From: Gracilariopsis chorda
Taxonomy: Eukaryota > Rhodophyta > Florideophyceae > Gracilariales > Gracilariaceae
DNA length: 64,000 bases
Direction of reading: 5' to 3'
NCBI GenBank assembly: GCA_003194525.1
Contig: NBIV01000177.1
Span: 1-64,000 of the forward strand
Part shown: one piece after another, positions 1 through 64,000 of the stretch
How the letters are laid out: every line of letters starts with the position of its first letter
Numbering within the stretch: position 1 is the first letter of the stretch
Program-made: the position numbers and the translations under genes
The notes under the pieces: generated by a model
The model's database searches: none
The model's input: the letters and a program-made list of their open reading frames with translations, nothing else
What the model was told of the DNA's origin: nothing

Positions 1-7
1 TTGCTCC

Positions 8-683
8 ATGCTGGTGGATGGTTTAGATCCTGGTATCAGGGCACTGGTGTTCCCGCCACAGGAAGAGAAGCGCAAGGCGACGTATCTGGAACTGGTCCAG
101 TACGCGCAGGCTGAGGGTGACACCTCAGAGCGAGAGACCCGAGGCGTCGGTCGTCGAAGGCTCTCTTCGTCGAGAACGAGGCTTCCTCGGCATCTCTCCC
201 TAACCGGGACCACCTTCCGGATTTGCGGATAACATCCAGTATCTTGGCAGTCTTGAACAGTCGTTGGCAACCTCGGAACTGCCGTCCACGTTACACCCCC
301 GTGGTAGATCCGGCCTTTTACGCAAACCCCGGTCGGGTTCCCCCAGCCCCGCTAGCCTACGCGTCGAGCGCCACAAGACACTCCCGCCCGGGATGGTCCA
401 ACCCGAAGCAACTAGCATTCCAACCACAACACCCTCAGCACCGCGGAATGATGTCCACGCCGCCGGAACACGTTCAGCCCCGCTGATTTGCTACATTTGT
501 TACCTTGAAGGTCATACTGCGTCGCAGTGTACCCTCCCCATTCGCGAGATGTGGAAGATCGTGGAAATTATGAGAATCTCCCACCGGAGCATAAGGCTCG
601 TGTCCCGAGTAATTCGTATGAAGACGCAAAGGCTGCGGTCCACAATGCTCAAGCTCGAGAAGCCGCGAAAACGCGAACGGTAA
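8..683 (+). pseudogene. gypsy gag remnant with zinc knuckle
   Basis: Frames covering this stretch read as the C-terminal part of a capsid/nucleocapsid protein. A charged segment (frame 2, to about 200) is followed in another frame by a Pro/Arg/Ser-rich linker and then a knuckle CYICYLEGHTASQC at about 490-531, which fits CX2CX4HX4C. Gag packages element RNA and the knuckle binds nucleic acid. The reading frame changes at least once before the knuckle and again right after it near 545, so this is a broken copy. The N-terminus is outside the window. Confidence 0.6.
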
Positions 684-1345
684 CAACCCTAACCTTTCGG
701 AACGGGCTCAGCCGCACCCAGCGGTCGATTCGGTCACGAAAAACTAATCTTGGGAGTCTCCCCCACGGGAGGGTGTCTTCCAAGCCGAAGTTGGAGACGC
801 CTGAGGCGCCACCGCTTCGCTCCCCTGCCAAAATCCTTACGAGGAAACTGGCTCAAGAAGACGTGAGCTCGGACCACTTAGTGGCTCTGCGTCGTCCGTG
901 GATACGGTCCCGTAACCTCCGCATCCCGGATCGAGTTTTGGTAATGACCAAGAGGAACTATAAAGTTTATAGTGACCTCGGTCTCTCTAACCAGTTCATG
1001 GTTCGTCAGTTATCTGTCCTGGATACAGGTGCCGCTCCGAACCTGATCAATATCGGGATTATTCCACCCGCCATGCGGAAATGCATTCGCATTGGTCCAA
1101 GTCTGGATCTGGCGGACGCTAATAACAACCCGCTCCAGACTCTTGGAACAATTCCTCTGGTACTCAGACTAGGCACCTACGTGGTGAAGTTGGACTTCAT
1201 CGTATGCGATTCTCTTGCTGCACCGGTCATCCTCGGTTGTGATTTCTGTGACCGCTTCGTGGAAGCTATCCGCCCTCGCTCCAGATCTGTGGAATTGGCC
1301 AACGGTTCGACCATCCCGATTGTACGGAAGCCCTTGCGACACGCC
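545..1345 (+). pseudogene. gypsy aspartic protease region
   Basis: This frame continues from the zinc knuckle after a frame change. It carries the retropepsin motif VLDTGAAPN at about 1018-1044 and, some 70 residues on, a hydrophobic ILGCDF motif that corresponds to the second hallmark of retroviral-type proteases. The enzyme would cut the Gag-Pol polyprotein. The frame loses sense near 1345, where a different frame picks up the linker to reverse transcriptase, so the region is inactive as it stands. Confidence 0.65.
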
Positions 1346-3659
1346 TCCCGTAAACGGGGTACCTTTACCTGCTGCTCAGGAAGCGTCCAATGTGGATCGA
1401 GCATCTACAAAGATTCGTGTCGCGGAACCAGTTTCGATCCCGAAGGAATCTCAGGTGTGGGTCTCAGTAACATCCAAACACCACGGGTTGCAGGTTGTTC
1501 AACCGCTCCCCTCGCTCTACGAACAGCGCCGTCTCGCATTAGCAAATGGGATCGTATCCGTCGAGCCGGACAAACCCTTTAAGGTTCTCGTTGCTAACCT
1601 CGGAACTACCACTCAGTGGTTGGTTAAAAACCAGGTCCTGGGCAACATGCTTCCGCACCCGTTGGCTATCCTTCCTACAAAGATTCCGATCTCCGACGTT
1701 CTCGGAATACAAGACCCTAAGGAGGGGGAGGAGGTCCCGTTCGTTCCGTTGGATCCCGCCCGGGAAAGTTCAGATTCGACTGTCGAAGAAGCTCAGAAGA
1801 GCACGACTTCAGCATCGGCAGATACTGCGTTAGACCCAGAACAGGCTTTGGATAAGTTGGACCTGGATCACATTAATGAATCTCATCGTGAGAAGTTTCG
1901 TGACATGCTCAGGGACTTTACCGCCATGTGGGACGGTTCCCTGGGGACGATAGCGGTAACCGAACATCGGATTGATTTGTTGCCGGATACACGGCCTATT
2001 GCACAGCACCCATATCGGGCAGGCCCTAAAGCAAGGGGGGAAGAGAAATCTCAGGTGGAGAAGATGCTGCGAGCTGGAGTTATCGAAGCAGCACAATCCC
2101 CTTGGGCTTCTCCTGTTGTCCTTGTTCCGAAAGCCGATGGATCATGGCGTTTCTGTGTGGATTACCGCCGCCTGAATGCGGTTACTGTCAAGGACGTCTA
2201 TCCGATTCCACGAATGGACGAGTACATTGACTCCCTGGGGAGCGCAACGGTGTTCACTACCCTCGATGCCAATTCGGGATACTGGCAGGTCCCTATTAGG
2301 AAAGAAGATCGTGATAAGACCGCGTTTGTGTGCCATCAAGGACTATATCGCTTTAAGCGAATGCCGTTTGGACTAACGAATGCCCCAGCTACATTCCAAC
2401 GAGCAATCGATATCCTCTTGGCGAGGTTCAAATGGACCAGCTGTCTGGTATACTTGGACGACATTATAGTGTTCTCTAATAACTTGGACGATCACCTGTC
2501 CCATGTCCGGGAAGTCTTGACAGTGCTCCGCAACGCGGGCATCACCCTGAAGCTGGGAAAGTGTGAGTTCTGCGCCGATTCGGTAAAATATCTGGGCCAC
2601 ATCATCCGCCCCGGACAGCTTTCAATCGATGAAGCAAGAGTGAAATCACTTCGAGAGGCGAAACATCCGACTAATCAAACGGAGCTTCGATCCTTCCTAG
2701 GACTTTGCAATGTATATCGCCGATTCGTCCCGAACTTCGCCGACTTGTCAGCACCGCTTAACGCACTCCTCCGGAAAGGACAACCTACCGAACTGGACGT
2801 CTTTGACGAGGCTGAGTCGTCAGCATTCTCGTCTCTTGTCGACGCTGTAACGTCCCCGCCAGTTCTGGCCTTACCGCACCCGGACTTACCTTTCGAAGTG
2901 GATACTGACTCAAGTGCCCACCAGGTGGGTTGTGCGTTGTTTCAAGTCACGGAAGAAGGAGAAAGACATCCGATCGGATATTGGTCACGTTCGTTGAACG
3001 TTCACGAGCGCAACTACTCGGTGTCCGAGAAGGAGTGTCTTGCTGTTGTTTGGGCGTTGGCAACGCTTCGCCCATACCTTATGGGTAACCATTTCAAGGT
3101 TCACACCGATCACTCGGCTCTCCGTTGGCTACTCGAAATTCGAGAACCGTCGGGCCGCCTCATGCGTTGGCGTCTCCGACTCTCGGAATTTACATTTGAT
3201 GTCCTCTACAAGAAGGGATCCCTGAATACTCAGGCTGACGCCCTATCGCGCTTAGGAACATCAGCGGAAACCGAACCGGTCGACGATCTGGAAATACCAT
3301 GTTTCATGGCACAATCCCCGGAGGGAACGGAAGAAGACAACCCAGACGTGAATGGGGATGACATCTGTGACGATATTCTAGCTGCAAACCCTACGGATCC
3401 TCCGGATGACCAGGTTGTTCCCATATCCTCTGAGGAAATGATCCGTGAACAACAGCAGGATCCTTTCTGTGCCCAGATTCGTGCCCGTCTTAACGGAGGC
3501 GCACAGATACCCTTTGCGGTGAACGATCGAGGCTACCTAGTCAGGTTGCTGACACGGACCCCACAGATCGTTGTACCTCACACGCTGCAGCAGCGCGTCT
3601 TGCATCTATCGCATTACGCGAAGCTGGTGCACATCCCGGCGGGAGGAAACTATACCTGA
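1340..3659 (+). pseudogene. gypsy reverse transcriptase-RNase H
   Basis: This open frame holds the whole RT and RNase H of a Ty3/gypsy element. Visible motifs are the fingers region ASPVVLVPKADGSWRFCVDYR (split by eye into its usual blocks), FTTLDANSGYWQ with the first catalytic Asp, the YLDD box at 2451-2462, and an RNase H of the DTDSSAHQVGCALFQ type followed by E and a TDHSAL motif. It ends in the spacer before integrase, whose HHCC zinc domain is cut by a stop at 3657-3659; sense resumes one frame over immediately. The formal start of the open frame (1215) is a TTG out of register with the protease, so I take 1340 as the practical start. Confidence 0.85.
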
Positions 3660-5163
3660 CCCTTCGCAGGGACTTCTATTGGCCTGCTATGGCATTTGAC
3701 TGCTATGCAGTTCGCCGCTCGTGCGTGGAATGTGCGAAGAATAATGTAAAACTTCGGAAGTACTCGAAGAAGTTAACACTATTCCTGGCACGGGCGCCAC
3801 TCGAATATGTCGCTATTGATATCTTGGGCGAGCTTGTCAAAACCAAACGTGGTTACAAGTATCTTCTCGTCATTACTGACCGCTTCTCAAAGTTGGTGAG
3901 AACAGTACCGCTTAAACGGATTACCGCGGACGTGGTTGCGCGTGCGTTCGTAACCCACTGGGTCTTTACTTACGCCCGCCGGTACACCTACTCTCCGACA
4001 ACGGATCTCAATTTACCTCAAAGTTCTTTCAGGACGTATGTAGAATCTTGGGAATCAAGAATATGTTTACTACCACCTACCACCCGCAGTGTAACGGACA
4101 AGTGGAACGATTCAATCGTACTATGCTCAACGCACTGCGCGCGTATGTCGCGGATCACCCCATGGAATGGGACTTGTACACGGACGCTATTACGTACGCG
4201 TATAACACCCAGGTACACCGGGTCACGACCCTCGCTCCATTTGAGCTGGTCATGTCTCGGATTCCGCCACCCATGGCTATTGAAGCGCAACCGAACGTCT
4301 CGGGGTACCCTTCACCAAGGTTATATCGAGATGCCTGGAAGGAATGGTTGAAGAACATGGTCCCTACCGCCCGAAAGGCTATGGGAAAAGCCCAGGAGGC
4401 ATACAAACAGAACTTCGACGCGAAGATTCGTTCCCCGATACCCCAGGTCTCGGAAGGGGATTCTGTCTTCCTGCGAAAGGAATATTGTAATCCCGAAAAG
4501 GAGAAGCGCCACAAATTGTCACCGATAGTGAATGGACCCTATCGGGTGGTTTCCGTCGCCGACGACACAGTTGTACTGGACATCGATAACCAGTTCGAAC
4601 GCGTCTCTCGCGACCGCGTAGCCCACGCGCCTGCGCCCCCTGAGGGCTCATCACCGCTCGTGACAATCCCGGAGGATGACCTCGTAACTCGGCCAACGGA
4701 TAATCTGCTTCCGTCCCGCCCACCCGTCTTACCGCACCCGAAACAGGGACTCTCGGATCTTCCAATTGCCGATCAACCGGTTGGGCGCGCCGCGCGTATC
4801 GTGCAATGCACGCTTGACCCCAAACGCCTAACCGTTACTCCGCCCGCGGAGGTCCTTCATCCTGAACCCACCGCCCTCTCACCTAAGGAGGGGGAGGGAC
4901 GGGAATCGATCGTGCCATCGCGGAAGGAAGCTCCGGCGTCGGACGGTGTCCCGTTTCATACGGCATCGTCGGATGAGCACCCCCGGAGCAGGGAGGAGTT
5001 GAACGCATCGCGAAGCGAGAAAGCCGTCTCCGCGGACCCGGATGCACTCCTGTCGAGCGAGTCGCTGGGTAGCGAAGGAGGAAGTAGTGAACCGGACTCG
5101 GTGTGGTCACTAATGTGGCGAATGATATCTCCGAGCACGGAGCACATACAACCTCGGTCCTAA
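3660..5163 (+). pseudogene. gypsy integrase, frameshifted
   Basis: Integrase begins with the typical LRRDFYWPAM stretch and the CVECAKN half of its zinc domain, then the first catalytic Asp in YVAIDILGE. Near 3980 the frame breaks. The next frame carries LLSDNGSQF with the second Asp and NGQVERFN with the catalytic Glu, so all three DDE residues survive but in two frames. A GPY motif (NGPYRVV, about 4534-4554) lies near the C-terminus, followed by a long Pro/Ser/Glu-rich tail ending at 5161-5163. Integrase inserts element cDNA. This copy is inactive as a single protein. Confidence 0.8.
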
Positions 5164-5221
5164 CCAGTTTCGTGGTGAGCTGAAAAGCAACCGCGGACAC
5201 GGAGAGTGTGGTTGACACTGC

Positions 5222-5947
5222 GTGCGTTACCGCAGAGCACTACAAATGGACACTGTGACGCCACTGTCACGCGGACGAAGCCCGAAATTCCAAACCGTGG
5301 AAAGGTGTACACGTACATACCGCCGGCCGGCGTCAGGAGTACAGTCAAGACCCGCGTCGTGGAAAGACCGCGCGCGACACTTGCCGCCAGCGGCCAGCCA
5401 ATCACAGTGTGTGATGCATGGCAATCCGCCTCCTGGCGTCGGAACCGTAGTGAACCGCCTCCCTCACCGTGAACGGTCAAACTCACCAGAGTTGTACGGG
5501 TCGCGTGGGAGAAGAGCTCGCGAGCTGCGCGTCAATAGGGGAATCCGGTTAGAACGGAAGGCCCCCCCCACAAGGAGAGGATTAGGAAGCGGAAAGACCG
5601 CAATGCGGTATCAAGTCCCAGCACTCGCAGCGTCGAGGAAAGCTGACTTTGCCCGCAGGGTCGCGCCAATTTCAGGCAAGTCCCCTCACAGGGTTCTCCC
5701 CTTAAGCCCTGCCATGACGGGTCAGGAGCCGGCTACGTACGACCAGGAGTTTGTCGTTGACCACATCGTGGATCATGTTCTGGACTCCAAAGGAGTGTGG
5801 TTTTACCAAATCCGATGGTACGGATACCCCCCGGAAGAGGACACATGGGAGCCCATTCAGCACCTTCCTCGTTCCAAGGTGATAACCTACCACCGCCGGA
5901 CGCGGTTCCCACTCCCATCCACTTTGGACATGGCCCAGGTTGGGTAG
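5222..5947 (+). pseudogene. gypsy C-terminal chromodomain segment
   Basis: This frame follows the integrase tail after a stop and a frame change. The first 170 residues are low-complexity and basic. At about 5738-5910 there is a chromodomain: EFVVDHIVDHV, then the aromatic cage block FYQIRWYGYPPEEDTWEP and a following helix. Chromodomains at the end of integrase direct insertion toward histone-marked chromatin, which is the defining trait of chromoviruses. The cage aromatics (F/Y, W, W) are all present, so the fold looks intact even though the polyprotein is broken. Confidence 0.75.
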
Positions 5948-6283
5948 GACGATACACTGCACTATGCAGAAGATTCCGAAGACGGAAGAGAAGTCTCCGA
6001 AGAGAAGAGGACACAGGAAGAGATCTGGCTACAGAAGGTTACACGAAGTAATGGACTGGATAGGGAAACCAATGGTCATTGGACGTCACACCGCCTAGCG
6101 GTCCGACCGAAGTAACGGTTTAATGAAGAATACCGCCTAGCGGTCCGGCATGAAGATGCTATGAAGAAGAAAAAGAAGAGTCCGGACATACGGATATAGA
6201 AGAAGGAAGTCGTTTACCACAAGCTATGGAGCGTTAAGCGCTAACCTATATCAGGTGTGCGTGCCACGGTCCAGGATCCTGAC

Positions 6284-8125
6284 TTAGGATGAGCCGCTCG
6301 TTGGCGGTTGGTAGTTCGCAGACGCGAAAGCCAATAACTCGCTCACGCTGGTGAGGTTGGAAGGCGCAACCACTCCAATGGACTGGAGGTGAGCCCTGAG
6401 GGCAACGGCCTGAGGGTCCACGGGGACCGGAGATGCGGTAGACGGAGAAGCAGCCGCACTGGCGGCCATATTCCAGCCATCTGGAGCAGCCACATGCTGG
6501 CCGGATCCGTCGAGATCGTTGACCATCGCCGTTACCGGGGCTACGGCCTCCTCCACCTCATCGGGGTCGTCATCCACCATTGGATCATCCTCGTAGGAAC
6601 CGTGCCAGTCATCGGAAAACATGAACCCAACCGGGTGGCCTCGCGGAACGGAGCGTGGTACATCGCGTAACGCTAGCGCGTGAGCCCGTGAAGTCACGGA
6701 TACCTCCCAAGGGTCATAGAAGACGAAGTTGCCAGCGTTTGGATTTCTCCGGCCTGGAGAGCGATCATGCCTGGAAGGCTCACCGTCAGGGACGTTGGAG
6801 ACGGGGACTGTATCCCAGTTAACCATATCGATGGTGTTCAGAAGGCACTGAAGCTCATCCAAATTGGCTTCGGATCCCAGAGGGATATAGAGATCCAATC
6901 GGCGGATAACCTGGCGTAGGTGAGGAGGAATGTACCACAGACGGTTCTTGTCGTACACCTCCCAGAGGAGAAATGCGGCAACGCGAGCAGCCCATTCGGC
7001 GAGGAAGAGAGTCCAGTAACCGGAATCCGGATTGTTGATTAATCGTGAACCGATATAGCTGAGGCACGGAGGCATCTCCGCAAAGCATCCCCTCGGGACT
7101 TCGAACCTGCTCCACCAATGGGGAAGAGGTGCATACCGGCCGCGCATCGCGGATGGGCGGAGCCTCTCGACCTCGAGATTTTGGTATGGTACCAGGAACC
7201 CGAAGCGGGAGCGCGCCTTTCGCTCAAACCGGAGTCGGTCGAAGAATGATCCGCGATGATTCGGACGACGAAGATATCGGAACTCTGCACGCAGAATTGG
7301 GCGCCTCCAGAGGAGCATCCCGGCTTCTATTGGAGTGGACCGGAACGGTGTAGATGGCTGGTAGGCAGCAAGGTTCTCGCAGTATGAGACTTCACCGTAG
7401 GTACGGTACCGCGAGAGGTCAAAGCTGTATTCCGTTGGTATCAGCTCATCCGGATAACTCGCGCGGGCGAGACGGTCGTAGGCGACCTTGGCCATCCCGG
7501 CACGGGCTTCATTCAGCGTCTCGAAACCATATCTGGTGCGCTTCCGTGCGGGGAACTGTGGCTCTACCGCGATACGCGTCCTCCAGTCGAAGGAGTCAAC
7601 CATATCCCGGCCTAGTCCCCCTGGGAGCTCGCCCTCCTCCACATAGGAGTCGATGAGGTCCGAGTCGGAAACCCATGTGGGGTGGAACCAGGGCGCACGC
7701 GAAAAGAGGAGAGCGTCTTCCCGGGGATTGCGGGCCCAAAGTGTCGATGGTGACACCCAGCCGGCGGCGGTCGCAGTGATCGGTATCGCTTGAGCGGAAT
7801 TCCAGGCAGCGATACTCGCGGCATCCGAGGCATCCATGGTTGGAACATGAGACGATCCCCCAGGCAGAGGCAAGGAGAGGAACCCAGAGGTTGGGTGACG
7901 AACCCACGACCCCGGCGTCGCGAAGGAAGGTTGTCCGCTCGCGGAAGTCCCCTGCGGGGCGCCCGCAGGCGGGTCGTTCGAAAACGGAGTGTTGGTCATA
8001 TTAGAGAGGGGCGCAGAGTCTGTTGAAGAAGGTACTGAGGGTTGATCAGTTGTAACCGTGTTGGTACGGGGGACCGGTATCTCGGCGATTCCCTTGTCGG
8101 GACTATTTATACCCTCGCGCCTCAT
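6284..8125 (-). CDS. Antisense ORF inside gypsy element, unknown function
   Basis: A 613-aa open frame runs opposite to the retrotransposon, from just inside the 3' polypurine tract back toward the chromodomain. I start at the ATG at 8123-8125; an upstream in-frame TTG exists. It is uninterrupted, while the sense genes are full of frameshifts. The protein has a Ser/Pro/Thr-rich N-terminus, then a conserved-looking globular part (residues about 130-430) rich in Trp, Tyr and Arg, and an acidic tail with a run of Asp/Glu near the end. I recognise no domain. Antisense ORFs in this position are known from some plant gypsy elements, such as Grande. It could regulate the element, be structural, or be captured host sequence. 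Confidence 0.55.
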   Translation of the reverse strand: MRREGINSPDKGIAEIPVPRTNTVTTDQPSVPSSTDSAPLSNMTNTPFSNDPPAGAPQGTSASGQPSFATPGSWVRHPTSGFLSLPLPGGSSHVPTMDASDAASIAAWNSAQAIPITATAAGWVSPSTLWARNPREDALLFSRAPWFHPTWVSDSDLIDSYVEEGELPGGLGRDMVDSFDWRTRIAVEPQFPARKRTRYGFETLNEARAGMAKVAYDRLARASYPDELIPTEYSFDLSRYRTYGEVSYCENLAAYQPSTPFRSTPIEAGMLLWRRPILRAEFRYLRRPNHRGSFFDRLRFERKARSRFGFLVPYQNLEVERLRPSAMRGRYAPLPHWWSRFEVPRGCFAEMPPCLSYIGSRLINNPDSGYWTLFLAEWAARVAAFLLWEVYDKNRLWYIPPHLRQVIRRLDLYIPLGSEANLDELQCLLNTIDMVNWDTVPVSNVPDGEPSRHDRSPGRRNPNAGNFVFYDPWEVSVTSRAHALALRDVPRSVPRGHPVGFMFSDDWHGSYEDDPMVDDDPDEVEEAVAPVTAMVNDLDGSGQHVAAPDGWNMAASAAASPSTASPVPVDPQAVALRAHLQSIGVVAPSNLTSVSELLAFASANYQPPTSGSS

Positions 8126-8162
8126 CTCCTCACGCCTATACTCGCGTTCGTTTTCGGCCCTT

Positions 8163-8173
8163 AAGGAGGGGGA
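8163..8173 (+). promoter_or_regulatory. 3' polypurine tract
   Basis: The purine run AAGGAGGGGGA lies directly before a TG that fits the 5' end of the LTR. This is where plus-strand DNA synthesis would be primed. The same 11-mer recurs at 1719-1729 and 4885-4895. Confidence 0.65.
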
Positions 8174-9085
8174 TGTGTAGTGCAATGCATTCCCGCGTAC
8201 GGGCGATGGCGAAACTCATATCTGAGGTGTACTCGGTGCGAGCGATGAAGCGGGATGCATGAATTTTAGCCCCCGTTTACCGGGCTAATTAGCGGTCTGG
8301 TTACCCAGGGTGGTTATGGGAACATTCATATTTTGTGGTACTTGCCTGGCAAGGGTGGTGGACACGTGGCTACAGCCCCGGCCAGGAGGCCCAAAATGGC
8401 TACTTATTTTAGTATAGTTTAGGGGTTAATTTTACTTAGGCTAGTGCACTACCTACTGTACTGCACTGAGCTAGTACTTGAGCGTCGGCCGCACGGCGGC
8501 AGAGCTCACCAAGAAAAGTAACAAGAGTTCGGCTCTGACTCTATTCGCCATGCGAAGTGTCTAGCTCCTCGCGGAGGTACACCGCTTGCCCGATAGTTTC
8601 ACCCGACTCGCACCACCGAGGAGACCGTGCTCGTCGTACCCAGTGGGTTGTGACCACTCGTGGTATTCGTTGTTGTCGTGTGACCGCCCGTACAGGCCCT
8701 ATCTCCGCCCCAGTTTTGGGTATTGATATTACCGACGTGTGTCGTGAGACCGTGAGACCATCCCTTCCCCTCATATCCCCTAGCCGCCGCGCGGTGCGTG
8801 TTCGTGTGTGTGTATCGGCACCCCCCCTCCGGGTCTGTTCCCGCTTTCCGCACGCCCCCGTCGGGTGGCCCCTTTCCGTCTTTTGTTCCACTGTTCGCAG
8901 GCTACTTCCGGACCAGCCGTGGTTCCGACCCGTTCTAACCCCTAAACCTCCGCGGTACATCCAGGCTCCCGACGGAGTTACACCCGTCATACGGGACACG
9001 GAGGGCTCTACCCAGCTGGGCCTACCTCTCCAAGAGAGCAAGGCTTCGAGCTGCCTTGGGTGCCTTTCCCACACCGGGATTGCAC
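8174..9085 (+). repeat. gypsy 3' LTR (right end approximate)
   Basis: The sequence starts TGTGTAGTGC right after the polypurine tract and holds no long sense ORF until copia gag appears near 9090. Its length, about 0.9 kb, is reasonable for a chromovirus LTR. The right end is inferred from a CA near 9085 and the return of copia coding sequence. The partner LTR is outside the window, so neither end can be checked here. Confidence 0.45.
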
Positions 9086-9862
9086 CACACTTCTGAGGGA
9101 TTAACCAAAGTTGTGGGCACCATAGAGGAACTAGCTCCTCAGTGTCCCCCTCACTTCCGCTCCGAAGCGCACAAAATTGGATACCTCCGCAATGCGGTCC
9201 TGGAATCGTCATGGGCAAGGCTACCAGTAAGCAACATTGTTACCCCCAAGTACACATTCAATGGCTTCATCACTGCTCTTAGGGAAAGCCTTCAACTAGA
9301 AGAAGAGATCAGAGAGATCAGCAAGACCTCTGAAACGAACATTGTGAGTGAGGGGACGATGTATCAGCAGTATGGGCGGGATCCAAAATATGTTCGCAAA
9401 CATCCACCCCAAAGGGACTCCCGCTTCGGCCATAAGCACACCAGTGGTAGCGCACAGCCTCGCACCCAACCGCGAACCTTTGAAGAAAGTCGCCGACGCA
9501 ATGAGTGCCATAAATGCCACAGACATTGGCAACCAGGTCACCGTTGTAAGCCTGGTGCTATCCGCAACCTTGTGCGTCAAAAGATGACTAGTGGTGAGTC
9601 CGCCGTGCACATTGTGTCGGACCTTGTCTTGGCAATGGAGGGAGAGACTGACGAGGTCTCTGACAGGAATGATGGCGACGACGACCAGCACGGACCATGT
9701 TACGATGTTGAGGAGGTTCGCCTGTTCGACCAACTGACGGGTGGAGATGAACCCTTGGCCACAAGAGCCGTCGAAAAAGCCGACGAAGATTGGTTCACAA
9801 ACCATGTGGCGGCTACTATGGGTCAAGAAAGGATGCACCCAGCATCACAGTCTTTTCAGTAG
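9086..9862 (+). CDS. copia gag, N-terminally truncated
   Basis: The frame is open from the gypsy LTR junction to a stop at 9860-9862 and reads as the end of a capsid protein followed by a nucleocapsid. The Cys/His cluster CHKCHRHWQPGHRC at about 9506-9547 resembles a retroelement zinc knuckle with unusual spacing. The C-terminus is acidic. It overlaps the pol frame by about 70 bases in the -1 register, which would fit ribosomal frameshifting or a single lost base. No initiator ATG is visible because the 5' part is gone. Confidence 0.55.
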   Translation, partial: HTSEGLTKVVGTIEELAPQCPPHFRSEAHKIGYLRNAVLESSWARLPVSNIVTPKYTFNGFITALRESLQLEEEIREISKTSETNIVSEGTMYQQYGRDPKYVRKHPPQRDSRFGHKHTSGSAQPRTQPRTFEESRRRNECHKCHRHWQPGHRCKPGAIRNLVRQKMTSGESAVHIVSDLVLAMEGETDEVSDRNDGDDDQHGPCYDVEEVRLFDQLTGGDEPLATRAVEKADEDWFTNHVAATMGQERMHPASQSFQ

Positions 9863-12800
9863 GGCGACGAGAGTTAGTGCCTCAACACCGTCGCCCGTGC
9901 CGATGGGCAGCTTCGCATAGGACTGCTCTACCGAGGCGCAAACCCATGGGTGAGCCTTTGGAAGTCAATTTCACTCACATCTTTGTGACAAAACTTGCGA
10001 AAGAGCGTAACCGCTCTCGAGCAGACGGATTCTGTGTCGATATTGGAGCACCGAAATCAGTCATTGGAGTTAAGGAACTTAAGCGTGTCCTTTCGGATCA
10101 CAAGCTTAGACTGCCGAGACTTCGAAAGTTACCGTCTCACACGCGCTTCAAGTTTGCTGATGCCACGTTTGAGTCGCTTGGACAGGTAGATATTCACCTC
10201 GCTACACCTCCCAACGTTAGCCCTATCCTGGTGACGATGGACGTCGTATCAGCGGACATTCCAGCTCTGCTTGGAATGGATATCCTTGACCGCGAATCCC
10301 TTATAGCAGACACAGTGGCGAACCGTCTAACGCACAGGGCACAGGTGCACACTAATGGAGATCAAGCCACGTTCGTAGATGGCTGGTCTGTACCTCTACA
10401 CCGTTCTGCCAGTGGTCATGTGTTTGTTGATATGTGTTTCCCGACTCAAACAAACTTCACAAGGACACAGCTACACAAGCTACACAGGCAATTCTTTCAC
10501 CCGGCAGCTGATAAACTCTTCGCGTTGATTAAGAGAGCAAGGCCCGAGGAAGCAACGCCTCAGACATTGGCAGTTCTAAAAGACCTTAGCAAGAGATGCG
10601 ACCCATGCCAGAGAATTCAGAATGCCCCGAGCCGCTTTCGTGTTTCATTTGGGGCGGAAAATGTCCGCTTTAACGAAAGTGTTCTCATTGATATTATGTA
10701 TATCAATGGAAAACCCGTGCTGCATATCGTTGACGAAGGAACTCGCTTCTCGGCTGCCACCTTCCTTCCAGACGTGTCTACCAGGACCATATGGAAGAAA
10801 ATTCTCACATGCTGGATAGCCATCTATACTGGGATTCCCAATCGAATGTTAGTAGATCAAGGTAGTGCTTTTGGGCAACTATTCATCGAAATCGCAGCGA
10901 TATCTAACATTGAGGTCGATAGAACTGGTGTGGAAGCCCACTCGAGCCTTGGGCTGGGCGAACGCTATCACCATCCTCTAAGGCAGACATACCGAAAGAT
11001 CATGGTACAGAACCCTTCCACGGAGCCAGAAATAGCACTCGCGGCATCAGTGAAGGCTATGAACGATACGCTTGGGCCGGAAGGACTGGTACCATCAGCA
11101 TTGGTTTTCGGTGAGTTCCCTCCTGTGCGCACTAGATCCGAACCTCAGAGAACCAAGGCAACATTGGCAAGTCGGGCAGAGGTAGCAAACATCGCTCGAA
11201 CCGAGATGGAAAGGTGCATGGCAAAACTAAGGATCGATCGTGCCCTCAAGCACAGAGTACCACCAGCCTGCGACTCGGCGTACCAGGTTGGTGATAAAGT
11301 ACTGGTCTGGAGGGAGAAAATCGTCGATAGCCGTATTGGAGAATGGCTAGGCCCGTTCACTATCAATGCAGTAGATGAGCTGAAGAAGCTGGTATACGTC
11401 CAAGACGTCCCGATAGGAGCAGCAAAGCCGTTCAATCTAGCTCAAGTGAAACGCTACTACGAGCCAGAGATGATAGCAAACTCATTCTTCTCCAGTCTGA
11501 ACAAGTGCTTCGAACCGTTTCGATCCGTAGAGGAAGAGAAGGATGGCATCTACTTGACCGAGGTTATCGACAAGAATGACCCAAGAGCAAGCACAAAGGA
11601 GATGGACGAAGCTAAGAAAACGGAAATCAAGAATCTCTTGGACCGTGGAACCTTTAAGGTAATCCTGAAGGAAGATGTGCCTACCGATGGGAACATACTG
11701 CCTGGTCGTTTCGTCTTGTCCATCAAATCTACGGATGATGGGCGGGTGAAGTATAAGGCTCGCTTCGTAATTGGAGGACATCGGGACAAGCTGAAGCATA
11801 TGATGGTACACTCGACGACAACTCTGCAACCTTCATCAATCAGACTCCTCTTATCCCTTGCTATGATTCATGGCTTTGATATCTGGACATCCGATGTCCG
11901 ACAGGCATATTTACAAGCTGCCGAACCCATCCTTCGTGACGTTTTCATCACCAAGCCTGTTCCAGAGTTCGAACTGGACCCTTCGCAATGCCTTCAGCTG
12001 CTGAAGCCACTCTACGGTCTCTGCGAGTCGGGTGACCTATGGCATCAAACCATAGACCAACATCATCTGAAGGACTTGGGCATGACTCCACTACGATCGG
12101 ACCCTGCACTGTACATCCAAATGAAAGAAGGACTTCTGAAGGGTATATCTGGTGGTTACGTGGACGATTTGTTGAGAGCAGGCGAAGGTGAGTTCAAGAA
12201 GCTCTGCGCAAAAACCAACGAGAGGTTTGACATGGGAGAGGAGCAAGGTTTGCCTTGCAGCTTCACTGGGTTCTCTTTAGAAAGAAAACCAGATTCAACC
12301 ATTGTGCAGGAGCAACACTCGTATTTGAAGAAGCTGGAGGAACTCCCACCAGATGCAAAGTTTTCCTCATTTCGGTCTATGCGTATGAAGTTGGCCTGGC
12401 TTGCCAATACTAGACCTGATTGTCTATTTGAGATCTCACAGCTTGCGCAGGTGACCGAAGCGATCTTCAAGAATGATCAGAAGAGTGTGATACGGCAATT
12501 GAATCGGGCTGTGAAGTACGCGAAGAGCAACATACTTTCTCTCCGAGTTCCGAGATTGAACCGCGAAACACTAAGAGTCATAGGCTACTCGGACTCTTCT
12601 TTCGCAAATAATAGGGATATGTCTTCGCAGCTTGGTCACATTGTCTTCCTTGGAGACGATACGGATAATGTCGTACCGATACATTTCAAGTCTTACAAGG
12701 CTAAGCGAGTGACAAGATCCGCGATGGCGGGCGAAGTAATTGCTTTCAGCGACCTCTTCGATGTCGCAACCACGCTCGCAGCCGAGATGAGCCTTATCAT

Positions 12801-13077
12801 GAATCGAGAAATACCGGTACAGCTCTTTACGGACAGCAAATCGCTATTTGATGTCATATCAAAAGGATCCAGAACTTCCGAAAAGCGACTCATGCTGGAC
12901 ATCGCCGCAGCTAGGCAGGGATTCAAGAGCAAGGTTATATCGGACATCGGCTTCGTGCGAAGCTCACATAATGTGGCGGACGGGCTGACGAAGACAATGC
13001 ATCAAGCTGCTCTGAAGAACATCCTGAAGACTGGCACTCTTCAGATACAGCCGGAGCAATGGGTCATTAGAAACTAA
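9790..13077 (+). CDS. copia pol polyprotein (protease-integrase-RT-RNase H)
   Basis: This is an uninterrupted frame of about 1095 codons. The protease motif CVDIGAPKS lies near 10036-10062, with DIG in place of the usual DTG. The integrase shows a GAG-pre-integrase-like HX4H plus CX2C zinc half and catalytic residues D (10690), D (10855) and E (10960); the last two are 34 residues apart, as expected for D,D-35-E. RT has the copia-type block DVRQAYLQA and the YVDD box at 12157-12168, and RNase H follows with YSDSSFAN, E and FTDSKS. The formal start is a TTG, so translation probably comes by frameshift from gag. This copy looks recently active or close to it. Confidence 0.85.
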   Translation: MVHKPCGGYYGSRKDAPSITVFSVGRRELVPQHRRPCRWAASHRTALPRRKPMGEPLEVNFTHIFVTKLAKERNRSRADGFCVDIGAPKSVIGVKELKRVLSDHKLRLPRLRKLPSHTRFKFADATFESLGQVDIHLATPPNVSPILVTMDVVSADIPALLGMDILDRESLIADTVANRLTHRAQVHTNGDQATFVDGWSVPLHRSASGHVFVDMCFPTQTNFTRTQLHKLHRQFFHPAADKLFALIKRARPEEATPQTLAVLKDLSKRCDPCQRIQNAPSRFRVSFGAENVRFNESVLIDIMYINGKPVLHIVDEGTRFSAATFLPDVSTRTIWKKILTCWIAIYTGIPNRMLVDQGSAFGQLFIEIAAISNIEVDRTGVEAHSSLGLGERYHHPLRQTYRKIMVQNPSTEPEIALAASVKAMNDTLGPEGLVPSALVFGEFPPVRTRSEPQRTKATLASRAEVANIARTEMERCMAKLRIDRALKHRVPPACDSAYQVGDKVLVWREKIVDSRIGEWLGPFTINAVDELKKLVYVQDVPIGAAKPFNLAQVKRYYEPEMIANSFFSSLNKCFEPFRSVEEEKDGIYLTEVIDKNDPRASTKEMDEAKKTEIKNLLDRGTFKVILKEDVPTDGNILPGRFVLSIKSTDDGRVKYKARFVIGGHRDKLKHMMVHSTTTLQPSSIRLLLSLAMIHGFDIWTSDVRQAYLQAAEPILRDVFITKPVPEFELDPSQCLQLLKPLYGLCESGDLWHQTIDQHHLKDLGMTPLRSDPALYIQMKEGLLKGISGGYVDDLLRAGEGEFKKLCAKTNERFDMGEEQGLPCSFTGFSLERKPDSTIVQEQHSYLKKLEELPPDAKFSSFRSMRMKLAWLANTRPDCLFEISQLAQVTEAIFKNDQKSVIRQLNRAVKYAKSNILSLRVPRLNRETLRVIGYSDSSFANNRDMSSQLGHIVFLGDDTDNVVPIHFKSYKAKRVTRSAMAGEVIAFSDLFDVATTLAAEMSLIMNREIPVQLFTDSKSLFDVISKGSRTSEKRLMLDIAAARQGFKSKVISDIGFVRSSHNVADGLTKTMHQAALKNILKTGTLQIQPEQWVIRN

Positions 13078-13181
13078 GGATGAACGGGATCTTTATTTTT
13101 AAAGGTCATCTCACGGACTTCCGCGATTTATATCTTCTCTTTTGTCTCACCGACGCAGGAACGCAAAGCCGACAAACTAAG

Positions 13182-13814
13182 TCACAGCGGTTTCTTCTCT
13201 TCGCTATCAAGAATTTCTTGGCGATCCCCATCGACTAATGCGCAGTGGTCAACGTCATTTCCGGCGTGTATGCGGACAATGAAAAGACCTTCGCATTGCA
13301 TTGACAGCCATTCGAACTTGTTTTCGCAAAACTGCTTATCCGAAATCTTCCTGAAGTTGAGACCCTTTTGCAAGCTGTGCAAGAACCGCTGAGTACTTCC
13401 TATCGAACGAAATGGATCGGAACTCTCCTCGAATGCATTCATAATGTTCGCACCCACTTCGTAACCGCAGTGACGCGCAGCCGCACTCGCAATTGAATAT
13501 CCCAGACAATTCCCTTCTTGACTGCATTCGACGATGGGAGTGGAAGGTTCGATGAGGTACTTCTTCGCTTCTTCGCTGACGCCGCGCGCACCTGGACCTT
13601 GCTTCGTGATGGAGAACCCAGGGTGATCAAGACACCACGCCCGAATTTTGTCGCGTATAATGATGTTGGCACGACGCCAGTTCGCTTTCGTTATGCGCGG
13701 CTTTGGAGGCGGAGGACACGGCATCTCTTTGGCATTGGCAGTTTCCGCGGTGACGCGGAAAGAAACGTTTTTCCATGCGCGTAATTGTAAGGAAGAGATG
13801 TCGATCGCAAACAT
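13182..13814 (-). CDS. Small cysteine-protease-like protein (OTU/papain-like), tentative
   Basis: From the ATG at 13812-13814 this frame encodes 210 residues; the open frame extends upstream only through a tRNA-like sequence. The N-terminal third is basic with helical character. The centre has SQEGNCLGYSIASA, which resembles the DGNC-L nucleophile motif of OTU-type cysteine proteases. Some 85 residues later DHCALVDGDRQEILDSE resembles the His-containing strand with a following acidic residue. I therefore suggest a cysteine-protease fold with Cys and His in place, without claiming activity. It lies antisense to, and 105 bases past, copia pol. It may belong to a mobile element, some of which carry OTU-like or Ulp1-like proteases, or be a host gene of unknown role. 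Confidence 0.4.
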   Translation of the reverse strand: MFAIDISSLQLRAWKNVSFRVTAETANAKEMPCPPPPKPRITKANWRRANIIIRDKIRAWCLDHPGFSITKQGPGARGVSEEAKKYLIEPSTPIVECSQEGNCLGYSIASAAARHCGYEVGANIMNAFEESSDPFRSIGSTQRFLHSLQKGLNFRKISDKQFCENKFEWLSMQCEGLFIVRIHAGNDVDHCALVDGDRQEILDSEEKKPL

Positions 13815-13847
13815 ATTGTCGATGCAATTTTGCGCGCTACAAGTGGT

Positions 13848-13873
13848 GAGGGTTCGAATCCCTCTATCCGTAC
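13848..13873 (+). tRNA. tRNA 3'-half-like sequence (T arm)
   Basis: GAGGGTTCGAATCCCTC forms a perfect T arm with the universal TTCGAAT loop and is followed by a 3' acceptor-like strand TATCCGT. I could not find the matching 5' acceptor ACGGATA or a D arm within about 120 bases upstream, nor just downstream in a permuted arrangement. It is probably a tRNA fragment or tRNA-derived repeat, not a complete gene. Confidence 0.35.
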
Positions 13874-14263
13874 TCCTAATACGTCCACCAACATGTTGGT
13901 GGCGTAAATACGGCCAGCTGCAAGCACGCCCGCGCGCGTTACGGTGCAATCGCCGGCCATCACTTTCTCAATGGTGTACTCCGCGCTGTTGTTGGTCGCC
14001 ATCGCTTACGACGCTTGTGCAATCGCTCGTGTTTCGCGCTACTACACAACGGGACGAACCTTCACCCGGAGGTCTAGGAGGTGCCTGGTAGTAACGGGAG
14101 ACAGAGAGACGCACGCCGTGGCTGGACAAGCGCCGTTGCGGATCGTGTGACTGGAGGGAGTGTAGGTTGTAGGGGTGCTTACGTAGGGGAGAGCGCTGTG
14201 ATCTCGTTTTGAATCGAGATGCGCGTGGCTTAATTTAATATATTTATTTTTAAGTCACACAGT

Positions 14264-14290
14264 GCGCTGTGCCAATCTGTGGCACAGCGC
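14264..14290. repeat. Inverted repeat, 10-bp arms
   Basis: GCGCTGTGCC and GGCACAGCGC are separated by seven bases. It is a stable hairpin in DNA or RNA next to an AT-rich tract. No U-run follows, so it is not a Pol III or bacterial-type terminator. Confidence 0.6.
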
Positions 14291-15728
14291 GCTCGCAACG
14301 CCGCATATAAGTGTAGTGTACTTTACGCATTGCGCGAAAGGACGAGGAGGAAGAGGAATAGAATCAGTAAACAAGTCGCTCGACAAATTTACTGACCAAA
14401 CGCGAAGAAACGCGTTTGTCCTCTCTACGTTGCGCTCGAACCAACCACGTTGATCGTACAACGTGCCAAGCGCAACGCACAGCAACCGCGTTCAACCGAC
14501 AGTTACCAATGGCATTATAACGTGCTATGAACGAAATTCATAATTATGCTCACATTGATTGCAGGCCATGGTCTTTGATGCTTGTTTGAAGCTACATTTT
14601 TGAGAAATCAACTATTTTCTACTTTTAAAGGGACGCCGTGGGAGAGCTTGAGACATGTTGCGCTTTCATCCGAACTAGTGGTATTGGTATGGCGGAGACA
14701 GCACAAAAGGCATGGTACGAGGTGTGTGTTTGGTGGGAAATCTAGTCTTCCGTCCTTCTGCTCCCACGTCGATTTGCAGTTGCAGTTACGAGTTGATCGG
14801 ACTAAAGTACGAAAAAGTAGCCACTATTTGCCGTAAGTGTAGGGAATCAACGGCATATACATGTTGCGTTTGGAAAGTAAGCTTCGGATAGGAGGCCAGA
14901 TATCCTCTTGTGTCGCGTATGGTGTAGGCAGTGTGCCTGTCTATCTTCCTCATTAGCCAGAATATGAATATAGACTTTTTAGAAATTGAGATATGTCATG
15001 GTATCTCATACATGAATCTCACCGAAAAAGATGGTTCGTTTGAAATTTACCCTTCAAGCCTTGAAGTTTCTCATTTAACTCTACCGAGGACACTCCCGTA
15101 TGAGGTGGCATGATGGAACCTCACAGAACAAAATCATCCCAGCCCGGCATAGTAGAACTATATTTATCTTTAGCAAGGGTAGAAGGCTCGTCGGAGTTAA
15201 CATGAGCAGGGTCATACACTGCAAAGTTGGTCATAATCTTTAAAACCGGCGTAGACCGGAGGGCTTTGACACTGTTGAATAGTGTAAAGCTGCGGTTGTT
15301 TGTCACACAGACTGCTTCACGCTAAGAAAGAAATATAAAAATTGGAAGCAACATAGCTTGAATGCTAGGATAAGTGGAAGCAGGTACTGATATGACGACT
15401 TTGGGCTCAACCTAAGGTAGTAGTTTCAAGGTCAATGTCGATGAATCGTTCATCACGCATTTCCGCCATTGAACGTGGAGTTTGCGCAGCAATAGAACAT
15501 GTATCAGATAGAAGTGGATCGAGAAATTCTTGAAGTTACCACTTCCATGGCTTCATTTTGGTGCTTGTTGGGATCTACAGCAGTTGCTCCTCAGAGCCCT
15601 TCGGTGTGCGGAGTAGATGTCTCAGATCCACGGGGGAAAGGAAAAAAGAGAGAGGGCACGTCCATCTCGCTCAACCTCGATCGTGGGTCAACGAGGGATG
15701 CCCTTACGTTTTTGCTCTCTCCGTGTTT

Positions 15729-15758
15729 TCACTGTCTCTGACTGTTCAGAGACAGTGA
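15729..15758. repeat. Inverted repeat, 13-bp arms, 4-nt loop
   Basis: TCACTGTCTCTGA and TCAGAGACAGTGA flank the loop CTGT. The arms are perfect. No gene is assigned nearby. Confidence 0.65.
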
Positions 15759-15957
15759 CAGGGGGATCGAGGAATGTAGACCTCTGTCTTTTTGACCTGG
15801 AGCGCACCGGGCGACAAGGCCGTGTGAAGTCACCGTGACCGCTGGTTCCTGCCACAACTTCATCTAGTGCCAGACCCCCACTTGGTGTGTTGCTCTGAAG
15901 CTGAGCGTAACAGCGCTCCTTTCGGGATAATTTGCTGTCAACAGGTGATGTGCGCCG

Positions 15958-15988
15958 ATTGTCTTCGAAATAATATTTCGAAGACAAT
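15958..15988. repeat. Inverted repeat, 14-bp arms, 3-nt loop
   Basis: ATTGTCTTCGAAAT and ATTTCGAAGACAAT flank AAT. It is a near-perfect palindrome of 31 bases, possibly the tip of a MITE or a cruciform. Confidence 0.65.
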
Positions 15989-17915
15989 CCGTAGTTGCAT
16001 GAATCATGACCATACTTAGATCGATTCGCAACGTTTGCTGACCAGTATCTCTAGCATACTCTTTACAACACGTAACTCTTACGAGGCGCTCTGCTCTGAG
16101 TATTAGCTGACGGCGAGTGGAGAAGGGGACGCACTGGGGCGCTGAGCTCTGCTGAAAACAAGGCTTCAGATTCCACGGGCAAACTGTCCTACGCAGAACT
16201 CTCTGAGAGAGTTACTAGTGCTGACGGAAACGTAGAATAGTGACTAGTCTTAGAGTCCCAAAATACCCCCCCCTCCCCCCTCCCACGCATTTGGAGGAGA
16301 GCTGAAACGCAATGCAGCTCATAGGGGCAGCTGACGGTGAGCCGACACTCCACTTCACCCCCTTCAATAGGGCTGATGACCCGGGAGGTCGTTAAACTCG
16401 TCCAAGCGATCGGTCAGCTTGCCGATCGCCCTCGCGGACCTGGGTGGCACGTCCTTAAAATGCCCCCATCTAGCTGCATGCACGCAATAGGTCAAGAGCC
16501 GGTCATCAGAGTAAGCTCCTACCGCCGTTTTCCCTGAATTTTTCGTTCTGAAGGAAGAGCTCCTACGGAGCCACTGGACGGGGGTTTTCCAGGGGTTTTC
16601 TCGGAGGGGCTACGCTGGGTTTGGATGACTGTGAAAGGCTACGGACTGGTTCTTGCACCTGATCTCGCCGATGATATGATGATTAGGTCGCTTTGATTTA
16701 TGCTGGTACTGCGGACTGATGGGAACGTCTGCTTTCCAGATTAGGGAACAACATATTACTCTGTCGTGGCCCATATGGAACCACGATGCTAAATCGCTTT
16801 GAGTTGGATGCCTGCTGTGGTGAGGAAGGTACTGGCGAGACCCGATAAGGGCACCCGCAGTTCCTGCAGTTCCGCCCGTCGAGGTGTGCCGACCTTCCGA
16901 AAAGGCTACAAAAGACTATGCAGTTCCGCCGGATGAGGAAGCCAAATGGAGATGCGACTGGGTCTATTAGGGGAATTTAGCCGTCGAATAGATAATTAGC
17001 CTTCTACTTGTACAAAGTGAATACCGTTGCCTTGGAATTAGAGGCACGTGCCCGTAAACACATACACACACACGCAGACGCATGTAAGTTTTTGCATAAA
17101 CAACGCCTCATTATGCCGAAGAAAGCCTGTTGATGAGATATAAGCCCACTGTGGGAGGAGTTCACCGCAAATTCCAACCGCATACAGCATATCCTGAGCG
17201 GAGCTCGCACTGTAGGAACAAGAGTGTAGATGCTAAAGTACGCACACGCAAAAGAATGAGGAAGCACAATATTAGGCTTGAGCTGAGAAACCAATAAAGG
17301 GGTAAGGGTTAGCAATCTAGCTATTAGTACAATGAAGCACGTTTTTGAAAGATCTACGAAGAAGAGTGGAAAATGAAAAGAACTGCCTGATATGATGTAA
17401 GAAAGACGTGTGAACGTCTTGTTTGTTGCGAAAGGGATGGGTAAGGTGTGGTGAGAGTGCCGAAAGGATTGTTGCTGAAGAAATGGCGATGTGTATGTGA
17501 TTGTGTGTGACAGATGGGACTGGCGATGAAAAAGAGTCGTAGTGGCGTTGTAGAAAGCCGAGGTTCTTTCAGAATAATGTTCTACCACGTAATCGAAATT
17601 AGGAAAGCGGCGCGCATATAAACAACAACAGCTGAGTCAGTGATGGTTATGGATATACAGACATGTGAAAGGGGTAAACAGTTTGCAGAATGAAGCAGCA
17701 AACGGAGCACTTGGAGTTTCACGTACCAGCAAGCAAGGTTGGAGTAAGAGTTATGCACTCGATACTACATGTCAAAATCACTGAACGGAAGAAAGCAAGG
17801 TACAGAAGTGGGTGGTAGAGAATGGCAGAGAACAAGCGGCGGCAGCATCAACAAGAGCAAATAAGAGGGTAGGTAGCCAAGTAGTCAAGAGAGGATTTAC
17901 TAAAGAGGAAAACAG

Positions 17916-18923
17916 TCACAAGTTAAGAGCGGCGAAGAAGTGTGGGAAATCATTCCGGGGAGGTGAATGGAACCAAGTGTTGGCGACCCATAGATGATGA
18001 ACAACAGTGCCGTGAAGTTGTGTAGCAGGCGTGGTACACGACTGATGTTGCACAACACTATGTACGACAGAATTGGGTGCAGCATTTGGAGGCGAGTTGT
18101 TCAGCGAGATAGGAAGATTGGGGGTGTGAAAAGGATGTTGTGAAGGAATGGATGGAAGGTTGGGATATGCTAAGCGTGGCCGCAGGTGGAAACAGTGCAG
18201 GTGTAAGGGGTCGAAAGGCAATTGTTGGGGTTGATATGGGGGGAGTGAAAACTGGTGGTGTGTGGTGGGGTGAGGTGTGACGGAGTGAAACGGGCCGTTG
18301 TGGGGGAATGCACGATCGGAAGAAGGGGAAGTGGCGAATGGATCGTGAACAAGAGGCAAGGAAAAGGTGGGTTGCGCGGGCGGGGAGTGAGAGCGAGGGG
18401 AGTGAGAGCGAGGGGATTTCGAAGGAGACTCACGAAACGCGACTCGAAAGTGATTGTCAGAAGAAGTGGAGGAAGACAGCATAGAGGGAAGACGTTGATA
18501 ATCTTCCCATCGAAGTTCCTCAACGCTCTTATGACGAAACGGCGGTAGCAAAGAGATGGAGAGAGCGCGGAGATTGGGGTTGACGTCTGTGATGGCGGAC
18601 AGCCTGTGCGGCACGCCGATGGTGCCGGTGGCGGGGGGGGGAGCCGTGGTGGGGAAGGTGCGGGAAACGGATGGCGGGGAGTTTGTGGGGCTGGGTGGCG
18701 CGTTGGATGGGGGCGGATTGGGAGGAACGGAGATGCAGAGAGCGGCGATTAGGGTGTCGAGACGCTCTGCCACGGCTAAGAGATCGGGGCGAGTGGGCGG
18801 GGGAGCTGGCGGGGGAGCTGGCGGAGGGGACGGCGGTGACGGCGGTGACGGGGCGGTGGCGCCGTTCTGCTGCCCGGGCGACGACGGCGGCGGCGGCGGC
18901 GACGCGGTGCGCGGCGACGTCAT
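17916..18923 (-). CDS. Proline-rich protein with a nucleoporin-like EELRWEDYQ motif
   Basis: From the ATG at 18921-18923 the frame encodes 335 residues. The first 45 are Pro/Ser/Ala-rich, then a short helical segment (DLLAVAERLDTLIAAL), more Pro-rich sequence, and a segment KSVEELRWEDYQRL around residue 130. The latter resembles the SFEELRxEDY motif found near the end of the FG region in Nup98/Nup116 nucleoporins. The remainder is Pro/His/Ser-rich with few FG pairs, so a real Nup98 assignment is weak. The longer open frame upstream of this ATG is created by a GCGGCCGCGAAGCGAAA-type minisatellite and is not credible coding. A divergent Pro-rich ORF at 24332 begins similarly. Confidence 0.4.
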   Translation of the reverse strand: MTSPRTASPPPPPSSPGQQNGATAPSPPSPPSPPPAPPPAPPPTRPDLLAVAERLDTLIAALCISVPPNPPPSNAPPSPTNSPPSVSRTFPTTAPPPATGTIGVPHRLSAITDVNPNLRALSISLLPPFRHKSVEELRWEDYQRLPSMLSSSTSSDNHFRVAFRESPSKSPRSHSPRSHSPPAQPTFSLPLVHDPFATSPSSDRAFPHNGPFHSVTPHPTTHHQFSLPPYQPQQLPFDPLHLHCFHLRPRLAYPNLPSIPSQHPFHTPNLPISLNNSPPNAAPNSVVHSVVQHQSCTTPATQLHGTVVHHLWVANTWFHSPPRNDFPHFFAALNL

Positions 18924-18939
18924 GAGCGGATGGAAAGCG

Positions 18940-19100
18940 GCCGCGAAGCGGAAGCGGCCGCGCGAAGCGAAAGCGGCCGCGAAGCGAAAGCGGCCGCGAA
19001 GCGAAAGCGGCCGCGAAGCGAAAGCGGGCGCGAAGTGGCGAAGCGAAAGTGGTCGCGGAGCGAAAGCGGCGCAAAGCGAAAGCGGCGCGACGCGAAAGGC
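18940..19100. repeat. GC-rich minisatellite, about 18-bp unit
   Basis: Variants of the unit GCGGCCGCGAAGCGAAA are repeated roughly nine times, cleanest at 18955-19025 and decaying to the right. It lies just upstream of the Pro-rich ORF start at 18923 and keeps frames open on both strands. Confidence 0.75.
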
Positions 19101-19227
19101 GCTTCGTGCGGAACAGCAGGCTGCGCATGCAAGAAAGAGCTGCATGCCGAGAGCGGATCACGGCATTTAAGATTGTCGGGAGCAACTTGGCGCACGTGCT
19201 GCGCGACGGCGGCTTACACGCTGACAT

Positions 19228-19319
19228 GTTGCTGGATTCAGCGGTAGCGGGCGAGTGGCGCGCGAAATGTAAAGTGTCTGTTGTATCAATGTGTCGGTAT
19301 GTCTTACCAAGTTTATTGC
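19228..19319 (+). repeat. Left arm of 92-bp palindrome
   Basis: Its reverse complement matches 23942-24033 with about 87 of 92 identities. The arms meet at the TTAA into which the piggyBac-like element and the MITE are inserted. Confidence 0.85.
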
Positions 19320-19323
19320 TTAA

Positions 19324-22300
19324 CCCCGTGCTCACAGAGTGAACATTTTAGTTCACCCAAAAGTGGGGTGAGTTTTGGAGAATTTTGGCGAATTCTCGGT
19401 TGCAGAGAGAACGTCTCTCGACGACGGGTGATGTTCATTCTGTGTGTCTCCCAGATATTCTCTATCCCTCTCCGACGGTAAGCCCTATTCCTTAACGATC
19501 TCGAGAGAGCATTTGCTTCCGTACTCGAAGACTGACCAGTTATGTCTCATGAACCAACTCCCATTCTACCTTGCACAGACGCTCTTCGCAATGCAGACAC
19601 CGGCAACCGAACACTTTCAGTCGACAACTACACTGCGGAGATTGACAAAATTTCTGTGGACGCCCATAGCCGTTCTGGAGAGATGCCTGCAACGTCGCCG
19701 CAGCGTTCACAAGGTACCTCTGGCCAGGTAGCCGACAAGGTTACGGGGATGCAAACAGCGACTGTTGCCAATGAATCTCCAAAAGGTCAACACCAACACG
19801 CACTAATACGTTGTAATCGGTCGGCCTCAGAGAACACTAACCCCGAAAACGTGAACGGCAACTACACCAGTGAGTCTGACAAGAAATACAGCGCCACAGA
19901 AAGTAGTTCTGAACAAGATGATAACTTTGAATCAAATTTGTTTACTCCTTCAGATATGGTTATCGATGACAATGAAGTACAAGATTTGCACACCAATAAT
20001 GCACCACAGCACATACCCCATGCGCTGGAGGCCACAAAAATTGCTACAGAAGACTACTGGGCCGGCTTGTTTGTGGAACCAAGTGAGCTTGTGAATGGTG
20101 CTCTAGAACTTGAAGGGAGTGCTACAGATGAGGGTTCATCTACGCCGATGTTAACAGCTGCACAGCGCAGTGATGCTCAACGTGTTGGCGATTTAAGGGG
20201 TTGGAAGTATGCGGACGCCTTTGGTTCGGTCGAACTTTCTCTTGATGATGCTGATGGTCTTTTGGGTACTCGTTTTGTGCAGGAAGCTAATAATGTTGTC
20301 GAGAAGGTCAAACGAGAGGTACGAAGAGCTCGAAATAAGACAGATGCAATTGATGAAATGACGATTTCGCGATTGGATGTGCTCAACATTTTCTTGCCTG
20401 TAAGCGTACTCGAGAAACTCAAATGGCATGTAAACGGTGCTCTCTCAGAGAGACGTATCGAGCAAGCAACAACAGAAGAGCTCCGTGGATGTATAGTAGC
20501 ACATGTGTTAGCTGCATCGTACGGGGTCAGTGTTTCTACCATGACTTCAAGGGATCAGAAAGACTTTTACTTTCAGACTGGTATACAAGGCAAACGCTAC
20601 AACGAAATATGGTCGGCAATTAGCGGTACGAAGGAACTACGTCAGTCCTACGAGGAGCATGGAGCCGGATACTCAAACAAGCCAGTACAAGGAAATCAAC
20701 TGATTACGGAAATGGAGCAAGACCTGGCTGATGTAAACAGAAATTTGGTGTACGTACCACGACACACGATATTCAGCCTTGATGACGATCATCAGCGTTT
20801 ACGGTCTCGTGCTGTAACGCAGCTCACTAACCTTTCCCACATAAACAACCCTGCTAAAGCACTTGGGCCTGTGAATAACGCTCTTTGTTCGGCATTGACT
20901 TCGGCATTCATTGCAAGTCACTACTCAAGACCAGGGGAGAAAATGATTGATGTCTGGGAGCGGCTTGTGCAACTAGTTCAGGGCGCAGCAACACGAGGCT
21001 CAATTCAGGCCATGGTGGATGCAATATTTGCGGCGGATCGTGGATATAACGGAGCCGAACCCATTAACTTTATCAACGACAGACTTGGTGCGACAGGAAT
21101 CGGTACGCACAAGCGAAGTCTTGATTACCCGTTTGTTTTTGGGGAGGGTCCGGTGCGGAAAAAGCACAAGGGCATGTTGGTACAGGAAAAAGGGTGCAGA
21201 GCGGTGTACAGTGCAACGCGATCAGCAAAGGAGAGGTCTGGGAGAGAGGTGCAGGCCATGGTCTACCGTGAGAGCTTCTCAGGCCGAGTTGCCTCAGTGT
21301 ATCATAACAATCAGAAGTTGTTCGGAGCAGATCGGTTCACATTGATCCCAAAGACAGAGTTCACTGGACGTTGCCTAACGGAGGAAGACATTCGGGACTT
21401 GCACTTCGTGTATTATGTTGGACAGGATAATGAAGGCCATAGTCGTGGGCCAGCTGCTCGCTCCACTCGGACATGCCCCTTATATGTTTTCTTTGCCCTG
21501 AACAGAGTAGAGCAGTATACCATACTACAATCAGAGGATCCCGGATGGTTTCTTGCGCGGGCATTTCGGTTCACATCTAGGACGACTCATGGTTTTCTTA
21601 CAGCTTTTTGTACAGACTTTGAAGAGAGTCTTAGGTGTGCCGCAGAAGGATTGAAAGGAAAGGTTATTATGCAGGGCGCAACAGCGTTACCGACAGAGAG
21701 AGACGCTGCCGAACAGATACTACGAAGTAAGTGGAAAGAGGTGATCAATGTTTTTGGAATGCGGGAAACGAATATTAATAGGGATGAGAATGGCGAAAAT
21801 GAAGCAGTTCAGCAAGTAATGGAGGCAACAGCGGACACTTTTCGTCTCCTACGGAAGGAAGAATTGCTCACAATTCTTCGGAGAGTAGGGCAGCGCCAAC
21901 CCTCATCGTTTCTTAAGCAGCAATTAATTGACAAAGTTCTAGACCTACAGAAAGCGGTAGCAGATGGATCACTCACATTATCGGTTCCAGCACAAGCGGC
22001 GCCAGAACTGAGTGAGACGCAGCAATGGGCGTTTCGTACGGAAACGTTTCGCAAACGGTTGTTTGAGGCGTCGCTTGGAGCATGGTTTATGAAGCCATTG
22101 ACTGTTACATCTGGAATGAAAGAAGGATCTGAGAATGAAAGCAAAGTATTGAAGCTGCTCCCAAATTTCTTCGCACAGAACCTTGTGTCACGAGGCGAAG
22201 CATTCCAGGCTGACTATAATATGCGTGAGAACTACAACAGGAGCATCACTATCGAATATATTAGGACTGTGGGTTTATTGGGAGGAAGAGATGTCCTGCT

Positions 22301-23767
22301 TTTGGCTGGTAGTCCGGATGGAATTGTAGGATACCGGGATGGCAGTCAAGCAAACGCTGTGGCTGTTGAGATAAAGACAATGACCTCACTGAGAACTATT
22401 CAGGCCGCGAAGAGCGTGTGTGAAAGCTACTGTGAAATTGTGCATTTGTCAGGGATTGGCTACTCTGAGTATGCTACAAGACTATTTCATAAACTCGTGC
22501 CAACCTCAGCCTATCGATTGCAATGCATGCATCACGCAGCGGTGCTTGGGAATGAGAAGGTCATATTTGTTGTTGCCAAAGGCTGCAACACTGGCGTGGG
22601 CGGTATAATTTACGCCGTACTACTCGAATTCTCTCGAAGCATAGTGGCGAACTACAAATTCTGTTTGTCTGGCATACGAAGCTTGGCATTTTCATGGGTT
22701 GGGCAGGAAGCAAAACACATTCCGGATTCTTACGATGATCTTTTGCAGAAAACGTATGCTACTGATTTGTTCTCTTTCGTTTCATTTTATAACATAAGCA
22801 AGGCCTACAAAGATCTTTGCTCGAGGCAAGGGCCGCTTGTTCCTGCTCGAATGATACGACCGACGTGTCTGGTTTACTGGAATCATTTGAAAGGCGGTGT
22901 TGATGAATTTAGTCGAAACATGAAGAACTTGTCTTATACGAATTCATCCGAGAACCCAATCGTTAGCGTTATTGGAAGATTGCTCTGTGCTCAGGTTAAT
23001 AATGCTGGAATTGTATTCAGATTGCTTGCCGCTCGTAACAGAAACTTGCTACCCACAACTATAGACCAATGCAGCATACAAAAGAAGAGCTACAGAAGAT
23101 TGCGACACAATGTTACCAAGTGCATGTCATTTTCTTCTTTTGCAAAGCAATTGGCCAAAGAGTTTGCATTGGAATACAAACGTTTGTCTGTCCAGCAAAC
23201 ATCGTCAGCTTTAGCGTCATCTAACCTTTCGGAAAATGTTGTGATGAAACCGATGTGCACAAGAAATGTCGTACAAAATTATAACAGAGATAATGATGCT
23301 AACAGAAGGTTAGCGAATTCTTCGTTGCATGTAGTAGTAAATGCGAAAGCTACATACTGCTCGCTCTGCTCATTTAGCTATTCTGTTAAACGAGGCAGCA
23401 AAGTGTTTACGAAAAAGGGCGGGTCAAAAGTTGTGCAATGGTGTGGGTTGTGTCGACAACCTGTGTGTTCTTCGTGCTGGGATTCTTGGCATTCCAAACG
23501 TCTTTTGGTTAGGGCGACAATTTCTACAGATGAGCTGCAAGAACTTAAAGAAAAGGCGGAAGCATGGTATCTGAAGCAGACTTCAACGTAAAGACCTGTT
23601 CTTTAGTTTTGTGCATTGAGAGACATGTACGGTGAATCTCTTTCGAGCTGGGTGAGGTTCTACAGCGATCTAGAGAACTTCACTGTTGGGCAATTGGTTC
23701 TCCAAAAATCTCCATAAATCACCGCGTTCTTAGAGTGAACGAAAATGTTCACTTAACCAGCACGGGG
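19324..23767 (+). mobile_element. piggyBac-like TTAA transposon with nuclease-fused transposase
   Basis: The element is 4444 bp and flanked by TTAA at 19320-19323 and 23768-23771. Both ends start CCCCGTGCT, matching the TTAA-CCC rule of piggyBac. The imperfect terminal inverted repeats extend about 100 bp. Each contains an internal palindrome, GTGAACATTTTAGTTCAC on the left and GTGAACATTTTCGTTCAC on the right. One large ORF fills the interior. The ORF is intact and the ends are well matched, so the copy may be complete. Confidence 0.85.
19542..23591 (+). CDS. piggyBac-type DDE transposase with inserted YqaJ-like nuclease
   Basis: This 1349-aa protein would cut and paste its element at TTAA. 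The N-terminal 200 residues are Ser/Asn-rich and disordered. The catalytic core starts with FSLDDDHQRLRSR (D414, like the piggyBac DE...GR motif) and ADRGYNGAEPINF ... GTHKR ... YPF (D499, like DNWFTS ... GTVR). A SAP-like helix pair lies near 769-802. A PD-(D/E)XK nuclease of YqaJ type follows at about 840-1020: GSENE, SPDGIV (D926), VEIKT (E943, K945) and a Gln-containing YRLQCMHHAAV. After that comes VYWNHLKGGVDEFSRNM (D1121), equivalent to the piggyBac YNQTKGGVD motif. The end is a zinc domain, CX2C (1273, 1276), CX2C (1301, 1304), CX2C (1309, 1312) and H1317, like the piggyBac Cys-rich domain. Kolobok elements also use TTAA, but the KGGVD and CRD motifs favour piggyBac. Confidence 0.8.
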   Translation: MSHEPTPILPCTDALRNADTGNRTLSVDNYTAEIDKISVDAHSRSGEMPATSPQRSQGTSGQVADKVTGMQTATVANESPKGQHQHALIRCNRSASENTNPENVNGNYTSESDKKYSATESSSEQDDNFESNLFTPSDMVIDDNEVQDLHTNNAPQHIPHALEATKIATEDYWAGLFVEPSELVNGALELEGSATDEGSSTPMLTAAQRSDAQRVGDLRGWKYADAFGSVELSLDDADGLLGTRFVQEANNVVEKVKREVRRARNKTDAIDEMTISRLDVLNIFLPVSVLEKLKWHVNGALSERRIEQATTEELRGCIVAHVLAASYGVSVSTMTSRDQKDFYFQTGIQGKRYNEIWSAISGTKELRQSYEEHGAGYSNKPVQGNQLITEMEQDLADVNRNLVYVPRHTIFSLDDDHQRLRSRAVTQLTNLSHINNPAKALGPVNNALCSALTSAFIASHYSRPGEKMIDVWERLVQLVQGAATRGSIQAMVDAIFAADRGYNGAEPINFINDRLGATGIGTHKRSLDYPFVFGEGPVRKKHKGMLVQEKGCRAVYSATRSAKERSGREVQAMVYRESFSGRVASVYHNNQKLFGADRFTLIPKTEFTGRCLTEEDIRDLHFVYYVGQDNEGHSRGPAARSTRTCPLYVFFALNRVEQYTILQSEDPGWFLARAFRFTSRTTHGFLTAFCTDFEESLRCAAEGLKGKVIMQGATALPTERDAAEQILRSKWKEVINVFGMRETNINRDENGENEAVQQVMEATADTFRLLRKEELLTILRRVGQRQPSSFLKQQLIDKVLDLQKAVADGSLTLSVPAQAAPELSETQQWAFRTETFRKRLFEASLGAWFMKPLTVTSGMKEGSENESKVLKLLPNFFAQNLVSRGEAFQADYNMRENYNRSITIEYIRTVGLLGGRDVLLLAGSPDGIVGYRDGSQANAVAVEIKTMTSLRTIQAAKSVCESYCEIVHLSGIGYSEYATRLFHKLVPTSAYRLQCMHHAAVLGNEKVIFVVAKGCNTGVGGIIYAVLLEFSRSIVANYKFCLSGIRSLAFSWVGQEAKHIPDSYDDLLQKTYATDLFSFVSFYNISKAYKDLCSRQGPLVPARMIRPTCLVYWNHLKGGVDEFSRNMKNLSYTNSSENPIVSVIGRLLCAQVNNAGIVFRLLAARNRNLLPTTIDQCSIQKKSYRRLRHNVTKCMSFSSFAKQLAKEFALEYKRLSVQQTSSALASSNLSENVVMKPMCTRNVVQNYNRDNDANRRLANSSLHVVVNAKATYCSLCSFSYSVKRGSKVFTKKGGSKVVQWCGLCRQPVCSSCWDSWHSKRLLVRATISTDELQELKEKAEAWYLKQTST

Positions 23768-23771
23768 TTAA

Positions 23772-23937
23772 GGAAGGAGAGACTGCTTGCCTCTGTCACT
23801 ACAGTTTGCACCGACACGCAAATACGTGCACGTGAGCTCCGAATAATCGGATGCATAATCGCTACTGTAGAATCCGACCCTTCCGGACCAGCGGATACCT
23901 ACCGGATACTATATAGAGGCAAGCAGTCTCTCCTTCC
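23772..23937. mobile_element. 166-bp TTAA-flanked MITE
   Basis: Perfect 23-bp terminal inverted repeats beginning GGAAGGAGAGACTGCTTGCC lie at both ends, and TTAA sits on each side (23768-23771 and 23938-23941). It shares one TTAA with the larger transposon, so the two elements stand side by side at one target. The core, 23794-23920, recurs inverted at 24035-24161. Confidence 0.85.
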
Positions 23938-23941
23938 TTAA

Positions 23942-24033
23942 GCAATAAACTTAAGAAGAAATACCGACACACTGATACAACAGACACTTTACATTTCGCG
24001 CGCCACTCGCCCGCTACCGCTGAATCCAGCAAC
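23942..24033 (-). repeat. Right arm of 92-bp palindrome
   Basis: Inverted match to 19228-19319. Before the transposon insertions the locus would have read as a palindrome centred on GCTTAAGC. Confidence 0.85.
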
Positions 24034-24034
24034 A

Positions 24035-24161
24035 GCCTCTATATAGTATCCGGTAGGTATCCGCTGGTCCGGAAGGGTCGGATTCTACAGTAGCGATTAT
24101 GCATCCGATTATTCGGAGCTCACGTGCACGTATTTGGGTGTCGGTGCAAACTGTAGTGACA
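24035..24161 (-). repeat. Inverted copy of the MITE core, without its termini
   Basis: These 127 bases match 23794-23920 on the opposite strand with a single mismatch. The GGAAGG terminal sequence is absent on both sides. The copy interrupts the right palindrome arm after CCAGCAAC. Confidence 0.85.
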
Positions 24162-25087
24162 TGACAGAGTGCCACAGTTTTGCAGCCGTTTTGCACACGC
24201 GTTGGGCGCGCCATGATTGGGCAGGGCGCGGCCAATGGCGGCAATGCGTGCGAACGGCGGCTGCATAAAAAGCAGCGCAGCGCAGCATCAAAAACCGGGT
24301 GCGCCCGTGAGAGAGCGCCACCCCCTCCAACATGACCGCACCGCCGCCGTCTCCAAAGAGCTCCCCGCGTGCGCGTTTTGCGCCGCCGCCTCCACCGCCG
24401 TCGTCTCCGCCGTCGGCCGCCAGTAATGCCGCCGCTCATTCGCCGCCCGCCCCGCCGCCGCTGTCGCCGCCGCTGTCGCCGCCTTCTTCCGTTCCGCCAA
24501 AGGTGAAACGTGACACTGTCCTGCGCGTCGCGCTTGACTCTGGCATCGGCTTCGGCTGCCACGCCGGCTGGGCGTAGAGCCACACGCCCCCCAACAGCTT
24601 GTACCACCACCGCGTTCGCACCCGTTCTGCACCTGTTATAGTAAACTAGCTTGGGAGAAGTGTTGTTTTGTACCCTCAAGTAATAACCCTTGTAGCCGTT
24701 TCTCATACCATACATACCTGCCATGTCACCGTCCATCTTCAAATCGCGCAGCCATTCATCGTTCCGTATATATTCGCCACCCGCAACAATACAAACCTCA
24801 ACGCACTATCATCAAAATTCGCTTCGAATATAAACGTGTCACAAAAAAAATATTATTAAATAAACCGCGCTTCGCAACACGCGCTTGGTCCAACTCAACT
24901 AACAAGTCCTCGTAACCGCCCCTGAGGTCCCACACATGCACAGCCATGCCGCCTACAACGCATCATAAAACATCAAACTCATACTTGTTTCGTCCCCCAC
25001 CACCGTTCACCCCGACCCCTCCCAACTCACCCTCTGCACCGCCGTCACCACCCTCCCCCTCACACTCACCGCTTCTGCACCTTCAGA
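24162..25087. other. Intergenic DNA between transposon cluster and copine-like gene
   Basis: Apart from a short Pro-rich frame at 24332-24577 it holds CCG-rich simple sequence at 24340-24490 and an AT-rich stretch near 24840-24865. The large minus-strand frame here is an artefact of CGG repeats. The stretch just before 25088 is C-rich leader sequence. Confidence 0.45.
24332..24577 (+). CDS. Short proline-rich ORF, tentative
   Basis: From the ATG at 24332 it encodes 81 residues, mostly Pro, Ser and Ala, ending in a non-repetitive stretch RDTVLRVALDSGIGFG. It points away from the palindrome, mirroring the Pro-rich ORF that starts at 18923 on the other side, and both begin MT(S/A)P followed by Pro runs. 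It may be the first part of a disrupted or spliced gene. Low-complexity composition makes this a weak call. Confidence 0.25.
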   Translation: MTAPPPSPKSSPRARFAPPPPPPSSPPSAASNAAAHSPPAPPPLSPPLSPPSSVPPKVKRDTVLRVALDSGIGFGCHAGWA

Positions 25088-26290
25088 ATGCATCTCCCCC
25101 ACCTCGCTCAAATCGAGCTTCGTTTCTCCGCCAACAACCTGGCAAACAAGGATCTCTTCTCCCTCTCCGACCCCTTTCTCGTCTGTCACACCCTTCGTAA
25201 CGGATTACCGGTCGACAGAATAGGTCGCACCGAAACTGTTCGGGACGATTTGAACCCGCTGTGGGCCACCACAATCTCCTTCACTTACGACCCTCTGGAA
25301 AACGCCTCCTCCGCTCTTCTCATCGACATTTTCGATCGCGACTCTCCAAGTGACACCGCCCTCTCCAAACACGATTTCCTGGGCCGAGCAGTCCTTCGTA
25401 TCAGCCGCCTCTTGAGCGCTCCAAACGCCCGTCTGGACATTCCCCTCGCTCCTGCGAAGGACATTCTCTTTCCGGCTACCACAACCATATCACTTGTAAC
25501 CGACTCCAACAGCGAGGAGGAACGTCTGGCAAGGGATTCCATGCTCTACGTTGATACCAACCCGTCCCCGCGTCAAACAAATGATCTCCGTCGCGCAACC
25601 ACATCTTCTCGTGCCTCCAAGAACGTCACAGGCACCCTGTCTGTCTTCGCAGAGGTACTCTCTCCGCAGCAGGGAAACACTTTCATATTCCGCGTCTCCT
25701 CCGCAATGCTGCGCGATGCCTCAACCTTGGGTCGTCGCGTCACCCAGTTCTACGAAGTGCAGCGAGAGCGTATCGAGGGTGATCGCACCTCCTGGAGTGT
25801 CGTGTACAGAAGCAAAGATGGCCTAACTGTCAACGCAAACAACTACGTAGTCTTTGACGAATTCGCAATGGCAGAGCGTCAGCTGCACAACATGAATCCC
25901 AAACGCCGTTTGCGCATCGCGTTTTACAAACGTCATACCCGTAAACAACACGAACTCATCAGCTACATCAACACATCAATGCACGACATCATGCAATCTC
26001 GTTTCCGACTTCATGACGTTGCAATTCCACTTGAAGGTCGATACGGCGATGAGGATGCTCTTGGAAATGTTCTTATCCGTCGCATTGACAAGTGGGAGCA
26101 TCCTCCGATTGTACCTGACGTTTCGGACGCCGCTTCTTCTTCATCTTCTACCGATCGGACCGCTACTGTTTACGTGCACCTTCGGGCTGATCATTTCTTG
26201 CACAAGCGTTTTGTTAGTTCGTTGAATGACTCGCCGAGAAATGTCAGCAGAAGGCTACGTCAATTACCAGCGTTCATAACCATGCACTGA
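25088..26290 (+). CDS. Copine-like protein with two C2 domains, lacking the A domain
   Basis: The protein has 400 residues. The first C2 domain (about 5-130) has the calcium-binding aspartates in place: D22 and D28 in loop 1, and D80, D83, D85 and D96 in loop 3 (LLIDIFDRDS...KHDFLG). The phrasing NLANKDLFSLSDPF and NPLWATTISF is typical of copine C2A. A second C2-like domain (about 175-320) has the copine pattern with YRSKDGLTVNANN but lacks the loop-1 Asp pair. Copines normally end in a von Willebrand A domain; here a Ser-rich tail ends at residue 400 and I see no A-domain MIDAS motif downstream. It probably binds membrane phospholipids in a calcium-dependent way. It is convergent with the SppA gene. 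Confidence 0.65.
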   Translation: MHLPHLAQIELRFSANNLANKDLFSLSDPFLVCHTLRNGLPVDRIGRTETVRDDLNPLWATTISFTYDPLENASSALLIDIFDRDSPSDTALSKHDFLGRAVLRISRLLSAPNARLDIPLAPAKDILFPATTTISLVTDSNSEEERLARDSMLYVDTNPSPRQTNDLRRATTSSRASKNVTGTLSVFAEVLSPQQGNTFIFRVSSAMLRDASTLGRRVTQFYEVQRERIEGDRTSWSVVYRSKDGLTVNANNYVVFDEFAMAERQLHNMNPKRRLRIAFYKRHTRKQHELISYINTSMHDIMQSRFRLHDVAIPLEGRYGDEDALGNVLIRRIDKWEHPPIVPDVSDAASSSSSTDRTATVYVHLRADHFLHKRFVSSLNDSPRNVSRRLRQLPAFITMH

Positions 26291-27228
26291 ACACCCGCTC
26301 AATCCTCTCATATCCTCAACCTCGTCGTGAGTCAATTTGACTGCGCCTTTTTCCTCGCCGTGATCATCAAACGACGACGAACAACAAGAGACATGTCCCA
26401 ACTGTCAACTTTCGGCATTCAGCTACAACTTGGTTAGTATATGCTACACAGCTCTTTGCTATCTACGCTTGGTAATGTGTCTGGCGAAAAAGACATGTCT
26501 CTTGTGGTTGAAACGGCTTATTCGCAACTGCCTCGAGACTTCGCTGTAAATAAGACAAGTCCACTCATAACATTTATCAAGTCAGCACGCTCGGCCGTCG
26601 CGAGGGGGCGCTCTGCAATCAACACGCGAATCAACCCCCCGCGGGTGCCATCGAATCTATGCACGCAGCGCGTGTATTGCTGGCAGCTGCCGTGTTGGCG
26701 AATTTCTGTCCTTTCCATTGCTGACGCGGAGCCCCCCTCATGTGGTATAATCTTTCGAGGAAAGATAGTCTATCATACCAAGGTGCCGCCTACAATTAAA
26801 GTATGAAACAACCGCTGCCTGATACCCCCGTGCTTGACCTGAAGCTCACCCCACTCACTGTCACACACGTGATTCTGTACAGTCAGCTCCAAAGGTCGTT
26901 GAATTGTGAAATGCGTCGTTCTTGTCTTCTCTGTCCCAGTCCTGGCCCGACGGTACTCACACTGAGGCGCCCATGTGAGCCATACCAGCTGCCATGGACG
27001 TTGCAAATGCCCAGAGAAACACCGGCACCCAACGAACAGAACGGTTAGCGCAAAGCTTCATCGTTACAGTTAGCCTGTAGCCACTACGATCCACAGCAAG
27101 AGACAACAATTGCTTCTTCACTGTCCGTGCGAGCTAATAGCCGTTGTTCTCGTGGACGCAACACCATTCCACCGGAAGAGCTCATATAAATCAACGTGTC
27201 TTTCGCCCCCGTTGTGTCGTGGCAACCC
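26291..27228. other. Intergenic between convergent genes
   Basis: No confident gene. A possible two-exon small ORF starts at the ATG at about 26393, with a GTTAGT donor near 26435, but the signals are weak. Nothing else is apparent. Confidence 0.3.
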
Positions 27229-29280
27229 TCACAGCCCCACACTTTGCATCAGCACCTCCAAAGCTCTGGGAAACCTCTGCAAGACAGAAAGGCCACTACC
27301 CACAGGGGCCAACACGCCATCCAGCACGTACTTGGTCAACGGCGAAACCGTCGACAGATCGCCATCAACCTCCGAGATGGCTAGCGGTTGCTGCACACAA
27401 TATCTCATTTCGCTGTTAGCACCAACAGCCCCTAAACCGAGCATTTCCCGGAACGACATCGGGCTACGAACATCTTCCAGTTGTACATACTCTTCTTTGT
27501 CAATACCTGCCTTCTCCTTCAGTATGTCAACAGCTCTTTCCAGCCCACCCAGGTAGTCTACGAGACCTCGTTCCTTTGCTTGTTTGCCGGTCCATACTCG
27601 GCCTTGCGCTACTTTGTCCATCTCGTCGAAAGTCTTACCCCTGCTGGCAGCTGCTTTTCTTACAAACTTCTTATACGCGAGCTCGGTCCCAGCACGGAAG
27701 TATGAAGCCTCGTCCTCCGTAAATGGTCGGTCATCAACAAGTAATTCAGCGTACTTGCTGCCAATGCTGATATTTTCCTTGGAGTAACCAACCTTCTTGT
27801 ACAACTCTTCGAGGCTTGGCTTTGCAGTTACAACTCCAACACTGCCTGTTAGTGATAGCGGTTCAGAAATGATTTCGCTTGCCATGCTTAGGTAATACCC
27901 TCCGCTGGCGGCCACATCAACTTGGCTAGTGAGCACTGGCTTCACCTTGGCCAAGTTTCGTAGTTCATTCCACATAATATCACTCGCGAGCGCGCTTCCC
28001 CCAGGTGAATCGCATCGTATCAAGCAAGCAACAAATCGCTTATCATCTCTGACTTTTCTGATGAGCTCAACCAAAGTATCGCTACCCACCGTTGGTCCCA
28101 TCAGAGGTGAAGAGCTATTCTTACCGCTTGTAATCGCCCCTACCGCGCGAATCACAGCAATTCGCTTGCGCCCTCTCACGCCTAACAGTTTTTCAGTCGT
28201 AAACCACGTGTAGTCCACAGCTTCTACAGCTGATAGCTTCTTCTTCAGTATCTGTTCATCTGACTGACCGCCGCGCTTTGCGAATCGCAGCTTGAGTGCA
28301 TCTTCGATCTCACCTTCGTAACGAATTCCGCTTATCAAACCCGCCTTTTCATATTCCGTCATATCCCACGGGCTCCTCTGCACAAATTCTTCCAATTCTG
28401 TTCGATCCACAGCAACCGCTTCGGATACGCTGCTCATCCAGGTATCGTATACGTCCCCCAAGAGCGCATTAATCACCTCACGTTGTGCGGATGACATATC
28501 CGTCCTTGCAATACTATCTCCAGCGCTTTTGTACTTGCCAATACGCTCAACCTGCGGCTGAATACCAATCTTGTCCAGCACTCCTCTTACAAAAGTACCG
28601 CTAGCTGAGAATCCCCTAAGACCCAGTGCTCCCTCAGGAGGCACATAGAGACCATATCCCATACCTAAAAAGTACTCCTTTGGTCCACCAGTTTCAATGA
28701 AAACGGTGATAGTCTTCCCTGCAGACCGGAAGTACTCAAGATGACGGCGTATCTCAAATATCTTTCCCCAGCCGATCGATAGAGGATCAATTCTCATGTG
28801 TAGGTGTGCTATGCGCGGGTCATTTGCTCCAAGCCGAAGCGCATTCAAGAAAACTGGTAAGGTCATCGGCGGAGGCCCTGCGAACGGAAGGGATGGGGAT
28901 GGAAGCTTTTCCGACAAATCACCTTTTAGGTGCGCTTTGAGAACTGTTTGCTTCCCAAGCCTGCCTCGTATTTGTCGGAGCATACGAAACGAAGCGGCAA
29001 GCCGGCGCAAGACTGGCTTCGGCTTGTATGTCATACTGTGCTCCAAGGAAGATACGTGAGGTGGATTAGGAAGTTCCATGGGCAGTCGAAAAGGCTCTGG
29101 GACAGAGACCTTTTCTGAGATCTGCGTGGGGGCCGGCGTTGTTTCTACCGACGTCATTCGTAACCTGAATGGAGATATGTGACACAAACGACGATGAAGA
29201 GGAGTCAGAGATGGAGAGCATCTAGTGCGAATGAAGAGGGCAGCAGGAGCTGGAAGAAAGGCAGTCGTTTTAGCAGCCAT
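27229..29280 (-). CDS. SPPA: Signal peptide peptidase SppA (protease IV), probably plastid
   Basis: I start at the ATG at 29278-29280 (683 aa); another ATG lies 36 bases upstream at 29316. The first 60 residues are rich in Ala, Ser, Arg and Pro with few acidic residues, fitting a plastid transit peptide. The rest is a long-form SppA with two S49 domains, as in E. coli SppA and Arabidopsis SPPA1. The general-base Lys is in ERIGKYKSAGDS (about K251) and the nucleophilic Ser in DVAASGGYYLSMA (about S459), with DSPGGSALASD before it. The enzyme degrades cleaved signal peptides or membrane proteins; the plant homologue acts at thylakoids and is light-induced. The Ser/Lys dyad is complete. Confidence 0.9.
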   Translation of the reverse strand: MAAKTTAFLPAPAALFIRTRCSPSLTPLHRRLCHISPFRLRMTSVETTPAPTQISEKVSVPEPFRLPMELPNPPHVSSLEHSMTYKPKPVLRRLAASFRMLRQIRGRLGKQTVLKAHLKGDLSEKLPSPSLPFAGPPPMTLPVFLNALRLGANDPRIAHLHMRIDPLSIGWGKIFEIRRHLEYFRSAGKTITVFIETGGPKEYFLGMGYGLYVPPEGALGLRGFSASGTFVRGVLDKIGIQPQVERIGKYKSAGDSIARTDMSSAQREVINALLGDVYDTWMSSVSEAVAVDRTELEEFVQRSPWDMTEYEKAGLISGIRYEGEIEDALKLRFAKRGGQSDEQILKKKLSAVEAVDYTWFTTEKLLGVRGRKRIAVIRAVGAITSGKNSSSPLMGPTVGSDTLVELIRKVRDDKRFVACLIRCDSPGGSALASDIMWNELRNLAKVKPVLTSQVDVAASGGYYLSMASEIISEPLSLTGSVGVVTAKPSLEELYKKVGYSKENISIGSKYAELLVDDRPFTEDEASYFRAGTELAYKKFVRKAAASRGKTFDEMDKVAQGRVWTGKQAKERGLVDYLGGLERAVDILKEKAGIDKEEYVQLEDVRSPMSFREMLGLGAVGANSEMRYCVQQPLAISEVDGDLSTVSPLTKYVLDGVLAPVGSGLSVLQRFPRALEVLMQSVGL

Positions 29281-30076
29281 AAGAGAGGTCTGGCAAAACC
29301 TGCCCTGTTGTATCATGATGAGAGCGAATGACGTGCTCAAAAGGTTCTAGGGATGTCTTGCTCGGGTCGTAACTCGCAAGAAAGGCGCAATCCAACGTTT
29401 TCTAACAGGACACACGCCTCCAAGTCGACAGTGCAACTGTGCTGAGCAAAGAAGGGTAATTGCACTAGCGCGTTTATCCTCGCACGTTCATGCTATCACT
29501 GAAAACTGGTTATGGAGGAGGCAACCTACCAGGAGTTTGAGGAGTAGTATTGTCTATCTCCCCTTAGTGGAGCCTGCATCAAGAGCACACTTGTGAGATG
29601 TGGTCAGATCAAATAGCCAACGGTCGTTTCGGACAAATGTGGCGGAGCGTGAGGCCGAGTTGGGCCGTTGATCAAAACCTGTGGCCACTCATGTCATTGT
29701 GCACAGCACCAACAATTTTTGATTCGCGGGTATGGATGGTTTCCGAAAATATTTCGGCATGCGTCCAATGACCTCCGGCTCGACATTGGCGCGTGATGGA
29801 CGTCGGGCTTTGCCCGAGGAAGAGGGGCTTCTTCGCGTTGTAGGATGAGGTGGGTGTCAAAGGTAGAAGGGTGCTTCATCCTGACCAAATGTACCGGGGT
29901 GGATCACAAACAAGGTTAGTTTCGGGCAATCCATACCAGCCTAGCTGAGCTGCAAGAAACCTGTGCGAGTGTGGCAAGGACAGGTTTCCACTCTTGAGAA
30001 GCCATTAACGCGAAGCCACGAACTCGAGTGAAACAAAGTCAGATGCAAACTCAGCCTAGGACTTGAGCCAATGCGG
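29281..30076. other. Intergenic, promoter side of SPPA
   Basis: No ORF or RNA gene stands out. The small open frames near 29672-29888 overlap each other and show no protein-like composition. Confidence 0.5.
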
Positions 30077-31807
30077 TTATTCTCTTTCTTTGTTTTTCAG
30101 TGGCTTATCTGACAGCGACCCTATGGTGAGCGGGGCGTGCGTCAAGCCTAGTACATCGATCAGTTCCTCAACGCACTTGAACCTAGTAGAGAAATGATTG
30201 CCTCTCTTTGAAATACCACCTCCATGCCCCATATCTATGATGTCACCCTCCACAAGAACATGCAATGGTGCTACGCCGTTATAGCCAGTGACCATCATGT
30301 TGAACAGTATGTCCTCACAATTGTTGTACTTGTTAACAACATCTTTCACTTTCTTCGGCAGTAAATGAACGTACATATACAAGAAGTAGCGATGCGTGTA
30401 TAGTCCCTTCGTCAATACCACGTTGTAGCCATCATGCACTCTGGCCGAATAGTGAGGGGGATCCATCATCCAAAGTCGTGGAAAGAAGCCCACCAGCCTC
30501 CTCGAATGCCCGCGCCAAATCTGGAAACCCCGAATCAGCTGCTCTTCGGTAACTTTCATGTCGTCGTCACAGATATACACACACTCAGTCAGATTCCCCG
30601 GTCCGAAGAAGCGGTTGTTCAAGCTGTTCTCCTTTGGCTGCCATACTGATACCTTGAGCCCCAACTGAGCCGCCAAAGGCGGGTCTCCACTGGGATCGTG
30701 CCAAACGAGGATCACGTTCATGACGACTTTCAAACTGGCATAATACCTCGCCAAGTCCTTCCAAGTTGGGCGATGGTATGTCGATAATATAACTGTGAAC
30801 CGGTTCTTATTGGACCACCCGCTTGGCTGCATTGGAGGAATCATAGCATTGTCCTTTGGAGGAGCACAAGCAAACTCTGTTTCTGAAGCAATATTGCACC
30901 ATCTGCCAAACGCATCGAGAGACATTGGTTCTCCACTTCCAAGCTTCCACCAGTTCCAGGGCTTTGGAATACCCTTGTAGTGGATCACTGCTGGTACCAC
31001 ATCGACTTTCCTGTACCATAAGGTATCCATATGCTCTTGAGGCACATTGTAGGTGTCTGAAACGGTGGTCCAAGCCTCATCCGGTACAACGGTACGAATT
31101 ATGAAGTGATCGCTAGTTTCTTCTCCTCTTTTAACAGCACTGCAGAATTCTTCTCGAAGGATGTTGTAGACCTCGATGTCCGGGCGAAGGACCATGACAC
31201 TGGTCTCGAAGAGGCCAACGTGGGGCTCTCTCACCGCAGAAAATGGCGGACTTTCAACGAGGTTCGTCACGCTTTTCAATACAACTGTGTCATGTTCGAG
31301 GAATACAATCTTCTCAATGTTTTTCAAAGCGAACAACAGCAGTTTCAAATGACTGCAATCGTGAATTACGTTCTCGCTCCCCCGAACTGGGCAAAACCCG
31401 TTGCCACTGCTGTCTGCGCGAAAGATCTTTACAAGAGGTAAACGCGCTATAGCAACGCGTACTCCGTCCGATACGGCTGGTGATGCAAGCACCAGAAACG
31501 GCTCACGGTGACCAGCGCGGAGGAGACTCTCGTGGAGAACTGTGATGCCGGCCTGTTGAGCGTCTTCGCAAATAATGGTGGCGAAGATATGGGGATGGGA
31601 TGCCAACAGTTGGGGCGCATTTAGCGACTCAAATACACCCATCGCCGCATTTTCTGGTACGGATAGTAATGCACGACCATTGCGTCGCGGAGTCTGCTGC
31701 TGTACCAGGTGTTGCCGCAGAAGGAAGTGCCCATCATCACTGCGCTGCCATCTCGCCTCTGAAGAGACGATTGTGAGGATGAAGACGAAGCAGAGGAAAG
31801 GTTTCAT
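30077..31807 (-). CDS. GT8-GT64 fusion glycosyltransferase, secretory pathway
   Basis: I start at the ATG at 31805-31807, which gives MKPFLCFVFILTIVSS, a signal peptide or anchor (576 aa). The first half (about 75-290) is a GT8 glycogenin/galactinol-synthase-like domain: VFLEHDTVVLKSV, where the DxD metal site reads EHD, and the GT8 hallmark HYKGIPKPW near 276-284. The second half (about 335-560) is a GT64 exostosin-type domain: VILSTYHRP, NSLNNRFFG, the metal-binding YICDDDMKV (DDD at 414-416), PRLWMMDP and NCEDILFN. GT64 enzymes transfer GlcNAc or related sugars in animals and plants. Joining it to a GT8 domain suggests a two-step polymerase or primer enzyme in the Golgi. The substitution in the GT8 DxD may weaken that half. 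Confidence 0.8.
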   Translation of the reverse strand: MKPFLCFVFILTIVSSEARWQRSDDGHFLLRQHLVQQQTPRRNGRALLSVPENAAMGVFESLNAPQLLASHPHIFATIICEDAQQAGITVLHESLLRAGHREPFLVLASPAVSDGVRVAIARLPLVKIFRADSSGNGFCPVRGSENVIHDCSHLKLLLFALKNIEKIVFLEHDTVVLKSVTNLVESPPFSAVREPHVGLFETSVMVLRPDIEVYNILREEFCSAVKRGEETSDHFIIRTVVPDEAWTTVSDTYNVPQEHMDTLWYRKVDVVPAVIHYKGIPKPWNWWKLGSGEPMSLDAFGRWCNIASETEFACAPPKDNAMIPPMQPSGWSNKNRFTVILSTYHRPTWKDLARYYASLKVVMNVILVWHDPSGDPPLAAQLGLKVSVWQPKENSLNNRFFGPGNLTECVYICDDDMKVTEEQLIRGFQIWRGHSRRLVGFFPRLWMMDPPHYSARVHDGYNVVLTKGLYTHRYFLYMYVHLLPKKVKDVVNKYNNCEDILFNMMVTGYNGVAPLHVLVEGDIIDMGHGGGISKRGNHFSTRFKCVEELIDVLGLTHAPLTIGSLSDKPLKNKERE

Positions 31808-32674
31808 GTCTTTTCTTGCAAACAGGCGCACATCGTTGAGTGACGATGGCGATTACAGACGTGGGTGGTACATTCGTAGACGAGCGGGAGGGTAAGTTGG
31901 TGGGCAAATTTGGCTGAAGCAGCTGGGATAACATCTGATAAAAGCAGGCAAGTGACGGGCCGCCTCTCCTCCTACCACACCAGTTTTCCAACCCCTTTGA
32001 ACGAGGCCAGTCATGTCCTGCCCCATTGTTTCAAATGCATAAATGGGTAGTGCTTCTGCACCTATTCTACCGTCGGCAGGACGAACGATTTCCTTCGTTC
32101 AGTGCTTCAGTGTGGGAGGCCGCAGCATTCTACATGTCTCCCTTGGTGCCGTAAACCAGTAAGGCCAGATAGCTACGAAGGTACAGGTAGCTAGAAGTTC
32201 GTACTCTTGCAAGCTAAAGACAAACAGGTTTGGTTGCAGTGCTCTTTGCGCCAATAAACACGTGGCGCTTCTTCATTCGATACTCAGTTGTGCTTGTAAG
32301 ATCTCTGGTCAGCTCACTTCAGATCGCATCGTTCACATCAAATCAAGGGTAATCTAAAGGATAGATTGCGAACCTTCACCCCTTCCCCCCGGCCGCCATG
32401 GTGGACAGTCCAAGGTTGCCGGTGATTTCCGACGGCGTCATAGACATATCTAGACTGGGCACTCATCATCCAACCTTCATCCATTCAGCCTGAGCGTCTC
32501 CCTTCAATTAAGCACCATTCATCGCAAACAAATTTGTCTTCCGCTTTCGTGGTCGAATCTGAAGAGTTCCTTTGAGAGTACACGGGTCGTCCAACCTTAG
32601 TTCCGTTATTGACTCACCGTTTTATTTTTCCCCCGTTCCCTCACTAGTTGCGTTTATCACTTTGAGATATCTCA
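31808..32674. other. Shared upstream region of the GT8-GT64 and PEBB genes
   Basis: The genes flanking this stretch diverge, so both promoters lie here. I see no ORF of note and no clear TATA box. A C-rich run lies near 32384. Confidence 0.4.
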
Positions 32675-33619
32675 ATGAAAGCTTCCGTTATTGGTTTCGT
32701 GGGACTGCCCCTCCCTTTTACGCAACGACCTCACTATGTTTCTCAGCGTAAGGAGTTACATTCGACACCGCCCGCCAGATATGGTATCGCTTACATGCAA
32801 GCCTCCACAGCAGGCGCTAAACAAGTTTTGAGTACAGATAGAGCGTCAAAGCTCCCATGGACCGAGACAATAGCGAATGACGAGTGCCCGCTTTTCTTCA
32901 TGCCTTTTGTAGAGCATCAGCTTTCGATAACGCGGGAGTTACCTGGACTTGCTGATCTTCCTTTTGATGAACACTTATCCTATCAGAAATCCGAAAAGCC
33001 TGTTGCTCGTATTGAAAGCTGGGCGTGGAAGAGTACTCACTTTCGAAAAATTCGCGCAACATACATAGATGCTGGGTATAAGGCCCAAGTTTTCAATTCA
33101 GTATGGTATCCGAATCCATCGTACGAGCATCCGTTATTGGGCATTGACTTTCTATCGTTTGGCAAGAAGAAGGTACTGTGCGTTATGGATTTCCAGCCAC
33201 TGTCACAAGACAAGAATTATCTTGAAAAGTATTGTGCCAGAGTAAAAGGTATCAAGGAGAAGTATGAAGGATTGAGTGGCACCATGTCCGCTCGCTTCTA
33301 CGACGAAGCCCAGTTTTTCTCAAGGCAGTTGGTATTTGCAAAGTTTGACAATCCAGGCCCCATTGGCTCTGAGCTGTTTCCTGCGTTCAAAGAATACGTG
33401 GAAGAATACGTCAACATGATCATGGAAGCATCGCCGGATGAAAGCGAAAGCAGCGTAAGTCGAGTCCTCCAGCTTCACAAGGATTACGACCAATACTCTG
33501 CTGAGCGTGACCCCGCCATTGGCTTGTTTAGTACGTATTGGGGCAAAGAATGGGCGTCAGCCTTTACGCATGAGTTTTTGTTTAGTGACTCTGAACCGAT
33601 ATCAGAGGAACAACATTAG
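32675..33619 (+). CDS. PEBB: Ferredoxin-dependent bilin reductase, PebB type (phycoerythrobilin synthesis)
   Basis: The 314-aa protein belongs to the HY2/PcyA/PebA/PebB family. The first 50 or so residues are poor in acids and read as a plastid transit peptide. The core includes FRKIRATYIDAGYKAQVFNS, then YPNPSYEHPLLGIDFLSFG with the conserved Asp (D158) at the bilin-binding site, VLCVMDFQPLSQDK, and a C-terminal KDYDQYSAERDPAIGLF block with the family's DP motif. PebB reduces 15,16-dihydrobiliverdin to phycoerythrobilin with electrons from ferredoxin in the plastid. The DAG-AQVFNS and DFLSFG phrasing fits PebB better than PebA as I remember the families, but I could not run an alignment. Single exon. 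Confidence 0.8.
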   Translation: MKASVIGFVGLPLPFTQRPHYVSQRKELHSTPPARYGIAYMQASTAGAKQVLSTDRASKLPWTETIANDECPLFFMPFVEHQLSITRELPGLADLPFDEHLSYQKSEKPVARIESWAWKSTHFRKIRATYIDAGYKAQVFNSVWYPNPSYEHPLLGIDFLSFGKKKVLCVMDFQPLSQDKNYLEKYCARVKGIKEKYEGLSGTMSARFYDEAQFFSRQLVFAKFDNPGPIGSELFPAFKEYVEEYVNMIMEASPDESESSVSRVLQLHKDYDQYSAERDPAIGLFSTYWGKEWASAFTHEFLFSDSEPISEEQH

Positions 33620-34069
33620 ATAGTCCATTATATCATGGTCAACATTCTCTTGCGTAGATATGATTGAACGGAAATTGGCCAGAGATGCTTTCTCAGGGCG
33701 ACTCGGTGCGAAAACAGAGAACCAGAAACAGCATACGTATCACTGCCTATCTCAGATTTGCACTTGCTCACCGCTGTGTCCTGTGCCGCTCGAAAAAGAT
33801 TACATCCCGACGCAAAGAGCTTACAAAACCACGTCAAAGACAGGGAGCACAACTATGGATATTGTTTGGAAGCACATTGCACGCGTTCTGGACAACAACT
33901 AAGATATAACCAAAACAGAAATTCTTCGACGATGTCGACATGGAATGTGCTGCACCCGTCTCCTGCAATACAATAAAACGGCGTGCTGTTTACTTTTACG
34001 CCAGTTGCCGAAATCGAATGCAGCTGATCGGCTATTCAGTAATTGGCATGAAGTTTGATGACACTCCTT
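33620..34069. other. Intergenic between convergent PEBB and small tail-anchored gene
   Basis: Nothing recognisable; only overlapping short frames. An AATAAA at about 33973 could serve a plus-strand transcript. Confidence 0.4.
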
Positions 34070-34362
34070 TTAAACTTCAAATAGGTGCCCATACATTTTG
34101 AAGAGTACGACCGCTCCAGCGAATAATCCAAGGTTCCTGGTCAGTTTGATGTTTACCTGTGAAGCGCGATTCGTTCGTTCGTGGGACAATCCAACCATCA
34201 CAATCAGCTCTGTTAGTAGGGTACAAATGGCGGCAACCCCTTTTGTTGTTGTGGTACTGCTCAACGGATAATTCTTGTACTTACCGAGCGTACTGGTTCG
34301 TCACCGAAAGCTTTGGAAACCACCGTCTCCTTCATCTTTGATATCCTTTTTGAAACTTCCAT
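34070..34362 (-). CDS. Two-exon tail-anchored small protein, Tom6-like
   Basis: Exon 1 runs from the ATG at 34360-34362 to 34285 (26 codons), exon 2 from 34156 to the stop at 34070 (28 codons), with a 128-nt intron between. Splice signals are strong: donor GTAAGT, a perfect TACTAAC branch site at 34212-34218 and acceptor TTCACAG. The 54-aa product has a basic amphipathic N-terminal half and one C-terminal membrane helix beginning NLGLFAGAVVLF. The helix and the preceding LTRNLGLFA resemble the RNLxLNLGLFAAGV segment of Tom6, a small subunit of the mitochondrial outer-membrane import pore. Other small tail-anchored proteins remain possible. Reading the intron through would need a TTG start. 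Confidence 0.6.
34157..34284 (-). other. Spliceosomal intron
   Basis: On the minus strand it starts GTAAGTAC, contains TACTAAC and ends CACAG, 128 nt. It joins two phase-0 exons without breaking the frame. Confidence 0.65.
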
Positions 34363-34494
34363 CGTTGATTACTCTTAAGATTACAAAGCAGCAAGAAAGG
34401 CCTCCTCCAGATCGATACTCAAAACTGCAGAGTGAGCAACAAGTGTCCTTCACGCCAATTCAGCCTCGAAAAGTGAGGTTTTCAGCGGCGTAGA

Positions 34495-34778
34495 ATGGTG
34501 AGCTCAGAACTCTGGGGACACGAAGGAGCCGATGGCTCGGAGAGTGTTTACGAAGAGTGAGCGGATTCGGTCTATTGACTTCTTACTACCAACATGCAAG
34601 GGTACGGGGCGGACGGCGAAGATGGCGGTTTACTGCAAAATTTCCATTAAATTCATCGCTATTCAATGGTTCGAATCTGCCCTTCGTACACGGAACAGAT
34701 CGCCCATACCGTCTCTCCGTAGATAGGGACCGACCTTGCGCCTTCGGGGAGCGAAAGTTAAGGGCTTGTGAAGCTTAG
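34495..34778 (+). CDS. Possible two-exon small protein, unknown
   Basis: An ATG at 34495 opens a 20-codon acidic exon (MVSSELWGHEGADG...). Removing 34557-34600 (donor GTGAGC, pyrimidine-rich interior with TTACTACC, acceptor CAAG) joins it in frame to a 58-codon basic exon ending at 34778. The product would be 79 aa with no family I recognise. The intron would be only 44 nt and the acceptor is AAG instead of CAG/TAG, so the model is tentative. It lies between the Tom6-like gene, which it diverges from, and SYF1, which points the same way. Confidence 0.3.
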
Positions 34779-35003
34779 AAGACTAGCCTTCTAGCTAGAT
34801 ATCCAATCGTTTACTCGGTAAGGTTTCCGCATTAACTCTTAAAACGGCCCTGACCTGCCCATGCGCACGGCGTAAAGAGCCTTCAATATAGAAGCAGGCG
34901 AATCTTCTGTAGTGGACTCGTTGTCTGTGCGCTACTTTCAAAGTTACGAGTTCAAACCATGTAATGGCCGTCGCATCCACCCATATGAACAAGTAGTACA
35001 TGC

Positions 35004-37460
35004 ATGTCTTGTGATCCCACCATGGAAGTTACAACAGGAGTGCGCTCAGCAGCTACACTTTCTTATGAAGAAGATGTTCTTCGCAACCCATTCAGCCCTC
35101 GAAGGTGGCTTGAATACCTGGCCCATCTATCGCGACATACTGCAAAACCAACCAGTATATTCCCAGTCTATGAACGGGCTGTAGCCGCTCTACCGGGCAG
35201 CTACAAGATTTGGTACCAGTACAGTCAAACTTTCTGGAAGTTTGCTATCAAAAACCATCCAGACCATCCGTCCAGAGAAGCATCTTTGAGTATCTCTCAT
35301 CGCGCAGCACTTGCTTTGAAGAGATCACCCGTCCTCTGGAACAATTATATATCTCGTCTTGTACAGGAGAAGCGCTTCACTCGCGCGCGTCAAGCGATTA
35401 ACGAATCCCTTCAGTTGCTCCCCATTACTCAACACTTTCACATTTGGGACATTGTTACAGACCAGTTCTTGGAAGCAGCCCCCCCTCGAACATGCGTTCT
35501 TCTCTTACGGCGCTTTGCAAAGCTTGAGCCAAGCTCTGGTCGTGAGCGGTTATTTCTCTATATGGTTAAAGCTCGTATGTGGGACGATGCAGTGCGCCAC
35601 TTAGCAATGGCCCTTTCGGATGAATCATGGGAACCGGAAGAAGAAACTCGTGACCAACTTTGGACGAAGCTTGCCAAAGTGGCCGCCAAGCATGGTTCTT
35701 CAGTGCGAACGGTAGACGTTCCACAGTTGCTGCGTTCCGGGATTGCAGATGTTTCGGGAGAGAAAGGGGAGCTATGGATTTCACTCGCACATTATCATAC
35801 ACGTAAGGCAGACTTTGACCGAGCACGGCAGGTCTACGAAGAAGCCGTCACGTCGTTGAATAGCGTGAAGGACTTTGCTCTCGTCTTTGACGCGTACGCA
35901 AAGTTTCAGGAGAGTTTAATTTCCGCAGCAATTGATGAAATGGAAGGGATGAAGGAGGATAGGTCCGATGCGGCTGAAATCCGTGAGGCAGAGGGAGCCA
36001 TTGATTCTCTGATGGAACATCTCGAATTTCTAACGAAACGCCGTCCCATGCTTCTTTCAGATGTGTGGTTACGCCAGAATCCCCATAATGTACATGAATG
36101 GCACAAACGAGCCCGAATGTACAAACAAGAGAAAGATGCTGTCAATGTTGTAAATACCTACACGAGGGCTATTCAAACAGTTGATCCATGGCGAGCATCA
36201 AATGGGAGGTCTCAAACTTTGTGGCTTGCGTTTGCACGTTACTACGAAGATGCAAAAGACTTGAGTTCTGCACGAAGCGTCCTTGAAAAAGCGGTTGAGA
36301 ATCCGGATGGATTTCGAAGAGCAGAAGATCTTGCTGCCGTGTGGTGTGAATACGCTGAAATGGAGCTGCGTTGTTCTGAGCCTGCCAGGAGTCTCGATGT
36401 TTTGCGGAGAGCAGTTGAGATTCCTGAACAAAAGCGACAAGAAGAATTAGGGAGAAAACAAGGTGCAGTCCAGAGCAATGTAGAAGCTGCATTGACTTCG
36501 GGTGCTGGAAACGTTACAATTACCCATGAGTACGATAAGTCAAGTCCGGCATGGAATGCGTACAAATCTAAACGTCTCTGGCACTTTCTGTTGGATCTTT
36601 CGCATTCCTTCGAATCAGAGAAGGAAGTTATGAAGTTGCATAATCGCATGCTGGAATTGCGTATTGCTTCACCTCAAACCATTCTAAGCGGATGTGCTTA
36701 TCTCGAATCCAAACGACTTTTCGAGCAGGCATTCCGCCTCTATGATACCGGATGTGCTTCCATACCGTGGCCTGACGCTCTACAGATATGGGTTGTTTAT
36801 CTGACGAGGTTTGTAAAACGATACGGGTCCAAGAAACTGGAAAGAGCTCGTGACCTATTTGAAGAAGCAATACGAACTGCGCCAAGTACAAAGAAGGCTA
36901 ATCATGTTTTCCCGCATCCGCAGTTGCGAGTGTTATACCTGATGTATGCAGATATGGAAGACAAACACAGTCTTGCTCGACATGCGCTCAATGTTCTGGC
37001 CAGAGCGTGTCGTGACGTTCGAGAAGAAGACCGTCCGGACATCTACCGCTTCTATATTGTAAAAACGGCATCTTTGTTTGGTGTGACCAAGACGAGACCT
37101 ATATATGAGGAAGCCATGTCATCTTTGAGGAACCCAGGTGATGTTATAGAATTTGCCAGCCGATACGCTGCCATGGAAGCAACGGTAGGTGAGTTCGACA
37201 GAGCGAGAGCTATTTTCGTTCAAAGTTGCCATATCGTTGACACGAGAGCGAGAGGAGTGTACGAAATGTTTTGGAAGAACTGGAATGACTTCGAATTAGC
37301 GCACGGGTCGGAGGATACCTACACGGATATGCTGCGGCATAAAAGAGATGTGCAGTTAAACAGCAAAGGTGTTCCGGCCGATATTGAAGTACTAATGAGT
37401 AATCAGGAAGGAATACGGAACATGGTCCTTGAAAGCGGAGAGCCAACTAATGATCAGTGA
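35004..37460 (+). CDS. SYF1: Pre-mRNA-splicing factor SYF1 (XAB2), HAT-repeat protein
   Basis: The 818-aa protein is close in length to yeast Syf1 and human XAB2. I use the ATG at 35004; a second at 35022 is equally possible. The N-terminus LSYEEDVLRNPFSPRRWLEYLAH matches the first half-a-TPR repeat of Syf1. Repeats with the W...Y/F...E/A pattern continue throughout, for example VWLRQNPHNVHEWHKRA and IWVVYLTRFVKRYGSKKLERARDLFEEAI. Syf1 is a scaffold of the Prp19/NTC complex that stabilises the catalytic spliceosome. Its presence agrees with the spliceosomal introns seen in nearby genes. Single exon; the C-terminus lacks a long acidic tail. Confidence 0.9.
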   Translation: MSCDPTMEVTTGVRSAATLSYEEDVLRNPFSPRRWLEYLAHLSRHTAKPTSIFPVYERAVAALPGSYKIWYQYSQTFWKFAIKNHPDHPSREASLSISHRAALALKRSPVLWNNYISRLVQEKRFTRARQAINESLQLLPITQHFHIWDIVTDQFLEAAPPRTCVLLLRRFAKLEPSSGRERLFLYMVKARMWDDAVRHLAMALSDESWEPEEETRDQLWTKLAKVAAKHGSSVRTVDVPQLLRSGIADVSGEKGELWISLAHYHTRKADFDRARQVYEEAVTSLNSVKDFALVFDAYAKFQESLISAAIDEMEGMKEDRSDAAEIREAEGAIDSLMEHLEFLTKRRPMLLSDVWLRQNPHNVHEWHKRARMYKQEKDAVNVVNTYTRAIQTVDPWRASNGRSQTLWLAFARYYEDAKDLSSARSVLEKAVENPDGFRRAEDLAAVWCEYAEMELRCSEPARSLDVLRRAVEIPEQKRQEELGRKQGAVQSNVEAALTSGAGNVTITHEYDKSSPAWNAYKSKRLWHFLLDLSHSFESEKEVMKLHNRMLELRIASPQTILSGCAYLESKRLFEQAFRLYDTGCASIPWPDALQIWVVYLTRFVKRYGSKKLERARDLFEEAIRTAPSTKKANHVFPHPQLRVLYLMYADMEDKHSLARHALNVLARACRDVREEDRPDIYRFYIVKTASLFGVTKTRPIYEEAMSSLRNPGDVIEFASRYAAMEATVGEFDRARAIFVQSCHIVDTRARGVYEMFWKNWNDFELAHGSEDTYTDMLRHKRDVQLNSKGVPADIEVLMSNQEGIRNMVLESGEPTNDQ

Positions 37461-37587
37461 AAATGTGCTCAGTTCTAGACCACGATATGCTACTGTGACG
37501 TCGTTACAGATATGCTTTTCCTCATACCGCAAGCCCCTGAAGTAGTCGGGAACAGATGTAAAAGAAGACGTCATCAACCCGTGGGTC

Positions 37588-37764
37588 ATGAAGCTAAGGT
37601 TGACCTGGTTTGGCTTGGATAGATGTCCAAAGTTCCTTCTGTGCGTAGGCACGCTCTGTGTCTTCGATGCCTTTGAAAACAAAGTGAGTTTCATTTCAAG
37701 AAGCGAACATTTGGAGTGTTATGAATGCAAAAGGACGGAGCTGAGTCTTCTTCTGAGCTTATGA
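37588..37764 (+). CDS. Possible small ORF or first exon, unknown
   Basis: An ATG at 37588 opens MKLRLTWFGLDRCPKFLLCV, then TLCVFDAFENK, where a GTGAGT donor-like site (about 37684) follows. The unspliced frame ends at 37764 after 58 codons. The hydrophobic middle could be a signal anchor. No family recognised; the antisense frame is also open here. Confidence 0.22.
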   Translation: MKLRLTWFGLDRCPKFLLCVGTLCVFDAFENKVSFISRSEHLECYECKRTELSLLLSL

Positions 37765-38423
37765 AAGACACAGCATGTATTGAAACATTAGCAACTGAAC
37801 GATGCGGGTCCATGAAGTCGTACACTTGATATCAGGTTTGTTCATGCTCTTTCTACGAGACGCTGTTCAAGTGAGGGGAGGTTCCACTTGTATGGCCATG
37901 AAAAGCATTCGGAGTCTTCACACCACCTGTTGTTTCATTAATACGAAATTGAGCGCAGCGGTCTTCAAGCTTTTGCCGTAGCATGTGCTCTGGCCAGGCA
38001 TGCAGCGCTCGTAGCAGGCTAACGCACAAACACGGCTGCATGTTTCAAATACGCTATTTAAAGCAGACAACACATAGGGGTTGGGACGCTGTCTGGAGGC
38101 AATAGACGCAAGGCATGTATCGTTGTTCAACACTCGTCAAATCGAGCATTGTTAGACTTTATGACGAGAAACGCCTTGGGATAAAGAATTCCTACCGTGG
38201 TTGCGGAATTTAGACATCTTCTTGCTCTGCCCTTCTCAAAGAAGGAAGAAGAAACAGATCATGTAGCTTGTCCTGAGAAAAGGTGAAGCAAGAGTACCTC
38301 AATACAGCTGTTCCATGTCTAAAGATGACTTTCTCATAGAAATCAGCAGAAACGTCGCCGGTAAGGATCCTTCTGATTGTTTATTTGCAGCTACTCAACT
38401 CCAAAGAGTATCCGCAACTTGCG

Positions 38424-38612
38424 TTATACAAAGGTCTTCAGTTTGGACAACAAGTCTGCCAGACCATCCGCAAGGACTAGGATGACACTCAGTATCGGTG
38501 CAAAACACGCTACCCATATCATGGGTTGGGTCGTGTTAGTCGGTGATCTGGTGCGATTTTGTTCTTTTCCACCCGGTACCAACGATAGCGGTAACCTGTA
38601 TTCCTCCGACAT
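38424..38612 (-). CDS. Possible small tail-anchored membrane protein
   Basis: From the ATG at 38610-38612 the frame gives 62 residues. A polar N-terminal half (MSEEYRLPLSLVPGGKEQNR) is followed by one strongly hydrophobic helix (MIWVACFAPILSVILVLADG) and a short basic tail ending KLKTFV. AATAAA occurs shortly after the stop on the minus strand. The layout fits a single-span organelle or ER protein, but I recognise no family, and a competing plus-strand exon candidate overlaps its end. Confidence 0.35.
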   Translation of the reverse strand: MSEEYRLPLSLVPGGKEQNRTRSPTNTTQPMIWVACFAPILSVILVLADGLADLLSKLKTFV

Positions 38613-39076
38613 TGTTTCTACTAAAAATATAGTAACGCTGTGAAACACCGTACGCGATCCAGAGTTTTTCGTCAGGTTACGTGACTGAATCGCATGGGTT
38701 TTGAATTTTCTTCCGGAAACCACGGGTTACATGACATCACAACGGCTTACTTGTATATTCCAAGACTCGTGAAAAGGTATGAGTGTTTCAGTTGGCACAG
38801 AAATAACATTGAACTGTGGAACATTAAGAATGATAATGGAGGTAAGAAATAAAGAGGGTGGGTGAGAAACTGCAAGTGGAATAAAAAAACATGAACGGGA
38901 CGCAACAAGGCCAAGATCAGTTAGAAAAGAATTCAGTGCTGTATTTGCCAAGCATATCACCCTCAGTGTAAAACAGCTAATTATTGTGTTCCGCAAAAAG
39001 CAGTTCCCGTTTCGGGAATCCTGGTCTCGGAATAAATCATCTCTCATCAGCGGGGTATCCGATTTCTGAGTTAGAA

Positions 39077-39220
39077 ATGGAAAAGGACTTACCACTTGAC
39101 AATGTCATGAGCGAAAGGACATCTCACACTGCTGCTCTTTTCAAAGAAGACGTGATGCGGGACTTGTGGATGAAAACCCCTGCCTGTCCCACCAGGATGT
39201 TGGAACGGATAGAGGAGTGA
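39077..39220 (+). CDS. Possible last exon or small ORF, acidic, unknown
   Basis: The frame from the ATG at 39077 reads MEKDLPLDNVMSERTSHTAA and continues about 27 more protein-like residues to a TGA at 39218-39220. The frame is also open upstream to a possible acceptor near 39053 (CATCAG). No family recognised. Confidence 0.25.
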   Translation: MEKDLPLDNVMSERTSHTAALFKEDVMRDLWMKTPACPTRMLERIEE

Positions 39221-41841
39221 GAGCACTCCTGGAAGCTGACGTCGGCACTCGTGGCTTAACATACGAGGCGTACACTCCAAAGGTACACATTGCGCAAGAT
39301 TGGTGAGTAGAAGATAGGAGATCAAGGGCCAACCGGGGTTATACATAGACTATATCCAAATGCCGTGTTCGTGTTAAGATTACAAGCTGTAGAACGAAAA
39401 ACCGTTCGGGAGGAGATCAGGCCGTGGCAGAACATTGCGGAGTCTAAGGGGTGAAGGGGTTCGCAACTCTCTCAGCCCTTCTTCCCTTGCACGAACTTCC
39501 CCTCCGCCCTCAGAGGTCTTGCACCGTGCCTATGATAGGCATCTCCGAACTGCAGCGCCGCCGGGGCCTCCATGCCGATAGACCAAGCGGATCATATACT
39601 GTACCTGTATCTTAATTACGGCGCAATTGCAAAAGTTATAGGGATAACCCTTACCAGCTGTGTGCGTGTATTGCTCACATCGTTGTACCAAGGGGAGGCC
39701 TTTATCTATGACCCCGTGAACTCGTTGGATTTTTGTTTCAATATGTGGATTCTAGACGGGAAGGGAAGGCTATCCGGCTGGATACACTGTACTCAACGTT
39801 GGTACAAGGGTAAGGGTTAAAGGGTTACCCTTGGGTACAGAGCCCTACCAGTCGTGTTGGCAGTGTGCTACTGCAGAATGTTGATATAATGTTGAGTCAA
39901 GCGTGCGGTGGGGTCGGTAAGCTCTACGTATCCCACGACATACTGCTTAGTAGCATTTTCCCCCAGTAACCTCCAACCAGTTTTTGGCAACTCAACAGAA
40001 ACAGCTTCTGTTACCCCAACTGTTGCGCATGATTCCATTTATTCCGCCTACGAAGGGTAAAACTCACCTTGACAACAAAACTTCTCCGCCTAAGAGTGTG
40101 GACAAACAACTCGCATATGCGTTTCACAACTTGAATGATGTATTGCTTCAATGAAGCGAAATACGTAAGGGTTTACCAAAGCGCCTTTTCTCATGGCCTA
40201 TGCTGTTTTCCACTTGTACCCCACACCTGTATGTGCTTTTCAGCCAAACAGCCGGTTTTCCAGAGGAGGATCACAAGTCGGCGGAATGCAGTACCCACCC
40301 CACCTTCTCAACACCTTTCACAAAAGTACACTGCATGAAAATGTTCCTTCACTTTTTGACACGCTTGCAAGTCTCGTGCTTAGCACATCGATGCCTGACC
40401 CGATAGCAAAAGACAGATCGCCTCGCGCTACTACCCAATCACAGAATAGCTAATCCAGTTCATCGTTTTCAACCTGCAAACCAGATTTTGGCCGTGCGTA
40501 GCAGAGAGGGAGTCCAAGTGCAGGACTGTAAGTTTTGTACTCCCGACGTCGCTAAATCCACAAACTTCTGTGCTTCCACAGAGCCCAAGTGCCAATTGCT
40601 TGGAGTACGTGCCTTCTCCATCATTAAACAGGTAACATTGTCTCTTGCATTTGCAAGGCAGCTTCCATCAACATCCAGTCATATTCCAAAAAAAAGGCTA
40701 CGACATGGTGGCTGAACACCTTACTTCACCTTTCTGTACGCGCTACTCTGAAGGATAATTCTGACCATGACTTCTCCTCACTGCTAGCATAGAGAATGCA
40801 AAACACTTGTGAAGAACTCAACAATGAAACACTTCATGGCCATACAGAGAATTGTTTTAAATAAACGGGATTGGAGTGTTCAAGCAGGATCAGCATGTTA
40901 ACACAACATTTTCAGATACAGTCTAAAAACAGGTTTTTGATACAGCTAGGTCGCCGCTGCTTGCTATGATCGTGTATTTGTTTTGTGTACGCGGTTTTTG
41001 CCTTGATTCGTATCGTATGGAGCATATCAGCCAGGAATAGAGAATGATCAACCGTAGTTCTTAAGAAATAGGATACTCCGTACTTCAGAAACAGCAAAGA
41101 TTCAAAGTTGCACTCATACAGCTCCTCAAAGAAGCTTGTGTATTGTTGGTTGCTCTCACAGTTGCTCAGTGCACGTGAGGTCCCTAGATTTCTTACATTT
41201 TATGAAAAGCTGAAAGGTTCTTGGTCTTCGTGAGAGACTCAATCGCCAGTCCATTTCGCTTCCCTCGTTGGCGGAAGGAAGACGGGTACACCTCGTGAAA
41301 GCGGATCGGCTTGTACCCCACATTTTATGACTTGCGCACTTGATATCTTTACCCAGGACAGTAGAAATCATCATTGCAGACTACTAAAGGTAAAGACATT
41401 ACTTGGCATGGTCTGATGATTGTTTTATGCGAGAGGTATGAAACGCAACACAGCTAGCACTTCTACGGTGGTTGTGGTGGCCATTCACATATAGACTAAA
41501 TGAGCGAGCTAATGTTATGTTCGAGGCTCTGTCAGAGACAGTCACGGGTTCAAAAGTGCATATGCTGTTCGCCTTTGTTACATACATGCTATTCCAATGT
41601 TCTGGTAGAGATTCATTGATGGGAGAGTAAAAGAAGAAGAAAGCTACATTCGTGATAACAGACAAGCATCGGTTCACAGATTTAATGATAGGTAACAGCC
41701 GCTCTACATGTATATATCACTTCTAGAAAGAGTAAACAATGACAAATACAGAAGGATGGTTGATACCCATGAGTGGGAAGAGTGAATTGATAGGTTTTGA
41801 AATTACAGGAGAAGGGAAGATGCCATTTCATTTTCCCGATA

Positions 41842-42114
41842 TCAGAATTGCCGGGAGTTAGATACGATATCATGGAAGGTCTTCATGGCGACGCGTTCGA
41901 TGAGCTCGTCGGCGCGATTGGTGGTGTCTTTGATATCTTTGGCGAATTCGTCGCAGAAACGTTCCATGTTGCGGATTTCCTGATGCTTATCCGTAGATCC
42001 TGAAGAGGAGGAGGAGGAGGAATGCTTCTTAGAGCCTTTCTTTGAGGTATTGGAGTTCCTAGATGCCTTGGAAGACTTGGATGAAGAGCCCTTGGTCTGT
42101 TTGGTGTGCGACAT
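41842..42114 (-). CDS. Ser/Lys-rich coiled-coil small protein, copy A
   Basis: This 90-aa protein starts at the ATG at 42112-42114. The N-terminal 40 residues are almost all Ser, Lys, Thr and Asn, with a run of seven Ser. Then comes a helical segment with coiled-coil character, HQEIRNMERFCDEFAKDIKD, and a further helix ending HDIVSNSRQF. A TATA-like CCCTATAAAG lies about 125 bases upstream at 42238-42248. It has the same layout as the protein at 43670-43984, so the two look like paralogues. Function unknown; the composition suggests a basic, phosphorylatable protein able to self-associate. Confidence 0.55.
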   Translation of the reverse strand: MSHTKQTKGSSSKSSKASRNSNTSKKGSKKHSSSSSSSGSTDKHQEIRNMERFCDEFAKDIKDTTNRADELIERVAMKTFHDIVSNSRQF

Positions 42115-43669
42115 GTTGATGGTCTGAAAGGAGTGGTAATGTGAAACTCAGGTGATGAGAGAGAGTGAGATCTGAAATGAGGCGGTTGAAATTGGGTACG
42201 GAGACGGAGAAGGGGAGAAGAGCAAAGATGAGGCTCGCCTTTATAGGGAATGAAGGACACTGAGATGTGCGGCGAGCGGCGACTTGAAGAGCAGTAATGA
42301 CGTCTGCAGAATATCGTATCCGCAATACAACAATCTGGAAAGCGAAAGGCAGATACCATGGTGTGAAACTGCTCTCTGTGAGTGCCATGGGGCGATTGAA
42401 GATGTAGCGGACGAAGGGGGACCGTACTCAAGAAAGTGCACGTGTGTTTGTGTACAATTGTTGGCCAAGCAGAAGGGTGGCGCGGAGGAATGGCGGGGAG
42501 GAATTGCGCAAAAGGTTGCAAAGGGCAAAGTTAGGGCAAAAGAGAGGCAGATGTGGGAGGGCAGATGCGATGGAGTGATAAGCCATTGGCCAGCTGCCAA
42601 CATTGCGACGGCGTCAGCGGTTTGGAGGAGCACTGAACAGTGCACGCATACACAAGCAGGGCAGATTTTCACTTATTTCGGGGCAGGACCCACATTCGGG
42701 GGGTTTCCCCCTCGTGGACAAACAGCTATGCCGAGCAGCCTAAGTGGACAAGTCTGTGGACATCATCGGCATCAAAGGGGGCTCCTCCGTCGACAGCCAA
42801 CGGTAGCGCTTTATCGAGCGCACATGCGCACTGCTCTCTTGCATCGTAGTTATCGTCGCTCATATATCCGGATACTTGCAGCCTACTCGGCTACCAAGTC
42901 CTTCCTCATTTCATCATCTTCGAAAATTGCCTACTCCTCTTCTCGGTGGACCTTCGATAGCGTGGGTGCCCCTTCCCGCGTCTTCTTCTGCAACCGTACT
43001 TTTTGAAACGTGTTAGAAAAGGGAACCGAGCTACTGCTTAGCGCTCACAATTCCGTACCCCCCCCCCCTCCAGCCTCCTGCGTAAAAAACTTTCCAATCC
43101 CTCGTCGAGTTAGCGTGCGCCAGCAACGCGTCCATGCTATGAAAAGATCTTTTCCTTCGTGTTACCCACTTAGCCACTCCGTCCGCACCGAATTGTCACC
43201 GCTATAAATTTCCTCACACTCAGCAACATTAGCAGTGATCGTCTCACCCTTCTCCATGCGCCATAGGCATACACTTCTGCCTCGCTCATGGAGCCTCTTT
43301 GTTTTCCGTGACGTCCTGAACAAAGCTAGTTCGCATCGTCCTCGCTTTTCCTCATCATTTCTTCGCATGCTATGATGCACAAGAGCTCCTACGCTTGGTT
43401 TGTTCCTATTTATGCCACATACCTACAAGAACAAGAACACGAGTCTTGGTACAAACGTATGTGTTTTTAGTCAATTAATTCGTTAATCTAAAGATATTCG
43501 TAAGAAAGACTTGTGTTAAAACTTATGACATGTGTAGTTAATCAACAGATCGACTCTTCTCAGCACTTCCAACTGGTCATTACCACCAAACATCTTGATC
43601 TTACCTCCAACAAGCGCCGAACCTCCTCCTCAAAATTGTGTCACAACAACACCCGTGATGCTGTGCTCT
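42115..43669. other. Spacer between the two coiled-coil genes
   Basis: It contains the promoter of copy A. A plus-strand frame at 42284-43006 is open for 240 codons but has no domain and no composition suggesting a real protein. A run of nine C lies at about 43059-43067. Confidence 0.4.
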
Positions 43670-43984
43670 TCAGTGGTAATGGCTTCCACCGATGATATCG
43701 TTAATCATGTCGTCGTAGTTTCGATGTGAGGAACTGCTGGATCCACCTTTCTTCTTAGAGCCTTTCTTCTTCACCTTTTTCTCCAACGCATCGATTCTGC
43801 TCAAAGTGCTCTGCATGTCGTCGCTCAAATCCTTCATCTTCTTGCGAATGTTATCAGGGTTGGCATCTTCGTGGGTGAAACCGTTGTAACCGTTATAACC
43901 ACTTCCGCTGCTGCTTCCTGCTCCGGAGCTGTTGCTAGAGCTTCCGCTGTGCGAGTGTTTACTGCTCTTATGACTCTTCTTCAT
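43670..43984 (-). CDS. Ser/Lys/Gly-rich coiled-coil small protein, copy B
   Basis: From the ATG at 43982-43984 it encodes 104 residues; the longer open frame starts at a TTG. The N-terminus is Ser/Lys/His/Gly-rich with GSSSGSGYNGYNG, followed by the coiled-coil segment NIRKKMKDLSDDMQSTLSRI and a Lys/Ser-rich linker. It ends MINDIIGGSHYH. The IR..M.....D pattern and the terminal DI(I/V) are shared with copy A. A TATATAA element lies at 44211-44218 on the minus strand, about 230 bases upstream. No known family recognised. Confidence 0.55.
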   Translation of the reverse strand: MKKSHKSSKHSHSGSSSNSSGAGSSSGSGYNGYNGFTHEDANPDNIRKKMKDLSDDMQSTLSRIDALEKKVKKKGSKKKGGSSSSSHRNYDDMINDIIGGSHYH

Positions 43985-46900
43985 GTCTATATTGAAATGG
44001 GAACTGTCCTTTGTGACTTGATGTAAACTGTGCTTCGTGGGGGCACTCAAAATGAAGAAGAACGAAGCGTTTGATACAAGAATGAATGAACGCGTTTAAG
44101 CGATGTGAAGTGATTGAAAACGTGCAGTTAACTGCTGAAGATATCTGTTGACGTACACAGGGAACTGGGATGAAGAGATGAAACGAGGGAAGCGCACGCG
44201 CGGAATGGGCTTATATAGTGGACTGTAGGGAACGTGGACTTGTAGCCCTCAGAAAGCCTTGATAGGTGCAACAAGTGCGTGAACGAGGATATCTAAAAAT
44301 TTGGACAGCCGCCAGCAACGCCAATAAGGATTATGCTTTTCCCCACCGTCCTATGCAGTCAAGCTTTTGAGGCGGCAGTTGGAACGCCAAAATTCCGCTG
44401 CGATTTGTTCATTGCTAGGCCACACGATCACGGCCGGGCAAGGGTGAGGCGCGAGAGAAGTTATTCGCAGTGGCTGTTTCTTCTTTTCTTCCCACTGCTG
44501 TCCGCACGGTGAGATGCCCTTATCTCACCTGCGCATTGCAACATGGAACGCGCGTTCCTCTCATACGTTTCTCATTAATTCTATCTTTTCTTGCAGGAGA
44601 ATAATGCGTCAAACATGCGCTCGTGCTTAATGTAATTCTCGGTTTCCAGCTCAGGCTGAGAAGGTGCGCTGCACCGCAGGCCTCCTGGTCGTCGTGGGAT
44701 CGTCTCTATCTCTATTTCTGATGTACGAATGTGTTTAGTAAGGCAAGGTCGCCAACTGAGCCTGCCGTACATATGTATTTCGGGAATACCGCAAGGCCTT
44801 TCAAACGTTGATGCCCCCGGTGCAGAAGCAGCTGTGAGAGGCAATAGCCATTTCTTACGTCCGCGTCAACCACATTGCAAGTGTACAACATTGGAACCAA
44901 CAAGATGTATCAAAGCATACCATTGCACATCAAGAAACCACAATGTGAACATGCCCCGCCATTGAGAACACAAGATGTGTCATGAAGCGTTCTCGCATTG
45001 GAAAATGAGTTTCTTGAACTCGATGGAATGCTGCTGAGGGAGAAGAAAACCATTTTTGACACCCGCAATGCGCCATTCGTGAGAATATGCATAACTGGGG
45101 CTGAGGTGTTCAAGCGATGTTCGTGAGGACCGTTACGTGACAATAAAGCGCTCTACAAAAAAACAGTGGCGCCCATTTATTCTCGTTGACACCGAAATGC
45201 CACGGCGGGATTAGATTCAATAACAGGGGGGCCTTTTTTTGTATGCTAAAGGGTTACACAGCTAGCTAGCTGAATGGTTGTCTTTCGGATTTGGCAAAGA
45301 AATCGCTAAACAGAATTGTCTGAATTTCGGCATTGCGGTATAGCTGTACAGATACCATAGAACACATCGAGTCCGTTGCTTTGCAACGAAGCCCGTTCGA
45401 CGTGCAAGTATCGCGTTAGCATGAACACACTGCTTCGAAAACATGGTTGCCCCCTCAAAGATATTGCGTGAAGCTTGCGAATTGACAACCACGCCAGTGA
45501 CGCTTGTTGTCAACCGTCGTTGTCAACCGTCGGCGGAATAGCTTTCAAATCACGAAAGCGCGACTTGCAAATCACTACGCGAGATTGCAGCAGCGCAGAA
45601 TCGTGGGGGCTAAACATGTTTATATTATATGGCCAAGACAGGTACTGCGGAGTGTTTGTGAGGTTTGACGGAGGAGGAGTGAGGGGGAGCAATGAGCGCC
45701 AGCGTGGGAATGTCGTTAAGCCGAGTATAGCTACACGTCACGTGTTTCGGAGCAGGTGACATACGTTTGGAGTAAATTTGCAAGCTCTCTCTTCCCACAC
45801 GAGAGTGTTTCGCGTCCTCTCTCAATGCTGCAAACACTTCCAAAGCTATGACAGCTGCACGATACTTGTGGATGAAGTGCGTATTTGTCGTATGCATCCC
45901 GCAAATGAACTCCTTTTCTGTCAAACCGGCCTTGCAGACAAAGTACGGCAGAATTGGTCGCCAGAGTAAGGCGGGCTGGAAGGTCTGGCGAAGACGGCGA
46001 CAGGTATTCGGTGAGTAGGGCAAGGAGGAGGGTTTGGAAGAGGATCCGAAAGGAGCGCGAGATGACGAGAATAGAAAGTGTGATGGTGCGATTTGCGGGA
46101 CAGTGGCAGCTGCCAAGCGACGCTGACAGCGTCGCACTAGCTGTCCCACCAGCGACGCAGTGTGATCTGGCGCAATTACGCGTGGTCGTACAACGCAATC
46201 ACTTGCAAGGTCCACGTGCCTCTTCCCTCCTCCCAACGCGAAAGGAAGGTACGTGACCTCGGGTAGGTCATGTTGGCACGCATTGCTTGGCGCCTGCGAT
46301 GCGTGAACGGGGGTTGCTCGGCGCCAGGGACCGCACTAAAGCGTTTACAGAAGCTGCGGATGAGCAGACGGTGAGCTGGTGTGAGAGGGATACGATAGTG
46401 ATCAGTAACACACGGGGACGACGAGATACAGGTGTAGTACACAGAGCACAGGAGCGGGGTACGCATTAAGCAAGAAGGGTTCACGAACGGTGGCGTGAGA
46501 CGGGAGTAGATATCACGTAGAGTGCATGAAAGAGCGTTGAAGACTAGCGCATTCAAAGATGACTGAAGCCTTCGGGTTCCGCATGGCGCACATATGAAGT
46601 GGAGGCTTGGGGGAAGTCTCAAGACCGGAGTGGAGTTCACCCGTGCAGACCGCTCTAGGTACTAATCTAATCCTACAGGTAACCTATCCAGGGTGGGGAG
46701 ATACCCCAAGTTGTAACGTTAATATTTTGGTAAATGGATAACGGGGGTTGCTGTGCCACGTTGCGTAGATACGGCTATTACCGGTGAAATGTTGATGACG
46801 GAACGGCGGGTGTAGCAATTCCGGAGTGTTAGTCAAGCAGAAGGCGGCATGTCGCGCAGGGGCAAGGGTGGATGTGCAAGGTTGCCGGAAAGCATGCTAA

Positions 46901-47434
46901 ACGAAAGATTCGCTGCGGGCAACTGAAACGATAGATGCGAGGTCATTATGGCGAGTGAAAATGGGCAATGCGGCGGTGTGAATTTGGTGGCAGGTTGAGG
47001 GAGAATGGGCGTTTCGAGGGAGGTTTTCGAGATTGGGTTGGGGAGTTGGAAGGGGAATTGATAGACGTGCTGGCAACGAGGTTGGGTCCGTACGATTTGG
47101 ACGCCTCGTTGGTTGGAGGTAGAGTTTTGTGTTGACGGTCGGTAACAGATGCTGAACATGTTGTCGTTCTGATATGATGCGCATGTGATGGCTAAAGTGG
47201 GAAGGTGAGAGAAATGGGCTTGCAGCGGTGGAACAGCTGGTGTTTCTTTCATTGCCGATGGCAGACATTGCGAAGCTTGGTGGGTGTTGAGTTGCAGTTG
47301 GTAGTGCAATGAGTGAGGAAGGCAGAAACAGGTGGCTCCGCGGGTAATAGGGACGCAAGGCATGGCTGTGGACGAGAGTTGTGGTGATGTTTTCGCTGAT
47401 GCAAGGGGGTAGGAAGCGAGGGAAAGCGAATTAC

Positions 47435-47900
47435 GCCGGAAGCGCAGATCTAGTCGGGCAAGGTATAGAATCGCTGACGTCGGTGGGGACGAAAGCAAGT
47501 TAAGTCGGAAAAGCGGATACAGTCGGGCAAGATGCAAGGTATAGTGTTGCAAGCGGAGACTTCCTCTGCTGCAACCGTGGGGAAGAAAACAAGTTTCGTC
47601 AGCAAAGCGGATGTAGTCGGGCAAGGAATTGCAAGCGGAGACAGTTTCGCCAATGCAAGCGGAGAGGAATGCAGAATACGTCAGCAAAGCGGATGTAGTC
47701 GGGTTAAAAATAGTTTGCACGCGGATGCATGCATGTATGAGGTCGAAAGCACTTTGGCTGGCCCATATTGGCAGAAATGAGTGAAGAAGGCAGAAAGTGG
47801 CAGCTCCACGGCCATGGTTCCGCTGATGCAAGTGGGGAGGAAAGCAAATTACGTCAGCAACGGTGGATCTAGTCGTGCTAGGAATAGTTTGCAAGCGGAG
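47435..47900. repeat. Degenerate tandem repeat, unit about 70-95 bp
   Basis: The phrase AAGCGGATGTAGTCGGGCAAGG and variants recur near 47440, 47510, 47605, 47690 and 47865. Between them are GTTTGCAAGCGGAGA, CAATGCAAGC and ACGTCAGCAA blocks. The copies are diverged, so the array is old. Confidence 0.6.
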
Positions 47901-48117
47901 ATATGAGAGTGTGCAGTCGCAAACACGATGGACTCGCACATGGGATGCGGTAGTATAACGTAGTGGCGCAACGGGCAAATCGAAGAGAAGAAGAGCTGCT
48001 CACTGCTCGGGAACGGAGAGGTGAACAAAACTGAGGGCGTTTTGGGGATACAGAGAAATGAAATCGTTGACCACAGCAGTTTCTACTAAAGTATCTATCT
48101 TACCATTTTGTACCTTC

Positions 48118-48249
48118 GGTACCGCTGGACCGCTAACCCTGACGGGCTAAAGCGGTACTGTACCAGCGGTACCGTTTAACCGTGTAAGATACTGTCTACC
48201 GGTGGTACCGTTGTAAACGGTACAAACAAAGGTAGCAATCCTACCTTTG
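48118..48249. repeat. Cluster of GGTACC-centred inverted repeats
   Basis: GGTACCGCTGG (48118-48128) pairs with CCAGCGGTACC (48163-48173). TACCGTTGTAAACGGTA and CAAAGGTAG/CTACCTTTG (48227-48249) form further hairpins. Related GTACCTTCG phrases flank the cluster. Confidence 0.65.
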
Positions 48250-48386
48250 GTACCTTCGCACCAAAGGAAGACAAATGGGGCTTTTCAAAAACAGACACAT
48301 TGACACTTAAGAGGACATGGACAGAGTGTTGCCAAATTTTGGCGACTGACGTCTGTGAGGAAAGACACGTAGGCCAATCTCCCCAG

Positions 48387-48430
48387 CGTACAAATGGCCA
48401 TGCCTCAACAGTTTCATGGCCATTTGTACG
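48387..48430. repeat. Perfect inverted repeat, 16-bp arms, 12-nt loop
   Basis: CGTACAAATGGCCATG and CATGGCCATTTGTACG flank CCTCAACAGTTT. A second short palindrome GGTTTGCAAACC follows at 48430-48441. Confidence 0.75.
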
Positions 48431-49750
48431 GTTTGCAAACCATGGCGTTCCGTTACAGACTTCTCTCTTCGTCAGAACGGAAAACACTCGCGAAAGGGAA
48501 GCATCAACTGCAGCGCTGATGATGTCCGGTATCTACTAGACTTGGTGGCGGATATTGAACTCTTAGGTAGAACAATAGTTGTTAGTAACGGCACTGTTGG
48601 TTTTCATCGTAAAAGCGAGGTTGATGGCGAGAGCGATACTGAGATGTTAGGTTGCTGCTTGTATTCATAGAATGGGAGTATTTACGCAGAAATCAAGATT
48701 TGTCGTCCATACTGAGAAGCTTTCAGCGAGTGCGGTTTCATTTTGAAGGAGCTCATTGGCTTCAACTTTTGTTTTTCCTGGAAAAACCCAATGTGTATAC
48801 AAAGTTTGTATACAGCACAGCAGGTGTAAGCCACAGAAGGGACGTGTACACGTTGCAGACTACGACGTAAATGACAGCGGTTACACGTGCCGCAGCGTGA
48901 CTGTGCTCGGCTCACGAGGCGGAGAAATGACGAGTGCGAAATGAGGATGTATCTATGTGTGCGTTTTCACAGCGCGCAAGAGTGTCCATGCGCAACGGCT
49001 GGTCTCTTGACGAGGTTTAGTATTCACTCACGGGGGTGGAGCGCGATCGCGCGCGACCGACGGCGGCATGTGCGGCGGCATGCGCTCCGCGCTTTCGAAG
49101 CATCCCAAACGGTACGTGCGTGGCGCTGGTGCGTGCACGTGTACGCCACTTTGGCACTGGTAGTTTTCTGACCCTTTCTAACTTAGATATACTGTAGCCT
49201 ACACACACTCGTCTTCTCTCATCGATAACAAGAGCCATCCCCCGCACACAGTGCGCCGCACTCTGCGCCAATCACAACGCGCCGTCTTCCTTCGCTGCTA
49301 CACCCGTCGCCACGCTCTTACTGCCAACTGCCGTTCTACAGTGTAGAATCTACACCCGTTTTATCGCACCGAGCCAGCGAGCACACCTCAAAGCTCCATG
49401 GTTATCGCACTACGTCCGTGGTCATCTATGTCGGTCCTTCGATTTCGATATCTCCTTTTCTTGTTCATTTCTCAAGCACTGTACCCAATGCTTTATGTCG
49501 GGCAATAGTGCGATAAGCACGTTATGTCGAACAACTCGTGCAAATTAGGGGGTCACCCGACGGGAAACTGGTGCCCTTACGCCCCACAATCCGCATGGGT
49601 TCATCGATGTTGCTCTTACAGACACAACCTCGCTGATGGACACCCTTACGAGTTATACACAGTGCACAAACAAACATGAGCAATTAAAAAAAAAACGCAC
49701 AGTAAAGTTATATTTACACAAAAAAAACACCCACCTTCTTGCCCGCCTCT

Positions 49751-50647
49751 TCAAATCACAAACTGTGATAGGAGCGGCGCGTTGGGTACCGACGGTAATC
49801 TAGTGTTCAAGTTCCCCATGCAACTTTGGTCAAAGTCGGCATTGGCAGGTGGAATTACTGGAGAGATTTGACGATCCGAGCACTCACTGGAAAAATCCAC
49901 GTCTTGTAGAGACTCGAGAGCACCCTTTCCAGTAGCACCCATACCCACATTTCCGTTCAACACATCGCCTACCACTTGCTCATTTGGGAAAAAAAACATC
50001 CCCATTGCTTGCTGTTGTTGTTGATGTTGTTGAGCAAGCTGGTGTGTTTGCGGAATCACACCTCCGTGCGTACCAGTGCTCATCATACCCTGCGAAAACA
50101 TCATACCATTCACACGAGCACGCTTCAACACCTGTGCGTGAGACTGTTGCATTTGTTCCTGTTCGTAGCAAGCAGCCGCGGCAGCCATTGCAGCCGCCGC
50201 TTGAGCATTGCCACATCCACTCTTGCCGGCAATGTTCTTCTCCAATGCCGAAATCTTCATGCGAATGTTGTCAAGCACGTCGCGGAACAGGTCCAATCTG
50301 GTCTTGAGGTCGCGGTTCACATGGTCTCTGTGATGCAACTCCTGTTCGAGCGTCTTCTCATAGATGGCGTTCTTACGACGCGACACAATTGCTGAGCGAA
50401 CCTTGCGCTTCTTCTTCTGGATGCTGCGTTCTTGAATGTCGATGGAGGGGTCGTCCTCTGCGGGCGGCTCGGGGAGAACTCCGTGTTCATCGTCGTACTC
50501 CTGCTCGGCTTGGTGCTTGGACTGCTTTTCGAAGTGTCGCAGAGAAATGGCCACCGTGGTGTGCGGGGAGTACTGCGGGGTGATAATGGTGTATGGCATG
50601 CGCTCAGTGGGAGGCAGCATATGGTCGAAAGAGGATGAGGAAGCCAT
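49751..50647 (-). CDS. bZIP-like transcription factor with polyQ tract
   Basis: I start at the ATG at 50645-50647 (298 aa), where sense begins after a Ser/Leu-rich 5' frame. An acidic segment (DDEHGVLPEPPAEDDPSID) precedes the basic region KKKRKVRSAIVSRRKNAIYE at about 78-97. A leucine-containing coiled coil follows (TLEQELHHRDHVNRDL ... LDNIRMKISALEKNI). The RSAxxSR core matches the bZIP signature, but the invariant Asn position is Val, which may alter DNA specificity. The C-terminal half is Ala-, Met- and Gln-rich with QQHQQQQQ, as in activation domains. It would act in the nucleus. Two more bZIP-type genes lie 6-7 kb away. Confidence 0.65.
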   Translation of the reverse strand: MASSSSFDHMLPPTERMPYTIITPQYSPHTTVAISLRHFEKQSKHQAEQEYDDEHGVLPEPPAEDDPSIDIQERSIQKKKRKVRSAIVSRRKNAIYEKTLEQELHHRDHVNRDLKTRLDLFRDVLDNIRMKISALEKNIAGKSGCGNAQAAAAMAAAAACYEQEQMQQSHAQVLKRARVNGMMFSQGMMSTGTHGGVIPQTHQLAQQHQQQQQAMGMFFFPNEQVVGDVLNGNVGMGATGKGALESLQDVDFSSECSDRQISPVIPPANADFDQSCMGNLNTRLPSVPNAPLLSQFVI

Positions 50648-53600
50648 TGGATAACGAATGTTAGATGATGAGGAACGGTAAGTGAAAGAAGAAAGAAAGA
50701 GAGAAAGAGAGAGAAGAGAGTGAGTCTGGTTGTGCGGGTTGAAGTGACAAACCAAAGCGGCGTGAACAGACTCTTAAGTAGAGAGCAGGTGTGTGGGAGG
50801 GTGCAACCCAGGAACGTGGGTGAGCGCTTCGCAGCGACCCTGCGTGACATGTTGCACCAGCACGGTTTCAAGGCACGCATAACAGTGGACCGTCACGCTG
50901 TTGCGACCAGTAAACCGGCCGGTTTACAAACAAAACAGGCTGGTGAACAAGCGCTCCCGCATCGTGACCACAGCCGCGCCTGAATTTGTACACGCACACG
51001 CAATGTTTGCGGAGGGGGCTCCGGGTGTTTGCGCCGCCGGATGAGAGTGGGTTCCCCCTCCTGCGAGCGCTGACGCCGTGCTGGTCGCTTTCTTGACGGT
51101 TGCGTTGGTGTTCCTGACAACAGCCTGCTCCTCTGTTTCAGCACTCGTTGGAGGTTGACTTCACTGCGCTTGTTTCGCGCGAAGTGGACGTCGTTCGACA
51201 CCTTCCGGACGAAAACAGCGCTCACACTTCGCCATTGTCGCCAGGAGACGCCGGCATAGGTGTTCGGAGGGCAGCATGCGTCGGGCGGTGAGAAGAAACG
51301 GCGAAAAAAACGGACGTTTGGGTGAAGTTGTGGTTGGGGGGGCCGGTTGTCAACCGGCGGAGAGACAACGTACACGAGGGTTGGTCAACGTACGGTTTAA
51401 GTACTGTTTGGGGCCTTGCCACTCCTACGGGGCATACGACGAGTTTCCGAACGCGGGTGACACTGTGTGATACGTAGTGTACACTGCAGTATACACACCG
51501 CACAACAACTGTGGAGGTGGTGAAACCACTCCATGTCAACTGGGAACAGCGCTCGATTCGGTCGGTATACACTCCAAAGTTAGCCACCGCCAAAAAAATT
51601 TAGGAAATTCAAGGGTATCCACCACAGTGTGTAAACGGGTTGGGGTGTGGTACACAGGGTGAGTCAACGAAGTAGCCGGTTTGTCCACGGCGGTAAGGGC
51701 GCCAACTGTAGCACATAACACGAGTGTAATGCCGGCCAGTACACACGCTTTGGGCACAAACGAGGGGCGCAACACGTAGGGTGCTCGCCGTCTCGAGTGG
51801 CGCACAAGCGGCACTAAGGAATTACACGGCGGCATACAAAGTGGTCACAGCTATCCATCGGCACGCTCCTCCAATGAGCTGCGTGGAAACGCCACCGCGC
51901 ACACAAAGCACAACCTTAGTTGACGTCCTTTTCTCACGCTTCCACCATCCGCTGTGTACCAAAGGTACACGTGCAAACGCCGTGACATTTAAGTACACCC
52001 CCCTTCCCCTCGCACTCGCCTGACCACCACTTCGAGACAAGATCACAGTGCGCTGTCCCTCTCCGCCGCTTGTGACGCTTCCGTGGCGCCATCACGACCA
52101 TGCTGTGACAGTTTACGTACGGCTTGGTGGACCCAAGTCCCAGTACGCAGCTGCTCTTGGACTACGGCTCACTATTCTTTTTTTAATTCGTTTTACATCT
52201 CACAATGTCGACCAAGGCGATAGGCATGCAAACGCACCCCTACTGTGTCCAGTAGATACTTGACCCACGTCATGCTAAATTGCGCGCCTTCCTAGACGGT
52301 CTTGTACACCTTTCAGAAAGCGTCCACTCCCGCACCATTATGGACTCCGTGCCTCTATCAAGACTAGACATGACACACCCCCAGCACCTTGTGAACGTAT
52401 CTAACTCTTAGCCGCCAACCCCGCCCTGTGCTTTTCCTTGTGTACCGTCGCACCTTTTCCCGGCAAGTCCGCTAATGCTATTCACTCACAAGAATCCTCT
52501 AGACAGTTCGGCTTACATGGTCACGCCTCTTCCTGTATAAACCTTCGCCCAATTCTACTGTACTGTACAAGCGCCGCCCTTCTCCGACCACTCGTCAAGC
52601 GCGTCGCCCGTGTACCACCGAACCGCAATACGCACTCCAAACCACCAAAACATCGAAACGCAGATGCCGAGATGAGCGGCTCATCCCCTCCACAAAACCG
52701 AATAACACTCCGCCCCCTGCTAACATGTTCACAACGCGAACTCACCGAACATCCCCGACCACACCATTCACATCGCGACCACGCCCTCCCCTTTCCATTC
52801 AGCTAAAGGTTTTAACACTATTTTTACCGCGGCCTTGGTTAGCACTCCGCAGCAACAAAGCATATCCTGCCAATGTCACTTCCAGTGCCCATTTCCCATT
52901 GCTATCGTCGCCGCCTCCTCCCGCAACTCTCCCTTCGCATCACTTTTCAGTTCCACACCCAGCCCTCAAAAAAAAATCTCCCCCAACACTACCCTTGGTA
53001 TCTCACTCTCAATCACTCTTTTGGAATAAGCCTTTCCCTCATAAATTTGAATACACAACGCCACTAAGACGCTTGCAGATCCGGGTTTGCACAATTCGCC
53101 CGTCCCTATCTCGCTTCAAATCACCTCGTCCAAAGTTTGGACTCCAAACGACAGACAGAATGTAGTAGTCCTAAATAAACCCTCAAACAAACCACATCCA
53201 TTCAAAACCCCGTCGGAAGAACACCAACTGTTCCACACACTTACCCTTGGTACAAGAAAGAGAATCGAAAAATCTTTTTCTTAAACTAGGCCGACGCACT
53301 GAAACCACAGCGGAGAAAATCACCCAACGCTTCGTCACACGCTCCACTATATCTTATCAACCTGCGTCACGCTGCGCAGCATTCATCTCGTCCACCACGA
53401 TGTGCTGCCAACACGCTCGGTTGACTCCTCTTCAACTTAGTTTAGAAACAACTGTACACGTGCAACGCTGCGACCCACTTATACACGATCGAACTATATC
53501 TCAACATCCCCTGACGGTCCACATCTTCTCACCATGGTGCAACTCTCAAGTCTGAAAAATAAGCGTGTCTCAGGTCCTTGTAGCCTTTGCCTACTGTGCG

Positions 53601-56600
53601 TGCAGACTAGTATCGACGATGGTACAACGCGAGCCTTCTTCCAGGCTACAATCAGCTTTCCACTTCCTCGCACAAGAGCCAAGCCAACATGTCCACTTTA
53701 TGCGGTATCCGTTCCGAACACCGCCCGACCTCCCGCAATACATTTGCAAACGGCTACTGCCGGTGCAGGGTAAAGGGTTATAGGTATACCGGTTCAATTA
53801 GCATGCCATTCCCTCGGCAACATTATACGAAAAGGTGAAGGATCATGCCCGTCCGTACTACAATCAACCCTGTCTGCGTCTCAACCACACCCAGTGTGAC
53901 CTTAGCACTTAGCATGCTAACAAATTCACTTATCACACCACCAGTTATGATTGCTGAACGGTCCATGGTAATCTGTCGGGGTTGTTATCAGTATATCTAT
54001 AGGTCCTTCGATTTCGGTATCCTTTTTCTTGTTCATTTCTCAAACACTCCTGCCTTGCGTTTGATTGGCTACATGTCGCGCGAACGCGCGATAAGCAAAT
54101 TATATTGAAGAACTCGTGCAATGGCGGGTCACGCGAAGGAAAACTTGGTACCCCCCTTGTGCCCCGCAATCACTCGTTCGTGGATATAACTCCAACTTCC
54201 CAAACCTCCACCAAAAAAAGTAGCATGCTTACCAGAAACAACCCACCCCTCTCGAATTTAACCAATGCAGTTGCAGTGCATAGCTCATTTGGAATATACG
54301 ATTCGGCACAACTCCAAAAGACGGAGGGGGGGCAAGAGCACTAAACCCACTCCTCCTCCACTGCTATCGAGATTCCACACGCGCTCCTCCGCAATGACAA
54401 TTATGTCTGTAACACAGCCGTCACAGAGGAGGCGTCATTGGCAACGCCACGTCATCTTCGCAATACAAGAGTACCAGGATACTCCTCCCTTCCGTTCCCC
54501 CTTCGCCATCACGAGTGGGAAACCAATAAACGTCAAAGTACGGGCCATTATTGATATCCGCCATTAATGGACAGCCCACAAATGCATTCCCATTTTAGCC
54601 TCGTTAATTACCAATTCCGCTTCATGGTTGTCAATGTGCCCACAAAGCTAATTCGCAACACGAAGCACAGCTGTTTTCGTCGGTTAGCTGTATGTCCACA
54701 ACTTCACGCTTCTGCTCCCCTGTTGACAAAGCTGTGGTGTACAGCAATGAAGGCAGCAAATCATTAGTCTGATCTTGTACCTACCTAACGCGTTCGTTCC
54801 CAATCCACTGTTTCCAAACAGCGGAAGGCTAACCATTATAACATAGCTCTCTTCTTCAATAACGTCTGGTTAGGTGATAACTTCACTCCGACTCACTTTT
54901 GTTCATCACATCTCACTTGCACTTCACTCACAGATGTATGTATGCATGATCCCGATGAACACGAAAGATCTGCCTCCTGCCACGGCCACTCCGCAGTTCA
55001 CTACATCGTGGATGAGCAATGTCTGTATGGAAATGATCATAAGAGAACGTGTACCACTTCTCTCTCCTTTCAGTCATCATTGCCAGTGTAAAATTCATGT
55101 AATAAAGAAGACAAGCGCTGCGCCTCATTTCAATCAAAAAACCACTCATAATGAACGCGTGAACGCGCGGCCCGCAAGCGGCGACATTGCCCTCTTCTCA
55201 AGAAAAGCGTTTCGTACACTGCCGCAGCTTTCTTTGGTGATATCTGGTCAACAAACATGCTTTTCCTGTCCTCAAATCACTTTTGGGTTGCTGCTAGCAT
55301 GACGCGTTCCGCATCCTTTCGCGCAGCGAATACGCAGCTATGCAAACTTGATTTGGCATTGTACTGCAACTCGGGGTAGAAGGCGGAGCTGTATGTGCCC
55401 TTTCGTGCGATGCGTAGCTAGGAGAGTGCCTAGTAGGTCAGTGTGACTGCAGAGGGTGCTGCAGTTGCCTTCGGCTCCTCTTATAGTGCTCATGGGCCAG
55501 CTGTCAGGGGAAAGGGCCCGTGATTAAACGTCAAAGACACCTCATATGTTGAACTAGCGAGTCTTGCTGGAGGAGGAGCGCCGAAGAATAGCGCTCTGAC
55601 AATGAACACACAACATGCTGACACATGCCTAAAACGGGCGCTGAACAAAGAATACCAGTAAGCAATGTAGCAATGGTATTTTTACCCTTCTGGTTGCTGA
55701 CGGAGGGATTCGTACTAGCTCAGCTGCAGCTCGAGGAGGCTATTTACGGAAGATGGGTGATTGTAGGAGGCTTTGGCCAGAAATTGGATGACGTGGTGGT
55801 GGCGCGGGCGCGCCAACTACTCACAGTATTATCGCGAGTGCTCTGCGAATGAGCAGATGAATTCATAAATAGAAGAGAGAAGGAACAAAAAGGAATAATC
55901 TGCACGGCTGGCAAACGATGGACCGTCCAAAACGGTCAATGACAATGTTAGCGGTGGGAGAAGAACGAAGTTAGCCGTAAGAATGCTAAGCGGTAGCGCA
56001 CGCTATCATACGAGCTCGAAAAACGCGTACACCAAGGACGAGCGCGTTGACCGTGAGGAGGAGCTGGTCGCGTTGAAGCGTTTGTAGGAAAAAAAGCGGA
56101 AGCGAAAGCTATCCAATCGTATCTGTCTGGCATTCAGTTAGCTGGCAGCCGTATGACAGAAAATCAGAAGCGAAAGGCGGAACATAGTCGTCAACACTCC
56201 AGCAATGTAAACATTGACCGCGCGTCAACGTGTACGACGTGGTATTCCGAAATATGCACGTGCATGCCCTACAGCAATGTCCGAAAGGCTGGAATTTGAG
56301 GTTGTGAAAGGTCATGTCAACAGACGAGAAGATTGTCAACTCCGTGCCAGAAAGGAGAACAGCAATGATACGGAGCATTGAAAAGTGGTTATTTTTTGGC
56401 AAGGTGGTTGCTGATTGGGCAGAGGTGGGGGTGGAATTCGCGTGGCAGAAAAACTACTGGCTGTCGTATTTCATCGCCAAGCTGTTTACGGGGTGTCAAC
56501 GAAGACGAACGGTGCGCGACGTTGTTGTCAACAGAGCCGCCTTTCTCTCCAAACTGCCCTGACCGGTGGACATGGCGCGCCTTTATAAAGAGAGCGCTCA

Positions 56601-56722
56601 TGGCAGCGAACTCGCCAAGCGCGTCACATCGGACAGACTGATGAACGCAAGTCACTCGAAGGCGACTAATTGAAGAGTTTGCGATCGTTTTCCCTGACGC
56701 CCACACCAACGCGCTTATCCCG
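50648..56722. other. 6 kb without a confident gene
   Basis: The 5' leader of the bZIP gene at 50640-50760 is purine-rich on the plus strand (GAAAGAGAGAAAGAG). From 52.4 to 54.5 kb the plus strand is strikingly C-rich and G-poor, which keeps many short plus frames open without protein-like sense. A 75-codon ORF from the ATG at 55625 has a hydrophobic N-terminal half but no family. A TATAAA at 56583-56588 serves the next bZIP gene. Confidence 0.45.
56582..56589 (+). promoter_or_regulatory. TATA box of bZIP gene 2
   Basis: TTTATAAA lies about 135 bases before the ATG at 56723, in otherwise GC-balanced sequence. Confidence 0.45.
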
Positions 56723-57385
56723 ATGGCACCTAACAATCATTTCAGTGATAATGAAGACAGCAGCAGCAACAACCGGTGTGATGAACCGATTGAGCACCCC
56801 ACGCTGAACATGCTGCGGTCCAAGGCACGGAAGAACGCCGAAGTGGCTCACGCGCTCAAGCGAAAACGAGTAGGAAGAAATCAAGACATTAGGAAGGAAA
56901 AGAACATCCGCAGTGCCGAAATCAGCCGCGAGGCAAAAACGCTGTACATTAAGCTGGTGGAGGACCAAATCGAGGCCGAGGAACAGAAGTGGCGGGACGT
57001 ACTATGTCAAATGCTGGAGGTATCACGACAAACAGTAGAGCTACAGAACAGGCATGAGGAGAGACGGAATGCAAAGAAGCGCGTGAGGAGGGAGCCGTTG
57101 GCCGGGTTGCTGCCGGTTGAGGTTGAAGGGATGGACAGAGTGGCTGTGGCGGAGTGGAACGATGGGGACGTGGCTGTGAAGGAGACGGGGTATGGCGACA
57201 TGGGGGGAAAGTGGTATGTGCGCACACCGTCGGTAAACGAGGGTCGGGGGCGAAGTGTGAAGCGCACAAAGGCGATCGAGAAGAGGGGTGATTCACCAGT
57301 AGGTGTGTTTTGCACGGCGATGGAGGAGGTGCGGACAATTCCGCCTATACACGTAGCAGCCAGCATCCACGCATGCGCCGTGTGA
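56723..57385 (+). CDS. bZIP-type transcription factor
   Basis: The 220-aa protein has a Ser/Asn/Asp-rich start, then a long basic segment ALKRKRVGRNQDIRKEKNIR leading into NIRSAEISR (residues 61-69). This matches the bZIP basic-region signature N-x2-(S/A)-A-x2-S-R exactly. The following helix (LYIKLVEDQIEAEEQKWRDV) is an imperfect zipper with few leucines at d positions. The C-terminal half is not recognisable but has a basic cluster KRTKAIEKR. The core RSAxxSR....Y.K..E is shared with the gene at 49751-50647, so the two are probably distant paralogues. Nuclear DNA binding is inferred. Confidence 0.6.
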   Translation: MAPNNHFSDNEDSSSNNRCDEPIEHPTLNMLRSKARKNAEVAHALKRKRVGRNQDIRKEKNIRSAEISREAKTLYIKLVEDQIEAEEQKWRDVLCQMLEVSRQTVELQNRHEERRNAKKRVRREPLAGLLPVEVEGMDRVAVAEWNDGDVAVKETGYGDMGGKWYVRTPSVNEGRGRSVKRTKAIEKRGDSPVGVFCTAMEEVRTIPPIHVAASIHACAV

Positions 57386-57853
57386 CGTCGGCGTGCAGCG
57401 CGGAGGGCGTGCTGGGTGCTTGCTTCACGCTGTAACTCTGCAGCGTCGCTCTCGCTCGCGACGCAAGAATGCACGTGTATCCGTCGCCGGACGCGCCGCC
57501 ACGGGTGGCGACGGAATCGCGCAACCGACACACTTTGTTTTGTAAATTTTTTGAAAGCACGTAGTAGGCTACGACTGTATTCCGTTTTTAACTGTGATTC
57601 AACATTCTGCGCTTCGGCAACAGCAGTTGCTGGACGTGACGTGTGCAAATACGAAACCAAAAATTTGACCTCCCTTGCTGTCTTAAAAGAGCTTCTCACC
57701 CTTCGGCACATACCGCCCCGCCACTTCCGCCACTTCCGCCACCCGGTCGTGACCTGCTTAAAAAGCTCCACCAGCGTCACACCCTACCGGTTGCCGCCTC
57801 GCCCGCCGCAGCAATCTGCTTGATGCACTCTCCGATATCTCCCGCAGCTACCG
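57386..57853. other. Intergenic between two bZIP genes
   Basis: A long minus-strand frame (57007-57780) is a shadow with no protein-like content. Repeated CCGCCACTTCCGCCACTTCC occurs at about 57716-57740. Nothing else recognised. Confidence 0.45.
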
Positions 57854-58357
57854 ATGGAACCCCACAGCCACATCCCTGAAGAAGTGCTCACCCAAACCGA
57901 GTTGGAGCAGCAGCTATTCCTCGATTTTGTTGACCGCGAAGCAAGAAGGATGGCTCTCCGTGACGTCCCGAGGTTCGCAAAGACTGGTTGCAAGTGGACA
58001 CAGGAGGAAAGGACAAGGAACAACAAGGAGTGCGTTCGTCGCACCCGCCGCTACAAACATCATCGCCGAACGCTTCTCGAGGACGAACTCAGAAAGCTTT
58101 CGCTAGAAGAGTCTCGCCTCGAACTGCAGACCGCTCAGCTTGACCAGTACAACGTCGTCTTTCCGCTGTACACCGACCCACTGGCCCCACACTCAGAGCA
58201 ACCGCCGTACCACCCGTCTCAGAATCACACCGTATGGGGCGATGAATCATCTAGCACTCCCTCCGTCCAACCCTACCATGTGCAAGAAGGAGAACTTGAT
58301 GACGCTCCGCAACCAGAGCACTCAAATCACAACCTGGATTATTGGTCTCAACCCTGA
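57854..58357 (+). CDS. Small bZIP-type protein
   Basis: The 167-aa protein has an acidic N-terminal helix (EEVLTQTELEQQLFLDFVD). The basic region is EERTRNNKECVRRTRRYKHH at about residues 51-70, where NKECVRRTR fits the bZIP N-x2-C-V-x2-T-R variant. The leucine-containing helix LLEDELRKLSLEESRLELQ follows. The C-terminal 60 residues are Pro/His/Gln/Glu-rich and look like a transactivation tail. It is in the same orientation as, and 470 bases after, the previous bZIP gene. The zipper is short (three or four heptads), so it may need a partner such as its neighbours. Confidence 0.6.
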   Translation: MEPHSHIPEEVLTQTELEQQLFLDFVDREARRMALRDVPRFAKTGCKWTQEERTRNNKECVRRTRRYKHHRRTLLEDELRKLSLEESRLELQTAQLDQYNVVFPLYTDPLAPHSEQPPYHPSQNHTVWGDESSSTPSVQPYHVQEGELDDAPQPEHSNHNLDYWSQP

Positions 58358-58730
58358 CTCCCTCGCATCTCGCAACACGCACGTGCTGATCGTACCCCAA
58401 CCAATCGCCTACAACTCGAATGTGTAAATATGTAAAGTTGCAAAAGTCTGTCACCCGTTCTTATGCCTAGCGTTCAACATCTTTGCTTCTTCACTTCTAG
58501 TCTTCAGGCACAACGAGCAGCCTGCTCGCGCTATCAGCCCTGCATGCTAAATCCATGCCACCACCATTCTCATTCATGGCGCTACTTTCAACCATGCCAG
58601 TGGAACAAGCTGTTAACGTTTTACCTATCTGTTCAGTTCGGTCCCCTGGCCGATATGCATGTCGTTGTCCGCCTCACTGTAAACTCGACTCTTGATCTCT
58701 GAGTATCCAAACTTCCTTCTGCGCATACGC
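58358..58730. other. Intergenic between convergent genes
   Basis: No gene or RNA recognised; the convergent ends of the bZIP and MgtC genes lie here. Confidence 0.5.
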
Positions 58731-59393
58731 TCAACGACCGTCGGCGTCGAGCTCGATGCCATCCTCTTCGTTGTCTTTCACGCGTTTGAGACGTTTTCTG
58801 AGCATAGAGTAGATCAGACGCCACCGCAAGATGCATACTGTGAGCGCAGCTCCTGATACTGCAAGTCTGTAGAGTCCACAAGCAGCTGCCACCCCAACCG
58901 CAGCGGCTATCCATATGCTCGCTGCAGTAACGAGCTGTCGACGACCAGCAACATCAGTAATAGCCCCACTTCCCAAAAACCCTATTCCAGTTGATATAGC
59001 GGCCCCCATTCTACTAGGGTCACCGCCCAGTCCAACTAGTGATGTAAGAGCAAAAATGGCGGATCCTAAACTCACCAGACTCATTGTTCTTATTCCAGCG
59101 TTTGCACTGGCTGTACGACGTTCCACTCCAATGAGTGCCCCGCACGCTATTGCAACTCCCATGCGTGACATGATTTCCGATTCATCTACCGTGTGGCGTG
59201 GGGGGCGGTAAGCTTTAGCGTGTGCTGGGAGAGTGGGTGATATGAGAGGTAACAGGCCCGCCACCGCAATAGCCACGGCGCGATATTTGAGGGGGCGACG
59301 TTTGTCGTGAGACTGCTGTGGTGCTCGACAGCACATCTTCGTCGGTGATACGCAGGAAACGGGAGTCCCATGGAAAGCGAGAGAGAACGGCAT
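58731..59393 (-). CDS. MgtC/SapB-family membrane protein with plastid-type leader
   Basis: I start at the ATG at 59391-59393 (220 aa); the open frame begins at a TTG six bases before. The first 36 residues are poor in acids. They are followed by a hydrophobic stretch and an AHA site (VAGLLPLISPTLPAHAK, residues 44-60), which resembles a bipartite plastid/thylakoid leader. The rest is the MgtC N-terminal membrane domain: GALIGVERR (86-94), GIRTMSLVSLGSAIFAL, DPSRMGAAISTGIGFLGSGAI and TAASIW, with four or five membrane helices. In bacteria MgtC supports growth at low magnesium and modulates ATP synthase. The C-terminal soluble MgtC domain is missing, as in SapB/YhiD-type members. A cyanobacterial or other bacterial origin is likely but unproven. 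Confidence 0.8.
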   Translation of the reverse strand: MPFSLAFHGTPVSCVSPTKMCCRAPQQSHDKRRPLKYRAVAIAVAGLLPLISPTLPAHAKAYRPPRHTVDESEIMSRMGVAIACGALIGVERRTASANAGIRTMSLVSLGSAIFALTSLVGLGGDPSRMGAAISTGIGFLGSGAITDVAGRRQLVTAASIWIAAAVGVAAACGLYRLAVSGAALTVCILRWRLIYSMLRKRLKRVKDNEEDGIELDADGR

Positions 59394-60136
59394 GCTCAAC
59401 GTTCACGCACGGTGACGCTGTGATGGAGACTCCACCCCGGAGTAACTTGCTTGATTAACTTACTTGATCAGTGTTTTGCTACAACGGGTTCACTTGATAG
59501 CATGTTCTTACACTCTCGATGCTTGCCAGATCTGAGACTGGTGAGCCTCGTGACTCTCGAAAAAGCAGCGCGCCTTCGGTTGCCAATATGTCCCGACCGA
59601 GGACTTCTCTCAGTACAACAGTAACTGTGCAGTTGTATCTAGTCACAGCGGCAGCACAGTAGCGCAAAAGTAGTCGTGTAACGCAAAGTTGGTCGTTTAC
59701 AGGGATGGGCAGAACAAGTCGCTCTGTGCTCAGCCACCGGATGCGGTGTTATGGCGTAGGCTTATTTCCGGCCCCGATCGCAGACCTGAAGATTTCTGCT
59801 CGAAGAAGAGCGTTGTTTCATAACAGCGGAGATCAGAAATGTGCTTTGTTTCCTTCAGTACAAGAGTACAGCGCTGTCCAACACCTAAGGATACAGGGTT
59901 ACTGTAGAAGGCAAATTTGAAGGCACGTCACTTGTAGCTTGTCAACGCGGTTACCGCTACCCTTTCAGCCAGTTTCTTTTCGTTTCGAAACGATTGCTTT
60001 GCAAACAGCGCAAAACAGAAACTACCAGGGAAGGTTACCTTTCATACCCGTGGTATACCACGGGTATGACACAATCTTGCAATTTGCTTTGCAGGTGTCC
60101 CGAATGTTATTGACAGCTTAAACCGTTGTATGAGTA
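59394..60136. other. Intergenic between divergent genes
   Basis: A short palindrome ATACCCGTGGTATACCACGGGTAT lies at about 60047-60070. No ORF of note. Confidence 0.5.
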
Positions 60137-60895
60137 ATGCACTTTAATCGACGCAAAGGTTTCGCTGAAAACAAAACCATGTCAACTTCGTACCAGAACG
60201 CATTCCATGAGAACAACGCCTCACAATCAAGCTTTACTGTTCCTCTATTCGTGCGATTGGCCAAGTTCTCAAAACGCCGTAGCATCACCAGAGTTTTTCT
60301 TCGTTACGCGCGATTCGTCAGGGCTACTGAGCACTTGACTCACAACTTAAGCTATGACATGCAAAACGTTATTCAACCCAATGTTTACAGATTGAAAAAG
60401 TGTTTGATTCGAGCCCTGATACACCCGCATTCTCAAGTTTTGAAGCGCTCTTGTTCGAGAATGGAAACATTCTTAAGTTCTTTGCGTCGCGCCAAAAGAG
60501 CTTTGGAAGTACAAATGCACATGTGTACAAGGCGGAAGTCGTATGAAAGAAGATTGAGACCATTAGCGTCGAGGTCGATACAATTCAACTCTTGCATTCC
60601 TACTAAAGTTTCTATTGAAGTGGCCAATGGATTTCTTGGAGTGCACTGCTACATGCATTCTAACCATATTACAGCTGTTGTGAGCAACTGCTCAAGAAAT
60701 GCACTGTTGATTGAGAACTTAAGATTACCGTTCGTGGAAACATCGCATTTGCCAGTACTTCTACCTGCTAGTAACTTGGTACATCGTTTTCTAAGACGGA
60801 GCCCGCAGATTGAGGTAACGTTTAAACGAACTACGCGTTCAGAGCATTCTCATTTGGTTTTGTCGTTTAGAGCGGTCCTGATATACAGGATATGA
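60137..60895 (+). CDS. Hypothetical protein, helical then beta-rich
   Basis: The 252-aa frame starts at the ATG at 60137; a second ATG at 60179 is an alternative. I do not recognise the family. The first 130 residues are basic and helical (FVRLAKFSKRRSITRVFLRY ... RRAKRALEVQMH). From about 155 the sequence turns to alternating hydrophobic strands (VSIEVANGFLGVHCYMHSNH ... LRLPFVE). It reads like a real protein because the composition is even and the frame is open without repeats. It points the same way as the GT31 gene 290 bases downstream. Confidence 0.5.
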   Translation: MHFNRRKGFAENKTMSTSYQNAFHENNASQSSFTVPLFVRLAKFSKRRSITRVFLRYARFVRATEHLTHNLSYDMQNVIQPNVYRLKKCLIRALIHPHSQVLKRSCSRMETFLSSLRRAKRALEVQMHMCTRRKSYERRLRPLASRSIQFNSCIPTKVSIEVANGFLGVHCYMHSNHITAVVSNCSRNALLIENLRLPFVETSHLPVLLPASNLVHRFLRRSPQIEVTFKRTTRSEHSHLVLSFRAVLIYRI

Positions 60896-61186
60896 CAGCT
60901 CACTAGCTATGGATGCATCTTGTTCGGGCTCGCGCTGCGACGAACATGCCAACAGGGGCACTGTGTTGGGGTACTGAATTCGCCCCTGTGAAGGGTAAAT
61001 TTAGAAGGCGCCGTAGTTGCCAGTGGAGAGCATTACACCAATGCACTAGGAACGTGCATGTTCATCCGTCCAGCCATGAACATGCACACTCTCAGAGTGC
61101 CTTCCGCTCATCCGACCGCCAACCACCACGGTCTCACCTTCTTCGTTTCGCACTCACTCTCCCATGAACCATAAGCCTCGTATCTC

Positions 61187-62521
61187 ATGCTCACTATGTT
61201 CAAAGCAATACCAAAGCGTTCACGATTAGTGCGCCTGCGTGCGTTTGTGCGTCGCCATCTTCATCGCGTCCCACTGAAAGCAAAGCGCATCATTCTGGGC
61301 GCTGCATGTGCGCTCACCTTTTTGTTTCTATCGCTATCTTTAAGTCGTAATCTTCTCCTTCATGCGGCACGCGGAGACTTTGGTCCGGCTGTGAATGGCC
61401 GCTATTTTGATGCGCGTTTCATCCGACGAGCTAATCTTTTGTGGCGTTCAGAACCACGACCAGAGCATCAGCATGAGCTCTGGAATGACATCAAATACGA
61501 TGTTGTTATTGCAGTTAAGACTGGACATGAGGTCGCTGCGAAACGTCTCAAGAACCTCAGAGAGAGAGGCTGGTGGCGGGTCGGCCGCCATGTTCCCAAC
61601 TTTTTGGTTGTAAGCGACGCAGATGACGACGGAGTGGGCGCCATTGGCCTAAAGAAGTATGCGATGGACATCATGAGGGATTTCTCGGGCACATCTGCAC
61701 CATCTCACTGGTTTGAGAAGACTGGTTGGCGAGGCGACAAAGACAAGAACTTGCCGGCTGTTCATCTTATGCGAACCATGTACCCCCACAAAAAGTGGTA
61801 CTTGCTACTTGACGATGATACCTATATCTTCCTTGAAAACTTTGCAAAGCATGTCACAACTCCGAATATGAACGACGGAAAGCCAGTGTACACTGGAAAA
61901 GTGTTTTACATTTCAAAGTGCGGGGGGTTTGAGCGTGATGGAACTTGGGCGAAGAACCGCTCAGAACCAAAAGGAGTCTTTGCGCACGGAGGAAGCGGTA
62001 TTGTCATGAATGGTCTTGCTGTGGACTCAATGTACTCTGCGATTCCGCAATGCATAAAAGACTACAGCTCGTGTTGGGCTGGAGACATGCAGGTCGGTCT
62101 CTGTTTGCGCAGGAATGGAGTGCAAATGAGGCGCATATCAACCCCGCGGAGCACTGGATATGCAAGGAATTTCATACCATTCTCTCCGACCAAAGCAATG
62201 TCTGATCGACGATATTCACGAGCGTGGAAGAGTGCAGACCATCCTCTCACGTTCCACAAGATTGAAGGAAGGGAAATGGAACTGGTGAGTCAATTGGAAC
62301 GGCTAGCTGTTGCGGCCAATCGCACAGTAGATTACACATCGCTGCGAGTACATTTGCTGAAGAATGGTGTGGTGCCAGACCATTCACCAAAGAACAAGAA
62401 GAACAAGCATTACTCAACCGAGTTCATGCCAGCTCACTTAAAAAGGTGAGTGCTGTTCTTCTGTGGCGCCTTGTTCCATCCCTAACATTTACGAATCAGA
62501 AAGGCGAAACTTGTATTATGA
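61187..62521 (+). CDS. GT31/fringe-like glycosyltransferase, type II Golgi protein
   Basis: The ATG at 61187 opens a basic cytosolic tail, a membrane anchor at about 34-54 (IILGAACALTFLFLSLSLS) and a lumenal catalytic domain. Fringe/C1GALT-type motifs are present: VVIAVKTGHEVAAKRLKNLR, NFLVVSDADDD, HLMRTMYPHKKWYLLLDDDT with the metal-binding DDD at 209-211, and AHGGSGIVMN. A later CIKDYSSCWAGDMQVGLCL motif carries the ED-like acidic residue. Such enzymes add beta-1,3-linked sugars to glycans. The unspliced frame stops at 62449, but AAAAG|GTGAGT at 62446 with CCCTAAC and ATCAG ending at 62499 makes a 54-nt intron. Splicing changes the tail to KRKAKLVL, ending at 62521. Confidence 0.75.
62446..62499 (+). 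other. Short intron at the end of the GT31 gene
   Basis: GTGAGT donor, CCCTAAC branch-like site and ATCAG acceptor enclose 54 bases. Retention gives a stop after two bases of intron; splicing adds seven codons. Confidence 0.5.
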
Positions 62522-63076
62522 CAAGTGCTACGAAACTAGAAATGCAACCAGGAATAGTCGAACCAGAGCCCTGAGCGTACTTGTCCTCTTGGAATGGTGT
62601 GAATGTGTACTATTAACGGAATATCAGAAATGCTGGCATGTAATAAGTACGAAATGTCAGGTTCTCGACAGGGCTATCATAAGCAGACGGCTTCACCAGT
62701 ACAGCTTTCGAGCTGACGCCAAAGAAGTCTGGAGCCTTGCATTGTTGGGAAAGAAGGCCGATGGCACCATATTGCTTGAGAACAAACGTGAAACTAATCG
62801 CTTGCGGATGAAGTGTACTGATTACATTGAGAAAGTTATCTGTACCGGTGCTGTACTGCTCAAGTGAGATTAAGTGTACAGCCATTTGAACGCAAAGAGA
62901 GACACACTTCTGACACACTAAACAGAGCTGAGCGTACTTATTTACAGATCTCTAACATAAACGCTGAAAACCAAAGAAAAAAAGAAGTAAACTACGTACC
63001 CTTGGTACATCGTCTTTCATCAAAGCACGGGTTGTGCGCGGCCTGGATGAAAAAGCTGGCACTACGATGCGGCTTC
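62522..63076. other. Intergenic between convergent genes
   Basis: A frame at 62463-62867 begins with GTG and shows no domain. I see no RNA gene. Confidence 0.45.
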
Positions 63077-63823
63077 TTAAAGGTCATGATCGGACTGCGT
63101 AACAGTTGAATCCACGGAAAAGGAACTGATTGTATCCTCGTTAGTAATTTCTGATGGTTGAGCACATTCCCAGTTCGCCAAAGTGACGCTTCGACATATC
63201 CTGTCCAGAGGATTATTCCTCCACTTTGAAAGGCAGCATTCCTTAGAAAATTGGAGTCGTCCTTGCTCACCTAGGACATCACACACATATTCGACAAACC
63301 CTTCTACACCACCGTCTCCATCCACCCAATCAAACTCTCCGTTAGTAGCTGTGTGCTGTTGACTTTTATGTCGTTGATAAACTGCCTCTGCTCGACTGGG
63401 TAGATCATCGCCAAAAGGAAGACAAGTAGCCATATCACCACAGTTAAGACGAGCAACAAGTGCATCCATAAGCGAACACCATGATTCTCGAGTTGGTTCG
63501 TCGAATAGTTGTATCAGGCAGTGCAGCGACTGACTGAGCCTGCAGGCACGCTTGCAACAATCGTGTGTGGAATTGGTTGATAGTGACATTTTGGGAAGAA
63601 CATTGAGAGCTGTGTCAAGGGCAGTGTTTATCGAAAAGTGCTCGGTTGTACAGTCTCGAGACGGAACGTGAGACAGAGAAGTTGAGGTAATCGACATCGT
63701 GGAAGAATACGAGGGAGTGGGTGCATGTGCATGAGTAGGCCACCTGATGGGGATTCGTGATGGTCTACTTAGAGGGGGCGAGGTCGGGAATGAGGTCGGG
63801 AATGAAGATTCTGAAAAAGCCAT
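63077..63823 (-). CDS. Hypothetical Ser/Thr-rich protein
   Basis: From the ATG at 63821-63823 the frame encodes 248 residues. The first 65 are Ser/Pro/Thr-rich (SFPTSFPTSPPLSRPSRIPI). A Cys-containing helical middle follows (HDCCKRACRLSQSLHCLIQL), and an acidic stretch EFDWVDGDGGVEGFVEYVCD lies near 163-182. The C-terminus is Ser/Asp-rich. I recognise no family. The centre reads like a folded helical domain, so I think the gene is real. The window ends 180 bases upstream of its start. Confidence 0.45.
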   Translation of the reverse strand: MAFSESSFPTSFPTSPPLSRPSRIPIRWPTHAHAPTPSYSSTMSITSTSLSHVPSRDCTTEHFSINTALDTALNVLPKMSLSTNSTHDCCKRACRLSQSLHCLIQLFDEPTRESWCSLMDALVARLNCGDMATCLPFGDDLPSRAEAVYQRHKSQQHTATNGEFDWVDGDGGVEGFVEYVCDVLGEQGRLQFSKECCLSKWRNNPLDRICRSVTLANWECAQPSEITNEDTISSFSVDSTVTQSDHDL

Positions 63824-64000
63824 GGGGAGAATGATGGGTGTCGAAGGGATGAAATTCAGAACTTAACGGCTCGCGAGCAGGTCAAAGCCAGGCATTCTAA
63901 ACGCCGGATCCAGAACTTGTTACCGAGGGGTGGGCCAGAGGCAACAAAAGCATGAAGAGCGGCACAGGGATTGCAGCAAATTGAAGCCGGAATCGGCACA

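Follow-up and report, generated by a model that had tools for sequence, protein, structure and literature searches.

How can the catalytic domain of a transposase hold a second, complete nuclease? This question is raised by a 64,000-nucleotide stretch of the Gracilariopsis chorda genome (the window), in which an initial annotation, made from the sequence alone, described a piggyBac-type transposase with a YqaJ-like nuclease between its second and third catalytic aspartates. In piggyBac, as described for the T. ni enzyme, the RNase H fold is interrupted after strand 5 by an insertion domain of 61 residues (372-433) that lines the target-DNA channel, and other transposases also carry insertion domains at that point of the fold (PMC7351741). 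We examined the element, its protein, and its relatives, and we asked what a nuclease in this position might do.

The element and its insertion site

The transposase is encoded by a single uninterrupted frame of 1349 codons (19542..23591, forward strand; protein P0001) within a transposable element of 4444 bp (19324..23767, forward strand; 5'-CCCCGTGC...GCACGGGG-3') that has no other open reading frame of at least 150 amino acids. Both ends start CCCCGTGCT when read inwards. The terminal inverted repeats (19324..19356, forward strand, and 23735..23767, reverse strand) begin with 5'-CC, as in piggyBac, and bp 16-33 of each (19339-19356 and 23735-23752) form the same palindrome, GTGAAC-N6-GTTCAC. 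In T. ni piggyBac, the left end has a palindromic repeat at bp 17-33, to which the Cys-rich domain is reported to bind (PMC7351741).

End analysis and comparison with an empty site identified TTAA as the target-site duplication (19320..19323 and 23768..23771). The unoccupied site is visible within the window itself, because the flanks, joined with a single TTAA between them, match an inverted paralogous copy of the flank (23915..24034, reverse strand) over 120 nt without a gap. This copy lacks the element and holds one clean TTAA; entry of the element into its site made a 4-bp duplication.

The flanks (19227-19323 and 23768-24161) consist of overlapping near-perfect inverted repeats: 97 nt at 95% identity across the element, 127 nt at 99% (23794-23920 and 24035-24161), and 27 nt at 100% (23768-23794 and 23915-23941), perhaps a template-switch inverted duplication. 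Repeats of ~17 bp resembling GCGGCCGCGAAGCGAAA lie immediately to the left of the element (18910-19102). Farther upstream are reverse transcriptase genes (RVT_1 with RNase H, RVT_2 with integrase core; 1215-3659 and 9790-13077), and the window also holds a gene for a ferredoxin-dependent bilin reductase, among other genes whose long frames have no interruption.

Domain order of the transposase

All of the motifs named in the initial annotation are present in the intact frame: FSLDDDH (D414), ADRGYN (D499), GTHKR at 521, SPDG at 924, VEIK at 942, and KGGVD (D1121). The Gln motif of the nuclease reads YRLQC at 991, and the Cys-rich C-terminal domain has Cys pairs from 1273 to 1312. A CxxH sequence (C995-H998) sits inside the nuclease Gln motif, and its Cys is replaced by Val in 2 of 8 sequences.

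We compared the protein with piggyBac by profile alignment (hhalign). D414 aligned with piggyBac D268 and D499 with D346, and D1121 aligned with D447 in a separate segment; each segment scored higher than the reversed profile and than any of 100 column-shuffled profiles. The alignment was done by segments because the undivided region 205-1349, which aligns with piggyBac end to end, has its N-terminal half misplaced by the insertion. When 10 of 12 ordinary piggyBac copies from the same genome were added to the target profile (L011 and L013, with longest frames below 450 amino acids, were left out), the N-terminal score was not raised (34.6) and the C-terminal score was raised (42.0), in a comparison made without shuffles. 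In piggyBac, the sequence GTVRxNKRxIP lies 23 residues past the second Asp (PMC2533014), and P0001 has the similar GTHKRSLDYP at 521, 22 residues past D499. KGGVD corresponds by alignment to the motif of piggyBac D447 (PMC2533014), which upholds D1121 as the third Asp. Among the residues considered as an alternative third Asp near 600, E577 belongs to the strand-rich region that follows GTHKR, and E665 and D666 lie in the N-terminal motif of the nuclease; these candidates were rejected.

The following map, in which all features are on the forward strand, emerged from these comparisons. The N-terminal half of the helical dimerisation/DNA-binding domain (20277..20756; approximately aa 246-405, with PDB 6x67 aligning from model residue 42) is followed by the first part of the RNase H-like domain (20757..21131; approximately aa 406-530, by hhalign), in which conservation and hhalign mark the codons of D414 (20781..20783) and D499 (21036..21038). 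Residues 531-655 (21132..21506) are probably the strand-rich remainder of the piggyBac insertion domain. The nuclease then begins with an N-terminal part that contains W669 and R673 (21507..21746; approximately aa 656-735, by fold range and motif), is interrupted by a helical stretch with a SAP-like motif (21747..22088; approximately aa 736-849, under weaker constraint), and continues into its main part (22089..22811; aa 850-1090), which carries E861/E866, D926 of SPDG, E943 and K945 of VEIK, and Q994. Beyond it lie the terminal helix of the RNase H-like domain with KGGVD and the second half of the helical domain (22824..23231; approximately aa 1095-1230, by hhalign), with the D1121 codon at 22902..22904 (by conservation and hhalign), and finally the Cys-rich domain (23319..23588; aa 1260-1349). 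The nuclease had originally been confined to residues 840-1020, but its fold begins at ~656, because in both of our structure models the alignment with lambda exonuclease covers 658-1088. The SAP-like stretch is present as proposed, but it lies inside the nuclease and not ahead of it.

In the first AlphaFold2 model, part of the RNase H core, where the three catalytic Asp are predicted to meet, had a pLDDT below 50, and D499 and D1121 were in such stretches; a second model (residues 240-1230), meant to improve the core, was worse (pLDDT 66.1, pTM 0.47) and did not resolve it. The piggyBac fold match (6x67) came from the first model, and piggyBac was absent among the matches listed for the second. 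In Foldseek searches of PDB and BFVD with the first model, no match reached E ≤ 0.001. The nearest folds to the nuclease were phage and large-virus exonucleases. It shares the fold and the catalytic motifs (E, D, E-x-K, and Gln; some degraded copies carry alterations in them) of lambda exonuclease and the YqaJ recombination nucleases (PDB 1avq, 3sm4, 3syy). Those enzymes stand alone, and lambda exonuclease is toroidal (title of 1avq), whereas the nuclease described here lies inside a transposase and, in the family of the window element (family 1), has a SAP-like insert. Compared directly by hhalign, the family-1 nuclease and lambda exonuclease gave a weak alignment (E 0.029) in which SPDG alone was in register, and the N-terminal motifs are out of register between families, so the equation of W669/R673 with W24/R28 rests on the motif and the fold range.

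Pfam profiles for DDE_Tnp_1_7 and YqaJ had been proposed as a check, which came out in part: P0001 alone passed no Pfam cut-off, but the domains emerged via relatives, profile alignment, and folds. YqaJ was recognized in homologue P0002 (E 2.1e-5), and SAP (E 1.6e-6) and B-box (E 4.8e-6) were recognized in homologue P0008, the latter at the Cys-rich domain. DDE_Tnp_1_7 was weak throughout (E of 1 or less in 3 of 11 members, 9.7e-5 at best), and its cut-off was missed by P0001, P0003, and P0008. A profile search of PDB sequences with the 11 members gave no relevant match.

Relatives, copies, and target sites

Homologues of P0001 from several sources have 36-58% identity and the same domain order; P0002 is a EukProt transcript, another homologue is annotated to the red alga Agarophyton chilense, and P0020, a fragment, was the single addition from a search started with P0008. 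The A. chilense homologue, like the bilin reductase and the other genes near the element, points to a red alga as host. No relative turned up in viral contigs scanned with families 1 and 2 or in prokaryote genome contigs scanned with family 1. The motif set is far from chance, because homologues at this level of identity keep the catalytic residues. In eight full-length sequences, the transposase triad was retained at D414 (8/8), D499 (7/8), and D1121 (8/8), and the nuclease residues at D926 (7/8), E943 (8/8), K945 (8/8), and Q994 (8/8). Both exceptions come from P0006, which has D416 changed to N, D499 to Y, and D926 to E, as in a decaying copy.

The G. chorda genome (91.3 Mb, 1081 contigs) contains 46 matches to P0001, several of which are pieces of one copy. 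Some are 92-97% identical, one group is ~77-80% identical, and the rest are mostly 36-56% identical. The window copy is the only one in the genome that is free of stops over its whole length; most copies in the 45% and 77-80% groups carry stops. At the loci of the 45% group that cover each site (11 loci), the transposase residues D414 (10/10), D499 (9/10), and D1121 (11/11) were largely kept, as were W669 (11/11), R673 (10/11), E861 (9/11), E866 (10/11), D926 (11/11), E943 (8/11), K945 (9/11), and Q994 (11/11) of the nuclease. The four loci of the 77-80% group gave D414 2/3, D499 3/4, D1121 4/4, D926 3/4, E943 4/4, K945 4/4, and Q994 3/4. Two related copies in the 45% group (L050 on C306 and L052 on C283), both with stops, have VNIRT in place of VEIKT, and this shared change implies that a copy with an altered E-x-K was multiplied. 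From these sequences, catalysis by the nuclease may be dispensable or supplied in trans.

We estimated dN/dS by the plain Nei-Gojobori method, using pairs that include dead copies. In the 77-80% group, the values were 0.29 (residues 205-640), 0.30 (nuclease), 0.56 (SAP-like stretch), 0.25 (1095-1230), and 0.30 (Cys-rich domain). The 92-97% group, in which changes are few, gave 0.95, 0.38, 0.84, 0.44, and 0.46 for the same regions; the 0.95 of the transposase part is a value without constraint, as in decaying copies. Purifying selection on both active sites is supported by these sequence comparisons.

The YqaJ profile matched eight places in the G. chorda genome, none of which is a family-1 place, and it was also positive in 2 of 14 control genomes. 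Seven of the eight match the full profile, and six are 99.5-99.7% identical to a copy on contig C19 over ~3.45 kb. These copies represent a second piggyBac-like family with an internal YqaJ domain (C19:189979-193827; L055, L023, and L056), of which two or more copies are stop-free. The frame on C19 (1115 codons) has the order LDDD, DRGY, YqaJ, KGGVD, and Cys-rich domain, with 79 residues between the first and second Asp. Pfam places YqaJ at 468-648 (profile positions 1-146 of 150, E 2.4e-7) and the end of DDE_Tnp_1_7 (303-349 of 349) after the nuclease, at 747-792, with an E of 0.037 that falls short of the cut-off. When the whole of family 2 was aligned with the enlarged piggyBac profile, the register was correct only around KGGVD. 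The protein has 55 matches in the genome, of which seven, at 98-100% identity, span all or nearly all of its length, and the family looks recently active from its sequences.

Families 1 and 2 aligned over 900 columns (E 1.6e-21; score 185.9 versus a maximum of 26.0 in 40 shuffles). The first and second Asp, GMKEG/MRGTANE, SPDG, VEIK, Q, and KGGVD were in register, and the N-terminal nuclease motif was out of register. The simplest reading of this alignment is that the nested order of the two families has one origin. The search for the same order, which had been proposed as a check, found it in the homologues, the many copies within the genome, and the second family. DDE_Tnp_1_7 itself gave 119 matches in G. 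chorda, some of which are pieces and none of which, by eye, is at a family-1 or family-2 place. The best of them cover the whole profile in ~1.15 kb, and these ordinary piggyBac copies therefore have no such insertion. Twelve such loci (L011-L022) are 97.7-99.9% identical within groups; a simple search for their ends and duplications resolved none.

Eight family-1 elements had both ends, and seven of these were flanked by an exact 4-bp duplication: TTAA (C177, C42), TTAG (C181), TTAC (C12), ATAA (C43), ATAT (C403), and ATAC (C55, the least certain pair, with ends ~28 kb apart). The ends on C42 are 13 kb apart, presumably because of later insertions. The remaining pair had a one-base mismatch (C36, TTAT/GTAT), and C307 had a left end only, at TTAT. 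In the 45% relatives, GTAA, CTAG, and ATAT were the outermost duplications at 3 of 11 loci, but these are weaker than the seven exact pairs: the control of the matched-duplication filter with mismatched loci also gave 16/16, because related loci share ends. The filter found no usable outer pair at the other 8 of 11 loci. Family-2 elements have CCCTAG ends, with GGTTCCATATATGGAACC or a near form near each end, and had ATAT at either side in 7 of 7 cases; an end pattern that requires ATAT found seven end pairs, including an 863-bp derivative on C21, and one single end, and its reversed control found none. As judged from these duplications, the target rule of the nuclease-bearing elements is NTAN. 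The TTAA sites and CCCC/GGGG termini first noted at the window element are both there, but TTAA is not fixed in the family and is a minority even among exact pairs (2/7 in family 1, 0/7 in family 2). In Daphnia Pokey, a member of the piggyBac superfamily, ~10% of sites are reported to be TTAT, ATAA, or CTAA, and the authors regard only the middle TA as essential (PMC3849761). A 4-bp duplication with a central TA, typically TTAA, is characteristic of piggyBac; we dropped TTAA as proof of piggyBac membership, as Kolobok elements share it.

Affiliation of the element and role of the nuclease

We conclude that the frame very probably encodes a cut-and-paste transposase of piggyBac lineage whose RNase H-like domain is split, in the insertion-domain region, by a complete lambda-exonuclease/YqaJ nuclease that is itself interrupted by the SAP-like stretch. 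This anatomy is supported by tests of the element ends, target duplication, empty site, domain order, active-site conservation, selection, and recurrence in family 2, and the central proposal, a YqaJ-like nuclease between the second and third Asp of a piggyBac-type enzyme, held up in the Pfam matches of homologues and family 2, the hhalign segments, and the fold matches. The element resembles piggyBac (T. ni, PDB 6x67/6x68; piggyBat, 9c0f; ordinary DDE_Tnp_1_7 copies) in having the three Asp in the same contexts (those of D268, of D346 with GTVRxNKRxIP, and of GGVD), 5'-CC ends, a 4-bp duplication with central TA, a subterminal palindrome, and a C-terminal Cys-rich domain. It differs in having a nuclease within the insertion region, so that the large spacing first remarked on between the second and third Asp is 622 residues in family 1 and 504 in family 2, versus 101 in piggyBac.

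Two other kinds of DNA transposon have recruited such nucleases. KolobokE combines a DDD/E transposase, a TTAA duplication, and a PD-(D/E)XK lambda-exonuclease-like nuclease, but it is described as having 5'-RR ends and a nuclease downstream of the transposase domain (PMC9587614), whereas the nuclease of the window element is internal. ISL2EU, of the PHIS superfamily, also carries a YqaJ nuclease, but the description places it in a separate open reading frame, alongside a THAP-domain transposase and an AT duplication (PMC4482050); the window element has one frame and a 4-bp duplication. In the literature searched, outside which most subscription papers lie and to which a Repbase entry could be added, we found no report of an insertion domain that is itself a nuclease, and papers that name both piggyBac and YqaJ concern other matters, as judged by title and the start of the abstract. 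The novelty claimed at the outset extends to the nuclease as insertion domain and not to the recruitment of such nucleases, in which KolobokE and ISL2EU came earlier. The domain arrangement is real and conserved, is one for which we found no description in the literature, and falls within a known kind of transposon.

The extra nuclease probably serves the jump, because the arrangement occurs in two distantly related families and in relatives elsewhere. By analogy with piggyBac, the predicted DDD site would excise the element via a hairpin and insert it, the Cys-rich domain would sit on the subterminal palindrome, and the nuclease lobe would be turned toward target or flanking DNA, since in piggyBac the target-DNA channel is lined by the insertion domain. 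Lambda-type exonucleases degrade the 5' strands of duplex ends and would resect 5'-phosphorylated strands. A putative 5'-to-3' resection of the DNA end at the transpososome, chiefly at the broken donor site, would leave 3' tails that would steer repair to a homologous template, and the element would be copied back. We tentatively favor donor-site resection that promotes templated repair as the most likely role predicted for the nuclease, a role that we rate lower in view of the VNIRT copies. The fuller picture is somewhat more doubtful: a two-nuclease machine in which the DDD site performs self-excision and the lambda-exonuclease-like site donor resection, with every jump biased to homology-directed repair and copy gain, a design of single origin that survives in red algae, in two or more families with relaxed NTAN targets.

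The same anatomy could serve other ends. The nuclease might trim transposition intermediates, such as a hairpin, a flap, or strand ends on the element, instead of acting at the donor site. Its position in the catalytic domain and the equal purifying selection would fit any reaction step, but lambda-type exonucleases act on 5' strands of duplex ends. The exact 4-bp duplications at seven of eight family-1 end pairs argue against heavy trimming of element ends, and the piggyBac DDD site is described as making and resolving the hairpin itself (PMC7351741), which leaves trimming unlikely. We give the same weight to a reading in which the fold of the nuclease persists mostly for structure or DNA binding, with catalysis dispensable or supplied in trans; the VNIRT copies led us to rate this reading higher. 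The multiplication of that changed-site copy, the changes at E943 (3/11) and K945 (2/11) in the 45% group, and D926E in P0006 fit it. Set against these are the full-length homologues, which keep E943 and K945 in all eight cases and D926 in seven, and the look of the exceptions: P0006 lacks D499 too, and the C306 and C283 copies have stops, as would dead copies multiplied in trans or by duplication. It is improbable that the nuclease helps the element against others by degrading competing extrachromosomal DNA or rival elements; phage and large-virus exonucleases are its nearest folds, but its fusion inside the transposase of an element with no second sizeable frame ties it to transposition.

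The anatomy itself has two challengers. That the element is of Kolobok type and not of piggyBac lineage is very improbable: TTAA duplication and a lambda-exonuclease-like nuclease do occur together in KolobokE (PMC9587614), but the window element ends 5'-CC...GG-3' and not in the 5'-RR/YY-3' termini given for Kolobok, its third residue is the D of KGGVD, its fold match and profile alignment are to piggyBac, and its nuclease is not downstream. Least credible of all is that the order is an artefact: either one element landed by chance inside another, or D1121 is a nuclease residue wrongly assigned to the transposase, whose true third residue would then be found near 600. The absence of any Pfam signal in P0001 would suit an artefact, but KGGVD aligns with the D447 motif, and the order recurs in homologues of several sources, including a transcript, in many copies of the genome, and in the second family.

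If the nuclease of this piggyBac-lineage transposase is active, the protein would combine excision and end processing in one natural fusion and would allow a direct test of whether transposons steer the repair of their own breaks. Together with KolobokE and ISL2EU, it suggests that DNA transposons recruited lambda-exonuclease-like nucleases several times, which calls for an explanation. The near-identical copies of the second family, stop-free ones among them, are material for an assay.
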